The notes beneath the pieces are model-generated. The model had not been told where the DNA came from, searched no databases, and saw nothing but the letters and a program-made list of their open reading frames with translations. Both the position numbers and the translations under genes were made by a program. From Holtermannia corniformis (Eukaryota; Basidiomycota; Tremellomycetes; Holtermanniales), in NCBI GenBank assembly GCA_001599935.1, contig BCIJ01000006.1, positions 266,403 to 330,402 on the forward strand: DNA of 64,000 nucleotides. The letters are read 5' to 3'. Of the stretch, positions 1 to 64,000 are shown in pieces. The first letter of the stretch is position 1, and the number at the start of each line of letters is the position of its first letter.

Positions 1-414
1 ACTTGGTGTGGACCGACATTCTGCCATGACGTCTTGTTGCTGACCGACGGCATCTCCAAACAGTTCTGCCAGTTCTGCTCGTGTCTGCACCTCTGCTGTG
101 GTCATTGCTACTACTTGTGTGCCGCCTGCGCTGCTTTCGCTGCTGCACTTTCTTGCGTCGCCACTCACGCGCCGCAATCGACGCGTTCCTTATTTAATCC
201 CTACTTTAATGTGCTAATGCTAACAATGTTTGTGCTAGCGACACGCTAGCAGCTCACTCCAATTTCTCACCCGCCGCATTCTTTCGTCAATCTCCCAGTC
301 ACACCGAATTTCTCAATTGTATCCACTCCTCCCAGTTTACCATCCACTCCGTACCACCCTCGTCAACATTTTTGGCAGCAGAGTACGGCTCACCTTTCCC
401 TTGCGCCATCCACC
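1..414. other. intergenic, upstream of NOP58
   Basis: No gene is recognised. The last 170 bases before the NOP58 start are pyrimidine-rich on the plus strand, which is usual for a fungal promoter and 5' leader. The short open frame at 34-249 is Cys/Ala-rich and resembles no family I know. Confidence 0.5.
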
Positions 415-2481
415 ATGCTCGTCCTCTACGAGACCTCTGTCGGGTTCTGTCTGTTCAAGTTGAGCGAGGGTGCAAAACTCGAGGATGCAGACCTCTGGAA
501 GCAGTTTGAGACAACCGAGGGCGCCAACGCTGCGTGAGTTTATTCGTGTCGAGGTCGTTGCTGTCAAAATGACCGGCGGCTGACTCAAGCTGTGACGGCT
601 GCTGATTCTACCCATAGGCTCAAGCTAAAGGCGCTGCATCGGTTTCAGTCGACCGCCACAGCCGTCGAGGACATTACCGCCGTCCAAGAGGGTCGGCTCA
701 CCGACGGCCTGTCCAAATTCCTCGTCGACGAGATCCAGGGCGGCAGCGTAGACAGCGAGAAAAAGAAGAAGAAGAAGAAGCTCGAGGAGATGCTGATCGT
801 GTCGGACCCCAAGCTTGGTTTGTCGTTTCGTAGAGCACCGCAAGCAAGTTGTTAACACCGCACCAGCGTCGACCATCAACAAGACGCTCTCCATCCCCGT
901 GCTCGCCGACTCTACGACCACAGACCTGTACCGTGGCATCCGGCAACAGCTCTCCTCGCTCCTGGGTGGCGTCGAGCACAAGGACCTCGCGACCATGTCG
1001 CTTGGTCTCGGTCACTCGCTCTCACGGTTCAAGCTCAAGTTCTCCACGGACAAGGTTGACACCATGGTCATCCAGGCAATTGCCCTTCTCGACGACCTCG
1101 ACAAGGAGATCAACATCTACTCGATGCGTGTCAAGGTTGGTAGTGTAGAGCTGAGATCAGGGTTGTAATTGACACCTGAAAGGAATGGTACGGCTGGCAC
1201 TTCCCCGAGATGGGCAAGATCATTGTCGACAACATGGCTTACGCCAAGGTCGTCAAGGCCATGGGTCAGTGCGAGCGCGCATCCGTTATCACAAGTCACT
1301 GATCCGCACAGGCTTCCGGACCAACGCCGCCACGACCTCGTTCGAGCTCATCCTGCCCGAAGACCTCGAGGCCACACTCAAGGCCGCCGCCGAGCTCTCG
1401 ATGGGTACCGAAATTTCCGACAGCGACATGAACCACATCCACTCGCTATGTGACCAAGTGATCAGCATCACAGAGTACCGTACCCAACTGTACGAATACC
1501 TCAGGAACCGGATGCAGGCCATCGCGCCCAACCTTACCGCCCTCGTCGGCGAGCTCGTTGGCGCCCGGCTCATCAGCCACGCTGGTAGCTTGATGAACCT
1601 CGCAAAGCACCCGGCTTCGACCGTCCAGATTCTCGGTGCCGAAAAGGCCTTGTTCCGCGCGCTCAAGACCAAACACGACACACCAAAGTACGGGTTGATC
1701 TACCATGCTTCGTTGATTGGTCAGGCGCCGCAAAAGCTCAAGGGCAAGGTGAGTGCTGTCTTTCTCTGGTCAGTGTCAAAGCTGACTCGACCAGATGGCC
1801 CGCATGGTCGCGACCAAGGCTTCGCTCTCGATCCGTGTCGACGCCCTGTCCGACGCCGACTCGAAATCCGACGTGCAAGCGGCTGAGACAGGTGTCTTGA
1901 ACCGCGTCAAGCTCGAATCCCGCCTCCGCGCACTCGAGCACCGTGCCGGTATCGTCTCCAACCGTACTGCTCAGAGCGGATCGACCGCACGCCAGATCCC
2001 ACGATTCGAGATGACGGGCACTGGTGCGGGCTACAACGCTGCGACCGACGCGCCGGCGCTGTTGGCAACGCAGCCGGGTGCGGCGACGGACCGTGCGGTA
2101 GAGGTCGTCAAGGAGGTCAAGGAGGAGAAGCGCAAGATGAGCAAGCGCAAGAGCGAGGCCGCGGATGGTATGGACGTCGATGGTGCCGAGCCAGAGGGCG
2201 AAACCAAGGAGGAGCGCAAGGCGAGGAAGGAGGCCAAGAAGGCGGTCAGTTGTACCCGGCTCTGTTCACGCCACCTCGGAGCTGATATCCAAACGCAGGC
2301 AAAGGCAGCCAAGGCCGCCGCCGTCGAGACCAACGGTGACGCGCCAGAAAAGGAGAAGAAGTCGAAGAAGCGCAGAGCGTCCGAAGCTGCCGACGCCGAG
2401 ACCAACGGCAACGGGGATGCCGCCGCACCAGTAGACGGCGAGAAGAAGAAGAAGAAGAAGAAGAAGGACACGGCGGCTTGA
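415..2481 (+). CDS. NOP58: Nucleolar protein 58 (box C/D snoRNP core)
   Basis: NOP58 is a core protein of box C/D snoRNPs, which guide rRNA 2'-O-methylation and pre-rRNA processing in the nucleolus. The N-terminus MLVLYETSVGFCLFK is diagnostic. The central Nop domain (about residues 150-400) includes a coiled coil and the SRMAPNL-like region (residues IAPNLTALVGELVGARLI). The tail is Lys/Glu-rich and ends in a run of lysines, the typical KKE/D tail. Exons in phase: 415-533, 618-817, 867-1135, 1183-1264, 1312-1748, 1795-2244, 2299-2481. They total 1740 nt, giving 579 aa, close to the family's usual length. The start is the first ATG and aligns with the conserved family N-terminus. Confidence 0.95.
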
Positions 2482-2813
2482 TCGAGGTGTGCTGTGGACC
2501 TTTGTTGCTTGCGTGCGCATGGGCTTGGGGTTGTGCTTGTGCTTTGTCGTCATGTATTCCTGCGCTCTTCTCGGCTGCGATCTGAGCGCGGTCGGTGGCG
2601 AATGTGCGGTTCAGCGTTGAGGGGTCGTGCTCTGTGCACGGACGACCACGCAATGTACGCCTTGGGCGACTGGATGGCGAGGCTGCGATCCAATGCGCAC
2701 GAGGGGACAACCGAGCAGTGTGCGCTATCGCTGATCCTGCATGTCCTGGCGATACTGATAGACTCCATCGTAGCGACAGCGTCTGCTCCTGGAAACTCTG
2801 CAGCCGGTCCCAG

Positions 2814-3309
2814 CTTGCCGCCCCAATGCAAAGCCAGTAGTCCTCAAAGCAGCCATATCACGGCCGAAGAGCTCGTGCGTGGTTATCACTAGCCAGCGCG
2901 ATGGAAGAAGCGATGCTGACGTGGTGTGGACTAGGAACAGATCCTCGTCGCGAAGGAGATGGAGGCTCAAGCGCGCATCGCGGCGGCTGTGGAAGCAGTG
3001 GTATGTATCATACTACTCTATCGCTGCCTTAACACAGTGCACGGTGGCTGATGCACCATAGATCACTATACTGGCATCCACGAGGAAGATGGCCGCAGCT
3101 GAGGTGAGGATCGAACGTAGCTCGACGCGCGCCGGCTGAAGGTTCTGAAAGCGCTTCGAGCCGGGAAAGGTCTGCGCCTCGTACAGCGTGCCGACCGAGT
3201 TAACGTGGACTCTGACAGGGATATCAAGCTTCTGCGGTGGCGTGCGCCTCCTGCGGTTGCAAGGTCGAGGTCTGGAGAGCGGAAGAAGGGTGATGTCGGT
3301 GGGAGATGA
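2814..3309 (+). CDS. Possible small multi-exon gene, unknown (5' end unresolved)
   Basis: A chain of exon-like segments with plausible splice sites can be read. It runs from an acceptor near 2813 through an exon ending ITAEEL, a donor near 2875, a helical exon ILVAKEMEAQARIAAAVEAV (about 2942-3000), a short exon after an acceptor near 3060 (ITILASTRKMAAAE), then VLKALRAGKGLRLVQRADRV to a TGA at 3307-3309. The middle part is a strongly predicted Ala/Glu helix. I do not recognise the family and found no convincing start codon. The opposite strand also has open frames here. Treat this as a candidate only. Confidence 0.25.
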
Positions 3310-3434
3310 GATGGGGCAGCTACTAGATTGTGTGATGATACTGTACTGAGGGTATACATCTGCGCACATGTTTGACTAGCTAGAGTCCGCACCTTGACAT
3401 GAACTGCCTCGTGAGATCGAGATCCCCGCTGAGC

Positions 3435-4808
3435 TTAGTAGCCTGCGAGCGCCTTCAGCTCGGCACTGTGCAGCGCAAAGTCTCTGAACGTCCAGGCGCC
3501 TGGGAAGACCTCGTGTGATCTTTTGACGTCTCGGACGACTCCGTCTTTGGGCTCCGAGCTACGATAGCTTGATCAGCCGCATGCTTGTGTACGCTGAATC
3601 ATCGGCTACTGACTATTCGTGGAAGATGGCTCCGGTGAGCCAGAGCTCGTGCGCAAAGCTGCCAGCCGCCTTGGCTTTCTCCTGCTCCTCGCCGTAGAAT
3701 TGCTCTTTGGTGACCTCGATGTATTCGACTGGACGACCAGACAGCTCGGCGAGAGTAGTGGCAAAGCGCGAGGGTAAGATATACTCGCCCACGGCATCGA
3801 TGCGTGAGCCTGTCAGACGTCAGCGGGTACATCGCTGTGATGGTGCGCTACCAACCAATGAAGCGCTCAGGATCATTGAACGCGGCGGAGACCTACGTCA
3901 CGATCGATCAGCATGGCAGCATGTTAAAGTGTGGCACACACCCAACCGCCCGTTTGGCCGCCCGAAAAGCTGAAGAATGGTACGTCGGGGAAGAACCATT
4001 TCAAAGTTAATCGGCCCTCGTCGTTCTTGAGCAGCTGTCAGCCATGTTAGAAACTATCATATCGACGGAGTGCATCTCATGGCACTCACCCCGTTGCGGA
4101 CGAGATTCTCATAGTACGGACACGTGTAAAGCTCTGTGTGGGGCACACCAATCTCCTTCAGGTAAAGACTCACTGGAAGATAATCAGCTGCCATGTGCAC
4201 AGATGGGCGCCTTTGCTCACCGGCGTACTTGGCTTCAAAATGCTTGGCGTCGAACTTGGTGTGGTCGAGCGTGGAATAGACCAAGTGATGAACCCCGTGC
4301 TTCTTGACTGCATCTGCCAGATTCTTTCCTTGGTTCACCTCGGCTTGATAAGCAGCATCGACATCTCCGTTGTAGGCAGACAAAGCAGACCAATCTAGTG
4401 ACACGCTCAGTTCGCGATGCTGTCCTACTTGGCTTATGGGCAACATACAATCGGTGTTACCGAAGACACCATATGCGTCCTTGACGACGGCGTCGACCTC
4501 CTCAGCTTTGTTGGAGTCGGCTTTGACAACTTCTACGCCTTTTGCTGCCAACGCTGTGCGTTCACACTTTCAGCTACTAAATCTACCACCTGTGCTCGCG
4601 CACCTTGAGCTGAGACCGCTTGAGGATCTCTGGTGACCCCAACCACGTGCCACTTGGTAGTACCCGCGGCAGCGTTTTCTGCTAACAAACTGCCAACGAC
4701 AGAGCTGCCTTGAATTCCTGATACGCCTCGTTAGACGCTTCCCGATAATATTGAAAAGAGACTCTTACCAGTCGCGGTGAATACGACAATGCGCTTGACT
4801 TGCGTCAT
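3435..4808 (-). CDS. NmrA-like family NAD(P)-binding protein, copy 1
   Basis: This is an atypical short-chain dehydrogenase of the NmrA/HSCARG type, which binds NAD(P) and often acts as a redox sensor or regulator rather than an enzyme. The N-terminus MTQVKRIVVFTATG joins across a 50-nt intron (4718-4768) to IQGSSVV, forming the Rossmann glycine motif. Then come GVEVVKADSNKAEEVDAVVK and GVFGNTDYWSAL, typical of the family. Later exons encode HLVYSTLDHTKFDAKHFEAK and a C-terminus ending ELKALAGY. About seven short introns are inferred, all with good phase. The gene is a tandem paralogue of the one at 5313-6645, in the same orientation and with the same intron positions at least at the 5' end. 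Confidence 0.85.
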
Positions 4809-5312
4809 TTTGGGGCCGTCTGCATGTCCCAGAGGCCGCCGGATGATATACGTCGGGCGGTTTGCAGCTACGTGGACCTTTGCTTGGTAAGCGATGACTA
4901 CCATTGGCTGAATCAGCCAGAACGATCGCCCGTGCACAGGCACACGGAGAAGTTTAATCTGCTCGGCTGCCCCTCCGACGCTGTTGTGGTGCGCCCGCAT
5001 GCCGGGCGACAAACGCTCTATAATTCTCTCGCTGATTCTCTGGGGCCAACCGGGTGGCTCAGCGATGATTCTTCATAAAGAGCCACCTTCGCTCTGAGTG
5101 CGTACCCCACAGCGCACAAGCGTAGGAAGCCTGTGCCAAGGCACCGTCTAAAGGCGCGTTTTGGGTCACACATCTATCCTTAACATTCATCGCAATGTCT
5201 GCGACCAAAGCGCAACCACTACAGACTTAGCAACCATGCAGCATCTGGCTCTTGTCTCGTTGGTAGTGACGAATTTGACATTACGGTACGACGGCGGGAA
5301 TACGACACCGAC
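4809..5312. other. intergenic between the two NmrA-like genes
   Basis: About 500 bases lie between the start of copy 1 and the stop of copy 2. They should hold the promoter of copy 1 (minus strand) and the 3' end of copy 2. I see no gene in them. Confidence 0.4.
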
Positions 5313-6645
5313 TCAGTAACCTGCCGCAGCCTTGAGGTCCGGATCATTCTTGGCAAACTGCTCGAAACTCCAAGCCCCGGGAAAGACTTCGTGCGACTTT
5401 GCGACATCGCGGCCGATGCCATCCTTCAGCTCCGGGCTGCAATGGTGAGTTAGCTTGGTGGCAATCGATTCCCAAGGACGCACTACGCGTGAAAGATCGC
5501 GAGGTTGAGCCAGAGCTCCAGCCCGATGCCGCCGCCAGTAGACTTCTTGTGTTCCTCGGAGTAAAATTGGTCAGGCGTGATTTTGGCATGAGCGATCTCC
5601 TTGCCCGACACTCTGGCAAGAGTAGCGGCATACTGTGAGACGGTGATGTATTCACCCACTGCATCGATACGCTGACCTGTGACGAATATTGATTACTGCG
5701 TGCATGATTGGTGAAGAGACCTACCGAGGTAGCGTTCGGGGTTCTTGAATGCCGCCAGGACCTGACATTCTTGATCAAGACAAGCCACGAATTTCAAAGC
5801 AAACATACCCATCCGCCAGTTTGCTTCGCCGAGTAGGCAAACATTGGAGTGTTCGGCATGCCGGTATCGATGGTTAGTTTGCCATCGGCGGACTTGATCA
5901 ATGACTTCAGACGCACGTCAGTGACACTGTTCCATCATCGCAAAGACTTACGCCGAACTTGATCAAGTTCTCATAGTAATACGATGTGTACAAGTTCGTA
6001 GCGGGCAAACGTCGCTCTTTCATATACGTGGTCACTGAGCCATTGTCAGCAGGGAAGGCGATGAACGTCGAGCACGGACCCTGGTTCTTCGATTCCCAAT
6101 GCGGGCACTCGAACCGTGTGTGTTCCAGGGTGGAGTAGACGAGGTGCTTGACATTGTGCTTGACACAAGCATCTACAATCGCCTTGCCTTGTCGTACCTC
6201 GGCGTCGAACGCTACCTTGGCGTCAAAGCTGGAGGAAAAGAAGGTTGCCCAGACCGCATAGGGTATCAGCTGGACTGCTGGTGGTATGAGATTGAAGGCT
6301 TACAGTCAGTGTTGCCAAAGACACCGTAGGCCCCTTGGATTACATTGTCGACGTCCTCAATGTTGTTGACGTCGCCCTTGACGACTTCGACGCCCCTCTT
6401 CGCGAGTGCTGACAGATTGTGAGACTTGGATCCACGATTCAAACTAAGCGCACCTTTTGCAGGGGAGGATTCCGGGTCACGGGTGACCGCAACGACCTGC
6501 CATTTGGCGGTCGCATCTGTCGCGTTATCGCCAAGGAGATAGTCTACGACCGAGCCCCCCTGTACTCCTGCATGGTGTCAGACGGTATGAGCACGCGCAA
6601 GGGTGACCCACCGGTCGCGGTGAAGACGACAATGCGCTTGCTCAT
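5313..6645 (-). CDS. NmrA-like family NAD(P)-binding protein, copy 2
   Basis: This is the paralogue of the gene at 3435-4808. It starts MSKRIVVFTATG, then an intron splits the glycine motif at the same codon as in copy 1. GVQGGSVVDYLLGDNA follows, then AKWQVVAVTRDPESS, GVEVVKGDVNNIEDVD and GAYGVFGNTD. The C-terminus carries SHEVFPGAWSFEQFAK and ends LKAAAGY, matching SHEVFPGAWTFRDFA in copy 1. Near-identical exon borders support a tandem duplication. The substrate or regulatory target cannot be told from sequence. Confidence 0.85.
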
Positions 6646-7259
6646 GCTGGAATGAGTATGGTAGTGATAGATGATTAGGGTGTAGGCGCAGCGACAAGGG
6701 GGAGTGCCCTATGAAGGCGTCGAGTGGAGGCCAAGGGGTAAGCTTATGCGGACAAAGCTTGCTGACCAAGCGCGCGGATGTCGCCGTGTGACAGCCTAGC
6801 AGCTGTTCCAGGCACGCGCCTAGCACGAACCCCAGACGACCGTCAGCGTCGACGTTTGGCTTCTTGCGTTGCTCTTCGTTGAGCCGCGGGGAGTCGCTTG
6901 TAGGGAGGGCAGGGGCGGTATCAATGGGCGATTAGACAGCCCATCCCAACCATACTACTCATCCTGATGCTCGACCCTAGCCTCGCGTCAGTATGTGCGC
7001 AAGCTTGCTTTCACCAAGTGCCAAGCCGAGCTGGTGTGGAACACCGAGCGCTGACTTGATACGTGCGAAAAATCAGTTTCGGGACCGATCAGCAGGTGCA
7101 CCACGGCACGACCTTTGGCAGAGTTGTTGAGCGGACGGTGGTGTTCAGACGAGCACATGCCATGAGCCACGAGGATGGGGATTACCAGTGCAACGTACGG
7201 GTGCAGTGGGTTATCAAGTCGACAGCACCAGCGATACCGTTATGAGTGAAGATATGCAT
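6646..7259. other. intergenic
   Basis: About 610 bases between the start of NmrA-like copy 2 and the stop of the Sec2-like gene. I see no supported gene. Short open frames here have no family features. Confidence 0.4.
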
Positions 7260-8435
7260 TCATCGGTCGTTGCCAAAGTCGCGCTCCATCTTGAGCAGAT
7301 CATCCAGATCTTGCTCGGCAGGTGTGCGCGGACGCCTGACAGCATCCCCTGGCGAGCGAGGTGATAGCGCCGTGTCGAGCTGGGGAAGGTGCAGATTGTC
7401 ATCCAGTGGTGGGATTACGAGCATACTGGGTCGATGCGGTGATGGCGCCGCCCAGGGATTCGGTGGAGAACTAGAGCTTCGTCGCGGCGGCGTTGGATCC
7501 TGTTGAGGCGACCCAGTCTCCGGTATGTATGATGCGTCGGGTGGTCGGGTCGCCTCGGAGTCATCGGCTGAATCCTCGGTGGCGCCACCAAGGACTTTAA
7601 TTGTCCGCCTGAGTGCGTCGCGCTCCTCACGAGCCTCCCGCGCCTCTTCCTCCTTCTCGGCCACCTTCTTGCGCTCATCCGCGACCATACGATTCGCCTC
7701 CTCGAAGAGGGCTTGACTGAGCCCTTCGAGCTCTCCCTCGAGGGACGCCTTGCTCCGTTTAAGCTCCCCCAGTTCGGCTGACATGCTCGCCAACGACTGC
7801 TGAGCTTTGGCATAGTCTTGCCGCAGTAGCACCAGTGCGTGATTGCTAGATGCCGTCGGGGCCGTTGGCGAAGGCAGTGTTGAATATGAGGATGAACGCG
7901 TCAACGCTGCACCCGAAGCGGCAGTCGCTTGCGTTGGCGAGCGCAAAGGCGGTGATGTAAGAGAGTTCATATCCGCCTTTGGCGACGCTGGTGCAGATGG
8001 GCCTGCGATGGCGTTGGGTGCCGGCGAGTCCTTGAAGCGATTCCAGAACCCAAAGCCCTTGGACTCCCTCGACGGTGCTTGTACGCTTGCGGGACGACCG
8101 GGGACGCCCGTCGAGGTACTAGCAGCCGGCGAGATGTCGCTGCTGCCTCGTGCGTGCCCTAGAGCACTATCGGCGAGCGGTGACTTGGCAGGCAATTTCG
8201 AGCTGAGAGCGTTGAGGCCCAGTCCGGACGGAGTGATAGGTGAGCGTTTGCCGAGCAAGCCCGAGAAGCTGCCTTGATCGCCACGCCGGAATTGCTCCTC
8301 GAGCATTTCACTGTTGGCTTCGGCGAGCGCTAAATTGGACTTGGCAATCTTGAGTGACGCGAGTAAGTCTTGCTGAGAGTGTGCGAGTTCAGCGTTCGTC
8401 CTGGCCTGGTGGGTGTCAGCGGCGTGACTGAGCAT
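7260..8435 (-). CDS. Sec2-type Rab guanine nucleotide exchange factor (start uncertain)
   Basis: Likely the GEF that activates the exocytic Rab Sec4/Rab8 on secretory vesicles. The diagnostic part is the coiled-coil Sec2 domain with SQALFEEANRMVADERKK, close to the conserved Sec2/Rabin LFEEAN-MVADAR motif. It is flanked by long heptad-rich helices (about 100 residues). Before it lies a Ser/Pro/Ala-rich disordered stretch; after it a Pro/Ser-rich tail ends LLKMERDFGNDR. The frame is open from 8660, but a branch-site-plus-acceptor pattern near 8406 suggests an upstream intron. The true N-terminus may therefore lie further up, for example at an ATG at 9184 (MSKLPRASPIAHRLNEAIGK). The target GTPase, a SEC4 homologue, is at 14715-16068. 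Confidence 0.75.
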   Translation of the reverse strand: MLSHAADTHQARTNAELAHSQQDLLASLKIAKSNLALAEANSEMLEEQFRRGDQGSFSGLLGKRSPITPSGLGLNALSSKLPAKSPLADSALGHARGSSDISPAASTSTGVPGRPASVQAPSRESKGFGFWNRFKDSPAPNAIAGPSAPASPKADMNSLTSPPLRSPTQATAASGAALTRSSSYSTLPSPTAPTASSNHALVLLRQDYAKAQQSLASMSAELGELKRSKASLEGELEGLSQALFEEANRMVADERKKVAEKEEEAREAREERDALRRTIKVLGGATEDSADDSEATRPPDASYIPETGSPQQDPTPPRRSSSSPPNPWAAPSPHRPSMLVIPPLDDNLHLPQLDTALSPRSPGDAVRRPRTPAEQDLDDLLKMERDFGNDR

Positions 8436-9682
8436 GGTGATTGAGCCAGTGCTATGGCGTAGTTGACAGGGACGAGTTCTTGGCCTGATGCCGCCGTAAC
8501 TCAGACTAGTATTGTGCAGGAAGCAGATGACGTCCAGGCACTCAAAACAACCTGAAGACTCGGCCCAGCTTGCAGTGACCCTCTGCGCTTTACCGCAAAT
8601 GCCAATACGTTTGGTGGCAAGTACAGACATGCAACACAACTGTGCACCCGCCACCATCATGGAGAGAACACTGACATCGGAAGTTGCAGAGTATAGTAGA
8701 GATGTGGACAGAGATCTGGAACGTCAGCGAGGCGACAGCCGTCAGCTAGTGGCCGATGTCTCCGCCTGGTCTCTGTAGACCACTGCCGACCTTTGTCCGA
8801 GACATGTGCCTATACACCAAGCAAGATGTAACGATCATGATTGGGTATGCCACTGTCCTCCGACTTCAGCAAACGGCAGAGCTAGACTCGGCTCGGCCCT
8901 CGGCTGCCGCACGAGAACTCGTCTTTGGAAGGTCTGGCACTGTATGCGCTGCTTACAGGTGACCGGTATCCATCGAAGCGTGCGATCGCGTCTGAGCGCT
9001 AGTGATCACTGACCTGCACAAGGGTGCACGATCGGTTGCCGGCCTTTTCAAAGGACTTGGACTGCCACTGTAGCTGCCACATGAGGCATGAAACGCTAGC
9101 GCGCGAAAAAGCTACGCACTCGAGCTTGCCGATGGCCTCGTTGAGGCGATGGGCGATGGGCGACGCTCTCGGTAGCTTTGACATGGTACGATCAGAACCT
9201 GATACAGCGCTACTGGTCCACCGCTGGGGACAGTAACCCCTTCGCGTCGTCTCCACGGGCTCGCGTCAGCAGCTGATGAGGCGACCTTGAACCGCCTTGC
9301 TAGGCCGCTGACCCACTTATAGCTGCATTCCGTGAACCGTGCAGAGAAGGTACGGTTGATTACTAGCAACGACCGGCAGCCTCACAGCCGACGATGACGT
9401 AGAGTACCGATCGCTTCACACATGCAATGGTGAATTCAGAGAACAGCTGTCGCAGAGCCGGGTGCCTAGAGGCGTACAGCTGGAAAAGAGCATCGGCCGC
9501 TTGATGAGCGGCTTGCAGCCCATAAAAATCAACTGTAGCTTGGGCAGCTCTTGCCAGTCGTGCGCCGGATGCTAGCCACTGCCTAGAAATCCAAGCACGC
9601 GCAACGGATCGAGTCGAGTGCGACGTCGATTATCAGACGTCCACGCCGATCGAGTAAGACCCTGCAATGCGCATGGAATCGT
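8436..9682. other. long intergenic or unresolved 5' exons of the Sec2-like gene
   Basis: No complete gene is visible. On the minus strand, 9184 downwards reads MSKLPRASPIAHRLNEAIGK followed by more open sequence and a GTCAGT donor near 9010. This could be a first exon of the Sec2-like gene. The rest has no recognisable coding signal. Confidence 0.3.
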
Positions 9683-10496
9683 TCAGGGTACTGGCGCATC
9701 CAAGGTGGCTCCCTGGTCGAGCCGAGTCCCCAGCTGATCGCCGGGGCGCATGGTGATCTCGCGTCCAACTTTCCGATCTCTCGATTTGGATCGCGAGATG
9801 GCGTGTTCTGACCGCTCGGGATCCATCGACGCTACCAACTGTTTCCGCCAGCAACGCTCGAGAACAGTCTTGTCCTCCTTGACTGGCCACGACCACGACC
9901 GACGAAAAGGCACTCACCAGCCCTGCCAACGCGCGCACCGCGCCCTCCAACGCGTCTCTCAACTCCTTCTCGCGCCCACTCTCGCCGCGCTTCGTCTCGT
10001 CCCATTCGGCCAAGCGTTCTCTCTGCCGCGCCCTCTGCTGTCTCCTGTCCACCCTCGCTTGCCTCGGTTTGGACGGGCTCGAGCGGTGATCTCTTGGCGG
10101 GGATGGAGAGTTGAGGATCTGAGCATACGGTTTGGATGGGTCCCCGTAACCGTCGTCTTCACTCTCGCTATGGCTGTCGCTGTCCTCGCTATCGTCCTGG
10201 ATCGAGCGCTCAACATCCAGTCCGCACAGGTGGCGCCAGTCGTCGTATTCCTCCCGGGTCACGCCCGGTGGCAGCGCCGTGTCAGAGCTGGACGCTAGCA
10301 GTGGAGAGTGGACGGCGAGGGGTGGGAGCAACTGCTGCGTGGTAGGGTTGCAGTGGGGGCAGGGTGGGCGTGTGCTACTGCTCGCCGTGGCCGTGGTGCC
10401 GGTGCTGCTCTCCATGTTGGCTGTGGTGTTTGGGTTGATGCTTGTACTGGGACTCGCCTGGTGCTGCTGGTGCTGTGCTGCGTTGTCCAGTGCCAT
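9683..10496 (-). CDS. Hypothetical acidic/Ser-rich protein
   Basis: No family is recognised. The first exon encodes a low-complexity Ser/Thr/Gln/His-rich N-terminus, a PPCPHCNP motif, a more ordered patch TREEYDDWRHLCGLDVER, an acidic stretch rich in D, E and S, and a basic helix (QRARQRERLAEWDETKR). A GTGAGT donor inside ALAGL joined to an acceptor about 40 nt downstream keeps the frame and gives a C-terminus EDKTVLERCWRKQLVASMD... ending LDAPVP. Reading through the donor instead gives a lower-quality tail. Composition suggests a nuclear or largely disordered protein; the function is unknown. Confidence 0.5.
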
Positions 10497-10921
10497 TCTG
10501 GTTTGCCGTTGCCACCCCTCGAGTGCTGGTGTCGGTGACGGTACTCATGGGGTTGACTGCTCTTCGATGCACCCGTGGGAAAGTACACTGGGTGATGCAT
10601 CGCGCATAAAGTACAACTCGTAGGAACCGCAGACAAGACGAGCAATGGGTGACGTTGGAGGTTATAGCGCCGGCGTTGTGATGGACGACATGACCGGCTC
10701 GAACGGTGAACTAGAGCAGTTTAGAGAAGGACACTGAGGCTAGCAAGCCCCTAGCAGCTCACTACCACCTGGTCTCCACCGTGCCGCTCTCGGGCCGCTG
10801 CCCCGCGCCCCCCGCCGGCACCGCCAGCCGTGCGCTAACAGTCTGATCCAAAGAGTGACATCACCACGACCCTGAGAAAACTAGACGTACACCAGCGCCG
10901 CCACGGATCGCAGCAACCACC
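10497..10921. other. divergent promoter region
   Basis: This interval lies between the divergent starts of the hypothetical gene (minus) and GUT2 (plus). A cytosine-rich block sits at about 10780-10830. I see no gene. Confidence 0.4.
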
Positions 10922-13900
10922 ATGTTCCGCACAATCCAAAGACGAAGACTGCTGCTCGGGACCGCAGCGGCCGCGACGACGCTGACGCTCGGGTCGTATG
11001 CCCTCAGTCGGCGTCAACCAATCTACCTCGATACGAGCACCAGCACGGGTGCGAGCAACGAGGGCCCAAACGACGTCAAGCGCCGTCCGGGTCCACTCTG
11101 GGCCCCTCCGACGCGTGACCAAAACCTGGCGCATCTGAAGACGTCGGGACGCTACATTTCTCGAGAAGAGGGCCCGGGTCCGGTACTGGACCATACAAAG
11201 GAGGCAGACGATACAGACGAGGACGACGAGAACGTGTTTGATCTGCTGATTGTAGGAGGCGGTGCGACGGGCGCGGGCACGGCCCTCGATGCCGCTAGTA
11301 GGGGGTTGAAGGTTGCGTGTGTGGAACGGGACGATTTCGCTAGTGGTGAGTCGCTGGTGATGGTGGCCGTGGGGGAGAAAAGGGGCACAGAGGGCTTTGG
11401 TTAGCACGATGGTGTGGCAGACATCCCTCAGGCGGATAGATGCCGGTACTCCTTGAACAAGGCCATCAGGCCCTACCGGGCGTCGTCGAGGGATCTCCGA
11501 TCGGCTTGACGTCGCCAGCAACGCGCAGATCGGGCGACGATCACCCAGCTCGCGAGTAGCTATATCGACATATCCCGATCCGCACCCTGTGTACGCCTCC
11601 GTGCACCAGCCGTGCCCACCCAAGATCCCCTCACACAAAGTTTGCGCTCGCTAACGCTCCCCCACAGGCACATCCTCGAAATCCACAAAGCTAGTCCACG
11701 GCGGCGTCCGCTACCTCCAGAAAGCCGTGTTCGAACTCGACTATGAGCAGTACAAGCTCGTAAAGGAGGCGCTGAGGGAGCGCAAGATCTTTTTGGAGAC
11801 GGCGCCGCATTTGAGCTCGATGCTGCCGTGCGTCTCTCTCTTTAAACCTGCTTGCGGGTGGCTACTTCTTTCGCTGCTGCTAGGTCGCGTCCATTCGGAC
11901 CTATTGCACACGAGCCCTGCTGTCCTCGTCTAACGCTAACACCGCTCAGCATTCTCCTGCCAATCTACAAATGGTGGCAGCTGCCATACTACTACGCCGG
12001 CTGTAAAATGTACGATCTCTTGGCCGGCAAGGAGAACATGGAGAGCGCATACTGGATGGGCAAGGGCAAGGCGCTCGAGGCGTTTCCGATGCTCAAGGGC
12101 GATGGCCTGGTCGGTGGCGTGGTCTACTATGATGGTTAGTAGCGTGTTGCAGGTCGTTTCTGGGACACGGCGCTTCAGATCTCCAGAGACTCTGATATGT
12201 TGCAACGAGTTCCTCGGCAGAAGCGACTGTTCTTTCTTTGCCGACAAGCTGTTGAGGCCTCGCGAGAGGTACGCGAGCTGTTCGTCGAGCACATATAGCG
12301 GCAGTTGCTGTTATGACTAGCTCAGTCTTCCCGCGCATGGCGGAAGAGGGCTTGCAAATGGTTAGCAGAACTTGGGCGCGTGTGCCCAAGTCACCTGTGG
12401 TCACTATCGCTTGGACTTGATCCCGCATCTGGTCGCAGCGGCACAGGTTCTGCCTTTGCCAGCGCCGTGCGCTCGGCATTGCAAGAAGTTGCTGCGCTAT
12501 CTACGTCGACCCCGACTGCTGACAGCAAGACGCCCACGCTAACACCACTAGGCCAGCACAACGACTCGCGGATGAACATCTCGCTCGTCATGACTGCCGT
12601 CGAGCAGGGTGCCATCATGGCCAACCACGTCGAGGTGACCGAGCTGCACAAGCGGCCTTCTGCCAAGCACGGCGGGCAGGAGCGAGTGTGTGGTGCCACC
12701 GTCAAGGACCTGATGACGGGCGAGTCGTGGCGCGTCAAGTGCAAGGTGAGTCCGCAAGGGTCCTATCGACGAGGCGCTCATCGTCCACAGGGCGTGGTCA
12801 ATGCTACCGGCCCGTTTTCCGACGGTGTTCGCAAGCTCGACGAGCCGACTACAAAGGAGATTGTCGCGCCCTCGTCGGGCGTGCACATCACGTTGCCAAA
12901 CTACTATGGTCCCAAGACCATGGGCTTGCTTGACCCGGCGACGTCGGACGGGCGCGTCATCTTCTTCTTGCCATGGCAAGGCAACGTGATCGCCGGCACG
13001 ACCGACTCGCCGACGACGGTCGAGCAGAACCCGATCCCGCAAGAAAAGGAGATTCAGTGGATCCTTGACGAGGTTAGAAACTATCTCAGCCCGGACGTCA
13101 AGGTCCGCCGTGGGGATGTACTGAGCGCTTGGAGTGGCATCCGCCCGCTTGTGCGGGATCCGGACGCGAAAGACACGCAAAGTCTGGTGCGCAACCACAT
13201 GATCAACACGAGCAAGAGTGGGCTTTTGACCATTGCCGGTGGCAAGTGGACAACCTAGTAAGTCACATGGCCCGCTGAGGCACTGCTGACGACCACAGCC
13301 GCGCAATGGCCGAGGAAACGGTCGACGCCGCCATCAAAGAGTTTGACCTCAAACCGTTGGCTCGGTCCAAGACGGATCACATTGTTCTCGTCGGCGGCCA
13401 CTCGTGGACAAAGACAATGTACATCAAGCTGATCCAGCAGTTTGGTTTGGAGACCGACGTTGCCAAGCACCTCGCCGAGTCGTACGGTGACCGTGCTTGG
13501 GTCGTGGCGTCGATGGACGCTGGGACCGGTCTCTCTTGGCCGCTGCACGGCACTCGTCTCTCCCAGCTGTACCCGTACATTGAGGCCGAGGCGCGCTACG
13601 CCGTCCGCGCAGAGTATGCGTTGAAGGCGACCGACTTTATCGCGCGCCGTACCCGTCTTTCGTTCCTCAACGTCCAGGTCACGCTCGAGTGCCTCCCGCG
13701 CGTGATCGACATCATGGGCGAGGAGCTCGGGTGGGACGGCAAGCGCAAGGAGGAAGAATTTGACAACGCATTCGAGTTTTTGAAGAGTATGGGTCTGCCC
13801 GAGGTGCGTTTGCAGCTAACCCGGACTCGCCCGAGCTGACGTGGGATCAGCAAACCAAGCTCAAGCTGGCAGATGTCCGCAAGGCACGCGGCAACGTCGG

Positions 13901-14427
13901 TCCGCTCGGGCTTGCACAGAGCAAGGACGCGCAGCTGTATGCGCGTGCCCAGTTTACCCCGGATGAAGTCTCGCACATCCGCGAGCAATTCGAGCACCTC
14001 GACTACGTGAGTCGCTGGTTGGCTGCGCTTTGAGAACGCCAGCTGACATGGATCAGAACAAGGACGAGCGGATAACAAAGGCCGACCTGAACCAAGCGAT
14101 GGACGAGATGGGCTACGCGCATCCAAACGACGAACTGGCAGAGAGTATCATTGGTGAAGTCGACTTTGACCGCAAGGGTGGCGTCGAGTTTAAAGACTTT
14201 TTGGATGTGAGTGTTGTATGATACTAGCGCGGGCTGCTGACGGGCTGCAGATTGCCGCTGGTCTCAAGGAGCTCCACCTTGAAAACGCTTTCACCCACCT
14301 TGCTCAGCTCGATTCGACTCGCAACCTGGCCGAAGGCGACGCTGTTGGCCCGCACGCCAATGACGACAGCTCGAAGCGCGAATCGCGTCGGAACATCCCT
14401 GTCGAGCGCAGCGGTGGTGGTACATGA
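10922..14427 (+). CDS. GUT2: Mitochondrial FAD-dependent glycerol-3-phosphate dehydrogenase with EF-hands
   Basis: Oxidises glycerol-3-phosphate to dihydroxyacetone phosphate at the inner mitochondrial membrane and passes electrons to ubiquinone. An Arg-rich N-terminus and hydrophobic stretch (residues 1-28) fit mitochondrial targeting and anchoring. The FAD motif is [21 protein letters not shown], and the conserved [14 protein letters not shown] follows. Nine exons are inferred: 10922-11345, 11668-11827, 11950-12134, 12552-12745, 12791-13257, 13299-13803, 13851-14006, 14057-14206, 14251-14427 (805 aa). Introns 1 and 3 are unusually long (322 and 417 nt). The C-terminus carries two EF-hand-like loops, [12 protein letters not shown] and [12 protein letters not shown], as in animal mGPDH but not in baker's yeast Gut2. 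This suggests Ca2+ control. Confidence 0.94.
12370..12391. repeat. inverted repeat in GUT2 intron 3
   Basis: A perfect 8-bp inverted repeat (ACTTGGGC / GCCCAAGT) with a 6-nt loop lies in the 417-nt third intron of GUT2. It could fold as an RNA hairpin. No box C/D or H/ACA snoRNA motifs are clear around it. Confidence 0.6.
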
Positions 14428-14714
14428 GCTGTCTTACAAGACACAAAGCACAGCGAGGGGTGGGGAGAAGCGCGGGGCGCAGCTGTATCGTTTAGCGCAC
14501 TGTCATGCAGATAGATGGATCAGGTTTCCCACGGTTCTGCCGCGCATCCGGCCAAACCCCCGTTGGCTGTATCGCGCATGGGGTCACTACTGGCGGCGCG
14601 CACTGGAACCGATTATCCTGACTGTCATCGCCTTGGTCAAGACAGCAGTTCCACTGCACTATCACAGCACGATCACAAGATACAGATAGCCGGAGAGTTG
14701 GAAAGCAGGCAACC

Positions 14715-16068
14715 ATGGCCGGGTCCCATTACGATTTGTACGTCCCCGCTCAAGACGCCGCGCGCTGACGCCGGGATGCCTAGCCTGATCAAGCTGTTGC
14801 TTATCGGTGACTCTGGTGCGTCGAGTTCACATTGCGTTGTACCACGCCGTGATACTTTACGGCGCGTGGATCAATGCTGATGAACGCGTTTGCCACCAGG
14901 CGTTGGCAAGTCGTGTCTGCTCTTGCGGTTCTGCGACGATGCGTGGACGCCGTCATTCATCACGACTATTGGTGCGTAGTTCTCCTTTCTGTCGGCGATG
15001 CGGTGGTACTGACGACGGGATGACAGGTATCGACTTGTAAGTCAACTGCGCAGGCAAGACCCCTTTCAGAGACTGAACGGGCTACAGTAAGATTCGCACG
15101 ATCGAGTTGGATGGCAAGCGGATCAAGCTACAGATTGTATGTTCTGCACCGTCGCTGTGGCTCTTGTGCTGACAGCTTGCTAGTGGGACACGGCCGGTAC
15201 GCTTGCCTATCGGCCTACGTCGCCTCACTTCACTGACACGCCCGCGCGACCTAGGCCAAGAACGCTTCCGGACGATTACAGTCGCCTACTACCGTGGTGC
15301 GATGGGCATCTTGCTCGTCTATGACGTGACGGACGAGAAGTCGTTTGAGAGTGAGTCGCGGGCTTGTTTGGTGTCATGTCCAGGCGGGTGGTGCGGTGCA
15401 GTGCTTGCTCCGGACTTCAGCACAGTGGGGATGCTGCAATGAGCTGTGCACTGCAAGTGGCTCTTCCCGACGTGTTGAGGATGTAGTGCGGACGGTCCTG
15501 CGTGTACTTGGCTGTTCCACGCGCAGCCACCAGAGCCGCCGATGCACAAGGCAGCAGGCCACAGCTGTGGACACGTCCGGCCCTTTGACAGTACTCCCAT
15601 CCGCCTGATTGACACTCGCTGCTACTGCAATTTGCCAGTACTGCTCGCTCACACTTTCAGACATCCGCACCTGGCACTCGAACATTGAGCAACACGCGTC
15701 CGAGGGCGTCAACAAGATTCTGATTGGCAACAAGTGCGACTGGGACGAGAAGCGGGCGGTGACGATTGAGCAAGGCCGTGCGCTCGCCGACGAGTTTGGT
15801 CTGCGCTTTCTCGAGACGAGTGCAAAGCAGAATGAGGGCGTGGAGGAAGCATTCTTCACCCTTGCTCGGTGCGTACCGCTCCCAACGCCATGCCGTGTGG
15901 TGCTAAACAAAGATTCGCTTGCTCTTGAATGCAAACAGAGACATCAAGACGCGCCTGATTGACTCGCAAGCCGACGCCAACGCTTCCACCAACCCGGCTT
16001 TGGGCGGCTCGACCGGCGGCGTCGACGTCAAATCGGGCAACAAGCAGCAGTCTGGCGGGTGCTGCTGA
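14715..16068 (+). CDS. SEC4: Exocytic Rab GTPase, Sec4/Ypt2/Rab8 type
   Basis: A small GTPase that drives secretory vesicle docking at the plasma membrane. The G motifs are all present: GDSGVGKS (P-loop), TTIGIDFK (switch I), WDTAGQERF (switch II), NKCD and ETSAK. The sequence [15 protein letters not shown] is typical of Rab8/Sec4. It ends in GGCC for double geranylgeranylation. Nine exons are inferred: 14715-14737, 14784-14815, 14900-14971, 15027-15036, 15088-15136, 15184-15196, 15255-15350, 15661-15868, 15939-16068. They total 633 nt (210 aa, the normal length). Exons 4 and 6 are microexons of 10 and 13 nt, and intron 7 is long (310 nt). Confidence 0.94.
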
Positions 16069-16674
16069 GTGCGGCGCCGTCGAGGAGGGTTCTCTTGTTC
16101 TTAATACCTGGGCAGTGTCATGTACGATTCGCTTGCTTTGCAGGAGATGACGGTCGGATCGCGCGGGGAGCGGAACGGAGCCAAGCAATTGTCAAAAAGT
16201 AGAGTGGCGCACGACAACGGATTCAACAAAGGCGGTGCTGGACCGCGCGGGTGATCACAGCGCAAAGGAGGATCAATAGACGCGTACAGTCGTACCAAAG
16301 GCGGAGCGGGTGATCTTGCTGTCACCTATGATGGCGGGTGAGCGATGACGGCTTACAACCTAGTGTAGAGCGTGCCGCCGCTCGGACCCATTGCTTGTGC
16401 TAGTATTTCGAGACCCGCGCACATACCTAATGTTACGGCTTTCAACCCAGTTGTCTAGAGGGTGTCTGATAATGCATGTTAGTACAAGCTGGCTCAAACA
16501 GATTAGGCGGTTCGCTATTGTACGGTACATAGATCAAAGAGGCACCATCCGCTCTAGCGGGGAACGCAGACGGTGACCGTGCAGTCTGGTATGGGACATC
16601 GCGTCCATATCGTCCAGCTTGAGCAATGACAGGCATACGACCTGAAAAAGCCGGGCTTGTCGAGCAGCGAGACG
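16069..16674. other. intergenic downstream of SEC4
   Basis: About 600 bases hold the 3' end of SEC4. I find no open frame with coding character. Confidence 0.4.
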
Positions 16675-17093
16675 ATGTTCAGCCGGCCGGATCCGATTTG
16701 CCACTTTGAGTCATCTCAGCTGCGGCGTCTCGTTGGTGATCCGACTCTGTAGCAGCCTCAAGACCGCATCTTGTCAAGGGAGCATCGGCTTGCTCTGCAT
16801 TCCTGTTGCCGCGATTGACAAGATCCGCTCAGTACGATCGCTCATCAACGAGGTAGACGATCAAAGGACGGCAGCCTCGGCCGAAGGTGAGTGCGTCCAG
16901 ACGAGCTGCTTTCTCGCCGTGGAGTTCAGGCTGGTTATCTTTGGCTGGCTTCATGCTCTGGGATCTATCTCACGACGCTCGTCATGTGCGGATGCTTGCT
17001 GCGTGACTGTTGGTGTGAACTACCTCGGGTTCACACGGCGGAGGCTATGCCGATCTTGCAGCAGAAAGGGGCGAGACCAAAGCTCTAGCGTGA
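16675..17093 (+). CDS. Small hypothetical protein, possibly single-pass membrane
   Basis: Three exons can be joined in phase. The first, from ATG 16675, starts MFSRPDPICHFESSQLRRL. After an intron with a GTGATC donor and AAG acceptor comes SIGLLCIPVAAIDKIRSVR, then LINEVDDQRTAASAEG. A 157-nt intron (16887-17043) leads to YADLAAERGETKALA and a TGA at 17091-17093. The product is about 70 residues with one short hydrophobic segment (GSIGLLCIPVAAI). The second exon has a good donor (GGTGAG) and strong coding character. The family is not recognised, and the start and last exon are less certain than the middle. Confidence 0.4.
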
Positions 17094-17406
17094 CGTTGGC
17101 GAACATCCGTGCTGCCGCCATCTCGCTCGGTCCCCATCCGTCTGTTGGCTTGATCGAGCAGCCATCGGCACTGCAACAGGTCGCAGGCTGCGCTGTGCCA
17201 CCCCACTTGTCACTATGCTGACGCACGCTCCTTGGCACCATGATCAGCTTCGACCAGCCCCTGGTCCCCATTTGACCCTGCTTGGCCATCACCACTCGCA
17301 GTCCATCGACAGTTCTGATTTCCGCCGCACCGTCTCTGACAGTTACGCTCACCGGGGACGTATCCGCCTCTCTCTTCGCCCGGCTCCACCGCCACCGTCA
17401 GACGAC
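17094..17406. other. 5' region of the FHA-RING gene
   Basis: About 310 bases upstream of the chosen start. The frame is open back to an in-frame ATG at 17215, so a 64-residue N-terminal extension is possible. Its His/Pro/Arg-rich composition looks more like leader sequence. Confidence 0.35.
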
Positions 17407-19502
17407 ATGTCGGCCTCTCGCCCGAATCACATTGCTCTCCCGCACAGCGCACCGTTCAGCCCTGTCAACATCAACCAGCCGCCTCGCTCCCCCTCTTCAC
17501 CTGGTCTTGGAGGCCCATTGGCTAGCCCGAGTAGCCCGCGCAACTCGTTCATCCCGTCGTTCATGCGCACTCGGTCGCGTGCGGCCACACTGAGCCGGCC
17601 ATCTACTGGCAACGGCGGCAGCACCCATCCTCCGAGTCCAAACGCAGAGGGTGTAAATCCAATGGAGGGACACGATACCCCTGGCGGCCGAGGTCTCGGC
17701 AGCATGCTGCGACGACGAATCAGTCACCAGGGTGGTTCGCACGGGTCACGAGCCGCGGGCCCGAGCACGGCCGTTGGTCAGAGCGATACCGACGAGGCTG
17801 CAAGTATGTCCGCTGCCTGTCGTGGTGTTGCTCGAACTTAACAACTTGCAGCGCCAACCACCGCTCAACCCCAGATGCCGCGATCCGATGTCAAGCAAAA
17901 GACCTATCGGATCCGACTTGTTCCCCATTTGGAATCCACTCGCTCACTGCCCTTCGAGCCCGTCGTACGCGATGTCGTCGAGGTTCCTGCGGGCTCACAT
18001 CCTCCGTTCCCCATGCCAGACCCGAAATCCGCAACGCGGGTCAACGATCGGCCTGTGGGTTACTCACTCAAAATTGGTCGATTCACCGAGAAGAACCCTA
18101 GTGCTGAAGGGTCAGGGGCCACCCACGGTATAGGTACTGCATCGCCAGCCGTTATTGCAGGTGCCGGTGGCGGCGGAGAGACGACGAGCGTCAAGGTAGC
18201 GTTTAGGAGCAAGGTGGTGTCGCGAGCCCACGCTGAGATTTGGTGTGAGGTGGGAGGCAAGGTGAGTGCAGGCGACCAGCCGTAATCTCTCGACCTAATC
18301 ACGCACAGTTCTTCATCCGGGACTCGGCATCATCGTCTGGCACCTTTTTGAATCACATTCGACTGGCGAATCCTGGCACCGTTTCAAGCCCTTTCGGGCT
18401 CAAGGTCAGTCTGCGCCACTGTGGCGTGACTGATCATATTGACTAGTACAGGACGGCGACATCCTTCAACTTGGGGTAGACTACCAGGGCGGCGTTGAGG
18501 AAATGTACCGCTGCGTCAAGATGCGGGTTGAGGTGGGGCGCGAGTGGCAGCAAGGCGCCAATGAGTTCAAGTATGCCCCTCTGGTTGGGGAACACGAATG
18601 CTGACGACGGGCTAGCACCAATGCAATGAAGCAGCTCAAAGAGCTGGGTGGCGACGTCCAGGACGTCGCAGGTTCGAGCGCGAACGCCAAGGGAGGCAAA
18701 GGGAAAAAGGGAAGCGTGACAGACTGCTGTATCTGTGAGTGGCGCTCGTGTATGCTGGATAGGTGCTTACAAGACTAGGCTTGTTTTCGGTCACAATATG
18801 TCAATCGCTGTTCATTGCGTGCGTGACTTGCTTCGCGCCCGACTTCTACTGACGCACCGGCAGGCCGTGTTCTCATGTGGTGCGCACTGGTGCATCTCGC
18901 CGTACGCTTTGCTAACGATCTCAGTTTCACTACAAGTGTATCCGACCGCTACTGCTGCGACACCATCCTGGTTTCTCTTGCCCTCTATGCGTGCGTACCA
19001 GTCACTCAAACTCGGCATGTGCGCTGATTTCGCCCAGCGTACATTTGCCAATCTCGAGGATGATGTTGAAGTCGAAGACGCGTGGGGTCCGGGCTCGCGT
19101 CGCAATAGTATCCGGGATCGGCGAAGTTCTGTCAACGCGCCGTCGATTCGCTCCAATGCTCTCGCGCCCGAAATCAACCTCGATACCAACCCGCGTGCCG
19201 ACTCGGTCCCGGTCTCGCGCCAGCCGACCGCCGTTCCACCCTCGGACAGCGACGCGGCCATGAACCTGACCTTGACAAGCGATGTGCTCGAACACATGGA
19301 CGACGACGACGATGACTCTGCGCCGCGTGATACGGCAGGGTCGAGCACTGAAGAGGAGATCACATCCGAACTCGACTTGAACGGGCTGCGCATCACTGGC
19401 GGCGGAAGAGCGCCGTCGTCCCAAGCCGACCAAGCGGCCACGCCAATGAACCACATGTTCCTCTCGACCCTTGCGGAAACGCTGCCACCCCGAGCCGAGT
19501 GA
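17407..19502 (+). CDS. dma1: FHA-RING E3 ubiquitin ligase, Dma1/Chf type
   Basis: A ubiquitin ligase that binds phosphothreonine targets through FHA and acts in mitotic checkpoint and septin/cytokinesis control in yeasts. The N-terminal third is Ser/Pro-rich. The FHA domain (about residues 150-310) shows KIGRF, VVSRAHAEIW and SSSGTFLN. The RING-H2 follows: CCIC, then PCSHVFHYKC, then CPLC, giving C-x2-C...C-x-H-x2-H-x2-C...C-x2-C. An acidic C-terminal tail follows. Nine exons: 17407-17803, 17852-18261, 18309-18404, 18452-18570, 18616-18734, 18779-18818, 18864-18879, 18925-18990, 19038-19502 (1728 nt, 575 aa). The RING is split by two introns and includes a 16-nt microexon. The ATG at 17407 gives MSASRPNHIALP. 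Confidence 0.88.
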
Positions 19503-19595
19503 CGCAAAGCGAGAGAAAAGAGTACATGTTGTTTGTCCCATCTAATTGTCTGTCTACATGCATCGTCTCACGTCCAGCGTACTTGCACATCGAGA

Positions 19596-20085
19596 TCAGG
19601 CCACATGAGGGACCGGCGCGGTATGCCGTTCGAGGATTTTGGGACGCTTGGCCGCTTGTTCGGCAAAGCTCTCGGTGATGCACTGCTGGCATGCATAGTC
19701 GAAGATGTGGTTCTGCAGGTGTCAGGATGGTGACGGTTGGGGTTGATGCGAGACTGACCTTGAAGTTCATGATGTTGAACGAGGCGCGTTGCTGCGGTTG
19801 TGAGCTGCATTGCCGATGTTATGGACGCTAGACTCACTCTAGTCACGCAGCCTGGGCAAGCAAACTTCAAGCACTGTTCCGGAGTGGTCAAAAGTGTCGC
19901 TGCGTAACATGCAAAACGTAACTCACGGCAACATGGCACTGGACACGAAGCGGACTCAAGCCAGCTTTGGCTTCCTTGCCGACGATCGGAGCAGTGCAGA
20001 GCTACACCTGTCAGCTCGGTACCGCCGGATCGTACCCATCAAGACGCACCCTGCATTCGGTCACCTTGTTGTGCGCTTGCTGCAT
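19596..20085 (-). CDS. Cys-rich C-terminal exons of an unresolved gene
   Basis: On the minus strand, exons ending at TGA 19596 read in order LCTAPIVGKEAKAGLSPLRV then QCHVA, CLKFACPGCVTR, QRASFNIMNFK, and NHIFDYACQQCITESFAEQA then AKRPKILERH. All have canonical donors and CTGAC-type branch sites. The cysteine pairs (CPGC, CQQC) suggest a zinc-binding fold. An ATG at 20085 (MQQAHNK) gives a protein of about 95-100 residues. However, strongly coding-like frames continue upstream to about 20640 (for example QTVRMEGLVDVKRIRWGVDR and RDAVLVVQEGSCNWKLLLMT), so this is probably the 3' end of a larger gene. No family recognised. Confidence 0.4.
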
Positions 20086-20805
20086 GCTGAGTAAATGGAT
20101 GACAGTCGTCTTTTCTCTTCAGAGAAAGCAAGTGATTGCTGATAGGAGGACCCTCTGGCGGTCTACACCCCATCTTATACGCTTCACGTCCACCAGGCCT
20201 TCCATTCGCACGGTCTGCGATGGGGCAGCATTCAAAAGAAGCGGTGTGAGCGTGGCAAAGGGAGTGGGGCGTGTCGGAGGGATCCTTTGAAGAGTGAAAG
20301 GGCTTGCTTTAGGAGTGTTTCTGGTGTGCTTGCGACGTTTTAGGGTGCTGCTGGTGGGAATGGGGTGCTGCGAAGTGGGTTGGGTGCGTGAACGATGCTG
20401 TGAGCGTCTGTCGTAGCACCCGACTGTTTACAAGCGCGTCGGAAGAGGGATCGGGGTCGCGCGCGGCGATCATGGCATGCATTCCCACCATCTGCGATGT
20501 ATACTCGCGTCATCAAGAGCAGTTTCCAGTTGCAAGAGCCTTCTTGCACCACCAGAACTGCATCTCGCTGGTTCTTGAGATCAGCACGTTGCCACTCAGC
20601 TTGGCGCGGTGATCCCCGGCAAGCCTAACCGCGCGCCTAACTGACCCCTGCGGCGTCATTACACCGCAACCGGGATGGTCTTGGCATAAAGGTCATCGCT
20701 CGACCCACTCGCCGTGCTCTTGCCTCCGTTGTCTCTGTTCAGAGTCAGCATCGCATCTCGGATACTCACAAAACCCTCATAGCAGTCACCCCAGTCCGCT
20801 CACCG
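20086..20805. other. probable upstream exons of the Cys-rich gene, then CAX promoter
   Basis: On the minus strand, 20140-20640 holds long stop-free stretches in two frames with coding-like composition. They could be 5' exons of the gene ending at 19596; I could not fix the splice pattern. From about 20640 to 20805 I see only the presumed promoter of the CAX gene on the plus strand. Confidence 0.3.
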
Positions 20806-23339
20806 ATGGCTGACCTCGACCTCGATCCCGATATACGAACGCCATCAGAGTCACCAGAGAACCGTTTGCCACCGGCAAGCTCCACCACTGCACCAGTACC
20901 CGTCTACACGACCGGCCCAGCCATCACGTCGACTCCCCCGAGCCCGCACCTGCACTCTGTGAATAGCCCCGCTCACCTCTCGCCCGTCGATCACTCGCCC
21001 TTGAAGTCTTCCCCGTCCGTCTCCATCCTCAATCACCCGCAGCATGCGCAGTCTGTCGATCAGCACGCCCATTTTTCCGACGATGGCCAGCACACGCTCG
21101 ACGATGAAAAGGCAGCGTATCCCCTCAGTTTTGATGGCAGCGGACACCACACTCTCGTGACTGGCATCCACGCCGTCGCCACTCGCTCAAACCCCGAACT
21201 TGGATCGCCCGAGCTCAGTCAGTGTCTGTGCTGTAGACCGTGCTCTATCGCTGACATCCCGAATGTAGAAGCACAACGCAATGTGCACGCCGCACGCCGT
21301 CGCCCAATGCCCTCGATGCAGCTGCCCGAGCCCGCTATCCACCGCCCAGGGCCAGCACAACTGATCGGACCGCCCAGGCCACCCAAGAGCTTTGCCCAAG
21401 TCCTCAAGCCGGACAGAAAGCTCGCAAAGGACCCGACGTGGGTCACCAGCTTCAGGGTGCGTCTAGATCCCACGCACGTTGGCTCGCGCGATTGCTGACG
21501 CGTCTTCTTGGCATCGATCAGAATGCCGTCACATGTCAGTCTTATCTCCGCTCCAGCTCACTCCTCGTACTGAAGCGCGCCCGCAGACTCCTATGTCAAC
21601 TGGTTGCTGGTCTTCATCCCAATCTCATGGGTACTCCACTTTACACACCAAAACTCGGTCATCATCTTTATCTTTTCCATGTTTGCCGTCGTCCCGCTCG
21701 CCGCGCTACTTGGCTTTGCGTGAGTCGTATGGCGTGCTGTAACTCGAGCTTATGAATGTACAGCACGGAACAGCTCGCGCTTCGCGTTGGTGATGCCTTG
21801 GGTGGTCTCCTGAATGGTATGTTACCAAGGATCGCGGTCGTGCATCGCTGATCTGCATCAGCCACATTCGGAAACGCTGTCGAGCTTTTGATCGCCATCC
21901 TCGCGCTTCGCAAGGGCGAGATCGACCTCGTGCAAGCCAGCATGATTGGTTCGGTGCTCAGCAACAGTCCGTCATCCTTCGATATCACGGGCGAATACTG
22001 ACTTGGATTCAGCTCTCCTGGTCCTCGGCATGAGTTACTTTGCCGGTGGCCTGCGCTTCCACGAGCAGCTGTACGCACAGAACGGCGCGCAGATGCACAT
22101 CTCGCTCCTTGGCATTTCGGTGAGTTGGCTTTCACTGTTCACATGGTATCCGCTCATGTCATCCTATAGCTCATCGCCATCGTGCTTCCTGCCGCGTACC
22201 ACTATGCTTGGCCGCAGAGCTTGCCAGCGGCCGAGGCGGCGCGTTACGGCGGAACGATCCCTGAAGGCAAAGAGCTCGCCAACTTGCTCAAGATGTCAAG
22301 GTCAGTCACTGTAGTACAACTAGCTTCTCTTGCTAACGCAAAGCAGAGGTTTGAGCTTCATCCTACTGGCCGTGTATGCCATGTACCTGGTATTCACGCT
22401 CTGGACTCACAGCTAGTGAGTTGCATACGTCTTGGTCGAACGCCGCTAACGATGCCAGCTTGTTCAAGGTCCGGCGCGAGCGTCAAGTCCACCCTCTGAC
22501 CGATGGGCCCGCGCCGCCGTCGGAGCGAGTGTTTCCTCGGCCCGCTTGGGTGCCCAGCATCGCCGACAGCGACTCTACGCACTCGTCGATCGAAGCACCG
22601 TCACGTTTCCGTCGCATGCGTCGCTTCAGCCGCGGCACCGACACTGATCCCGACGTCGAGGCAGAGGGTGGGGTCGCCGACGCCGCGTCGAGCATCCACT
22701 CGATCGACTCTGACGAGGAAGAGGTCCCACTTGTTAAGTTTTGGTTTGCCGCTGGCATGCTGTGTGTCGTGACGGCCATCACCGGTGTCACGGCCGAATG
22801 GCTTCTCGACTCGATCGACGGCTTGACGGCCACGGGTAATGTCAGCCGCGAGTTTGTCGGCTTGATCCTGTTGCCTGTCATTGGTGTGTCCATCTGCCGC
22901 CTTGCCGAGCTCAGCTGACATGATCCAGGTAACTCTGTCGAACACATCACCGCCGTCACCGTGTCGGTCAAGGACAAGCTCAACCTCTCGATGAGTATCG
23001 CCGTTGGCTCGTCGATCCAAGTCTCGCTCGCGCTCCTGCCCGTGCTCGTCCTGATCGGCTGGGCAATCGGGCAGCCGATGATGCTCTTCTTTGACAACTT
23101 TGAGACGTGAGTCGCGATGAGCTCTAGCGTGTGCAGCCGACTGACAACGACGCAGCATCACAATCGTCATCTCGGTCCTGCTCGTCAACTTTGCAATCTC
23201 GGACGGAAGGACAAACTACCTCGAGGGCTTCATCCTCATGTCGGCTTATGTCTCGATCGCGCTCGTGTGTTGGTGCGTCGGTTGAGTTGGATGAGTCGTG
23301 GCGTACTGACCCGTCAGGTTCTATGATCCTATCCACTAA
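20806..23339 (+). CDS. VCX1: Vacuolar Ca2+/H+ exchanger (CAX/Vcx1 family)
   Basis: Moves Ca2+ into the vacuole in exchange for protons. The two CAX repeats each carry the ion-binding motif: [20 protein letters not shown] and [18 protein letters not shown]. There are about eleven membrane segments, for example [13 protein letters not shown] and [16 protein letters not shown]. An acidic-rich cytosolic loop (about residues 400-500) separates the halves. The 200-residue N-terminus is Ser/Pro/His-rich and probably regulatory, as in plant and fungal CAX. Thirteen exons in phase from 20806-21217 to 23318-23339 total 1953 nt (650 aa). Exon 3 (21522-21534) is a 13-nt microexon. The protein ends in WFYDPIH. 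Confidence 0.92.
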
Positions 23340-23573
23340 GCGGTGCACCGCCTTCCGCCCTGCCATTCCTTCTCTTTGCTCGTCTTTTTTGCTCGTCTAT
23401 ATTGTATATGGCCGTTACCGGCCCCAGTGATATACTAGGGATGAGATACACGATGCATCCTGATTACAGTGTTTCGCGCTTGCTACTTTGAAAGATACAG
23501 CCGACCATGCATGTTGGATTATAGCTCCTTTAGACTTCCTCCTCCGCTATCGTTCGTTGCCGACCATGCTGTA

Positions 23574-24490
23574 CTATAGCCCAACCGCTGCGGCCAGACA
23601 CACTCCGACCATCCCCAGCGCAGCACCCCATGCTATGCCCATGGCCCTCGCCGCACTGCCCGAAGGCGATGCCGATGCCGTTGCCGAGCTTGACGACGGC
23701 ACTACAGTCGTCGAGACGACGGTCGACATGGAGGATGAGATGACGGTCGAGATGGCGGTAGAGATGACCGAGCTGGAGCCGTTGCTTGAAGCTGAGGACG
23801 AGGCCGGGACGGTAACGGTGACGGGTGGGAGGGAGGTTGGGGAGACGGTTGCGGATGCGCATTGAGCGATGTAGCCTTTGGTGACGAGGTTAGCGTACGC
23901 CAGGTGGTAGGGGTGCTAGGCAGATGTACCATCCATGAGTGCTTGGTATGATGCGATCGTGTTGTTGGTCGCTTGTGTAAACGTCAGTGCGCATTCGACG
24001 CACGAGAGCTGTGTGGATCAGCTACATTCACAGCTGTTTCACGAGCGCAGTACTCACATAAGTCTGCTGGACCGACTCGGTACAGAAACACGTCGTGTTG
24101 AGCGAGCTCGCGACGTTGCAATCCTACATATGAACGGCGTCAGCTGACTGCTGCGCACGGCGCAAAGGACACAAGGCATACTGACCACAAGCAGCGATGA
24201 GAGCGTCGTACACGACGGACAGTTTTCAGCGTCTGCGATGCGCGTTTGCGATGCGGCGGCTGCAGAGACGGAGCCCGAGGCGGAAGTAGCTGAGATGGAG
24301 GTGTTGGATGTTGTTGAGCTTGGGTTGAGCGACGCTGAGTTGGAGGAGGATGCAGATGCGGATGAGGATTGTGCTGGCGGGACGTCAGCAGTCAGCTCGT
24401 TGTTGCAGCAGCTCATCGAGTTGTACGGGACTGACCGGCCACCATGCTCAATCCGAACGAAAGCACGGTCAAAGGGGTAAACAGCCGCAT
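23574..24490 (-). CDS. Secreted eight-Cys (CFEM-like) GPI-type surface protein A
   Basis: The N-terminus MRLFTPLTVLSFGLSMVAG is a signal peptide. A Ser/Ala/Thr-rich stretch follows, then a compact eight-cysteine domain with spacing C-x2-C-x9-C-x9-C-x-C-x10-C-x2-C-x25-C (CPSC ... NTTCFC ... LSCVEC ... YIAQC). A long Ser/Thr/Val-rich stalk comes next. The C-terminus is hydrophobic (GIAWGAALGMVGVCLAAAVGL) after a small-residue site, as in GPI-anchored wall proteins. Five exons are inferred; introns fall just before Cys3 and just before Cys6. The same spacing logic and nearly the same intron positions recur in the genes at 60558-61542 and 62487-63886. The spacing resembles CFEM, but the second half differs. 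Confidence 0.75.
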
Positions 24491-24909
24491 CTTGGACACA
24501 CTGACAGCGCCGACAGAGGGATGATTGATTAGTGGTTGACGTAAATGGTATGAGAGAGCGTGGTAAGTCGGCGAACGCTCGAGTGGTGATGTCTTTGAAA
24601 ATGCGAGGAGCGGTGTCGAGCAGCTGCGCGGATGACAGCATCCGGTTTCATCAAGTGGCGCTGAGAGAGGTGGCGTCTTGGCTGGGAATGCACCGCAGAC
24701 GACAGCGTAACGGATAGCTATTCGAGGCGATGCTGTACATACAAATCTACAAAGAGTAAAGCTATCCTGTCTACGTGCGAGCTGAACAGACTGGAAACGA
24801 GAAGATGAGATGCCCCTGATCACGAGACAGGTTAGCGATGTCTATAGCCTAGTGCCATATTGTGCAGATACACGACCCAAGTCAGTCATTCATCCATGCG
24901 ATTGTACAA
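24491..24909. other. intergenic
   Basis: About 420 bases between the start of surface protein A and the stop of the GLTP gene, both on the minus strand. It should hold the promoter of gene A. I see no gene. Confidence 0.4.
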
Positions 24910-25725
24910 CTAGATCTGGCCATGGCCGCCCGCTTTGAACACGGCCTCCTCTTTGGCTACGATTGCCTCGAGCGCAGTCAACCACTTGTCGAGCTTGTCC
25001 TCGGGTCCAATCTTGGGATAGAGCGTGGCACGGTAAGGGCACGCCTTCATGGCAACGTTGAAGATTGGCCTGATGACAAAGCTGTGGTGGGGCTTGAGCG
25101 AGCCCTCGTATGCTTTGGTAAAGGACTCTGAGAGCTCTTCGGAAGGGTTGGAGAGGGATGAGCGGAGGCCGAGCGCGGTGAACTTGAGGCCTCTGTGTGT
25201 GCGATCAGCACGAGTACCGAGTGAAGAGGGGAAGATTCAGCTCACCGCAAGAGCCAGAGCAGGCCCTCTGTAGCCGTCTTCTTCTTCTCGGCCGTTTCCC
25301 CCTTTACGAGGTCTTCGAGCGTGGCAGACTGAGCAGGATGCGACGCAAGTCTAGCGCGGACTTTCTGGCGTTGTCGAGGTCAGCTTATCCTCTCGGACAT
25401 TGGAAACGACGCACGATGATGTTGCCCGTCAAGTCGTTCTGTACCAGCGTGAACGCCGAGCTGCCGAACAGGCCTGTGCGCAGCTCAGGTTCAGCTACCT
25501 CCTTTGACTGTTGGGGATGAGAGCGGGACACACCAAAGATCTTGACGAGGTTCTCGGCCGCTTCGGCGAATTGGGCCGTGTCGACGCCGGCGTCGGTGAT
25601 GGCCACGTCCTCGAACGACTAGGGTGGTCAGTGCTTGGCCGGTGCGGGAGGAGGATGGGGCTACTGAGCTACTAAAAAGATCTACGTACCCTTGTGACTG
25701 TCTCGAAGAAGAGGGGCTGCTGCAT
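24910..25725 (-). CDS. Glycolipid transfer protein (GLTP/HET-C2 family)
   Basis: A cytosolic carrier of glycosphingolipids between membranes. The conserved order is clear: DTAQFAEAAENLVKIFG, LFGSSAFTLVQNDLTGNI (the helix carrying the sugar-binding Asp/Asn), then LLWLLRGLKFTALGLR (ligand-stacking Trp), then SFVIRPIFNVAMKACPYRA with the lipid-binding His just before it (KPHHSF). It ends AGGHGQI. Five exons are inferred, with the start MQQPLFFETVTR at 25725. Size (about 205 aa) fits the single-domain family. HET-C2, its fungal relative, is an incompatibility locus in Podospora; nothing here shows such a role. Confidence 0.9.
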
Positions 25726-25962
25726 TGCTGGTCTCGAGTACTTGGCAGGTTGTGCGCCGCGCTCAGACGATCGCTGGTGCCCGGATCCGCTTACGCGGGT
25801 GGCGGGATTACACTGCCACTCAAACGCCACGTGGCTACGTTATTGGTAAATGCTCGTTGATGAATCTTTACTACGCGTCAACAAATCAACCAACTGCTTG
25901 ACCTCAGCAAGCAACCAAGCGGCGTCTGAAGGACCGGAACACTCGCGGACAACGTCAGTAGG

Positions 25963-28900
25963 ATGGCAGACTTTAATCTGCAAGAGGAGATCCTGTCGCT
26001 GGCCGATCTGGGCCTGTACCAGATCCAGCATGAGCTCGATGTCGATAGCATTCGCGAGTCCGAGGTCGATGCGGCTTTGGGTGGTGAGTTGGCGGACGGA
26101 CTCGGCACAGGCCAGTGCTTATAGGCTGACCGTGGTAACAGAGGCAATCGAGGCCGTCGTACAGAACCCAGAGTCAATCATGAACCTCGAAGTGTTTGAC
26201 GTGTACCGGAGTTTACTCAAGTGAGCTTGGAGGTCTTCAGTCTTCCGGGTCAAGACTGACAGCTGCAGACACTCGGAGCACCTTTCAGGAGCCCTGATGA
26301 CCAAACTACTCGATGCCGTCTCATCCTGTACGCCGCGCTCCAGAGCACCGGTGTCCAATATTCACTGCACGCAGCTCTCCAAACGTCAATCGACCTCTTG
26401 ACAGCCGCGCACGACTCTGACGACCCGTCCGCACCACTCACGTACAAACAACCTCTCGAGATGTGGGCTTTCCTCATCTCGTGGTTTGTCCAGGCGGCCG
26501 AGAAACACCCAAGCGGGTCCGAATCAGCTCCAGCGGCCACCAAGGGCAAGAAGGGTGCAAAAGGAAAAAGCAAGGCTGCCAGTGAGAGCGGAGGATGGAA
26601 CTGGCAGGCACAGATCCCGTTCGTGTTGCAGGCTATGCACAAGGCGCTCAGGATGCGGACGGATCGCGTGTGGACGACGACGCAGGAGAGGGATGCGCTG
26701 ATTGGGTGTGTTGCTTGATCGAGTCGACGAGCATGTTGCTGATCATGAAACAGGTGCTTCACCAGACCAGCATATCATATCGCCGAGACTGAGGCGTACC
26801 TCAAGGCGAACGAGGTTCGGTTGGGCGTATACAAGGTCATCTGCCTGGCTGTCAAATTCCATGGACATGGATTCGGTCAGCTCCACACGGCTCTGGTACG
26901 TGAAACAGACTGACACGTCTCACAGGCGCACAGACGTCTATCATGCAGAACCTGACATACTTTGAACACCTGAGCGAACCCATGGCCGAGCTCCTCGCCA
27001 TCCTCGAAAAGGAGTTTGACCATACACAGCTGAGCGAGGAGGTCTTGCGGTATGTGTGCCGGACAGCGTGGAGGCACCACTGAACTGTGACGCAGGGAAA
27101 TCTCCACCAAGCGCTTCAGTGCGCAAGACGCAAAGGGCCCACGATCGTTCTCGCGCTTCTTGATTCGCTTGGCCGAGCTGTCACCTCGGCTCGTGTCGAA
27201 GCAGATGAGTTTGTTGCTGACTCACCTCGATTCGGAGGTGCGTCCGACACTACTCACTTGGACGCCCTAGCGACTGATCTGGCGCAGGCACACCCCATGC
27301 GCATGGCGATTGTCGAGATTATCGGTTTGCTGATCAAGGATCTGTCCGACTCGGACGAGGGTGACGAGGAGCAAAAGAAGAAGCAGATCAAAAAGTACTT
27401 TGAACTGCTGATGGAGCGCTTCCTCGACCTCAACAGCTGGGTCCGCTGCAAGGTCCTCACGACCATCATCAAGCTATGCGAGTGCGTCACAGTCGCTCAC
27501 TGCATGTCCCACTGAACAAACTGACATTGCGTGCGCAGTCTTCCCACAAAGTTCCCCAAACAACGGCATACCATCACGGAACTAACGATCCGGAGTCTGG
27601 AAGACAAGACGTCGTCGGCTCGTCGCTACTCGATCCAGCTGTTGGGCAAGCTGCTCGAGACACACCCTTTTGGTGCGCTGCATGGCGGCACTCTCAACCT
27701 TGCCGAGTGGCAAGAGCGGTATGACAAGGTCGCGGCCGAGCTCGAAAAGGTCGACTTGAACGAGATGGAACAGGCGCGGGTTGTTGCCGGTGAGAGGGAG
27801 GCGGGCGAGGGAGAGGAAGAAGAGCAAGAGGAAGATGAGCAAGAGGACGAGGACGTCAAACCAGATCCAGATGCCATGGAGGAAGACGACGACGAGGCAG
27901 CAACGCCAAAGCCGGTCAAGAAGACGAAAAAGCAGCCACGCAAGTCCCAGCCCAACATGGCCGCTGTTGCCGCCGAGCAAACACACGCAGCGATGGACGG
28001 TGACATGATCCTCAAACTCCGTCTCACCAAGAAATACTATGCCGACGCGCTCCGGTTCATCCAGCAGATCGAAGATGCGATCCCAACGCTCAGCAAGCTC
28101 TTGATCTCGACAAACAAGACTGAAGTCCTCGAGTCGATGCGCTTCTTCCGCACCGCCTACGAGTACAATGTACAATCGGCGGATGTGGGTTCTGAGATTG
28201 ATCGACGCGAGGGAGCTGACAGCGAGCTGTAGGTTGGGATCAAGACGATGCTGCACTTGATCTGGACAAAAGACAACAATGCGACATCAGAGGACGGCGC
28301 GGAAGTCAAGGGCGTACGCGCAAACTTGATCGACGTCTACCGCAGCTTGTATTTCGACGTCGTGCCCGACCTGTCGCCCAAGCAGCAGGTCAACCGAATT
28401 GCCAAGAACATGATCGAGTGGGTTCACGAGCGCCACATCAGGGCTGACGCGGTGCTCAGGCGGACATATCACGCAACATTGGCAGAGTTGACGTCGCTTG
28501 AGGAGCTAATGCGCACTATGATGATGGACGGTGGGATCCACAATGATGTCATCCACAAGCTGTGGCAGGTTTATGGTGCGCAGTCTAAAGTCTATAGGGG
28601 ACTTTGCGGCTAACCATACTGCTGCAGGGACCGACCAGGAGATCCCAAGACCGCAACGACAGGGTGCAATCATCATCCTTGGCATGCTGGCCCTTGCGAA
28701 GCGCGAGGTTGTGACGGAGCGTGTCGAGCTGCTGCTCAAGATTGGCTTGGGGCCGCTCGGAAAGGTATGTAGCTTCTTTGCTGGCGGAAATTTCGGCTGA
28801 CAACTGGATGAGGCCGACCTGGTGCTTGCGCGGTATACTTGCATTGCATTGCAACGGCTTAGCGGGAGTGCCAAAAAGGTCAAAGGTTGGTAATGAGATT

Positions 28901-30952
28901 TGGCAGAGTTTTCGGCTGATTGTCTGCGTAGGATCGTTGAATGACAAGACGATGCGTTTGCCGATGGACAGCCCAGTCTTTGTCAAGCTGCAGGATGTGA
29001 TCGAGGCGTCTGCTCAAACCCCTCAATGGTGCACTTGTACGGTCACGTCCAAGACATCTCTGCTTACTGTCCGCCAGGTTCGGGACCGCCGAGCAAGCCA
29101 TCAACACCATCTACCTTCTCGGCGAACAGCCCGACATGCTCTGCAGCTCCGTCATCAAGAATCTGACAGCCAAGGTCTTTGACTCGCCAAAGTCTCGCCC
29201 TTCGCCAGCAGTCAGCGGTGAGGACAGTGAAATGCGCGAATCGACACCAGATCCCGAAAGCCAGGACGCGGTCCAGCCGGAGAAGTCGCCGAGCAGTGGC
29301 ATGACTCGCTCAGCCTCGCAGCAGTCGGTGAAGGTCACTGGTGGGGCAGGCGACGGCGCCGTGGCGTTCCAGCTGGCGCAACTGGTCTTCACGGTTGGTC
29401 ACGTCGCCATCAAGCACATTGTCTACCTCGAACTGGTCGAGCGCGAGTTCAAGCGGCGCAAGGATGAGACGGCTAAGGGTTAGTTGCTCTGACGACAGGC
29501 ATGTAGGGCTAATCACTTTTTTCAGAGAAAGCTGCCTCAAAACCCCCCGACAAGGATGGCAACGACCTCGATGCCGTCGCGGGAAACGCCGAAGACGACA
29601 TCGGAGATTTGATCGCCAATGTCAAGGAACGCGAGCTCTTGTACGGCGAGAGGTCGCTCCTTGCAATCTACGGTCCTCTTGTGGCACACATATGCGCGAC
29701 GCCCAAGCGCTACTCGGTGAGTGTCGTTTACCTAGGAGGCGTTCACTGCTGACGTTGCCAGTCTCCCTCCCTTCGACAAGCAGCCGTGCTGTCACTGACC
29801 AAGTTCATGTGTGTCAGTGCACAGTTTTGCGAATCGCATCTCCTGCTGCTTTTCAAGATTCTCGAGACATCTCGGGACCCAATCGTGCGAAGCAATATTG
29901 TCATTGCACTCGGCGACATTGCTGTCTGCTTCGGAAGCATGGTTGATGATGTGTGTCGAAAATCCAACAGCTCAGTCGCATGTACTAACCAGTTCTACAG
30001 AACAGTGACCGGTTGTACCAAGGGTTGGCCGACAAGGACCTGGTCGTCAAGAAGAACACGCTCATGGTATTAACTCACCTGATCCTCAACGGCATGATCA
30101 AGGTCAAGGGGCAACTCGGCGAGATGGCCAAGTGTCTTGAGGACGAAGACCCTCGAATCAGCGACCTCGCCAAGCTCTTCTTCACCGAGCTGTCCACCAA
30201 GGACAATGCGCTGTATAACAACCTGCAAGACGTCATCAGCCACCTCTCCATCGGTGTGCATGCGGTCGATGAGGACATGTTTGAACGCACAATGCGCTTC
30301 ATCTTCACGTTCATCGAGAAGGTCGGTGCCAGGTGATCTGGGTTTGGTCGACGTACGTCTGACGTGTATGGCAGGAAAAGCAGGCCGAGAGCATCATTGA
30401 AAAGTTGTGCCAGCGATTCCGACTTGCGACGGACCCCCGGCAATGGCGCGACATCTCCTTCTGCTTGTCGCTCCTGCCATTCAAGTCCGAGCGATCCGTC
30501 AAGAAGCTCATCGAGGGGTTTGTTAGAGCAGCAAGTGGGCCAAAATATGCTAACAACTCACAGACTGCCGTTTTATCAGGACAAGCTGCACGAGGAGACC
30601 GTAATCCGACGGTTTAGTGACATTCTTGCAAAGGTAACTGCGATATAGAGCACACGCAAAAACCGGCTGACATAACAGGCGCGCTCCAACAAGCAGAGCA
30701 ACAAGCCGGAGACGGAGCTGAATGAGTTCGAAGCTGTATGTCTGCCGCTACCGGACGAGATAGGGACTGACGGCATGCGCACAGATTTTGACAGAGCACT
30801 CGGCCAAGGGACTCGAGGACGCGGCGCTCGAGGCCGATGTAGCCAAGAAGACGAAGCAAGCCAAGAAGCGGGCGGCTGCACGAGTAAAGCCCGCAGCCCG
30901 GCGGGGTGCGCGAAGAAAGGCCGTCGAGAGCGACGAAGAGGATGAGGAGTGA
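25963..30952 (+). CDS. CND1: Condensin complex subunit 1 (Cnd1/Ycs4/CAP-D2)
   Basis: A HEAT-repeat subunit of condensin needed for mitotic chromosome compaction. It starts MADFNLQEEILSLADLG. HEAT-rich exons include LSPRLVSKQMSLLLTHLDSE, HPMRMAIVEIIGLLIKDL and LNSWVRCKVLTTIIKLC, and YSIQLLGKLLETHPF, which is highly typical of Cnd1. An acidic disordered loop lies at about 27800-27900. The Cnd1 middle domain (TLSKLLISTNKTEVLESMRF) follows. The C-terminal half has SDRLYQGLADKDLVVKKNTL and ends in a Lys/Arg-rich then acidic tail (ESDEEDEE). More than 20 short introns are implied. The first ATG gives a good N-terminal match; expected length is near 1300-1400 aa. Confidence 0.93.
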
Positions 30953-31042
30953 TTGACCGATCTCTTGGGCTGTCTGATCGTGCTTGTGTGTATACACCAG
31001 TGTATAGTAGCCACCTTCTGCATTGATGATCATGCATGCTGC

Positions 31043-31525
31043 CTAGCTCGAAACCAGAGTAACGAGGGCTTTGACAACGTCCCCTTTTGTCTCTCTGAGA
31101 GCGGCCTCAGCCTGGTCCTTTGAGATACCGAGTTCCTTGATCTGAGCAGCAGGTCAGATCGTACCCTCAGTGTCATACAAGCACATATAGCGAGATGCAG
31201 CGAGATGTAACTCACGATCAGGTCAACGTCCCCTGATTCCAAAGGCTTTTCGGCACCAGTCGCAATCCGCAACGCTTCGGCAGCACGCTGGGCCTTCTGC
31301 GCCTCCTCCTTTTCTATCCGTCGGCGGTCTAGATCAAGTACCGCATCGTCAAGTTTGTCTGCGATCATGAGTTAAACACTGAGATGCATATGGCTCACGC
31401 TTGACGTAGCTTCCTCCGTCGGCGAACTAATCTACATGAGCGTTTATGCCTGTATCATGAAATGAGGGATCGCTTACATCAACAATCACTTCTCCCTGGG
31501 GAACTCTTCCTGATGACGAGGCCAT
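31043..31525 (-). CDS. HYPK-like protein (NatA-associated, UBA-like)
   Basis: A small ribosome-associated chaperone-like protein that binds and regulates the NatA N-terminal acetyltransferase. After MASSSGRVPQGEVIVD and a charged helix (LDDAVLDLDRRRIEKEEAQK) comes the HYPK UBA-like/NAC-alpha-type domain, KELGISKDQAEAALRETKGD then VVKALVTLVSS. This matches the family's ...EMEISRAAAERSLREHMGNVVEALIALTN pattern. Four exons with phase-correct joins give about 110 aa, the family size. It is convergent with CND1 (91 bp between stops). Confidence 0.8.
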
Positions 31526-32619
31526 CTTGCTTGCTTTGTTCTGGACTGAAGGCGTCAGGATGATCTTTGGTGAAGCTGCTACGCCTTCTAGCAACTCCAC
31601 GCAAATTGCTAGCGCTGAGGGGTTTATCGATGTTTCTTTTCTCACAACTGGGTCTTGGAAGGCAAATCATCCAAAGGCTAAAGATGACCTGATTGGCGTC
31701 ACGAATGGCGACGTCCCTGAGGCCATTTCAGGTGAAAAAAGCCATGGGAGTCGGCTTGCACCGCATGGTTTGTCAGGACGTAACACTTCAGCGCGTAAGT
31801 GCGCACTGGCTCAGTTAGACTGGGACCGGGGCAATATAGTGTTGGGGTCGCTCGGGTGACTCTGTGAGAGAGTCACCAGGTACGCAAAGTACGGCTGCTG
31901 CTGCAAGCAATGTTTCATGATCGACTGCAGATGCAAAGCGTTTCGAGTCGTGCGAGGATGTCAGCAGCTTTCCGTTGTGCTAACTAGTTGCAGTATCGTA
32001 TTGCTTGACTCGCACAGCTAAGCTGCAGGGTAGCGGGCGGTGTACAAAGGCGCACCGCAAGTCCAACAGAAACCTGCTACAAGGCAGCGTCTCGCACGTC
32101 TCGCGCAACCTTTCTTCAGGCTATGCATGCCGCAGATTGTTCCTACCTGCCGGAAGCTCTTTAGGCGTAGCTTCTGACCGAGCCTCTTGGAGCGGACGAG
32201 TTCCGGGAGTTCTGCGGTGCAATCGAGTGTGAGACGTCGTTTGTTCATCGAACACAGGTATCGACTTTGACGCTCGTTGCAGCGCACATACACATCTGCG
32301 GTTCAGATGGACGGAAGAACTCTTATCAGTCCGAGATCAAAGGTTTGTTGTGATTGTGGAGCTCTTGGTGCGAAGCATACTCAGGAAGCAAAACTTTCCC
32401 TTGCGGTTCTATAGCTGCTCTTCTCCGTCACAGAGGAAGGGTCTCGGTTAAGCTCCCCATGACGGACAACAAACGTGTGTTGTTTTTTAGCAGTCAAGAC
32501 GCCCTCAGCCTTTGTTGCATGACCTTTGGTCTCGGATAGGACAATGCCTTCCATGAATACGCTCACAGGTACATAAAAACCGTCTTGATCCGGTGCTCGG
32601 ACAGCAAACACCACGAGCA
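31526..32619. other. long intergenic
   Basis: About 1.1 kb without a recognisable gene. Open frames at 31527-31859 and 32018-32293 lack family features or splice support. It holds the hairpin at 31856-31876 and a TATA-like ATAAAA near 32573, about 45 bp before the next start. Confidence 0.45.
31856..31876. repeat. perfect hairpin-forming inverted repeat
   Basis: GTGACTCT and AGAGTCAC form a perfect 8-bp inverted repeat with a 5-nt loop (GTGAG). It lies in a gene-free stretch, so it could be a dyad protein-binding site or an RNA hairpin. Confidence 0.7.
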
Positions 32620-32916
32620 ATGCCAACCTCAATTGCACCTGACGAAGCACAAAGCGCCGCAGCCGAGTACAAAAAGCTGGCTGAGGAGGTGCAGACCTTC
32701 GTGAACAAATCACTTGCCCTCGATTCTACGCAGGGCGACAAACTGGAGGCGCTCAAAACGTCTTTGAGCAGCACAAAGAGTCGACTCATCGTGGTTGCAC
32801 AGACACTTGGCCGCTGCCCCTTGTCCGCTCTTCCATACGAGGAAGCAAATAACACATACAAGGAAGGCAAGGAGATTTACAATGAGGCACTGAGGCGTTG
32901 GCCCCTGACGGGCTAG
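32620..32916 (+). CDS. Small helical hypothetical protein
   Basis: An intronless frame of 98 codons starting MPTSIAPDEAQSAAAEYKKL. It is mostly predicted helix with heptad-like hydrophobics (VQTFVNKSLALDSTQGDKLE) and ends EIYNEALRRWPLTG. An in-frame ATG lies 9 codons upstream. A TATA-like sequence about 45 bp upstream supports expression. There is no signal peptide and no family match that I recognise. It could be a short lineage-specific protein. Confidence 0.45.
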   Translation: MPTSIAPDEAQSAAAEYKKLAEEVQTFVNKSLALDSTQGDKLEALKTSLSSTKSRLIVVAQTLGRCPLSALPYEEANNTYKEGKEIYNEALRRWPLTG

Positions 32917-33046
32917 TAGGCTATGGTAGCCTTGATTGCCATGCAAGGTATCGAGATTCTGCTATCGACGTACACGCGGCTCAGCGATGTGGTCTCCGGC
33001 CAGACCCCGGTGTCATTGCCATCAATTCGCTGCCGAGATGCCACGC

Positions 33047-33067
33047 TGGCCGGTTCCGAACCGGCCA
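33047..33067. promoter_or_regulatory. 21-bp perfect palindrome upstream of the CFEM gene
   Basis: TGGCCGGTTC, one central base, then GAACCGGCCA: a perfect inverted repeat with 10-bp arms, 73 bp before the CFEM start codon. It contains inverted CGG/CCG triplets separated by 7 nt, the kind of site bound by dimeric Zn2Cys6 fungal regulators. Confidence 0.6.
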
Positions 33068-33139
33068 GGGCCAGACAGCCACTGCCGCGGCGTATACTTA
33101 ATAGCTCTGGACAGTACTTCCCCCTGCCCTTCGGTCATC

Positions 33140-33984
33140 ATGAAGTATTTCCTTCTCTCTCTGGGTGCTGCGTTGGCTGCTACCACTCTCGTGTCTGCCC
33201 AGAGCGGGTGAGTTGCCGATGATAATCAGATATCAGCCAGCTGACAACCTGCATTAGCATCTCGCAGTGTGTCTTGACCTGCTCGCAGCAGTCTGCTCTT
33301 ACCGCTGGCTGCTCGTCCTTGTAGGTCCAGCTCTCTCGTGCAGTCACTTCTCTGATTCTGCGGCAGCGCCGATCTGCAGTGTGTCTGCACTTCTGCTGCA
33401 TTCCAATCTGCTGCCCAACAATGCCTGGCGTCGTTCGTATCTTTGTCCCACGCCGCCCGGCACAGCTCACTGACTGACCGTGTAGCAACTGTACCGCCGA
33501 TGAGCAAGCGTCTGCTCTTGCCTTGCAGCAGGCATCTTGCGGTTCTCGTGCGTGTCTCGTTGGCCCTGAGCTAAATTGGTGGCTGACGTTTTTATGCATA
33601 GTCACGGTCACATCGGGTACGGTTTCGACCGTGATCTCCTCAGCCGTGTTCTCACAGGCGTCCGAACTGTCGACCAGCGTTGACACTGCCGCGCTCGGCG
33701 TAAGTGCTGTGGCTGTCCGTCATCGTACAATGCTGACTTGACAGTCGTCGATTGCGGCTTCGGCTTCGATGACTTCGTCTCTATCATCTGCAGTCGCTTC
33801 ATCGACTGCAAGTTCGGCATCGGCTTCGAGCTCTGCACCAGCTGCTGCTTCGAGCTCATCAGCGTCTGCTGCGGCTTCAGCATCGGCATCGCCCTCGGGC
33901 GCCGCCAGCGTCAACAAGGCCGACTTCATGCGCGGTCTCGGAGCGCTCGGAGCCGTCATCGTTGGGGCCGCTGCTGGCCTCTAA
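33140..33984 (+). CDS. CFEM-domain GPI-type cell surface protein
   Basis: The N-terminus MKYFLLSLGAALAATTLVSA is a signal peptide. After a short intron the CFEM domain has eight cysteines with spacing C-x3-C-x9-C-x7-C-x-C-x11-C-x4-C-x15-C, including CSSFADLQCVC, where the Asp is the usual heme-iron ligand position. Then come a Ser/Thr/Ala-rich stalk and a C-terminal hydrophobic tail (ALGAVIVGAAAGL) after a small-residue site, as for a GPI anchor. Six exons join in phase; the stop is at 33982-33984. CFEM proteins bind heme or act at host or wall interfaces. A 21-bp palindrome sits just upstream. Confidence 0.85.
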
Positions 33985-34141
33985 ACAGCACGTCCACGTT
34001 GGGCACGCACGCGTATGGCGGGCGAGAAAGGACTTTGGGGGTTTCAGCGATTCACTAGGCATTCTGGGGATGAATGATTTCCGACTTGCGTTGATCGGTG
34101 TCTCATCGAGCCATGGCCATACAACTGCGTGTCGAGGAACC

Positions 34142-34632
34142 TCACTCCTCGCCGTCGCTCCCATCAGACTTTCGCTTTCTCTTGCTAGCAGACCCCTCAT
34201 CCTTCGGGGGCTTGCTGCCTTTGACTGTGATGTTGACCGAGATCTGAACCCTGATCAGGACTCAGCCACTTGTGTGTGTGTAGACTTACCATGACATCCA
34301 GCTTCTCGTCCCCTTCCCCACCTATCAGTGGGATCTTTGCGTGCTTCGAAGCTGACCAGCCGTATGCACTGAACAGCGTCAGCGATGATACGCATGACCT
34401 GGGAGACCAACCCAGAGGAGAACTCCTTCGATGCGAGCGCAAGCTGTAATATGTCGCCATCTGACCTTGCGAGCTTGACGTCGATAGGAGCTGCTTGCGC
34501 CATGAACTCCTTCGAGGAAACTAGGGTCTGTGCGAACTCAGTAACCATTCCAGGGCGTCTCTGGCCAGAATAGACCTTGGCATCCTTTGCCTTCACAGGT
34601 GTTGCTTTGCTAGCTTTCTTAGTAGACGACAT
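34142..34632 (-). CDS. Conserved-looking small basic protein, unknown
   Basis: Three exons: MSSTKKASKATPVKAKDAKV then a globular part with TEFAQTLVSSKEFMAQ and DGDILQLALASKEFSSG; AYGWSASKHAKIPLIGGEGD then EKLDVM; and ISVNITVKGSKPPKDEGSAS then KRKRKSDGSDGEE. The total is about 130 residues. The core (SSGAYGW...KLDVMISVNITVKGSKP) looks like a small beta-rich domain between basic, probably nuclear, tails. I believe similar proteins occur in other basidiomycetes but cannot name the family. The KRKRK segment could be a nuclear localisation signal. Confidence 0.65.
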
Positions 34633-34733
34633 GATGGTCGTCCAAGGGTGTTGGTACTGAGAGCCGCAGCCGCAACGCAACATGACCGTCATGACCCCTA
34701 TCAACGCATAGCGTTATTGCCAAACGCGTTTCA

Positions 34734-37498
34734 TCACGTCCCCGACCCCTCGCCAAAGCCTGAGCTACGCTCTCGCTCCTCGGCGAGCCGAATCAGTTCC
34801 AGAATTTTCGCCATATCATCCTCCTCCGCCTCGCCATCTACTGAGACGTCCTCTGCGAGTCGGATCTGCTCGAGGATCTCGGCCATGTCGTCTTCGTCAT
34901 TTTGCGGGCTGTCCGGGGGTGCCAAAGAGCGATGCTCTTCCTCCTCTTTGGACAACATGAGAGCGTAGGCTAGTGCGGAATCGCTGTCTTCGAAACCGAG
35001 TGATTCGTACTCGACTTGTTGCAGGCGCTCCCGCTGGGTGAAGACACGGCGCGCCTCGTGCTCGGCTTGGATCTCCGAATGGGACTCTCGCGCGTCGAGA
35101 TGTAGAGCCTTATGATCTACGATGGATGTCAGATCTGGTTCCAGCCCAATGCGTATGTCATACCGATGCTCTTGATAGATCCCGAACCAATGTACTTTCC
35201 ACCACCTTGGCGACTGCCATGCTGCTTCTTTGCGCGGCTCTTTGAGCTGCCCGCACGCCAGCCAAGCAACCGCCGACCAACACTGGCAACTACCATATCC
35301 GATTCGAGAATGATCTGATTGACCGTATATCGTCGAGTCGAATGGTCGTCGCGTTGTGCTTGCATCTGATCGGCGGGCGAGAGGGAGATGGCAGAGAATG
35401 AGCGTAGCTGCGTCGGTGGCGAAGTCAACGGATCCCAGAGACGCAGGTTGCCGTCCATACTGCGTATCCCCTTAGCCATGTTCTGCTAGGGAACCCCACC
35501 CATTCACATACCACGCGGTAGCGACAAGCCCGAACGCGGCCGTGCACGCCGTCATCCTCCCCTCGCCCGACTCCCAACGACGAATGGGCGTCGCTGCCCC
35601 TTCTGCCTCCCAGTCCCATATCGACGCCATCCCAAGCGAGTCACCCAGAACCATGAACTTTTGCTTACCAGCTGTCTCGACAACCACGACCGGCGTCCCA
35701 GGAGCATCAGCGCCTGACGCTGGCTCATCGCCGAATCGAGCCGATACCGTCGTGACATCGCCGAAGACAGGCAGGCCGAAAGCGGCCGTAGGTTGCAAGT
35801 CCAGATGGTACGATGTGACGGATCCGCCGGACGTCGACAAGAAGTCGATTCGACTGACACTCGGCTCTTTGGCGGCAAAATCGAGGTCGTACCGCTGGAC
35901 TGAGGCGGCGCCGCGATGACCAACGAAAACGCTGATGATGAGCGGTTCCAGCGACCGCACGTCAACTTCCAGCCATCGGACGGATCCGTCGCTATCTTCG
36001 GCACCGACATCCACCCGTGCCTCGCGAATGTCGTTGGTCGCATCGCTGATGCCAACGTGAACGCGCAAATCTCCGTCCGCAGTCACACTCGCCACGACAT
36101 CTGCGACGGCGTTGTAGCGTACCTTGATGAGCTCGTCCGGTGCGGCGCACTGACGCCGCTTGACTGCATCGGTGCGATCCGGAAACGGCGCAAGTGGCGG
36201 CATTGAAGTCCAAAGACAATGTATGGCAGCGACCTGCTCGCCACCGGGCGTTCGCTTGCCAGACCTCGTCGGTGCCCTACCCGGCTCAAGCTCCCACAGC
36301 TTGGCGAGCCCATCTGAGCCTGCCGTGACCCAACGCAGGGCACGGCCGAATAGGGGTGACTCTGGCGTCCAGATATCTCGTACAATCCCGTGATGTGCGT
36401 CTTCAGCTCTTGATCGTATGTTGAGCGATGTTGCGCGGCCGCCGTGAGAGGAAGAGCGGGACAGTACAGTAGTGTGCACTGTCTCTCCCGTCGTCAAGCC
36501 CCACAGGATGTATGATGGGTTACGTGGCGGAATGTACAACGCGCTCGGCGTTGACTGTGGGTCGATATGCGGGCGCAAGTGGATGTCGGCTGGTTACTTA
36601 GCAGCGCGCGTCGGTATCTTATGGGCACATACCGTCTCTTGCCGGACCCCAATAGCCCTTGCTGACTTTGCCGCTCAATGGGTCGCTACGGACACAGCCG
36701 CCGGACTCCAGGCCAGCACTCAACACCCAAGGCGGAGGTCTGTTGGTCGCCTGTCGGCGTGCCTCATACTGAGCCCTGTGCGAGATCTTGAGTGTACTCG
36801 GCGATCCGACTGTCAACGTTGGCGTTGGCGGTACAGACATGGTTGGTAGTGGGTAGGACAGAGATATGGAGTGGATCATCCACAAGGGCGGCTGATGAAT
36901 GACGACGGTAGATTTCGACGCGGCGAAGCGTCTGGGGTCCGTCAGCTTGAATGCCCGATACCATGAGGACTGACTCAATCATATTTTCACGAAACAGCGC
37001 CTCTCGGCGCCATCCCTTTTCGGATCCATACAGGCATGTCCGGATGATCCCCAAAGCAGGCGATGGCGTGGCGAAACGAGAGGCACCAGCGTAGAGGAAG
37101 CGGTTCAGGTAAGCCTCGCGCCAGATGGTGTCGCCTTTGAGCAGGACACGAAAGTACTGAGATACTAGCTGCAGCTGTAGCAACGTCCGCGGCGGCAGCA
37201 GCGCTATCAAGGGCGCTAGAAGATCAGGTGGTAGGTTCAACAACGGCCTGCCATGCACGTGTGAGATGAAGCGCCCTTGAATGATCAAGACAACGTACGA
37301 ATCGCCGAGTTCGCGTTTCAATGCTTTCTGCTTGTTTCTTTTCCGCTGCTTGGACAGCGCCGAAGCAGGTGGTGCACCCACTGGGGTTGAGTCGTCTTGG
37401 TGTTCGTCGTCATGGTGTTGAGGGCGAGAGTAGTCGAGCGGTTCGTCTTCTTGGGTGTGCTGTTCGAGTCTGTAGTCGTTGATAGAGGTATTGTGCAT
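34734..37498 (-). CDS. F-box/WD40/UIM protein, Ufo1-like SCF substrate receptor
   Basis: Likely a substrate adaptor of an SCF ubiquitin ligase. The first exon has a basic stretch and then an F-box (residues about 80-120: LLNLPPDLLAPLIALLPPRT). A WD40 region follows, with blades such as ALRWVTAGSDGLAKLWELEP and a late NLRLWDPLTSPP. The C-terminal part has a good ubiquitin-interacting motif (SDSALAYALMLSKEEEE, A-x3-S) and two near-repeats DDMAEILEQIRLAE and DDMAKILELIRLAE. F-box plus WD40 plus terminal UIMs is the layout of yeast Ufo1. Most introns join in phase; the junction near 35470-35530 and one near 35150 are uncertain. Confidence 0.7.
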
Positions 37499-37740
37499 GT
37501 AATAAGCGGGTGGGAAGGTCGCTGACGTGCGCTTGAATGATGAGTGCTGCTGCTCAAGGTCAAGGTGTTGCGCAAAGGTTCGCTCGGAGAGTCACGGAGC
37601 TCCGAGACCCGAGACACCGGAGTCCGAACCCCCGATGTGACGCTTCACCCTCACATCGTCTTGAAGCGGAAAGGGACTGCTCTCACCCATGTCAGCCATC
37701 TGGTAGGCTCAGAAATGTCATTGACATTATTTCTTGACTG

Positions 37741-39519
37741 ATGCTGTCGTCCAGGGAGCTCTTTGAGCCGACCCTCGTCAAGTTGGGCCTCTGGACTACT
37801 GCTGATCCCAGTCCGTGACGCAGCATCGAGCTGAAACTACGCCTGACCCAACTTCAGCATACGGACGCTATCTACTATCGCCTCACTCTCCTGAGCTACT
37901 TCTGCACACAACGCAGAATCTCGCTATCCGCCACCGTAGGGTGTTCCTCTCTCCTCATGCGCCGTTTGACAGCACCGATATCGAGTTTTCCGAGGACATC
38001 CAGCTGACAGCTGAGGAGCTGCGCGCGGACAGGACAAGAGGTGGGAGGTGGATTTACTACAAAACGCTCGAGCTGGAAAAGCCAATCGATGAGAACAAAG
38101 GGTGGGAAGAGAGCGGAAAGGGGCGCGGGGTAGATTTGGTTCTAGTGCACGGTGTGTGGTCATTGGAGGCGGTATGCCCATGCTGACATTGTGCCAGGAC
38201 TCAACGACTATGGGTTAGCATCGTCTTTGCAGGGTGACTAATCTGTGCTAAACTCAATCAGCGGTCGCTACTCCCCGCACTGCCTCCACTTCCTGAAAGC
38301 GGGCTTTCGCCTCATCATTCCAGACTTGCCAAGCGTATGTCAGTATTGTTGCCGAACCGCGAAAACTTACCTGCTACAGTACGGTCGATCGTCAGGGTGC
38401 GTTTTCAATGCACGACCTCGCTTTTCGCACTGACGCCATCGCAAGCTTGCATTCTTACCTGCCATCTGCAACGCTGTTACCTTCTGCCTTGCATGCTGTC
38501 ATGATCGATCTTGTAGCAAACGACGTCGGCAACGGTCGTACACAGCGCAAGGTTTTCCTGAGCGGAGCTTCCATGGGCGGGTGGACCGTGTGAGTACTGT
38601 CTCTGGGCGGGGACGCGATCTTCACTGACGAGCACGCAGGCTGTACTATGCGCTGTCAGTTGGTAGAAGTAGTCTGACAAGGGTTATGTCGCTGAGCCAA
38701 TACGCAGAAAATACCCTCCGACCTCGTCGACTGCCACTTTGGTGCACGAAGCCAAGCCGGACACGACGACAACGCAACACTACCGACCACATGTTGCTGG
38801 AGCGTTCGTAATGTGCCCCATGGTCGAGGGTATGTGGCTGTCCTACTATAATTCGCGTACTGACGACCACAGTCTCACCCGAGTCACGGCCAAGTGCGCT
38901 CCTCGAGGCGATCGGGCGGGCAATTGTCCGTTTCGCTGGCACGCTGCCACTGGCAGCTAGTGTGAGAGGTGTGTCACCAATAGAAACGTGCTTGCTGTCG
39001 GGCTGATGATCCGGAGGCAACGTTTCAGACGATCCGCGCGTTGAAGAGGACTTTTTCAGTGATCGTACGTGTTACATCAGCCTCGCAGCAATCAGTCTCG
39101 TTGACCCACCCTACCAAGCTCTTTGCTATCACGGCCTGCTCCGCGTCGGGACCGGCTTGGCCCTGCTTCAAGGTATGCTTGACCTCGATGCGCATGTCGA
39201 GCAGATCTCCACTCGTCAGTGCTTTACAGCCCACACTGCACCGTCGCTCATCAGGTTATAGCAATCCGGATTATCCACGGCGATCGCGACCGCGCGACAT
39301 CTCATAAAGGCTCGCTCAAGCTTTTCAACAGACTGAAGAGCGAGGACAAGGAGATTGAGATCTACCCGGGCTACGAGCATGGCGCGTCTGTTGACATTGA
39401 AACATCACGAATGCTGATTGGGTATAGTCATGAACAAGGTTGGCATCGACGCACAAGATGATGAGAAGAGGCAGAGAGTGCTCGCGGATTGGCGATCGTG
39501 GCTTATCAAGAGGTGCTGA
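37741..39519 (+). CDS. Alpha/beta hydrolase, monoacylglycerol-lipase-like (serine aminopeptidase S33 fold)
   Basis: A probable soluble lipase or esterase. Conserved elements in order: oxyanion motif VLVHGLNDYG, nucleophile elbow LSGASMGG (G-x-S-x-G), acid region IIHGDRDRATSHKGSLKLF, and catalytic His in YPGYEHG. The N-terminus is MLSSRELFEPTLVKLGLW and the C-terminus RQRVLADWRSWLIKRC. About nine short introns are inferred, including one just before the GRYSPHCLHF exon. It is divergent from the F-box gene across 242 bp. The substrate cannot be told from sequence. Confidence 0.8.
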
Positions 39520-39762
39520 GCGTGGATCGGTGAAGCGCTTCCCTAGGTTGTGTTACGTGGCGCGATAGGACACGCCGTTGGGGGCATGCGTATTATTATA
39601 ACGGTATGAGATACTGTCACATAGATGAAGCTCTAGAACCGAGGACGTCGAGGCTACGTTTGGATCTACTATTGGACGGTGACAGCTACAAAGGCGTCGT
39701 CGGTATGCATCCTCGGGCGTCCAGCATACATGGTTGCAGGTAATGTGCAGCAGTTCCGAGTC

Positions 39763-40047
39763 CTACGTAGTGAGCGGCGCTGACAGGGCAAAATCGCGAT
39801 AGTAGATCTGGACGCGTCTTCCATCAGCGATGTTCGCTGACCAGATGTACTTCGTATCATCAGTGAAGTCTAAAGTCACCGAGTTGCCATTGAGACTCGT
39901 CGAGCTTGACGTGGCAGCCGCAACGGCAGCCGTATCTGCCTGGGGACATGATGTCGATGGGGAAGGCCAACGTGCACGCTGTCGCCTAGATACCGACGGG
40001 GAAACTCTGAACGACTGGGCGTCAGCTGTACATCTCCTTAAAAGCAA
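39763..40047 (-). CDS. Doubtful small gene or remnant
   Basis: One frame carries a coding-like patch (NSVTLDFTDDTKYIWSANIA then DGRRVQIYYRDFAL) with no clear start. An overlapping frame starting near 39951 reads MSPGRYGCRCGCHVKLDE and soon stops. The CRCGCH element recalls the two small proteins at 40537-40788 and 41599-41898. This may be a short gene with an unrecognised intron, or a decayed copy. Confidence 0.25.
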   Translation of the reverse strand: MLLRRCTADAQSFRVSPSVSRRQRARWPSPSTSCPQADTAAVAAATSSSTSLNGNSVTLDFTDDTKYIWSANIADGRRVQIYYRDFALSAPLTT

Positions 40048-40536
40048 GTTCGGCCCGACCGACTCAGCGCGGGCAGTTTGGCACTGTCAAGGGAGTGGTC
40101 GTTGCACCCCTCGAATACAAAGGGAGGACGGGGTCTGACCTCAAAGCGTATTCACAAGGCACAAGGAAGATAGTATCCACGAGGCACTGCAAGCTACATC
40201 TGGAGGACCACCAGAGAAACTGCGGACTCTTGCACGTGTAGTGATGTCAGCCTTGATCCATAGAAGCGTTCGCACACCATACAAAAGATGCGTATCCAAC
40301 ACACGACCATGAGCCAAGAATCAGCAGTCTTGCATCAGCGTTATACGTGAGGAAGTCGAGGCTTATGAGCAGGTAGACAGCCGGGGGGCAACTCAGAGAT
40401 CAGGAATTACGCTTGTCCTCAGTAAACTTGTTGAGCAGCGCGAGGGGGTGATAGCCTAGGGATATCTTTCGGTCATGGTTGCGTTAAAGTCGTTGAAGCA
40501 GCAACCCTCACCCTGCATGGTGCTTTAATGCAGCCA
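40048..40536. other. gene-poor stretch
   Basis: About 490 bases, lower in GC than the surroundings. I see no coding signal. Confidence 0.45.
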
Positions 40537-40788
40537 TTACTGGTGGCACCCAGGAGCACTCACCGGCTTACTATCTCCGCAAGGTTGGCAGAAGTAACGG
40601 TTCAGGACGATTGGTCCGTTCATCGAGGGACGAGTGATTCTGTATGCGAATGTGGTTCGCGACCCGCAGCGGGGTCTGTGTCCATTGGCATCATTGGCCC
40701 CGCGGTGGCAACGGCAATGGCATCTGCACTGAGGCCGTTCCCAGGTAGCATGGCTGAAGCCATTTGTAGGTGTAACGATGCTAGACAT
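40537..40788 (-). CDS. Very small CxCxCxCH protein 1
   Basis: An intronless 83-residue frame starting MSSIVTPTNGFSHATWERPQ followed at once by CRCHCRCH, and ending with FCQPCGDSKPVSAPGCHQ. The layout (Trp, about 4 residues, C-x-C-x-C-x-C-H, a spacer, then aromatic-F/L-C-x2-C-G) matches the 99-residue protein at 41599-41898. A TATAAG box lies about 55 bp upstream on the coding strand. The cysteines could form a small metal-binding site. No signal peptide and no known family. Confidence 0.5.
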   Translation of the reverse strand: MSSIVTPTNGFSHATWERPQCRCHCRCHRGANDANGHRPRCGSRTTFAYRITRPSMNGPIVLNRYFCQPCGDSKPVSAPGCHQ

Positions 40789-40842
40789 GTCGATGGTAAG
40801 CTTTCCTTGTGTCGTGAGACGCTCCCATGACGCATGAACGCT

Positions 40843-40848
40843 CTTATA
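40843..40848 (-). promoter_or_regulatory. TATA box of CxCxCxCH gene 1
   Basis: TATAAG on the minus strand, about 55 bp upstream of the ATG at 40788. Confidence 0.5.
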
Positions 40849-41546
40849 CACCTTGAGGTATGGCTTACCATTGTTGTGAGCGCTAATCGGCTCTCGAAGC
40901 GGTCTTTTGGGCTGTTTCTCGTCGATACAAAGGTGGGCATTTGTACCTATGACACAGACGTGTACACACCGGCGTCGCGAAGGCGGTCCGCAAATGCATG
41001 CGCTGATTCAAGACGATCACTCTTCCATCTGGCAAGACCCGGACAGCCAATACAAGCAGATGCAGGTCGGCGTGCTCGCTGCGGACAAGGGATCGGACAC
41101 AGCGACGCTCCTTGCAAGGCTCCTTTCACTTTGTCTTCGGTCTACGAATGCTCCGATCAGATTGTGCGCGACCAGTGCGCTTCTTGCAGTAATCGCTGCG
41201 CGTTTGATGTCGGAGACATGCAACACTGCACACACAAAGCAGCTTCAAGTTGCTAATCAGCACCGAATACACCGCAGCGTGCAATCGCCTTCTGTCAATG
41301 TCCGGGGATAGATCAAGCACAATGGAAGTCGAGAAAGCTCGTCACAGTGGCGATTCGAAGATCTGTTCCGTTCGGTCAAAGCGTGCCCTTGACTTCGCAT
41401 TGCAGCGCGCTGTCGGGTAACCAAGACATATTGCTGCTTCTCCTTACCTCTTTCACTCCATTCATGAGGACTTGCTCTGATCGTGGTCGAGCGCAATGGT
41501 GGTCAGCTTTGTAGCTCAACACTGTCTTCCAAGCTCTAGCCCAGCG

Positions 41547-41554
41547 TATATAAG
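41547..41554 (+). promoter_or_regulatory. TATA box of CxCxCxCH gene 2
   Basis: TATATAAG, about 45 bp upstream of the ATG at 41599. This is the clearest TATA box I noticed in the window. Confidence 0.55.
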
Positions 41555-41598
41555 CAAGTCAAGCTGCAGCCAGGTGAAACCACCCCCAAGTCAGCACC

Positions 41599-41898
41599 AT
41601 GCCTCCCCCAAGCGAACCAGTGCACCAGATGCCTCCCGACTGGTCATTTCGTAACGCCAGCTGGCACAAGACGGAGTGCCAATGCGAGTGCGCCTGCCAC
41701 AGTCCGACATGCTCCATCGACACAATCTGGTGCTTTGGGCCAAGTGACACCGCGGACGATAAAGCGCTATTCTTTCTGTGTGAATCATGCGGTACACAGG
41801 TTGGTCTATTCGTTGGCAAGTTCAGACTGACACGACTTTACCAACAGGATGATTGCTGCAAACAAACCATGGTCAAACGAGCTGATAGCGGGCGATAG
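41599..41898 (+). CDS. Very small CxCxCxCH protein 2
   Basis: A 99-residue frame starting MPPPSEPVHQMPPDWSFRNA, then SWHKTECQCECACHSPTC, later FFLCESCGTQVG, and ending with a DDCCKQ segment. It shares with the 40537-40788 protein the order Trp, C-x-C-x-C-x-C-H, spacer, C-x2-C-G, so the two look like diverged paralogues in opposite orientation. A GGTTGGTC after ACACAG could be a splice border, so the C-terminus is less sure. Function unknown. Confidence 0.5.
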   Translation: MPPPSEPVHQMPPDWSFRNASWHKTECQCECACHSPTCSIDTIWCFGPSDTADDKALFFLCESCGTQVGLFVGKFRLTRLYQQDDCCKQTMVKRADSGR

Positions 41899-42062
41899 GA
41901 CGAAGCGTGTATGCACTGTCTAGCCGTCGACTTGACTAGTCTTGGGAGCACACTACGAGCGCGACGTGACACACTCCATGCCTGGCACACGCCTACAAAA
42001 ATCTCGTACTCGTACACAGCCATCGTCCCCGACGCACATGACAGGACAGTCCAACACTCGAG

Positions 42063-44486
42063 CTACAAGCGCGCATCCTTTGGCATCTTGCGCATCCTGC
42101 CGAGACGCTGTCAGCGCAGGCGCCGCAAGGCCATAAGTACTCACGCCTGACGGACGCCGAGGTCGCCCAGGACCTCCTCTGCGCCGCCGAGGATGGCATC
42201 GAACTTTTGCGTGCGCTGGAACATTTCGATGTGCTTGCCCATGCCCGTCTTGGTGATGCCGCGCCCGCCAAAGATCTGAACGGCGTCATCGGCAATCTCA
42301 CCGGCGAACCGGGTCGATTGCATCTTGAGGAACGCGATCTGACCGGCGAGATGCTGTGACTGTTCCTTGTATGACTGGGCCGTGTCAGCGTGTGTCAAGG
42401 GGTTGGGACTAGGAGAGGGCGCACCATGTTGCACATTTGGTACGTGACGGCCTCGAGCCAAGCTTGGATCGCTTCCACTTTGGCAATCATGAACGCGAGC
42501 CTGCTGTGTCAGCTCAGTCGCTGCAGGCCATGGGACCGACTTGTTCCTGATCACCGCCTGTGCGAGTAGTGGTTTGCCAAACACTTGACGCTGGGCAGCC
42601 CACCTAATGCAGTCAGTGATTGCCCGTAGTGATCCGGCGTGACTCACTTCATGCATTCCTCGACGGCGTAGCGCGAGGACCGGGCACTCGAACAGCACAT
42701 GACCCAGCGCTCGTGCTGTTTGCGTCAGCGGCCGGGCTGCAGCTCACACTGGTAAAGCTCACGTTGAAGTTTGACACTGTCAATCGTCAGCAGTCGTGCC
42801 AAGCAACATGGCCAACGTACAGATTACAAGCAGACCACCATCCTCAGGACCCAGGACGTTCTCGACCGGGACTTTGACCTATCGCATATCAGCGGTGCTA
42901 GCGCACAAGGGTGCACGCTTACATTGTCAAAGGTGATGTAGGCTGTCCCTGCGGCGGGCGAGTACGACGTCTTGATGGGNTTTGTTTCGACGCCTTCGCC
43001 GCGCGGAATGAGAAGGACAGTCAAACCGCCGTCGGTCTGTGCGGTGCGTCAGCTAGACCTGCCACGGTCGGGTGGCGACATACACGACAGCCAACAGTCT
43101 ACGACGCGCATCAGCATCAACAGTTTGGCCAACTCGTAACATGGCACCACATACAAAGTAATCAGAGTGCATGCCACCCGTGATCCATTTCTTCGTGCCA
43201 TTGACCGTACTGCGCAATCAGCTCCTGATCCCTCCCCACCGCAGTGAATAGACGTACAAGCATTTCCCATCCTCACTCTTGACCGCCGAACACCTCAAGC
43301 CGGCCACGTCGGACCCGGCAAACGCTTCCGAGATTGCAAGGCAGATGTGTTTTTGACCATCAAACACTTCGCTAACGACCTTGCTCTTGAGGGGTTCTTT
43401 GGCAAAGTTGAGGACCGGAGGGAGGCCGATGACCATGCCGGCGTTGAGGCCGTCGCCGTAGCCTCGAGCTGGGACGCGCGCGAGCTCTTGCGTGATGATC
43501 AACTCGCTGACAGGTGATCAGCTCTGACCGGGTTGCGTTTCGCACGCGACGTACTGGAAATAATCAAACTCTTCACCCTTTACACAGCCGCCCATCAACT
43601 TGCGCCCGTGCAGATGCTTGCCTGGGCCCAAGCGCATTGCGTGCAAGTTGAGCGCGCTGTCATCGTATCAGTCATTGTTCGCCAGCAACGTTGAACATAC
43701 GCCATCCGGTCCAGAACATCCTTACTCGCCCTCTTGCCGCTCTCCTCACAAGACAAGGCGTCGGGCAAGACGTACGTATCGACAAACTCTCGTACGGCCC
43801 TCTGGAACGCATAGTGCGATTCCTTAAAGTACGGGCTCTTGTAGCCTTTTGAGAGCCAGGTCGGTTCGCCGTAGGGGACCTTTGAGAGCGCACCGGGCAA
43901 GGCGGGCATGATTTGCTGTTGTTCATTCTCGAGCTGACCGATCCGGAGGCGATCGTCTAGTGCGGTCAGTGGCGAAGGGCGAGCAGGGACGTACACTGCG
44001 GCTTGAACAGGATCTCGGAGCGGTGCAGGCCAAAAAAGGCAGTGGTTGCGTCTTGACCGGCTGTGTGTGATCAGCGCCAAGGTCGGAGAGCACGGGGCTA
44101 CTGACCGACTTCGGGATCGAGCAGGACGGTGGACCCGCCTGGGTGCATGTTGGCAAACTTGGAGAGGTCGAACACGACCGAGTCGATGATGATCCAGAGA
44201 TCGCCTTCTTTGTTATGCTACAGTGTGTCAGCGCATAGTGGTCTAAAGGTTACAAGCGCGCAGAGTGCCACTTTCGTGCCGGGTGTGATCTGACGGGCGA
44301 TCGAGCGAGTACAAAGACGACACCTGAGCACAGACATGCTTCTGCGCTAGTCGCTTCTTGCACACCCATATCGCACCTACAAATCCGTACCAGAGCTGCA
44401 GCCGATCGATCGCGCTCACTGACCTTTGCTACCTCTTCCTTTGTAAGCTTGCGCAGTTGTTCGACTGCAGTCTGTGTGGACGCCAT
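42063..44486 (-). CDS. Cytochrome b5-acyl-CoA dehydrogenase fusion
   Basis: The N-terminus MASTQTAVEQLRKLTKEEVA leads into a cytochrome b5 domain: DLWIIIDSVVFDLSKF, MHPGGSTVL (HPGG heme ligand) and GLHRSEIL (second heme His). A full acyl-CoA dehydrogenase follows: LARVPARGYGDGLNAGMVIG, ISEAFAGSDVAGLRCSAVKS (FAD/substrate loop), VNGTKKWITGGMHSDYF, ERQVFG-type AAQRQVFGKPLLAQ, and DAVQIFGGRGITKTGMGKHI. It ends RKMPKDARL. About 12 introns are inferred. The ambiguous base at 42980 falls in an exon (codon AAN, Lys or Asn). Such fusions are known in fungi. The b5 domain presumably transfers electrons to or from the flavin. Confidence 0.88.
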
Positions 44487-44787
44487 GGTGTCTGTGCTGC
44501 TAAAGTGAGTCTGAATGTGATTGAAAGAGTGGTGATGAGTGGCCAATGTATACAAGACGATATGTAGATAGACGAGCCAGTCACAAGTCATGCGTTGCTC
44601 ACCGGCTGATCCGCTAACCGGTCCGAGCCTACCGCATAATAGTACCGCCGGAGCAACTAACACTGCCAACAACCGCGCGGCAGTTTGTCGACTCTTTGTT
44701 GACATGCTCACGATCCCTTCCTAGACATCGACCATCGCGAGCATAGGGACAACGATCAGTACCAGCCATCGGACCCTCATCAACAGC
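44487..44787. other. divergent promoter, ACAD and bZIP genes
   Basis: 301 bases between divergent starts; no gene seen. Confidence 0.4.
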
Positions 44788-45834
44788 ATGGATCGCGATC
44801 TCGAATACCAGATCCTCCAAGCCGACTTTCCTCCGCCGGCCGACCCGTCCCACTCTCCTTCGCACCACGAGCTTTCATATGATCAGAGCTATGACCCGCA
44901 GCAGCAGCAGCAGCCAGACGAGTACGCGCCCGCTGTCGCCGCGCCGGCGCCCAAGCGCGGTGGAGGCCGTCCCAAGGGCTCGGGCGTGTCGGCGGGCACG
45001 GCCAAGGAGAAGAAGGATCGGCAGAGGGTGCAGAACCGTCAAGCGGCCGAACGCAGTCGGATGAAGAAGCGCGATGAGCTGTCAGTCGAACCGCACGGCA
45101 AGAGCGGGAGCTGATGAGCACAGGACATCGCTCGAGCTCACGGTGCAAAACATTCAAGATGAGAATACCCGGCTTCGCGCCCAGCTGCAGACTTTACTCT
45201 CGACTCCCAACCCAGCAGGACCATCGTCGACGCCACACCCAACGGCATCAGACAGCGCCGATACGCTCGGGCTAGACTATGATCTCCTGGCCACGCTCCA
45301 GTCCGAGCTCGAGGCCGTCGAAGCCTCTATCCGTGCTAAATCCCAACCGCAAGCCGACCTCCACCGGCTCTCGTCCACTCTACACCAACGCACAAGCGAA
45401 GCCGAAGCGCTCAGAGAGCTCATAGTCCACCTGCGCAAGGAGCGCGAGAGCGTGTATACAGAGAAAGAAGTGTTGGAGCGCGAACTGGAGGGCAGGCGGA
45501 TCCTAGGCAAGGCCAGGGAGATTGTGAGCACGGCCGGAGGCGAGGACGAACGGTTTGATGGCTTGCTTGGCGTTCCGGGTGGCTTGGGCGGTGGACGCGC
45601 CGTCGGCGTTGAAAGGGCCTTGTTGGAAGTCAGAGGATGGTTGGATGACGCGGTACGAGGGTGGAATCAGGTCTGTTCAAGTCTTGCAACGATCTCACTG
45701 ACCCCCGCGACCAGACTGCAACCCTGCCAGCTCGGAACCTCAGACCAGCCCAGCACCCGAACAACACTCAAGGCGACAACCTCGGCCCGCTGGCCCTGCT
45801 AGCGGCCGCGAGCTCGCGCAACGGGCAGCAGTGA
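44788..45834 (+). CDS. bZIP transcription factor
   Basis: The N-terminus is acidic/aromatic with a Gln run. An AT-hook-like KRGGGRPKGSG precedes the basic region DRQRVQNRQAAERSRMKKRD (N-x7-R), and the zipper LELTVQNIQDENTRLRAQLQ follows across a 43-nt intron (45081-45123). A second coiled coil (HQRTSEAEALRELIVHLRKE) lies further down. A second intron starts after WNQ. The C-terminus is ALLAAASSRNGQQ. The basic region is of general fungal AP-1/CREB type; I cannot assign a specific orthologue. Three exons, about 315 aa. Confidence 0.87.
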
Positions 45835-45892
45835 CCCGGCCGTGTATAAAGACTACAAGATTGTATACTGTACAAGATGGATCCAATGCCCC

Positions 45893-47874
45893 TCATCGGC
45901 CCTGACCGACCATGCCCCAAAGCTCGCCCTCGAGCCGACGGACCTCCATCTCCTGGTCGCGACTCCACTCGTTGATCGTCGTCGTCGTCGGCGTCGGCGT
46001 ATCACCCTCTTCGACCGTCTCGGTCCTCGATCGCAACCGTGGCGTCTCACCCGGCATCGGCGTCAGACTCAGACTGGTCCCATAAGTATGCTGCAGCGAC
46101 TCGGTCGTGGGCGTATCGTCAAACACGCTCGATGTGCTCGTACTGTCTGTACGCCGAGGCATCGTCCGAGGCCCTGATGTCGTCTCGGCGCGCGCTTGGA
46201 CAGGCGACGCGAGGCCTAGACCGATCCCGGAACTAGCGCGCCAGCCTCTTCGCCTGAATTTCCCGGCCGCAGAGAGCGAGGGACCGGCCGGGCCGCCACC
46301 GAGGTAAGACTGGCGCACACTCCGTCGCTGGTCTGTCCACGGTGCACTTGGCGAGCCAGCGCTAGCGGGCATCGTTGGAGTCGGCGGGGCCGAAAAGTGG
46401 GGTGGCGGTAGACTCTTTTCCCTGACGGCCTTTGCTAGCGCTTCAACGGCTTCGCGCGTCTCTTGATCCCGTCGGTCGGATTCACCCTGCTCTCGAGCGG
46501 GGAAGAAGGACGAGTAGCGCGCTTGCGTGCTGAGCACGAGAGCCATTTGCTGTAAGCGCGAGAGGTCATTCGGTGTTGGGATCGGTAGTTGCGCAGCGTC
46601 GGACAGGGACATGGACGAGGCCGAAGTGGATGAGGCGGCGAGCAAAGCGTGCAACCGAGGCAGCATCGGGAGGAGAATGTGCAGTAGAAAGCCAGAGAGT
46701 AAGAGGTGTCGCACAGAGATTGGCGGGGATGCCGTGCGACTGAGCGCTGGGTTTGACGTTGAAGCCGACAAGTCGCGGACCTGGCTGAAAGGGAGGAAAA
46801 CACCCTCGACGTACTGCAAGCATCAGTTTGCTCTTGGTACAACGGCCCGACTGACGGGCAAAACTTGGCTCCAGAAGAAGACCCAGACCTCGGCAACGCG
46901 CGAGACGACCTTTGCGTCTTCGAGCGTGTCGAGCTTGGCTTTGAGCGTGAGCATGCCGGAAGCTATAAACTCGCGTAGGTCGGACGAGAGCACGGCGACG
47001 AGCCGGGTGGCGGATGAGCGCGAAGCCGTCGCAGCAATATGGTTATGTGAGAGCTGACTAGAGGCCATGAGCAGCGCACGCGTCAACGTATCCGAGCACC
47101 GACTTGAGATCCTCGACGGACGACTTGAGCGGACTGCCGGCGAACAAGGGCAAGACGTGGACCTGGAGTAGACTCCACGGGCTACTGGGATGACTTGGGT
47201 GCTGGCTCCCTCCTGATCCTCCGGCACCGCTACTGCCCAACCCTGACACGCTGCGGCTGTGGGGAAGCAGCGCCGTGCCATCTGGCAGGATGACGCCCGT
47301 CGACGTCGACGCGTTCAAGGTCGAGCTTGACGCCATTGACGAGTGCGAGTTGGAGGCCGAGAGCGAGCTCAATGACGGCTTGAGGGAGACAGAGGTTGGC
47401 AAGCCTGGGACGGTGGTCGATATCGGTGGTGTTCCAGAGGTAGCATGTCTCGGCGAAAGGGGTGGGAGGGGCGAGAGCTGCGAGAGGGTTGAAGTGACCT
47501 GCGGAGCATGCATCAGCTCTCTATGATATGACTGATGAAAGACGGCATACCAGCTTTTGATCATAGACCCCGACAGCAGAGTTCTTCCTCAGGCTCGAAG
47601 GACTCGACGGACTCGGGCCGTTGATAGTCATGGCCCTTCTCACGTCCTTTGATGGCACCGGCGGCGCCTCACGCTCTCGACCGGGTACATCAAGGCTTGC
47701 GCGCTCATCGAGTGCGTGCGGCATGGGACCGGGAGCGGGCGAAGGCGGCAAGGGTGCTTTGCGGGGTGAGAGCAGAGAAGGGATGTACGAGCTCACGGGG
47801 GTCGAGATGGCTTGATGGTCGTTGACCGAGGGGGAGGGTGGAAGGATTGTGAGGGATGCAGACGGGCGAGGCAT
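45893..47874 (-). CDS. TORC2 subunit, HbrB/Bit61/PRR5 family
   Basis: A non-catalytic TORC2 component. A Pro/Ser-rich N-terminus (MPRPSASLTILPPSPSVNDH) precedes the HbrB domain: LQVHVLPLFAGSPLKSSVED, a helix pair with SATRLVAVLSSDLREFIASG, TLKAKLDTLEDAKVVSRVAE then VWVFFWSQVLP, and YVEGVFLPFSQV, the motif typical of the family. The C-terminal 200 residues are disordered and Ser/Thr-rich, ending in a coiled segment MEVRRLEGELWGMVGQGR. Introns are at about 47545-47583, 47058 and 46820; the first junction is least certain. It pairs functionally with the PDK1-type kinase at 57137, since both act on AGC kinases. Confidence 0.75.
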
Positions 47875-48223
47875 GGGACGCTTGTGCCAAGGTGGATCAC
47901 TCGGTCCGAGCTAGAGTCTCATGCACAGTCGGTCGTGCTGGCGAACAGTGACAAAGGCAGTGTGAGCACTCGTGTACGCGCAGCCTCCCTCGGCGGCTCG
48001 GGATCCAGCTGTCGACGGTGCTCAAGGTAGATTGCGACAAGGAAGACCAGACTGTCTACACACGTATGATGAGGGTCCACCAGGCAGACCAGGGTCTCAG
48101 TGCAAGTCTACATGCACAGTCTGCCGTGCAGATGAGCCTGTGCAAGGTCCAAGGAGTGCGTCAAGCCTTGTCAAGAAGCCCAATGTCATGTCATACAACG
48201 CTGCCAGTCCAGAGTCTGACATG

Positions 48224-48883
48224 CTAATGGCCTCCCAAGCCCCAAGAATGCCTGACAGCCCGCGTCCGATCCATGGCGCCCTCTGTACCCGCGCCCTGCG
48301 CTCCACCAAACGGTAGCCCTCCGACCGGCGGCGACGGATAGACCGAAGCCGGTGCCGGTGGTTGCGTCGGTACAGCCGAGGATGTCGGAGTGTGGTCGAG
48401 AGTGCTATCGTTCAGCTGATGCCCTGGATCCGGAGACGGATGCGAAGAGTCAAAGTCGAGGTATTGGTGCATAGCTTCGTCCGGTGCGACCGAGGCCGTG
48501 GCCGGATGCGAGCTGTGCGTCGTCGTACTGTCTGTCGTGGTGTTTGCTGGATCCGATGGCGGCTTGAACAGCGCGACTGTAGCCGTCAGCACGAGTGATC
48601 CTGCATCAGCACTCACCGTCGTTCGCATCACTCAACGCGATCCACATCCCATCCCCTCGTTTACGCACTTGCAGATGCCCGGCCGGGATCGGCGTCTCTT
48701 TCGCCAGGTGGGCATCGACCAGGTGCGTCTCGAGCTGCTCGATCGATGCAAAGTGGTCTTGGCACCAGTCCCACCTAGACGTCAGCACGCACCGACCGTC
48801 GGGACGAGAGATACCAACTTGCAGATGTGGATCGGGCTCGTGGTAGACCCAGACGCGAGTGGCTGCTCGGCCATGGCTGCCAT
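48224..48883 (-). CDS. Single C2H2 zinc finger protein
   Basis: It starts MAAMAEQPLASGSTTSPIHI. An intron splits the finger after the first Cys. The joined sequence gives C-x4-C-x12-H-x4-H (CKWDWCQDHFASIEQLETHL then VDAH). Next comes LQVRKRGDGMWIALSDAND and, after a second intron, a low-complexity Pro/Ser/Thr-rich tail ending RHSWGLGGH. About 195 residues in three exons. One finger plus a disordered tail suggests a nuclear or RNA-binding role; no family assigned. Confidence 0.6.
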
Positions 48884-49122
48884 GGTGATTGCGGAATGGT
48901 CAAGCGAGATCAAAGGTGCAAGGACGACGTTGATCGTCTGCCATCCACGTGAAACACCAAGACGCAACATCCACGAGAGCTATCAGCTATGAACCAGTGT
49001 TGGGCTAGTGAAAATGTTGTACTGCTAGTACAGGACAGCAGGCAATCGGCATTTCACATTGTTGCATCCTGTTTGGATCGATTGCTATGCACTTGTTCAC
49101 ATTTTGGTTGATCGCCACAAGA

Positions 49123-50510
49123 TCACGCGGGGTAGTTTGCACTCCAGGCCTTGAGCGCCGAGCGCTCGTGGATCTTGAGCATGTCAGACTGCGGGTGTGT
49201 CAGCTTGGAGCGAGTTCGCACACGACCTCAGCGCATCTCCATGCAGATGCAGCATCGTGTGTCAGCCGGTACTCACGGTTACGCCCATGGCCGTCACGTC
49301 GGTACCGGCGCCGGCGCCCTGGATGATGAGCGGAGCGGGCGAGTAGCTTGACATGCCGACATCAGCATCACATACAGTGTCCGTGTCGCGCAACTGACCG
49401 CTTGGTGTGGAACGAGATGATATTGTCCGAACCCTTGAGCGAGGTCGCGAACGGGTGCTCGAACGGATACCTCGCGCTCCATCAGCCCCGACCGCACAAG
49501 TCGTCCGATACACTCACTTGGCGAGCTTGCACTCGACCTTTGCATTCTTGACATCGAGCACGCCAACGTAGCGCACCACCTTGCCCTCTGTGCGCGCCTG
49601 TTCGCGAATCTTGTCAAAGTAGTCGTCCCCCTCGGCCAGGCGCTCAAGGTAGCTCTCCTTTGTCTGCGCGTTTTCAAGTACGGGTGGGACGAGGGACTCT
49701 GTCGGGACTGAAAAGCAGCCGTTGGGCAGGGCAGGAACGGAAGGGATGAGCCGGGCGAGGATGGTGAGCTTGCGCGCGACGTCGGTCCCGCTCAGGTCAT
49801 CGCGCGGATCAGGCTCCTGGTATCGGTCAGCCTAGCTAGCGGACCATGGCCAGTGCACACACCGTGTACCCCTTGTCCTTTGCGACCTTGACCACATTGG
49901 AAAACTTGACGTCACCGCCGTCAACGTTGCTAAACTCGTTGAAAATGTAGCTGAGCGTGCCCGAAAACACACCCTCAATCTTGTCAATCTCATCGCCGGT
50001 GCCCACGAGGTCTCGGAGGGTCGAGAGGATTGGAAGACCGGCACCGACCGTGCTCTCGGCGTAGACGAGCGAGGTCGTGTTCGGATAGCTCGACTTTTGG
50101 ATCTGCTCGTACAGCGCTTGGGCCGATGAAAAGGCCTTCTTGTTCGGCGTGACGAGGTTGACGTTCATCTGGAGGATGGTCGGGTAGAGCTCTGGGAGCG
50201 TGCTCGACCCGGTCGAGTCGATAAAGATGCACGGGCCGGCCGGGTGCGTGCTGAGGACCGAGATGATGCTGGGGATATCGAGCGGCTTGCCATGCTGCTC
50301 GAGCAGAGGCTTCCAGTTGTCCTTTGTGAGCGCAAACTCGGGCTTGGAGTGCGGCAGAGGGAGCGAGAGCGAGCTGCGCGAGTTTGCAATCAAGATCAGG
50401 TCAAACTTGGCCGCGAGTGGGGGAGCGAGCAGCTGAGCGATGATGGCAGAGCCCACGGCACCGGCGCCGATGAGAGCGACTGGCGTCTTGCGAGCGATGG
50501 AAGCGGCCAT
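49123..50510 (-). CDS. HOM6: Homoserine dehydrogenase
   Basis: Reduces aspartate semialdehyde to homoserine in the threonine/methionine pathway. NAD(P) motif VALIGAGAVGSAI; then LVTPNKKAFSS, SLVYAESTVGAGLPILSTLR, IEGVFSGTLSYIFNEF, and DKGYTEPDPRDDLSGTDVAR across an intron, all strongly conserved in the family. It ends ALKAWSANYPA. Five exons are inferred. Size (about 370 aa) fits the short fungal monofunctional enzyme without an ACT domain. It is divergent from the FAD carrier across 192 bp. Confidence 0.94.
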
Positions 50511-50702
50511 GGTGATCGGTTGGTCGTCGTCTTTTCTCGTTTGCTGCTCGCGGCCCTCCACTCAAATTTCCGCTGTGCGCTCGGCGACAGAGGACCACAG
50601 GGCGACATTGACGACCACTGGGATAGTGTACGGCGAACAAGACTAGTGCAAACGGCGTGCACGAGCTAGAGACCCACAAGAGACCGTCAAAGCCATCAAG
50701 TC

Positions 50703-51998
50703 ATGGCCACCTCCATGGCGTCCTTGTTCGGGGACCCTTCGGTCGTGCGTACCATTCCTTGATCCGCCTTGACGCATGTGTGCTGACTATCCATGCACAG
50801 GATCATGCAGTCGCAGGCCTCGGCGCAGGAACAGTCGCGACGCTCGTCATGCACCCTCTCGACCTGGTCAAAGTCCGGTTCCAGCTGGCTTCGTCCTTTG
50901 TGCCCGGTGTCGCCGCTTCGAGCTCGATCCCAGGCAGTACCGCCTCGACTGCCAGAGCACGGCTTGGCACGGGCGTGTACCATGCTCTGGCTGACGCCGT
51001 CCGGATCGACGGCTGGAAGGGACTCTATCGAGGTTTGGTCCCAAACCTAGTCGGAGGAGCTGGCAGCTGGGGATGTTACTTTCTCTTGCAAGTCGCACGA
51101 GCCTCGGACAAGCACGAGACTGACGATACCAGCTACAACATGATCAAGCGGAGGATGCAGGGCGATGATCCGACGTATCGGACATCATCAGGCCAGCATC
51201 TCCTAGCAGCCGCTGAAGCTAGTCTGTCGCACGCTGGCTCCAACTCGCAAACAACCTCTGACTCACACAGGCGCAATCACCGCAATGCTCACCAACCCAA
51301 TCTGGGTCGTCAAGACGCGCGTGTTCGCAACCCCGCGCAACGATCCGTCAGCCTATCGAGGGCTCTGGGGTATGTCGACCTCCCACTCTGACTCACACTG
51401 ACACTCCCAGACGGCCTGCGGACAATCTACCGCACCGAAGGCCCGCGCGGTCTCTACAAGGGCTCTTTGCTCGCCCTCGTCGGCGTCTCAAACGGCTCCA
51501 TCCAGTTTGCAACCTACGAGGAGATCAAGCGGCGGCGAACCGACATCAAGCGGAAACTGATCGAGAAGGATGGACGGGCATGGCGCGTCGAGGATGAAAA
51601 GCTGGTCAGTTTCGTGGTTGAGACCCAGATACAGACGCTGACCGACGCCTAGTCTAACACAGAGTACATCCTCGCGTCCGGTTCATCCAAACTCGTCGCA
51701 ATCGCGTTGACGTACCCCTATCAGGTCGTGCGCGCTCGGATACAGGTGCGCTCACACCACCATCTCACCGTGCTCACACGCACAGAACGCACCTCCACGC
51801 CTCGCAACCGAACCCAAATCAACCCTGCCAACGCTCATCGCTCAAACATATCGCAACGAGGGCCTGCTTGCATTCTACAAGGGGCTTGGCACCAACGCGC
51901 TCCGGATCCTACCGGGCACATGTACGACGTTTGTCGTGTATGAAAACTTGGTCTGGGCGTTTCGGACACTGGCGGCCAAGCGCGAGCGCGAGCGGTAG
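50703..51998 (+). CDS. FLX1: Mitochondrial FAD/folate carrier (SLC25A32/Flx1)
   Basis: An inner-membrane carrier that moves FAD (or folate) into mitochondria. Three carrier repeats have the signature PLDLVKVRFQ, NPIWVVKTRVF and YPYQVVRARIQ. Other matches are GLGAGTVATLVMHPLD, YRGLVPNLVGGAGSWGCYF, LYKGSLLALVGVSNGSIQF and FYKGLGTNALRILPGTCTTF. The NPIWVVKTR form is typical of the FAD/folate subfamily. Seven or so exons are inferred, and the stop is TAG at 51996-51998. The first exon is MATSMASLFGDPSV. Confidence 0.9.
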
Positions 51999-52154
51999 CC
52001 CTCGCGCCTTTGGCATAGATGGGTTCGATCGCATCGCACGCACGCACGCATCGCATGTAGTCTATAATGTACAATCTGCATTGTTCCGAGCTATCGGAGC
52101 GCCGGCTGATCCAAAGCATCCTCAGTCTGCAAAGCTAACCACGGTCAATCCCAT

Positions 52155-54442
52155 TCACTCGTACTCGTCCAACTCACGCGCATTGCAGTCCTTTGCGAAA
52201 TCAACCTCGCCGATCAGCGTCTGCATCGCAGACACAAACGTCGCCAGTGGGCAGATACCCTCGTCATCTTCAGGGCATCCCCGGATCCCCGTCAATGGCA
52301 CCACAGCGTCGTTGAGGATGATACGGATCGCGTCCTCGTCTCCGCATCTCAAAACCTGGAGCTGCATGTTGGTCGCGAAAGGGCAGATCCTGCCCGAGTC
52401 AGCGCGGATGCCGCCACTCGGCGCTCAACGACGCACTTTGACGCGATAAACGAGCGCCCCTTTGGGATATGATCCGTTGGTAGATCTCCCGATGTCGCAA
52501 ACGTTGTCAAGTTCATCGTCGGCAGCACTGCTCTATCAGTCTTCGCAGTGCTCACCCCAAGAACTCACACTGCGCAAACGTGGTGTCGTGCGTAAAGTCG
52601 ATGTAGATTGGGTTGTTGAGCGGGAAATGGAGCTCGTCATGCAGTGTCGAGTTGGTAGTCGAGTTGAATTCGGTCAGAGGAGCTAATGTCGTTGTCAATG
52701 TCGTTGTTTGCATCCGCTAGTAGACTGACTGTGCGTCAAGCGCGCAACCGTCTCTTGCAGCCAGCCGAGACCCGAAGCCCTGGCTGTGGGACTGCCAAAG
52801 CTTGCGCCATACCACCAATAGATGTCATTGTGGTACTCGAACCCACGCCACTCTTTTTGCGTAAACAGCGGGCAGAAAGCCGACGTCCCGACGGCGACAG
52901 TCTATAAGCACTTGTTAGCGATGAATGCGCAGCGGTGGACGCTACAGCACACCTCGTAGGCGCACATCTCCATCTATGTGTCATATCAGCAATGCTTCAA
53001 GAATAGGTAGCGCGACGCACAAAGTTGCGAACGTCATGAAACGTGAGCTCGAAACCCTCCAGCTGAGCCTGCAGCCTGTCCTTGGCCTTGGCGAGGAAGA
53101 CGGCCTCCCATTCAGCAAGCTTCTTGTAGACAATCGGGTAGTTGACCGCGTCGTTCGGGCACTGCGAGGATGAGCGGCTGATCTCACTGATGATAGTGAC
53201 GCACGCTGTGGTACGGCGAAAGGGTGCAGTTGAACCCAGGTGCTTCTACCATGACCTCGAGGTTGAAGCTGGGCATTCGTGTCAGCCATCATGAAGAACT
53301 CGATCACCGCACTGACTGCTCATCGGCAGGATACCCAAAGAAGCCTGTATCAATGTGAGTCAAGCCTCGTCAAATTCACACCACCGTACCCGTAGCAAAG
53401 TTCTGGGCCGACCGCAGCATGCGACTAGCGAGTGATTAGCCTGAACAGACACGACCTTATCGTATTCACTCTTGCGTCTCCGTTCTGAAAACAGGCAAGC
53501 GGTCCTCAAACTTGTCAAGCAAGAAACCATACTTCATCCGGGCCGACACGCCGAGGTTGACTTTGGTGTCGTCAGTGTCGCACCGAGATCCCGACACGGG
53601 AGCGCTTACACAGCTGCTGTCGACCAAACGGCGTAAGCAGCTCGGCGCCCAGCTTGTACTCCCACTCGTTCAAAAACTTGAGATCGCCGGACGCCGTCCA
53701 CCCCTCAGCCGCCCTTAACCGAGATGCGATACCCGAAGGGCCGTTCGGGTTCGACGTGGGGTATCTGAAGCGACTCAGTACCGACGCGGTCGGACGTCAG
53801 CGTGACAGACCTCGCGCCATGGCGTTGCAGCCAGTGCATGCCGACAACCTCGCATTGCTCTGGCTTCAGGCTGCTGGCTTCCAGTCCGTGCGAGTCGACA
53901 GAGTAGTACGGTGATAGGTTGCCCCAGTGTTGCATGATGTTGAATTTGGACGTCTGCGTCTTTGGCGGTACCAGTGGCGAGACGCCCGAGTAGGCCGGGA
54001 GAGCGGGCGCATCGGCTATCAAGCCAGCTCTGTTGCGTGTCAGCTCAACTCATGATGAACAGTCCGACAGACTCTACACCCGTCACCGTAGGCCCTGGGT
54101 ACCCTATACTGCAACAATCAGCCTGCTGCTCCACAGCGACCACGCCACTCACTCTGTCGGGAAGGCACTCTGGTCCTTTGAGCCTTTCCCCAACCAGTCC
54201 TCGATCTTCTTCGGAAGCGGGATAGCTTGCTGGTTCAGCGCACACCCTGCCAAGCCCAGCGAAGGCAACAAGACGATCAAAGCAAGGCAAGCACACAGGA
54301 GCATAAAGTTGCGTCGGCGCCGCGGCGGAGGCAGCATGGGCACGGGTTTGCCCGCGCTATGGTACTGCGGCAGAAGCGGCTGATCGGCCTCGTCTGCGTG
54401 CGCGAGCTCGTACTCTTCCTCTCCTGCGTCTTTGGCGGGCAT
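52155..54442 (-). CDS. Membrane-anchored histidine acid phosphatase (phytase-like)
   Basis: The N-terminus is cytosolic and acidic (MPAKDAGEEEYELAHADEAD), followed by a single membrane helix FMLLCACLALIVLLPSLGLA, so a type II membrane protein rather than a secreted one. The catalytic RHGARYP motif is completed across a 45-nt intron (WLQRHGAR then YPTSNPNGPSGIA). The second active-site motif is FTHDTTFA (HD). NIMQHWGNLSPYYSVDSHGL, RMLRSAQNFATGFFGYP-type exons and MQLQVLRCGDEDAIRIILND match the fungal phytase/acid phosphatase fold. About 12 introns are inferred. It hydrolyses phosphomonoesters, possibly phytate. Confidence 0.85.
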
Positions 54443-54667
54443 GTCGAGTGTCGTCGTCAGTTAGTCGCGCCGCGGGGATCGTGGAGGGGTGGACGGCTGA
54501 GTTCACGTGGCTTCGGCCGCTTGTAGTGATCAGGCCTCGTCGATCATCGACCTGGCTGGCAGTAAGTCTAAAAGAGGGTCTCTGTAGCTATCCAGTACCT
54601 GGCATTCTGTGTGCTACCGGGCGGAGCAGTTGCGCCAGTGAAGTGAGCTGTTGAGAAATAAAACGGC

Positions 54668-54681
54668 AAAAAAAGCAAAAA
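54668..54681 (-). terminator. RNA polymerase III terminator of tRNA-Ser
   Basis: Two runs of T (five and seven) on the minus strand, 6-20 nt past the tRNA 3' end. Confidence 0.8.
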
Positions 54682-54687
54682 GAAACC

Positions 54688-54768
54688 GACGATGAAGAGA
54701 TTCGAACTCTCGAGTACAAAGTACATTGCCTTAGCAAGGCAACCCGATAACCACTACGGGACACCGTC
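54688..54768 (-). tRNA. tRNA-Ser (anticodon GCU)
   Basis: The 81-nt minus-strand sequence folds as a class II tRNA. The 7-bp acceptor stem is GACGGTG/CATCGTC. The D arm lies around GTAGTGGTTATC (A box). The anticodon stem is TTGCC/GGCAA with loop TTGCTAA, giving anticodon GCT. A long variable arm and a T arm GAGAGTTCGAATCTC (B box GTTCGAAT) follow. No intron. It decodes AGC/AGU serine codons. Confidence 0.93.
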
Positions 54769-55033
54769 TTGATGTTTGCCGTTGCTCTCAAGTTACTATA
54801 TTCGTACACCTATTTCCTACTTTTGCAACTGTCGATACCCCACGCTGCCTTTGTATCCCACAACCCACAGAGTGCATTCTCCAAACCATGGATGCACTCG
54901 GTAATCCATCGCCCGTCTACGCGAGCTTACAAACGACGAACAACATGCCTCAACCCACCAAATGCCACATCCGACCTCCACGTTGAATTCGCCCACCGTT
55001 GCTTGTACCCATTCAACCTGGCCTCTGCAAAGC

Positions 55034-55504
55034 ATGGCTGACATCGCCGACCTGACATCCAAGATCTACGCGATCGTGCAGCTGATACCCCAAGGGCGTG
55101 TTACGAGCTATGGGCATATCGCGAAACTGGCGGGCTACCCTGCTTACTCGCGGTCAGTGCTGGGGAACGCGGATGGGAACGCTGAGCTCATGTGCGGTTG
55201 GTTTGCGCAGACACGTTGGACAGTGTATGAAGAACCTGGCGTCGGATAGTGAGATCCCTTGGCAAGTGGGTGTTCTGGCTGGGCTGGGACTAGTGCTGAT
55301 GGAGCGTCACAGCGCGTCATCAATTCCAAAGGCTTGATTTCGCCGCGTGGCGATGCAGGTCTAGGGGCGCAACGCCAACGCGAGGCGCTCGAAGCAGAGG
55401 GCGTACAAGTCGTTACGCTTGCGGGTGGTGGCGGTGACAAAGTGGATCTCAACACATGGGGCTGGTTTCCCGACAATGTAGATCTGGACATGCATGCCGT
55501 GTGA
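55034..55504 (+). CDS. Alkyltransferase-like DNA repair protein (ATL)
   Basis: A protein of the MGMT family that recognises O6-alkylguanine but lacks the alkyl-accepting cysteine and recruits nucleotide excision repair, as for fission yeast Atl1. The MGMT DNA-binding fold is visible: IPQGRVTSYGHIAKLAGYP, then VGQCMKNLASDSEIPW and RVINSKGLISPRGDAG, and RQREALEAEGVQ. The family PCHR active site reads PWQR here. Trp in place of Cys is the ATL hallmark; Gln in place of His is unusual. Three exons with introns at about 55153-55210 and 55266-55310. The stop is 3 bp from the stop of the convergent POP3 gene. Confidence 0.85.
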
Positions 55505-55507
55505 TTA

Positions 55508-56714
55508 CTACGCCTTCGCCTTGCGCTTGCGTGCCGCGCGGACGGCTTCGAGCCGTGCAAGCTTGCGCTCTTTGCCGTTGGTCGGTGTCGTGGTGTGGAT
55601 CGCTTTGAGGTGAAGTGGGATGTAGCTCGCGTTAGGCTTTGCTGAGGCCGAGGCGGTCGGGGTCGGTGGTGGGAGCACAAAGGTGTGTCGGGGTGGTACG
55701 AGCGCAGACGTGGGAAGTAGCGTATCGAGCGTTGAATCGAGGTCTGGGAATGTCGTCTGCAGCGATTGTCAATGCTTCGCAGGCTACACAACACGTGACG
55801 CACAGTCATAGCTAGACAAGCGACGCGTCGAAGTCCAAGCAACTCGGCCATGGCCAGTTCAGCCCCCTTGGCCATTGGGACCAACACGATCTCCTTGATC
55901 GCGTCCGCCTGCCCGTGCCCATATTCGCCCCACTGCCTCACGAGAGCATTGTACGTGGCACAATACTGCGGCAAGGGCGACACAATCGTCGGTGGATTCA
56001 CATCTGCGAGCGGACAGAATACGTATCGCAATGCAGGACGCGCTGCAGCGGCCGGCAAGAACGGGTTGGGTGTGGGTGCGGTAGGGATCAGGTGTGAGGG
56101 GCGGGCGGCAGCGGCTGCCAGATCCTCGATGCGCAGCCGGAGTGTGAGGGTCTGCGCTTCGAGATGCTTGATGACTTCGTTGATTCCAATCGTGAGATTT
56201 TCGAGGATCGTAGGCTTGTCGGGTGCCGGGATCGGCTGGGTCACGGGTCTGACAGTCTGTTTGCTAGGTTTGCTAATCGCCGGTTCGACTGCTTGGCACT
56301 CTCGTGTCCGCTTGACGCCCTTGGCGGGTACGGCTTCGTTATTCTCACCAACAGCGCGTTCGTCTGCGCGCGTCTCACTGCGAGCCTTGCGTTTGGTTCG
56401 GCGATGACAGCGCTCCCTTGCAACATGGTAGTCGGCCACGCTTTCTGGGATCAGCGTCTGCAGCGTGCGCAGTGCCGTGTTCTGCAAGTGGGTCGGCAAC
56501 GTCGGCCTGTACGTCTCAGTGCCTCTACCAGCCTGATCATAGTCGATCCAGCGACGCACCATGGGATCACGAGCGGGCTGGCCAGCACGGCCCTGACCAC
56601 ATCCTTGTTGACGCCTGTGACCGTCGGTGCCGCGTTTCCTCGTTTCGATTGAGCGCGGATGGATGAGTGGGCATCGTGAGCGTGTACCGACGCCTTTGCT
56701 GGCCTTGCTGCCAT
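55508..56714 (-). CDS. POP3: RNase P/MRP protein subunit Pop3
   Basis: A protein of the RNase P and MRP ribonucleoproteins, which process tRNA and rRNA precursors. After RAVLASPLVIPW a 56-nt intron joins to PTLPTHLQNTALRTLQTLIP. Then ENLTIGINEVIKHLEAQTL, YVFCPLADVNPPTIVSPLPQ and EIVLVPMAKGAELAMAELLG (then LRRVACLAM) match the Pop3/L7Ae-like core. The C-terminus is very basic (ARKRKAKA). The start at 56714 (MAARPAK) is tentative because another intron may lie in the first 60 codons. Four exons or so. Confidence 0.75.
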
Positions 56715-56727
56715 GCTGCCGCCCGAG

Positions 56728-57030
56728 CTATCGCGACCGGAAGAGAAGACGTTGGATGTAAGAAACCATTGTTGCGATGTCACGTGACCCGCCAATCTTC
56801 CACTCTGCCATCCTCGCCCGCAGCGACTGTACAGCACTGCATCCCTTCTCGTCGTCGCTTGGCTCCTCGGCGCGCTCGACGGCGTGCTCGGCAGCGTGCA
56901 GAGCACAGTCTCTGGCAAGCGCATCAAGAACAGTCAAGACGCGAGGTGACGACGAGTCCAGAGTGGGACGACAAAGGATCACCGGGCGATTGGTCGATCG
57001 ATAGTCGACAGTCTTCTTCCGCCGCGGCAC
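56728..57030 (-). CDS. Hypothetical small basic protein
   Basis: A 100-residue frame starting MPRRKKTVDYRSTNRPVILC, with a helical middle (VLTVLDALARDCALHAAEHA, then VERAEEPSDDEKG) and ending IATMVSYIQRLLFRSR. The residue mix looks like a real protein, but it sits only 13 bp upstream of the tentative POP3 start on the same strand. It could therefore be part of that gene's 5' region. No family recognised. Confidence 0.4.
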   Translation of the reverse strand: MPRRKKTVDYRSTNRPVILCRPTLDSSSPRVLTVLDALARDCALHAAEHAVERAEEPSDDEKGCSAVQSLRARMAEWKIGGSRDIATMVSYIQRLLFRSR

Positions 57031-57136
57031 ACACTCGACGACCTAGCACGCGCATGATGGCCTGCTGACAAGTACCGAAGCTGACGACTGCGTGTGTGTA
57101 ACCTGCCGTTGCTCGGGACGGCGCCATCAAGCTGCA

Positions 57137-60100
57137 ATGTCGCTCGTTCTCCCTGCTTCGGCCGTACAGCTCCCGCACGCTCCGCAACGCAACCCTTCGA
57201 CATGCTCTTCAGCGTCAACAGACACGACTGCTTCGTCGTCGTCATCGGTCGAGGCTGCTCCGATGCGCCCACCACCCATCGAGACGCGCACGGCAGCGAC
57301 GTCGGAGGCTCAGCTGCCATCGCCCCAAGACTTGCAGCGGCAGGAGGACGAAATCAGGACATATGGTCAGGCAGGGACGTCGGGTCGCCGCCGAGGCAGT
57401 GCTGGCAAGAACTCGAGTGCGAGCCCGACAACTCCGAGGGCGAGGCGGTTCCCGTTACCGGCCGCGACTCAGCCGCCAGCGTATCTCCTGCCAGCAGAGG
57501 TCCAGCCGCAGCGCCAGAACCACACAGAATGGCAGGCTGAAGAAAGCTCTGGCGGTCGAACCCCGCTCCGGATCAACGTCCACCCTTCATCATCGACGAG
57601 GGTGGACGGACCCCGATCGGCAGACAGTGATGGGCCGTATATTGCAAGAGACCATGTCTCCTCTTCACCTGTCAGCCGTAAGGGTAGAGCTCGTAGCAGC
57701 GAAGACAGGCTACTGCGCTCTCCTCCTTCGTCAGAGGTCCCGATCCCGCGCGAGCGTGAACAGAGCGGACCTCGGAAACCATCAATCAATGATTTCATCA
57801 TTGGCGAGGTACTCGGCCGTGGCAGCTACAGTACGGTACGTCTCTACATCAGCCCTGTACATGCGCTCATCGTGTCGAGGTCGTGCACGCTACCAGCAAC
57901 TTGACGTCGTCCCCCTCCAACCTCTCGCCGCCATCCAACGTGCTCGGCTCCTCTCCCTCCGCAACCTCGATCATGTCCTCCTCGTCCCGGCTCACAACGT
58001 CGACTCCAGTCTTCGCCATCAAGATCATCAACCAAGCGCACCTGATTGCCGAACGCAAAGTCAAGTACGCGCACATTGAGCGCGACGCGCTCGTCCGCCT
58101 CTCACCGCGCCCCGCGCACGCCAGAGCCCAGTCCAACGGATCCGTCAGACCGGGCGCGAAACGCAAATCGACGGCGAGTCTCGGCAGTGTCGTTGCGCAG
58201 GTTCAAGAACACGTGCGCAGAGGCAGTCATGGTGGTTTGCAGGCGAATCGACTGTCGGTCGCGACCATCGGCAGTGATTCCTCGGCGGGAACGGTCCAGC
58301 GCCATCGTCAGTCGCAGGTCGACTCGCCGAGCGCGATTGCAGAACAGGGGCCAGAGGAGCAGATGGAGTCGTTGTCGCTCACGGGAGCGGTCGAACAGGT
58401 CGAGGCGACCGAGCGGAAAGCGAGAGAGCGGGCCTCGTTGCCTGTACCGGGACCGTCGGCGTACCAATCGCCTGTGCCGTCGCCGAAAGGCCGAGCTAGT
58501 CATCCTGGTGTCGTCAGGCTACACCAGACGTTTGCAGACAAGACGAGTCTATGTCAGTGGCGCGCAAAAGGAGGTAGCAAAGACGCTAACGTCTCACAGA
58601 TTTTGTACTGGATCTTGCTAGCAATGGCGAGCTCTTGTCGCAGATCAAGCGGGTGAGCAGAGGTCGAATGGTCGAAGCCCAGACTCATCCAGTTGCAGAA
58701 CGGTTCGCTCGACTTCTTCTCGGCTCGTTACTACGCTGCGCAGTTGATCGACACGGTCGAATTCATGCACGAGCGGGGCGTCGTCCATCGCGATCTCAAG
58801 CCGGAGAAGTGAGTGTACGCTGGTAGCGCAACGAATACATTGCTGATCATCCCAGCATCCTGCTTGACGACGAGATGCGGATCAAGGTCACAGATTTCGG
58901 GAGTGCAAAGTTGCTGGGCAACGACGTCGAGTCGCACTGTGAGTGGCGTGCCGCTGCTCGTGGTGGTGTTGATGGATGACCACAGCCGACGGCAAGAAGC
59001 GCTCGTTTGTTGGCACAGCCGAGTATGTCAGTCCCGAGGTCTTGCGCAACGACCCGGCCAATGCCCCGTGAGTCTCCATTCGTAGCGCAACCGTCGCATA
59101 CTCATGACCCCAGTGCCGACATCTGGGCTTTCGGTTGCGTCATGTTCCAGTTGATCGCCGGGCGGCCGCCGTTCCGCGGAGCGACGGATTACCTGACGTT
59201 TCAAAAGATCTTGAAGGCTGAGATGGAGTGGCCGGAAGGATTCGATGAGCGCGCGAGAGACTTGATCGAGCTCATCTTGGTGCGTGACTTGGTATGCACT
59301 CGGTTTTAGCTGACGTGAGCAGAAACTTGACCCCGCCGAACGCCCGACTGCAACCGAAATCAAGTTGCATCCGTACTTTGAGACGGTCGACTTCAGCCAG
59401 CTTTGGACGATCCCTGCGCCGGTCATCTCGACCGGGTTGGTAGCGCCTACTGCACCGAATGGCTCTGCGCGCGTCAACAGCGACATGTGGGACGTCTTTG
59501 ACGACGAGTCTGAGACGGAGATGGACGTACCCGACGCCGTGGACGCCGTGCAAGCCGTCGACGGTCAACCGCACCCAACAAACGAAGCCTACTTTGCCGA
59601 CCAGAGCCTCGAAGCGCCCCGGCCGCGATGGCTTGAAGAGGATGGCTTGCGCGCAGGCGACATCAAGGGTCGCAAGGGCCGGAACTCGGACGGCAGCGGC
59701 AAGACCGATTCAAGTACCATGGCGCGCGTTCAACTCGATGGCTTGCTGAAGAATATCGGTGCCCGTCCCGTCTCGGCGGCCGAGTCGAATCGATCCCGGA
59801 CCGTATCGACGCCGATCGAGGGCAAAGCTCCTAGCGGCGGCAAGTCTGCCAGCGTCAGCAGTACCAAGCAATGGTGTGTTCGGCATGGGAATGGTAGGTG
59901 TGGCGCTGATAGCTCCAGGTCATCGTTACTCCTTCGCCAAGAACACATTCTCTACTCGTCGCCGATCCACTTGCGCTCGGCTTCGCTGTTCCCCATGGCG
60001 CCTAAGCGCCGGACTCTGATCTTGACCGACTTTCCACGCTTGATCTGCGTAAAGGAAGATACGTCCGGCAACGAGCATCACAAAATCAAGGCCGAGTGTG

Positions 60101-60348
60101 TCTTTCTCTCGCGTCGGTCGGCAGCCAGCCTCGAAGCGCGTGGCGATAGCGGCGGTGCCATCAACCTCGTCACGGGGATTGTCGAAAAGGGCACCAAGAC
60201 GTTGGTTGTGCAGACCGTTAGTCGTCAAAGCCCGTAGGCGTGACGCTCTAGCTCACCTTTGCAGGTCGCACGCGATCACACGTTCATCGCAGACAGTCCA
60301 GAGCTCCGGCAGCACTGGGCGCGAGAACTCAACAAGCTGCTCAACTAG
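57137..60348 (+). CDS. PDK1-type AGC-master kinase (Pkh1/Ksg1 homologue)
   Basis: The 3-phosphoinositide-dependent kinase 1 homologue that phosphorylates the activation loop of AGC kinases. A 215-residue Ser/Pro-rich N-terminus precedes the kinase: [30 protein letters not shown] (catalytic Lys), [43 protein letters not shown] and [23 protein letters not shown] domain closes the protein ([18 protein letters not shown] then [20 protein letters not shown]). The N-lobe carries two insertions: about 35 residues between beta-2 and the catalytic Lys, and about 130 low-complexity residues before [11 protein letters not shown]. Eight or so introns; the stop is TAG at 60346-60348. Confidence 0.92.
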
Positions 60349-60557
60349 TGTCGCGGTGCTTGATTGGCGTTCTCTTCATCCCTGTTCTTTGCAATCCCTC
60401 CCTTGGGCCGCCACGACACATCATGCCTTTCTCACTTTGTTTGACGAGACACGCATCCATGCATCGCATCCCGTCCTGCTAGGGAGCTCTTTCCACCCAT
60501 GAAAACTATAGTCCGCTCACTCGCGAGCCGTGACGAAAAGGAAAAGTTGGTTCTCGT

Positions 60558-61542
60558 CTAGCGGGCAAGAGCGCCTGCAGCAACGCCGATCATGGCAGCG
60601 GCCAACGTCCAAGGGGCCGAACCGCCGGCGACAAGCTTGCTGGCAGCGCCGGAAGGCGAGACGGACGCGGCGGCGCTCGAGGCTGCGCCATCAACGGCAC
60701 TGGATGCCGACGAAGCAGCGTTGCCAGAGGCCGAAGCTGAGCGGGAAGCGGCCGCGCCCGAGGCCGAGACGACAGCATTAGAAGCTGATGCGATGGCGTC
60801 CGAGGCCGACGCGGCGGCACCAGTGACAGTGATCAACGAGTCGGTGCCCGTAGCGGCAGCAGCTTCGCCAGAAGCTGTGGCGGACCTGAAAAGGGGTCAG
60901 CTACTTGGCTGATCTTCAAAGGTGTGAATCTAAAAGGGAGCAGGTAAAGGGGCAAGGGGGAGATCAAAGCCGTGCGAAAACTCACCCCGAAGCTGCCCCT
61001 AACGAGACAGTGACGACTGGCGTTTGGCCTGCGGCTTGACACGCGCTCTCGAGCTGGCTGATGGTCATTTGCAGAGCAGAGACAGACGACGCGGGGACGT
61101 CTGGCACGTTGAGGATGACGCAGTTGAAGCAGCCGACGAATCTGAATAGGGTCAGGCCCTATTGCTAAGCATGTAGAGGTGTCCGACTGACTGGTTGAAC
61201 GTGTCAGACTCGCAGACGGTCAAGCACGTCGCTTGGTCGTTGGTCGAGCACGCACTACGGATAAGAGCATCAGTAGGTATCGAAGCAAAATGTCAGCGAC
61301 ATACTTGTAGATGGTCAGTGCGCTCGCGCAAGTGTCTTGGCACTGGGCCGGCAACTGGTCCGCGGTGAACGACTGGCGAGCAGCGAGATTGACAAAGTGG
61401 GGCGAAGTGACGAGGGAGCGAACGTGCGGTAACGATGGCGAGGCCGCTGAGCAGATTGGTCAATAAACGACAGGTCTATCAACCGACGCGACTGACCTGC
61501 GCCGAGGGCGAGCAAGACGGGAACGATGGCGGCAGCGAGCAT
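60558..61542 (-). CDS. Secreted eight-Cys (CFEM-like) GPI-type surface protein B
   Basis: The signal peptide MLAAAIVPVLLALGA is interrupted by an intron. The mature domain has eight cysteines spaced C-x3-C-x9-C-x7-C-x3-C-x10-C-x2-C-x26-C (CQDTC ... YNAC ... ATCLTVC ... VGCFNC ... ESAC). A long Ala/Ser-rich stalk follows, and then a hydrophobic tail (APWTLAAAMIGVAAGALAR) typical of a GPI signal. Five exons join in phase. Introns fall two codons before Cys3 and a few codons before Cys6. The spacing is identical to that of gene C, which lies head-to-head. Confidence 0.75.
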
Positions 61543-62486
61543 TATTAGAGAGAGTGATAAGAGACGAGTGGGTATGAAGACGAGGGTGAGAGGGAAAGGA
61601 GCATCGGCTCGCTGGTTTTGGGTTGGCGGCTCCGGGTCCGTTAGCACTTCGGCCAGACGCGAATGCCGTGGTCACGCGTGTCTGGGCGGTTCCTTTGAAA
61701 CGTGGGTCTGATACGTAAGCTGTACCCGATTGGGTAATCTTATCGGCACAGACTCCGGTCAGGGGTCAGCATCAGTTTGTCAACATGAGCAGGGCAGCGT
61801 TGCGACAGCTACGCAGGTGAGTGTACTGAGTGAGCTTGCACCTCTTACTGTATNCCCGCTGCGGCACCTCGTCGCACTGACCTGGCAGCTGCACCGCCGG
61901 TTCTACTCCCGCTCCGACCGCCCCCAAGTCGTCATCCCGACTTTATGCATGCCCAGAGAGGCAAGTGGGCGACGCGGGGCGCTCGTACTGCTTGATTAGA
62001 TCAAGCTTTGCAGGTTGATTGAGGGCGGCGGACGACAATTGACCGAGTTGCCAAGAGGACGACGGCTAGAACAATGGTCACCGAAAGTGAGAGGCGGTCG
62101 TTAGCGTCGTTGAGAACGAGGGTCGGCGACCCAGTACACCCGGCATGGATGCACTGCCGATCTCTTCCGCGCCTTGTTCGCTTCCCGCCCGTGCTTTCGC
62201 GTTTCAGGCGATACATCACAATCCCTCTGGCCAGCTTCCGCGCTCTCGTACTGGCGGATACGGTCACGGTAGCTAGCTTGGCGTGTAGCAAGTGCAGACT
62301 GGATAGCATCGCGCTGGTCGACACTGCCTCGCTTGCAGCAGAGGCACGCGGCGCTCGAGCACCGGTTCTTCAGCCCCGAGATCGGCAGCCGACGCTTCGG
62401 ACCGAGTCAAAAGGGTTGGACGAGTCCGATTCTATTCTCAATCCCTCCAAAGGTGTGAGATCAAGCAACGGTGGAACTAAGACAGT
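61543..62486. other. shared divergent promoter of surface genes B and C
   Basis: 944 bases between two divergently transcribed paralogues. No supported gene. One ambiguous base at 61854. Confidence 0.5.
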
Positions 62487-63886
62487 ATGCTCTCTCGTCT
62501 GCTCGTGCTTGCCTGTGCGCTCGCAAGTTTCGCGTCAGGTCCGTGAGGCCTCTCGAAACCCTCCATCTCATAGCGGTCTGATGCTTTTCCTCAGCCACTC
62601 CTTTTCCCGACCCAACTCCTGCTCCATTGCCACCTTCGCACGATGCAACCCACCGCGCCGGCGTGATCAGGGATAACTTGCCGCCTCTGCTAAAGCGTCA
62701 GAGTGTCTCGGGCAGCTTCACCAGCACGGCTGGCACAGGCTCGACGACATCCTTGGCGGACGATATCCCTAGTACTTGTCAGACGACGTGCGCGTACACC
62801 GTCACGGTCATAGAGTGAGTTCGCCTCGTCCATGTGTCGCCTACTGACCTCTGCAGCGCTTGCAACAACAACCAAACAAACGCCTGCCTGGGCGTCTGCA
62901 CCTCGACAAACGTCAACAGCATCATTGTCTGCGTCAACTGCGTGTACGAAAACTCTCCGAACACGTCGTACCAAGACTGGCAAAGCCTCTACTCGTCCAT
63001 CTCGGTCATTGAAAACGCATGCAACACTGCCGGTCGGTCGGTCTCGCCGACAGAGCAGTGGGCGCAGTGGACGCCCGCGCAGTCGTAAGTCGTGACCTTG
63101 TGATTGCCGGGTGGCGGCTGACGTCCTGTACACAGTTCGACGTCGTCTGTGGATGTCTCGACTACCAGCACATCCAGTGCTTCGGTCGCGCCATCGCACT
63201 CATCCGCGCCAGCGAAATCAACACCGATCGGTGCCATCGTCGGCGGCGCAGTCGGCGGCGTCGTTGCCCTAGCCCTGCTTGGTCTTGGCATTTTTTGCCT
63301 GCGTCGACGCAAGAAGAACAGCACAGGCATGTCACCTTATCCCGCGTCTGGATCAGGCGGGTACACCGACAGCCCGCAGATGGCCTCCATCGCTCCTTCA
63401 GGCGTCAAGCGCGGCTACTCTGGCGGACCCAACGACAAGTTTGAAGTTGACCCACAAGGGGTGGACACGATCTCTCCGTATGTGGCAACCTCTGCAGCAA
63501 CGACGCTCGATCACGGTCATGGCGCGCTCTCGCCCCATCCAGCCGAGGCCGCTGCGTATGCCGCTGCAGCCGCCTATACCTCACCGTCATCATCCTCCGC
63601 TGGAGGCCAGTTTGATCGCCCGGTCCCACCTCTGCCTACCGACGCACCGCTGCAGAACCCGCACGCACTCCCGCCAGGCGCAGGTGCCGCCACGAGCAAA
63701 TCTCAGCTCGCAGCCGAGGACCGGCGTGCGGCAACCCTACTCGGCGAGGAGCACCCGGATGAAAACGTCGAGTTCAGGCGCCATGTAGATGCCGGGCCCA
63801 GCGTCAGTGACGGTTCGACTTCGGCGGATAACAGGCGGACGGTGATCGACCTTCCGCCAGAGTACCCGGGCGTTCGGCCCGCCTGA
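62487..63886 (+). CDS. Eight-Cys (CFEM-like) transmembrane surface protein C, sensor-like
   Basis: The signal peptide is MLSRLLVLACALASFASG. A short Pro/Ser-rich part precedes the eight-Cys domain with spacing C-x3-C-x9-C-x7-C-x3-C-x10-C-x2-C-x26-C (CQTTC ... NACLGVC ... VCVNC ... ENAC), exactly as in gene B. A Ser/Thr-rich stalk leads to one membrane helix (IGAIVGGAVGGVVALALLGL then GIFCL) with a positive stop-transfer RRRKKN. The cytosolic tail is about 180 residues, ending DLPPEYPGVRPA with a PPEY (PPxY) motif. The layout resembles fungal wall-stress sensors of the WSC/Mid2 kind. Four exons, stop TGA at 63884-63886. Confidence 0.8.
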
Positions 63887-63957
63887 GGGTTCGCGACGGC
63901 CTGTGTGTTAGATTGGGGAAGAACCGTGATGCATCTCGCTCGCTACGGCTCTACTTT

Positions 63958-63972
63958 GTAGGCTTCGCCTAC
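63958..63972. repeat. short hairpin with flanking direct repeats
   Basis: GTAGGC-TTC-GCCTAC is a perfect 6-bp hairpin, 70 bp past the stop of gene C. It overlaps the second copy (63969-63978) of a 10-bp direct repeat also found at 63943-63952. It may be part of the 3' UTR. Confidence 0.55.
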
Positions 63973-64000
63973 GGCTCTGATGTCTAGCACGCCATCCTGA

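What the first reader, a model, noticed from the sequence alone, without database searches (positions are those of the whole stretch)
60558..63886. Candidate new CFEM-like eight-cysteine family
Three proteins (23574-24490, 60558-61542, 62487-63886) share a secreted eight-Cys domain. Two have identical spacing, C-x3-C-x9-C-x7-C-x3-C-x10-C-x2-C-x26-C. The third has C-x2-C-x9-C-x9-C-x-C-x10-C-x2-C-x25-C. The true CFEM protein at 33140 is C-x3-C-x9-C-x7-C-x-C-x11-C-x4-C-x15-C. The first four cysteines therefore match CFEM, while the second half is re-spaced (a CxxC pair and a long last loop). Introns sit close to Cys3 and Cys6 in more than one copy. The CFEM heme-ligand Asp is not at its usual place. 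This looks like a CFEM-derived or parallel family.
Basis: partly seen in the sequence, partly recalled or inferred. Interest (0 to 1): 0.8.

Follow-up and report, generated by a model that had tools for sequence, protein, structure and literature searches.

The report
Paired fungal eight-cysteine surface proteins
A fungal chromosome carries two neighbouring genes for related cell-surface proteins with an eight-cysteine outer domain that matches no named Pfam family and looks like, but is not shown to be, a re-spaced relative of the fungal CFEM domain.

Summary
The cysteine spacings and gene models hold at base level. Two of the three proteins, B (61542-60558 minus) and C (62487-63886 plus), are true paralogues: 39% identical over 72 aa, all eight cysteines in register, the same intron 4 nt before Cys3, divergent across 944 bp. 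B ends in a GPI-signal-like tail (by eye); C has a transmembrane segment and a long cytoplasmic tail. The third, A (24490-23574 minus), is tied to them only by cysteine spacing (45/20000 random placements do as well). None of the three passes a Pfam or NCBIfam cut-off; the CFEM protein at 33140 does. The CFEM link is weak: a B+C profile picks that protein as best non-self hit, above the reversed-sequence maximum, but profile-profile probability is 2-19% and residue similarity is not significant against cysteine-preserving shuffles. Three defining CFEM spacings fail in B and C. No further copy or outside homologue was found, by searches of limited reach. AlphaFold models were too poor to test the fold. 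Verdict: a real small family without a Pfam name, probably a variant of a known kind of fungal surface protein; CFEM descent possible, unproven.

The parts
60558..61542 (-). Gene B, 5 exons (61542-61497, 61446-61305, 61254-61192, 61141-60986, 60885-60558), 244 aa: signal peptide, short pro-region ending AARQS, eight-Cys domain (61345-61030), Ser/Ala-rich stalk, short hydrophobic GPI-signal-like tail
   Evidence: Splicing and translation; domain span. Signal peptide and tail judged by eye; the tail did not pass the hydropathy threshold used.
62487..63886 (+). Gene C, 4 exons (62487-62538, 62595-62814, 62857-63084, 63136-63886), 416 aa: signal peptide, pro-region ending KRQS, eight-Cys domain (62774-63031), Ser/Thr stalk, transmembrane segment aa 195-224, cytoplasmic tail with PPEY near its end
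   Evidence: Splicing; domain; hydropathy; paralogue of B
61543..62486 (.). 944-bp stretch between the divergent genes B and C (one ambiguous base at 61854); presumed shared promoter
   Evidence: Coordinates; WGATAR count 1 against 1.01 expected from single-base shuffles, so no sign of GATA-type iron control
23574..24490 (-). Gene A, 5 exons (24490-24436, 24373-24186, 24123-24058, 24008-23930, 23875-23574), 229 aa: signal peptide, Ser-rich spacer, eight-Cys domain (24224-23850), Ser/Thr stalk, hydrophobic GPI-signal-like tail aa 205-229
   Evidence: Splicing, domain span, hydropathy; linked to B/C only by Cys spacing
33140..33984 (+). Gene D, the true CFEM protein (comparison), 198 aa, six exons (33140-33207, 33258-33320, 33367-33432, 33486-33547, 33602-33699, 33745-33984)
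   Evidence: Splicing; Pfam CFEM 41.5 bits, E 1.4e-10 for its first 87 aa; PDB Csa2 4y7s E 0.014

Best explanation
B and C are a duplicated, divergently transcribed pair of fungal cell-surface proteins built on one eight-cysteine domain (four disulfides inferred) that has no Pfam name. Both enter the secretory pathway, and C at least is probably trimmed at a Kex2-type KR site (inferred). B is then held at the outer face by a GPI anchor (inferred) and C crosses the membrane once. The most likely working is a surface binding and sensing pair: the domain binds a wall or environmental ligand, B as the tethered form and C as the form that can pass the state inward through its tail, much as CFEM hemophores pair with a membrane partner from a shared promoter, but without the CFEM aspartate chemistry in C and A. 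The domain is probably a re-spaced relative of the CFEM-type helical fold, with A as a more distant cousin that keeps the CFEM CxC. Shown: gene structures, spacing, B-C paralogy, transmembrane segment by hydropathy. Inferred: anchor, disulfides, fold, ligand, signalling, common promoter.
For: B-C homology: 40% over query residues 2-81, E 3.5e-6, in the genome search, 28 invariant columns of 72, 0/1000 cysteine-preserving shuffles, same intron position and phase before Cys3, a phase-1 intron at the signal-peptide end and RQS after the pro-region in both. Stalk and transmembrane segment of C. No named family. CFEM tie: D is the best non-self hit of the B+C profile above null; spacing coincidence; A has CFEM CxC plus the B/C second half, and the CFEM gene at C13 (L009) has an intron 3 nt before Cys3 as A has (read). 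Analogy: PGA7 and CSA1 share promoters with membrane partners FRP1 and FRP2, and FRE N-termini are predicted to keep a CFEM fold with fewer cysteines and, in six of twelve, Asn for the Asp (PMC9635878, passages).
Against: No significant residue-level CFEM similarity beyond cysteines; profile-profile probability 2-19%; the L009+Csa2 profile does not find B or C above null; D lacks the intron before Cys3. Fold models too poor (pLDDT 42.5 and 52.1), and the one fold search gave no CFEM among 12 matches, best E 1.1. No expression, ligand or anchor data. B's tail is only moderately hydrophobic.
Confidence: 0.4

Rival explanations
1. B/C (and perhaps A) are a separate eight-cysteine domain with no common descent from CFEM; small secreted four-disulfide domains arise repeatedly, and the resemblance is convergence in spacing.
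For: Cysteine-preserving shuffles: A, B and C against D, L009 and Csa2, nine pairs, never below 117/1000 (L009 with a misread tail); hhalign probability 2% for B,C against CFEM; three CFEM spacing rules fail (consensus).
Against: True CFEM pairs are also weak by the same test (D-Csa2 8/1000, L009-Csa2 101/1000, D-L009 413/1000), so absence of signal says little; the B+C profile does pick D.
Confidence: 0.35
2. The pair are working heme-binding proteins (hemophores) of CFEM type in a divergent form, B using Asp69.
For: B fits the consensus stretch Cx1-3[x/T]Dx2-5C (CSTNDQATC) and has Asp at Cys3+4 like Csa2; the divergent pair recalls PGA7-FRP1.
Against: C has no Asp and A has Asn there; changing this Asp essentially abolished hemin-column binding of Rbt5 and Pga7 (PMC4183699, passages); no GATA-site excess upstream; C is a single-pass protein, not a ferric reductase.
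Confidence: 0.1
3. Not exclusive of the others: the proteins are ordinary members of a lineage-wide fungal family of eight-cysteine surface proteins that simply lacks a Pfam entry; the novelty is only missing annotation.
For: From recall, no call: mushroom-forming fungi encode many secreted proteins with CxC plus CxxC spacing resembling A. No control shows how many fungi the protein database holds, so the absence of homologues is weak evidence of rarity.
Against: Not tested: no fungal proteome collection could be searched.
Confidence: 0.4
4. The gene models are wrong at one or more joins and the identical spacing is an artefact.
For: No transcript data; A's fourth intron has a weak donor (GTACAT) and an AAAG acceptor.
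Against: B and C give the same spacing with different intron sets. A splice-aware scan with the C-only profile returns B with the same joins (146 against a null maximum of 38), and with the B-only profile returns C with the same join (152 against 29).
Confidence: 0.05

Closest known systems
CFEM domain (Pfam PF05730; Csa2, Rbt5, Pga7)
   Same: Eight cysteines, secreted, Ser/Thr/Ala stalk; Cys1-x3-Cys2-x9-Cys3-x7-Cys4 in B and C identical to the CFEM protein D; Cys5-Cys6 of about 10; A keeps CxC
   Different: No Pfam score; Cys4-x3-Cys5 in B and C; Cys6-x2-Cys7 instead of x3-4; Cys7-x25/26-Cys8 instead of x15-16; heme Asp absent in A and C
Ferric reductase (FRE) N-terminal domains with predicted CFEM fold (PMC9635878, passages)
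   Same: Precedent for a CFEM fold hidden behind changed cysteines and an Asp-to-Asn change, as at A's Asn90
   Different: Ten of twelve FRE domains there keep six CFEM cysteines and two keep four, on multi-pass reductases; B and C have eight and are GPI-like or single-pass
Wsc/Mid2-type cell-wall stress sensors (recalled)
   Same: C: signal peptide, Cys domain, Ser/Thr stalk, one transmembrane segment, basic run and cytoplasmic tail
   Different: No WSC domain matched in Pfam

Membership tests
CFEM (PF05730) | Score above the Pfam gathering cut-off | tested here: not met
   A, B, C: no CFEM hit listed at E up to 10; first 87 aa of D 41.5 bits against cut-off 22
CFEM (PF05730) | Eight cysteines in one extracellular domain | tested here: met
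CFEM (PF05730) | Cys1-[A/G]x2-Cys2 (consensus quoted in PMC4530338) | tested here: not met
   B and C have x3 but Gln in place of Ala/Gly; A has x2. D itself has Val there
CFEM (PF05730) | Cys2-x8-12-Cys3 and Cys5-x9-14-Cys6 | tested here: met
   x9 and x10 in A, B and C
CFEM (PF05730) | Asp between Cys3 and Cys4 (heme iron ligand) | tested here: inconclusive
   B fits (CSTNDQATC), A has Asn at Cys4-3, C has neither (compare)
CFEM (PF05730) | Cys4-x-Cys5 | tested here: not met
   B and C x3; A, with x1, does meet it
CFEM (PF05730) | Cys6-x3-4-Cys7 and Cys7-x15-16-Cys8 | tested here: not met
   x2 and x25/x26 in all three
CFEM (PF05730) | Helical-basket fold (PMC9684206, passages) | tested here: inconclusive
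   AF2 pLDDT 42.5 and 52.1 on three-row alignments; the exon-3 model is all-helical but unreliable; no Csa2 match
CFEM (PF05730) | Ferric heme binding | not testable with these tools
   Needs purified protein
Hydrophobin | Two CC doublets in the eight-Cys pattern (recalled) | tested here: not met
   No CC pair in the domains of A, B or C

The most novel reading that the evidence does not exclude
A third branch of the CFEM superfold: A, with CFEM's Cys4-x-Cys5, an Asn in the Asp place and the new CxxC plus long last loop, is a surviving intermediate between CFEM and the fully re-spaced B/C type, and B/C form a capture-and-sense pair that has given up heme coordination.
Probability: 0.25. Interest if true: 0.6.

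Novelty: new variant of a known kind. Interest (0 to 1): 0.35.

Why it matters
If the domain is CFEM-derived, it extends the superfold beyond heme and reductase use and shows a stepwise re-spacing of its disulfides in one genome; it would also give an entry point to name an eight-cysteine surface-protein family that Pfam lacks. If it is convergent, it is one more small secreted fungal family.

Tried and rejected
Homologue search in 5.8 billion proteins with B (16 candidates, E up to 1), C cut to 202 aa (1 candidate, E up to 10) and A (7 candidates, E up to 10): none scored. No positive control with a known fungal protein was run, so these negatives may reflect the database. PDB by sequence with the B domain and the A1 profile: one match each, E 2.4 and 0.94, neither credible. 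Own genome by tblastn-type search with the domains of B, C, A, D and L009: besides these genes themselves and B and C finding each other, two weak places, C30:232358 (E 0.029; by eye no eight-Cys frame, the other strand reads like a hydrolase, no search run) and C15:489137 (E 0.013; no profile scored above the null level), both set aside as chance. The tool's first look passed only 2-4 candidates in those five searches, so these are lower bounds.

Splice-aware profile scan (A,B,C profile) of L009 and 20 C6 flank stretches (187 kb without N): no further member, best 14.7 against a reversed-sequence maximum of 15.0. Neighbouring stretches overlapped by only 50 bases, so a gene across a join could be missed. 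Single-sequence profiles gave mixed results, told in the text. GATA sites: none in excess. GPI-tail query from D: apart from D one place at E 1.6. Single-frame spacing regex C-x10-C-x2-C-x24..27-C: 1 real (gene C) and 1 in reversed sequence over 251 kb, so rarity alone is no proof. Ten neighbouring open frames against Pfam: five weak or real matches in four frames, one (Sec2p) over its cut-off, none iron-related. Papers: seven counted searches; in the listed titles and abstract starts I saw none that describes this spacing; only open-licence papers are held. The organism was not identified; that it is a basidiomycete is untested.

Idea dropped: kinship with the top fold match, a plant chitin-binding protein (E 1.1; a 2S-albumin-type fold from recall), because the model is unreliable.

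Full report
What is there. The window is G000:C6:266403-330402 of a 20.2-Mb, 55-contig genome. It is fungal: it has intron-bearing CFEM genes, and CFEM is stated to be unique to fungi (PMC4530338, passages); its ribosomal protein L3 matches best PDB entries (8oo0, 7olc, 7r81) that I recall as filamentous fungi, the output naming no organism. The phylum was not tested. Hand splicing gives open frames with GT-AG introns: A 229 aa, B 244 aa, C 416 aa, D 198 aa. C has no intron between Cys5 and Cys6 where B has one, and both give x10, which supports B's join.

B and C are paralogues. Searching the whole genome with the B domain returns C at 40% identity, E 3.5e-6, across an intron; the reverse search finds B at only E 0.058. 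Aligned, 28 of 72 columns are identical. Shuffling the non-cysteine residues while keeping the cysteines in place never reached the B-C score (0 of 1000, z 7.2). Both have an intron in phase 2, 4 nt before the Cys3 codon, a phase-1 intron in an Ala codon at the end of the signal peptide, and RQS after a pro-region, preceded by Lys in C (KR, a Kex2-type site from recall) and Ala in B. They are transcribed away from each other across 944 bp. C has a transmembrane segment at 195-224 followed by a basic run and a tail of 192 residues with PPEY near its end. B has a Ser/Ala stalk and a short hydrophobic end that looks like a GPI signal by eye; it did not pass the threshold, while the ends of A and D did. 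No signal-peptide or GPI predictor was run.

A is less certain. From Cys2 to Cys7, five cysteines of A coincide exactly with B and only Cys4 is moved, by two. Beyond cysteines there is no similarity to B or C (483/1000 and 570/1000; hhalign E 0.27 over 17 columns), and the B+C profile did not list A among its seven best of 112 hits. A also has a phase-1 signal-peptide intron and an intron 3 nt before Cys3.

Known families. Pfam-A passed no cut-off for A, B or C. The weak hits were SSB_1 for A (residues 127-190, E 0.15, 12.7 bits against 27), NDUF_B7 for B (residues 39-78, overlapping the start of the domain, E 0.023, 14.8 against 26; NDUFB7 is a Cx9C protein from recall, and B has Cys2-x9-Cys3) and TM_ErbB1 for C (the transmembrane segment, E 0.0006, 19.9 against 27.1). 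The first 87 aa of D give CFEM at 41.5 bits against 22. NCBIfam gave nothing for the A and C domains and two hits far below cut-off for B (with the first residues of segment A mistyped).

Is it CFEM? The consensus quoted in PMC4530338 (passages) is PxC[A/G]x2Cx8-12Cx1-3[x/T]Dx2-5CxCx9-14Cx3-4Cx15-16C. B and C fail the CxC, Cx3-4C and Cx15-16C parts and the Ala/Gly; A fails Cys1-Cys2, Cx3-4C and Cx15-16C and has Asn90 where the Asp would be, at Cys4-3. B has Asp69 at Cys3+4, the offset of Csa2's Asp from Cys3. Splice-aware profile scans over the window, L009 and 20 flank stretches (28 pieces, 112 hits a run) gave, against the maximum in reversed sequence: B+C profile, D 31.5, next real 16.0, null 21.0; B alone, C 152, D 40, another place 30, null 29; A alone, D 39, C 38, an unrelated flank place 36, null 35; C alone, B 146, A 25 (part), D 24, null 38; CFEM profile of D, L009 and Csa2, B 23.3, C 18.3, null 17.7; CFEM profile without D, D 65.0 but B 11.0, C not among the seven listed, null 16.5. 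Cysteine-preserving shuffles found no significant tie of A, B or C to any of three CFEM proteins (lowest B-Csa2, 117/1000); true CFEM pairs gave 8/1000 (D-Csa2), 101/1000 (L009-Csa2) and 413/1000 (D-L009), the L009 rows with a misread tail, so the test is weak. hhalign gave probability 2% for B,C and 19% for A,B,C, and E 0.019 over 22 columns for A alone. Cysteine positions of B, C and D agree within one residue at 6 of 8 (151 and 169 of 20000), A and D at 6 of 8 (535 of 20000), A and L009 at only 5 (5737 of 20000), against 8 of 8 for the three CFEM pairs. The CFEM gene L009 has an intron 3 nt before Cys3, as A has; D does not. Together this leans towards distant kinship but does not show it.

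Fold. AlphaFold on gene C with its in-frame 42-nt intron read through gave mean pLDDT 42.5; on exon 3 alone (Cys3-Cys8) 52.1 with three helices. Foldseek of the second model against PDB gave 12 matches, best E 1.1 to a plant chitin-binding protein; no CFEM. These decide nothing.

Spread. No fourth member in 187 kb of flanking C6 sequence or by genome search, whose first look passed 2-4 candidates. CFEM proper shows at least two genes, D and L009. The protein database gave no homologue for any of the three, but no positive control shows how many fungi it holds.

How it may work. In Candida, the CFEM genes PGA7 and CSA1 share promoter regions with FRP1 and FRP2, and FRE N-termini are predicted to keep a CFEM fold although the sequence has drifted and the iron-binding Asp is Asn in six of twelve (PMC9635878, passages). 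Changing that Asp in Rbt5 and Pga7 essentially abolished hemin-column binding (PMC4183699, passages). By analogy, B and C look like a tethered and a membrane-spanning form of one binding domain, expressed together; without the Asp in C and A, heme is unlikely to be the common ligand. A wall component or small hydrophobic ligand is my guess. Anchor, fold, ligand and signalling are inferred.

Verdict. A real paralogous pair with a domain that Pfam does not name, a plausible third relative, and a weak link to CFEM. Interest moderate-low, because nothing here separates a re-spaced CFEM branch from an ordinary unannotated fungal surface family.

Noticed in passing
G000:C6 from 330403, directly after window end 64000 (L015:103 to L016:3122): About 13 kb read N immediately after the window, so the region beyond gene C is unknown here.
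   Followed up: no
window 42980 and 61854: Single ambiguous bases; the second lies in the B/C intergenic stretch.
   Followed up: no
window 59314-60237 (+): Open frame with a PH_3 match (E 3.4e-5, 24.2 bits against a cut-off of 25), possibly the end of a PDK1-like kinase (my guess), tail to tail with gene B.
   Followed up: no
window 54687-54768 (-): tRNA-Ser (GCT).
   Followed up: no
window 7263-8723 (-): Open frame with a Sec2p GEF domain above the Pfam cut-off (36.7 bits against 28.5).
   Followed up: no
A aa 199-204, B aa 212-217, D aa 168-173: The C-terminal tails of A, B and the CFEM protein D share SPSG[AS]A before the hydrophobic end (SPSGAAS in B and D; sequences), perhaps a GPI-attachment consensus of this fungus; a query with D's tail found apart from D only one place at E 1.6.
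   Followed up: partly
L009, G000:C13 about 422490-422780: A second CFEM gene with x11 between Cys2 and Cys3 and an intron 3 nt before Cys3 as in gene A.
   Followed up: partly
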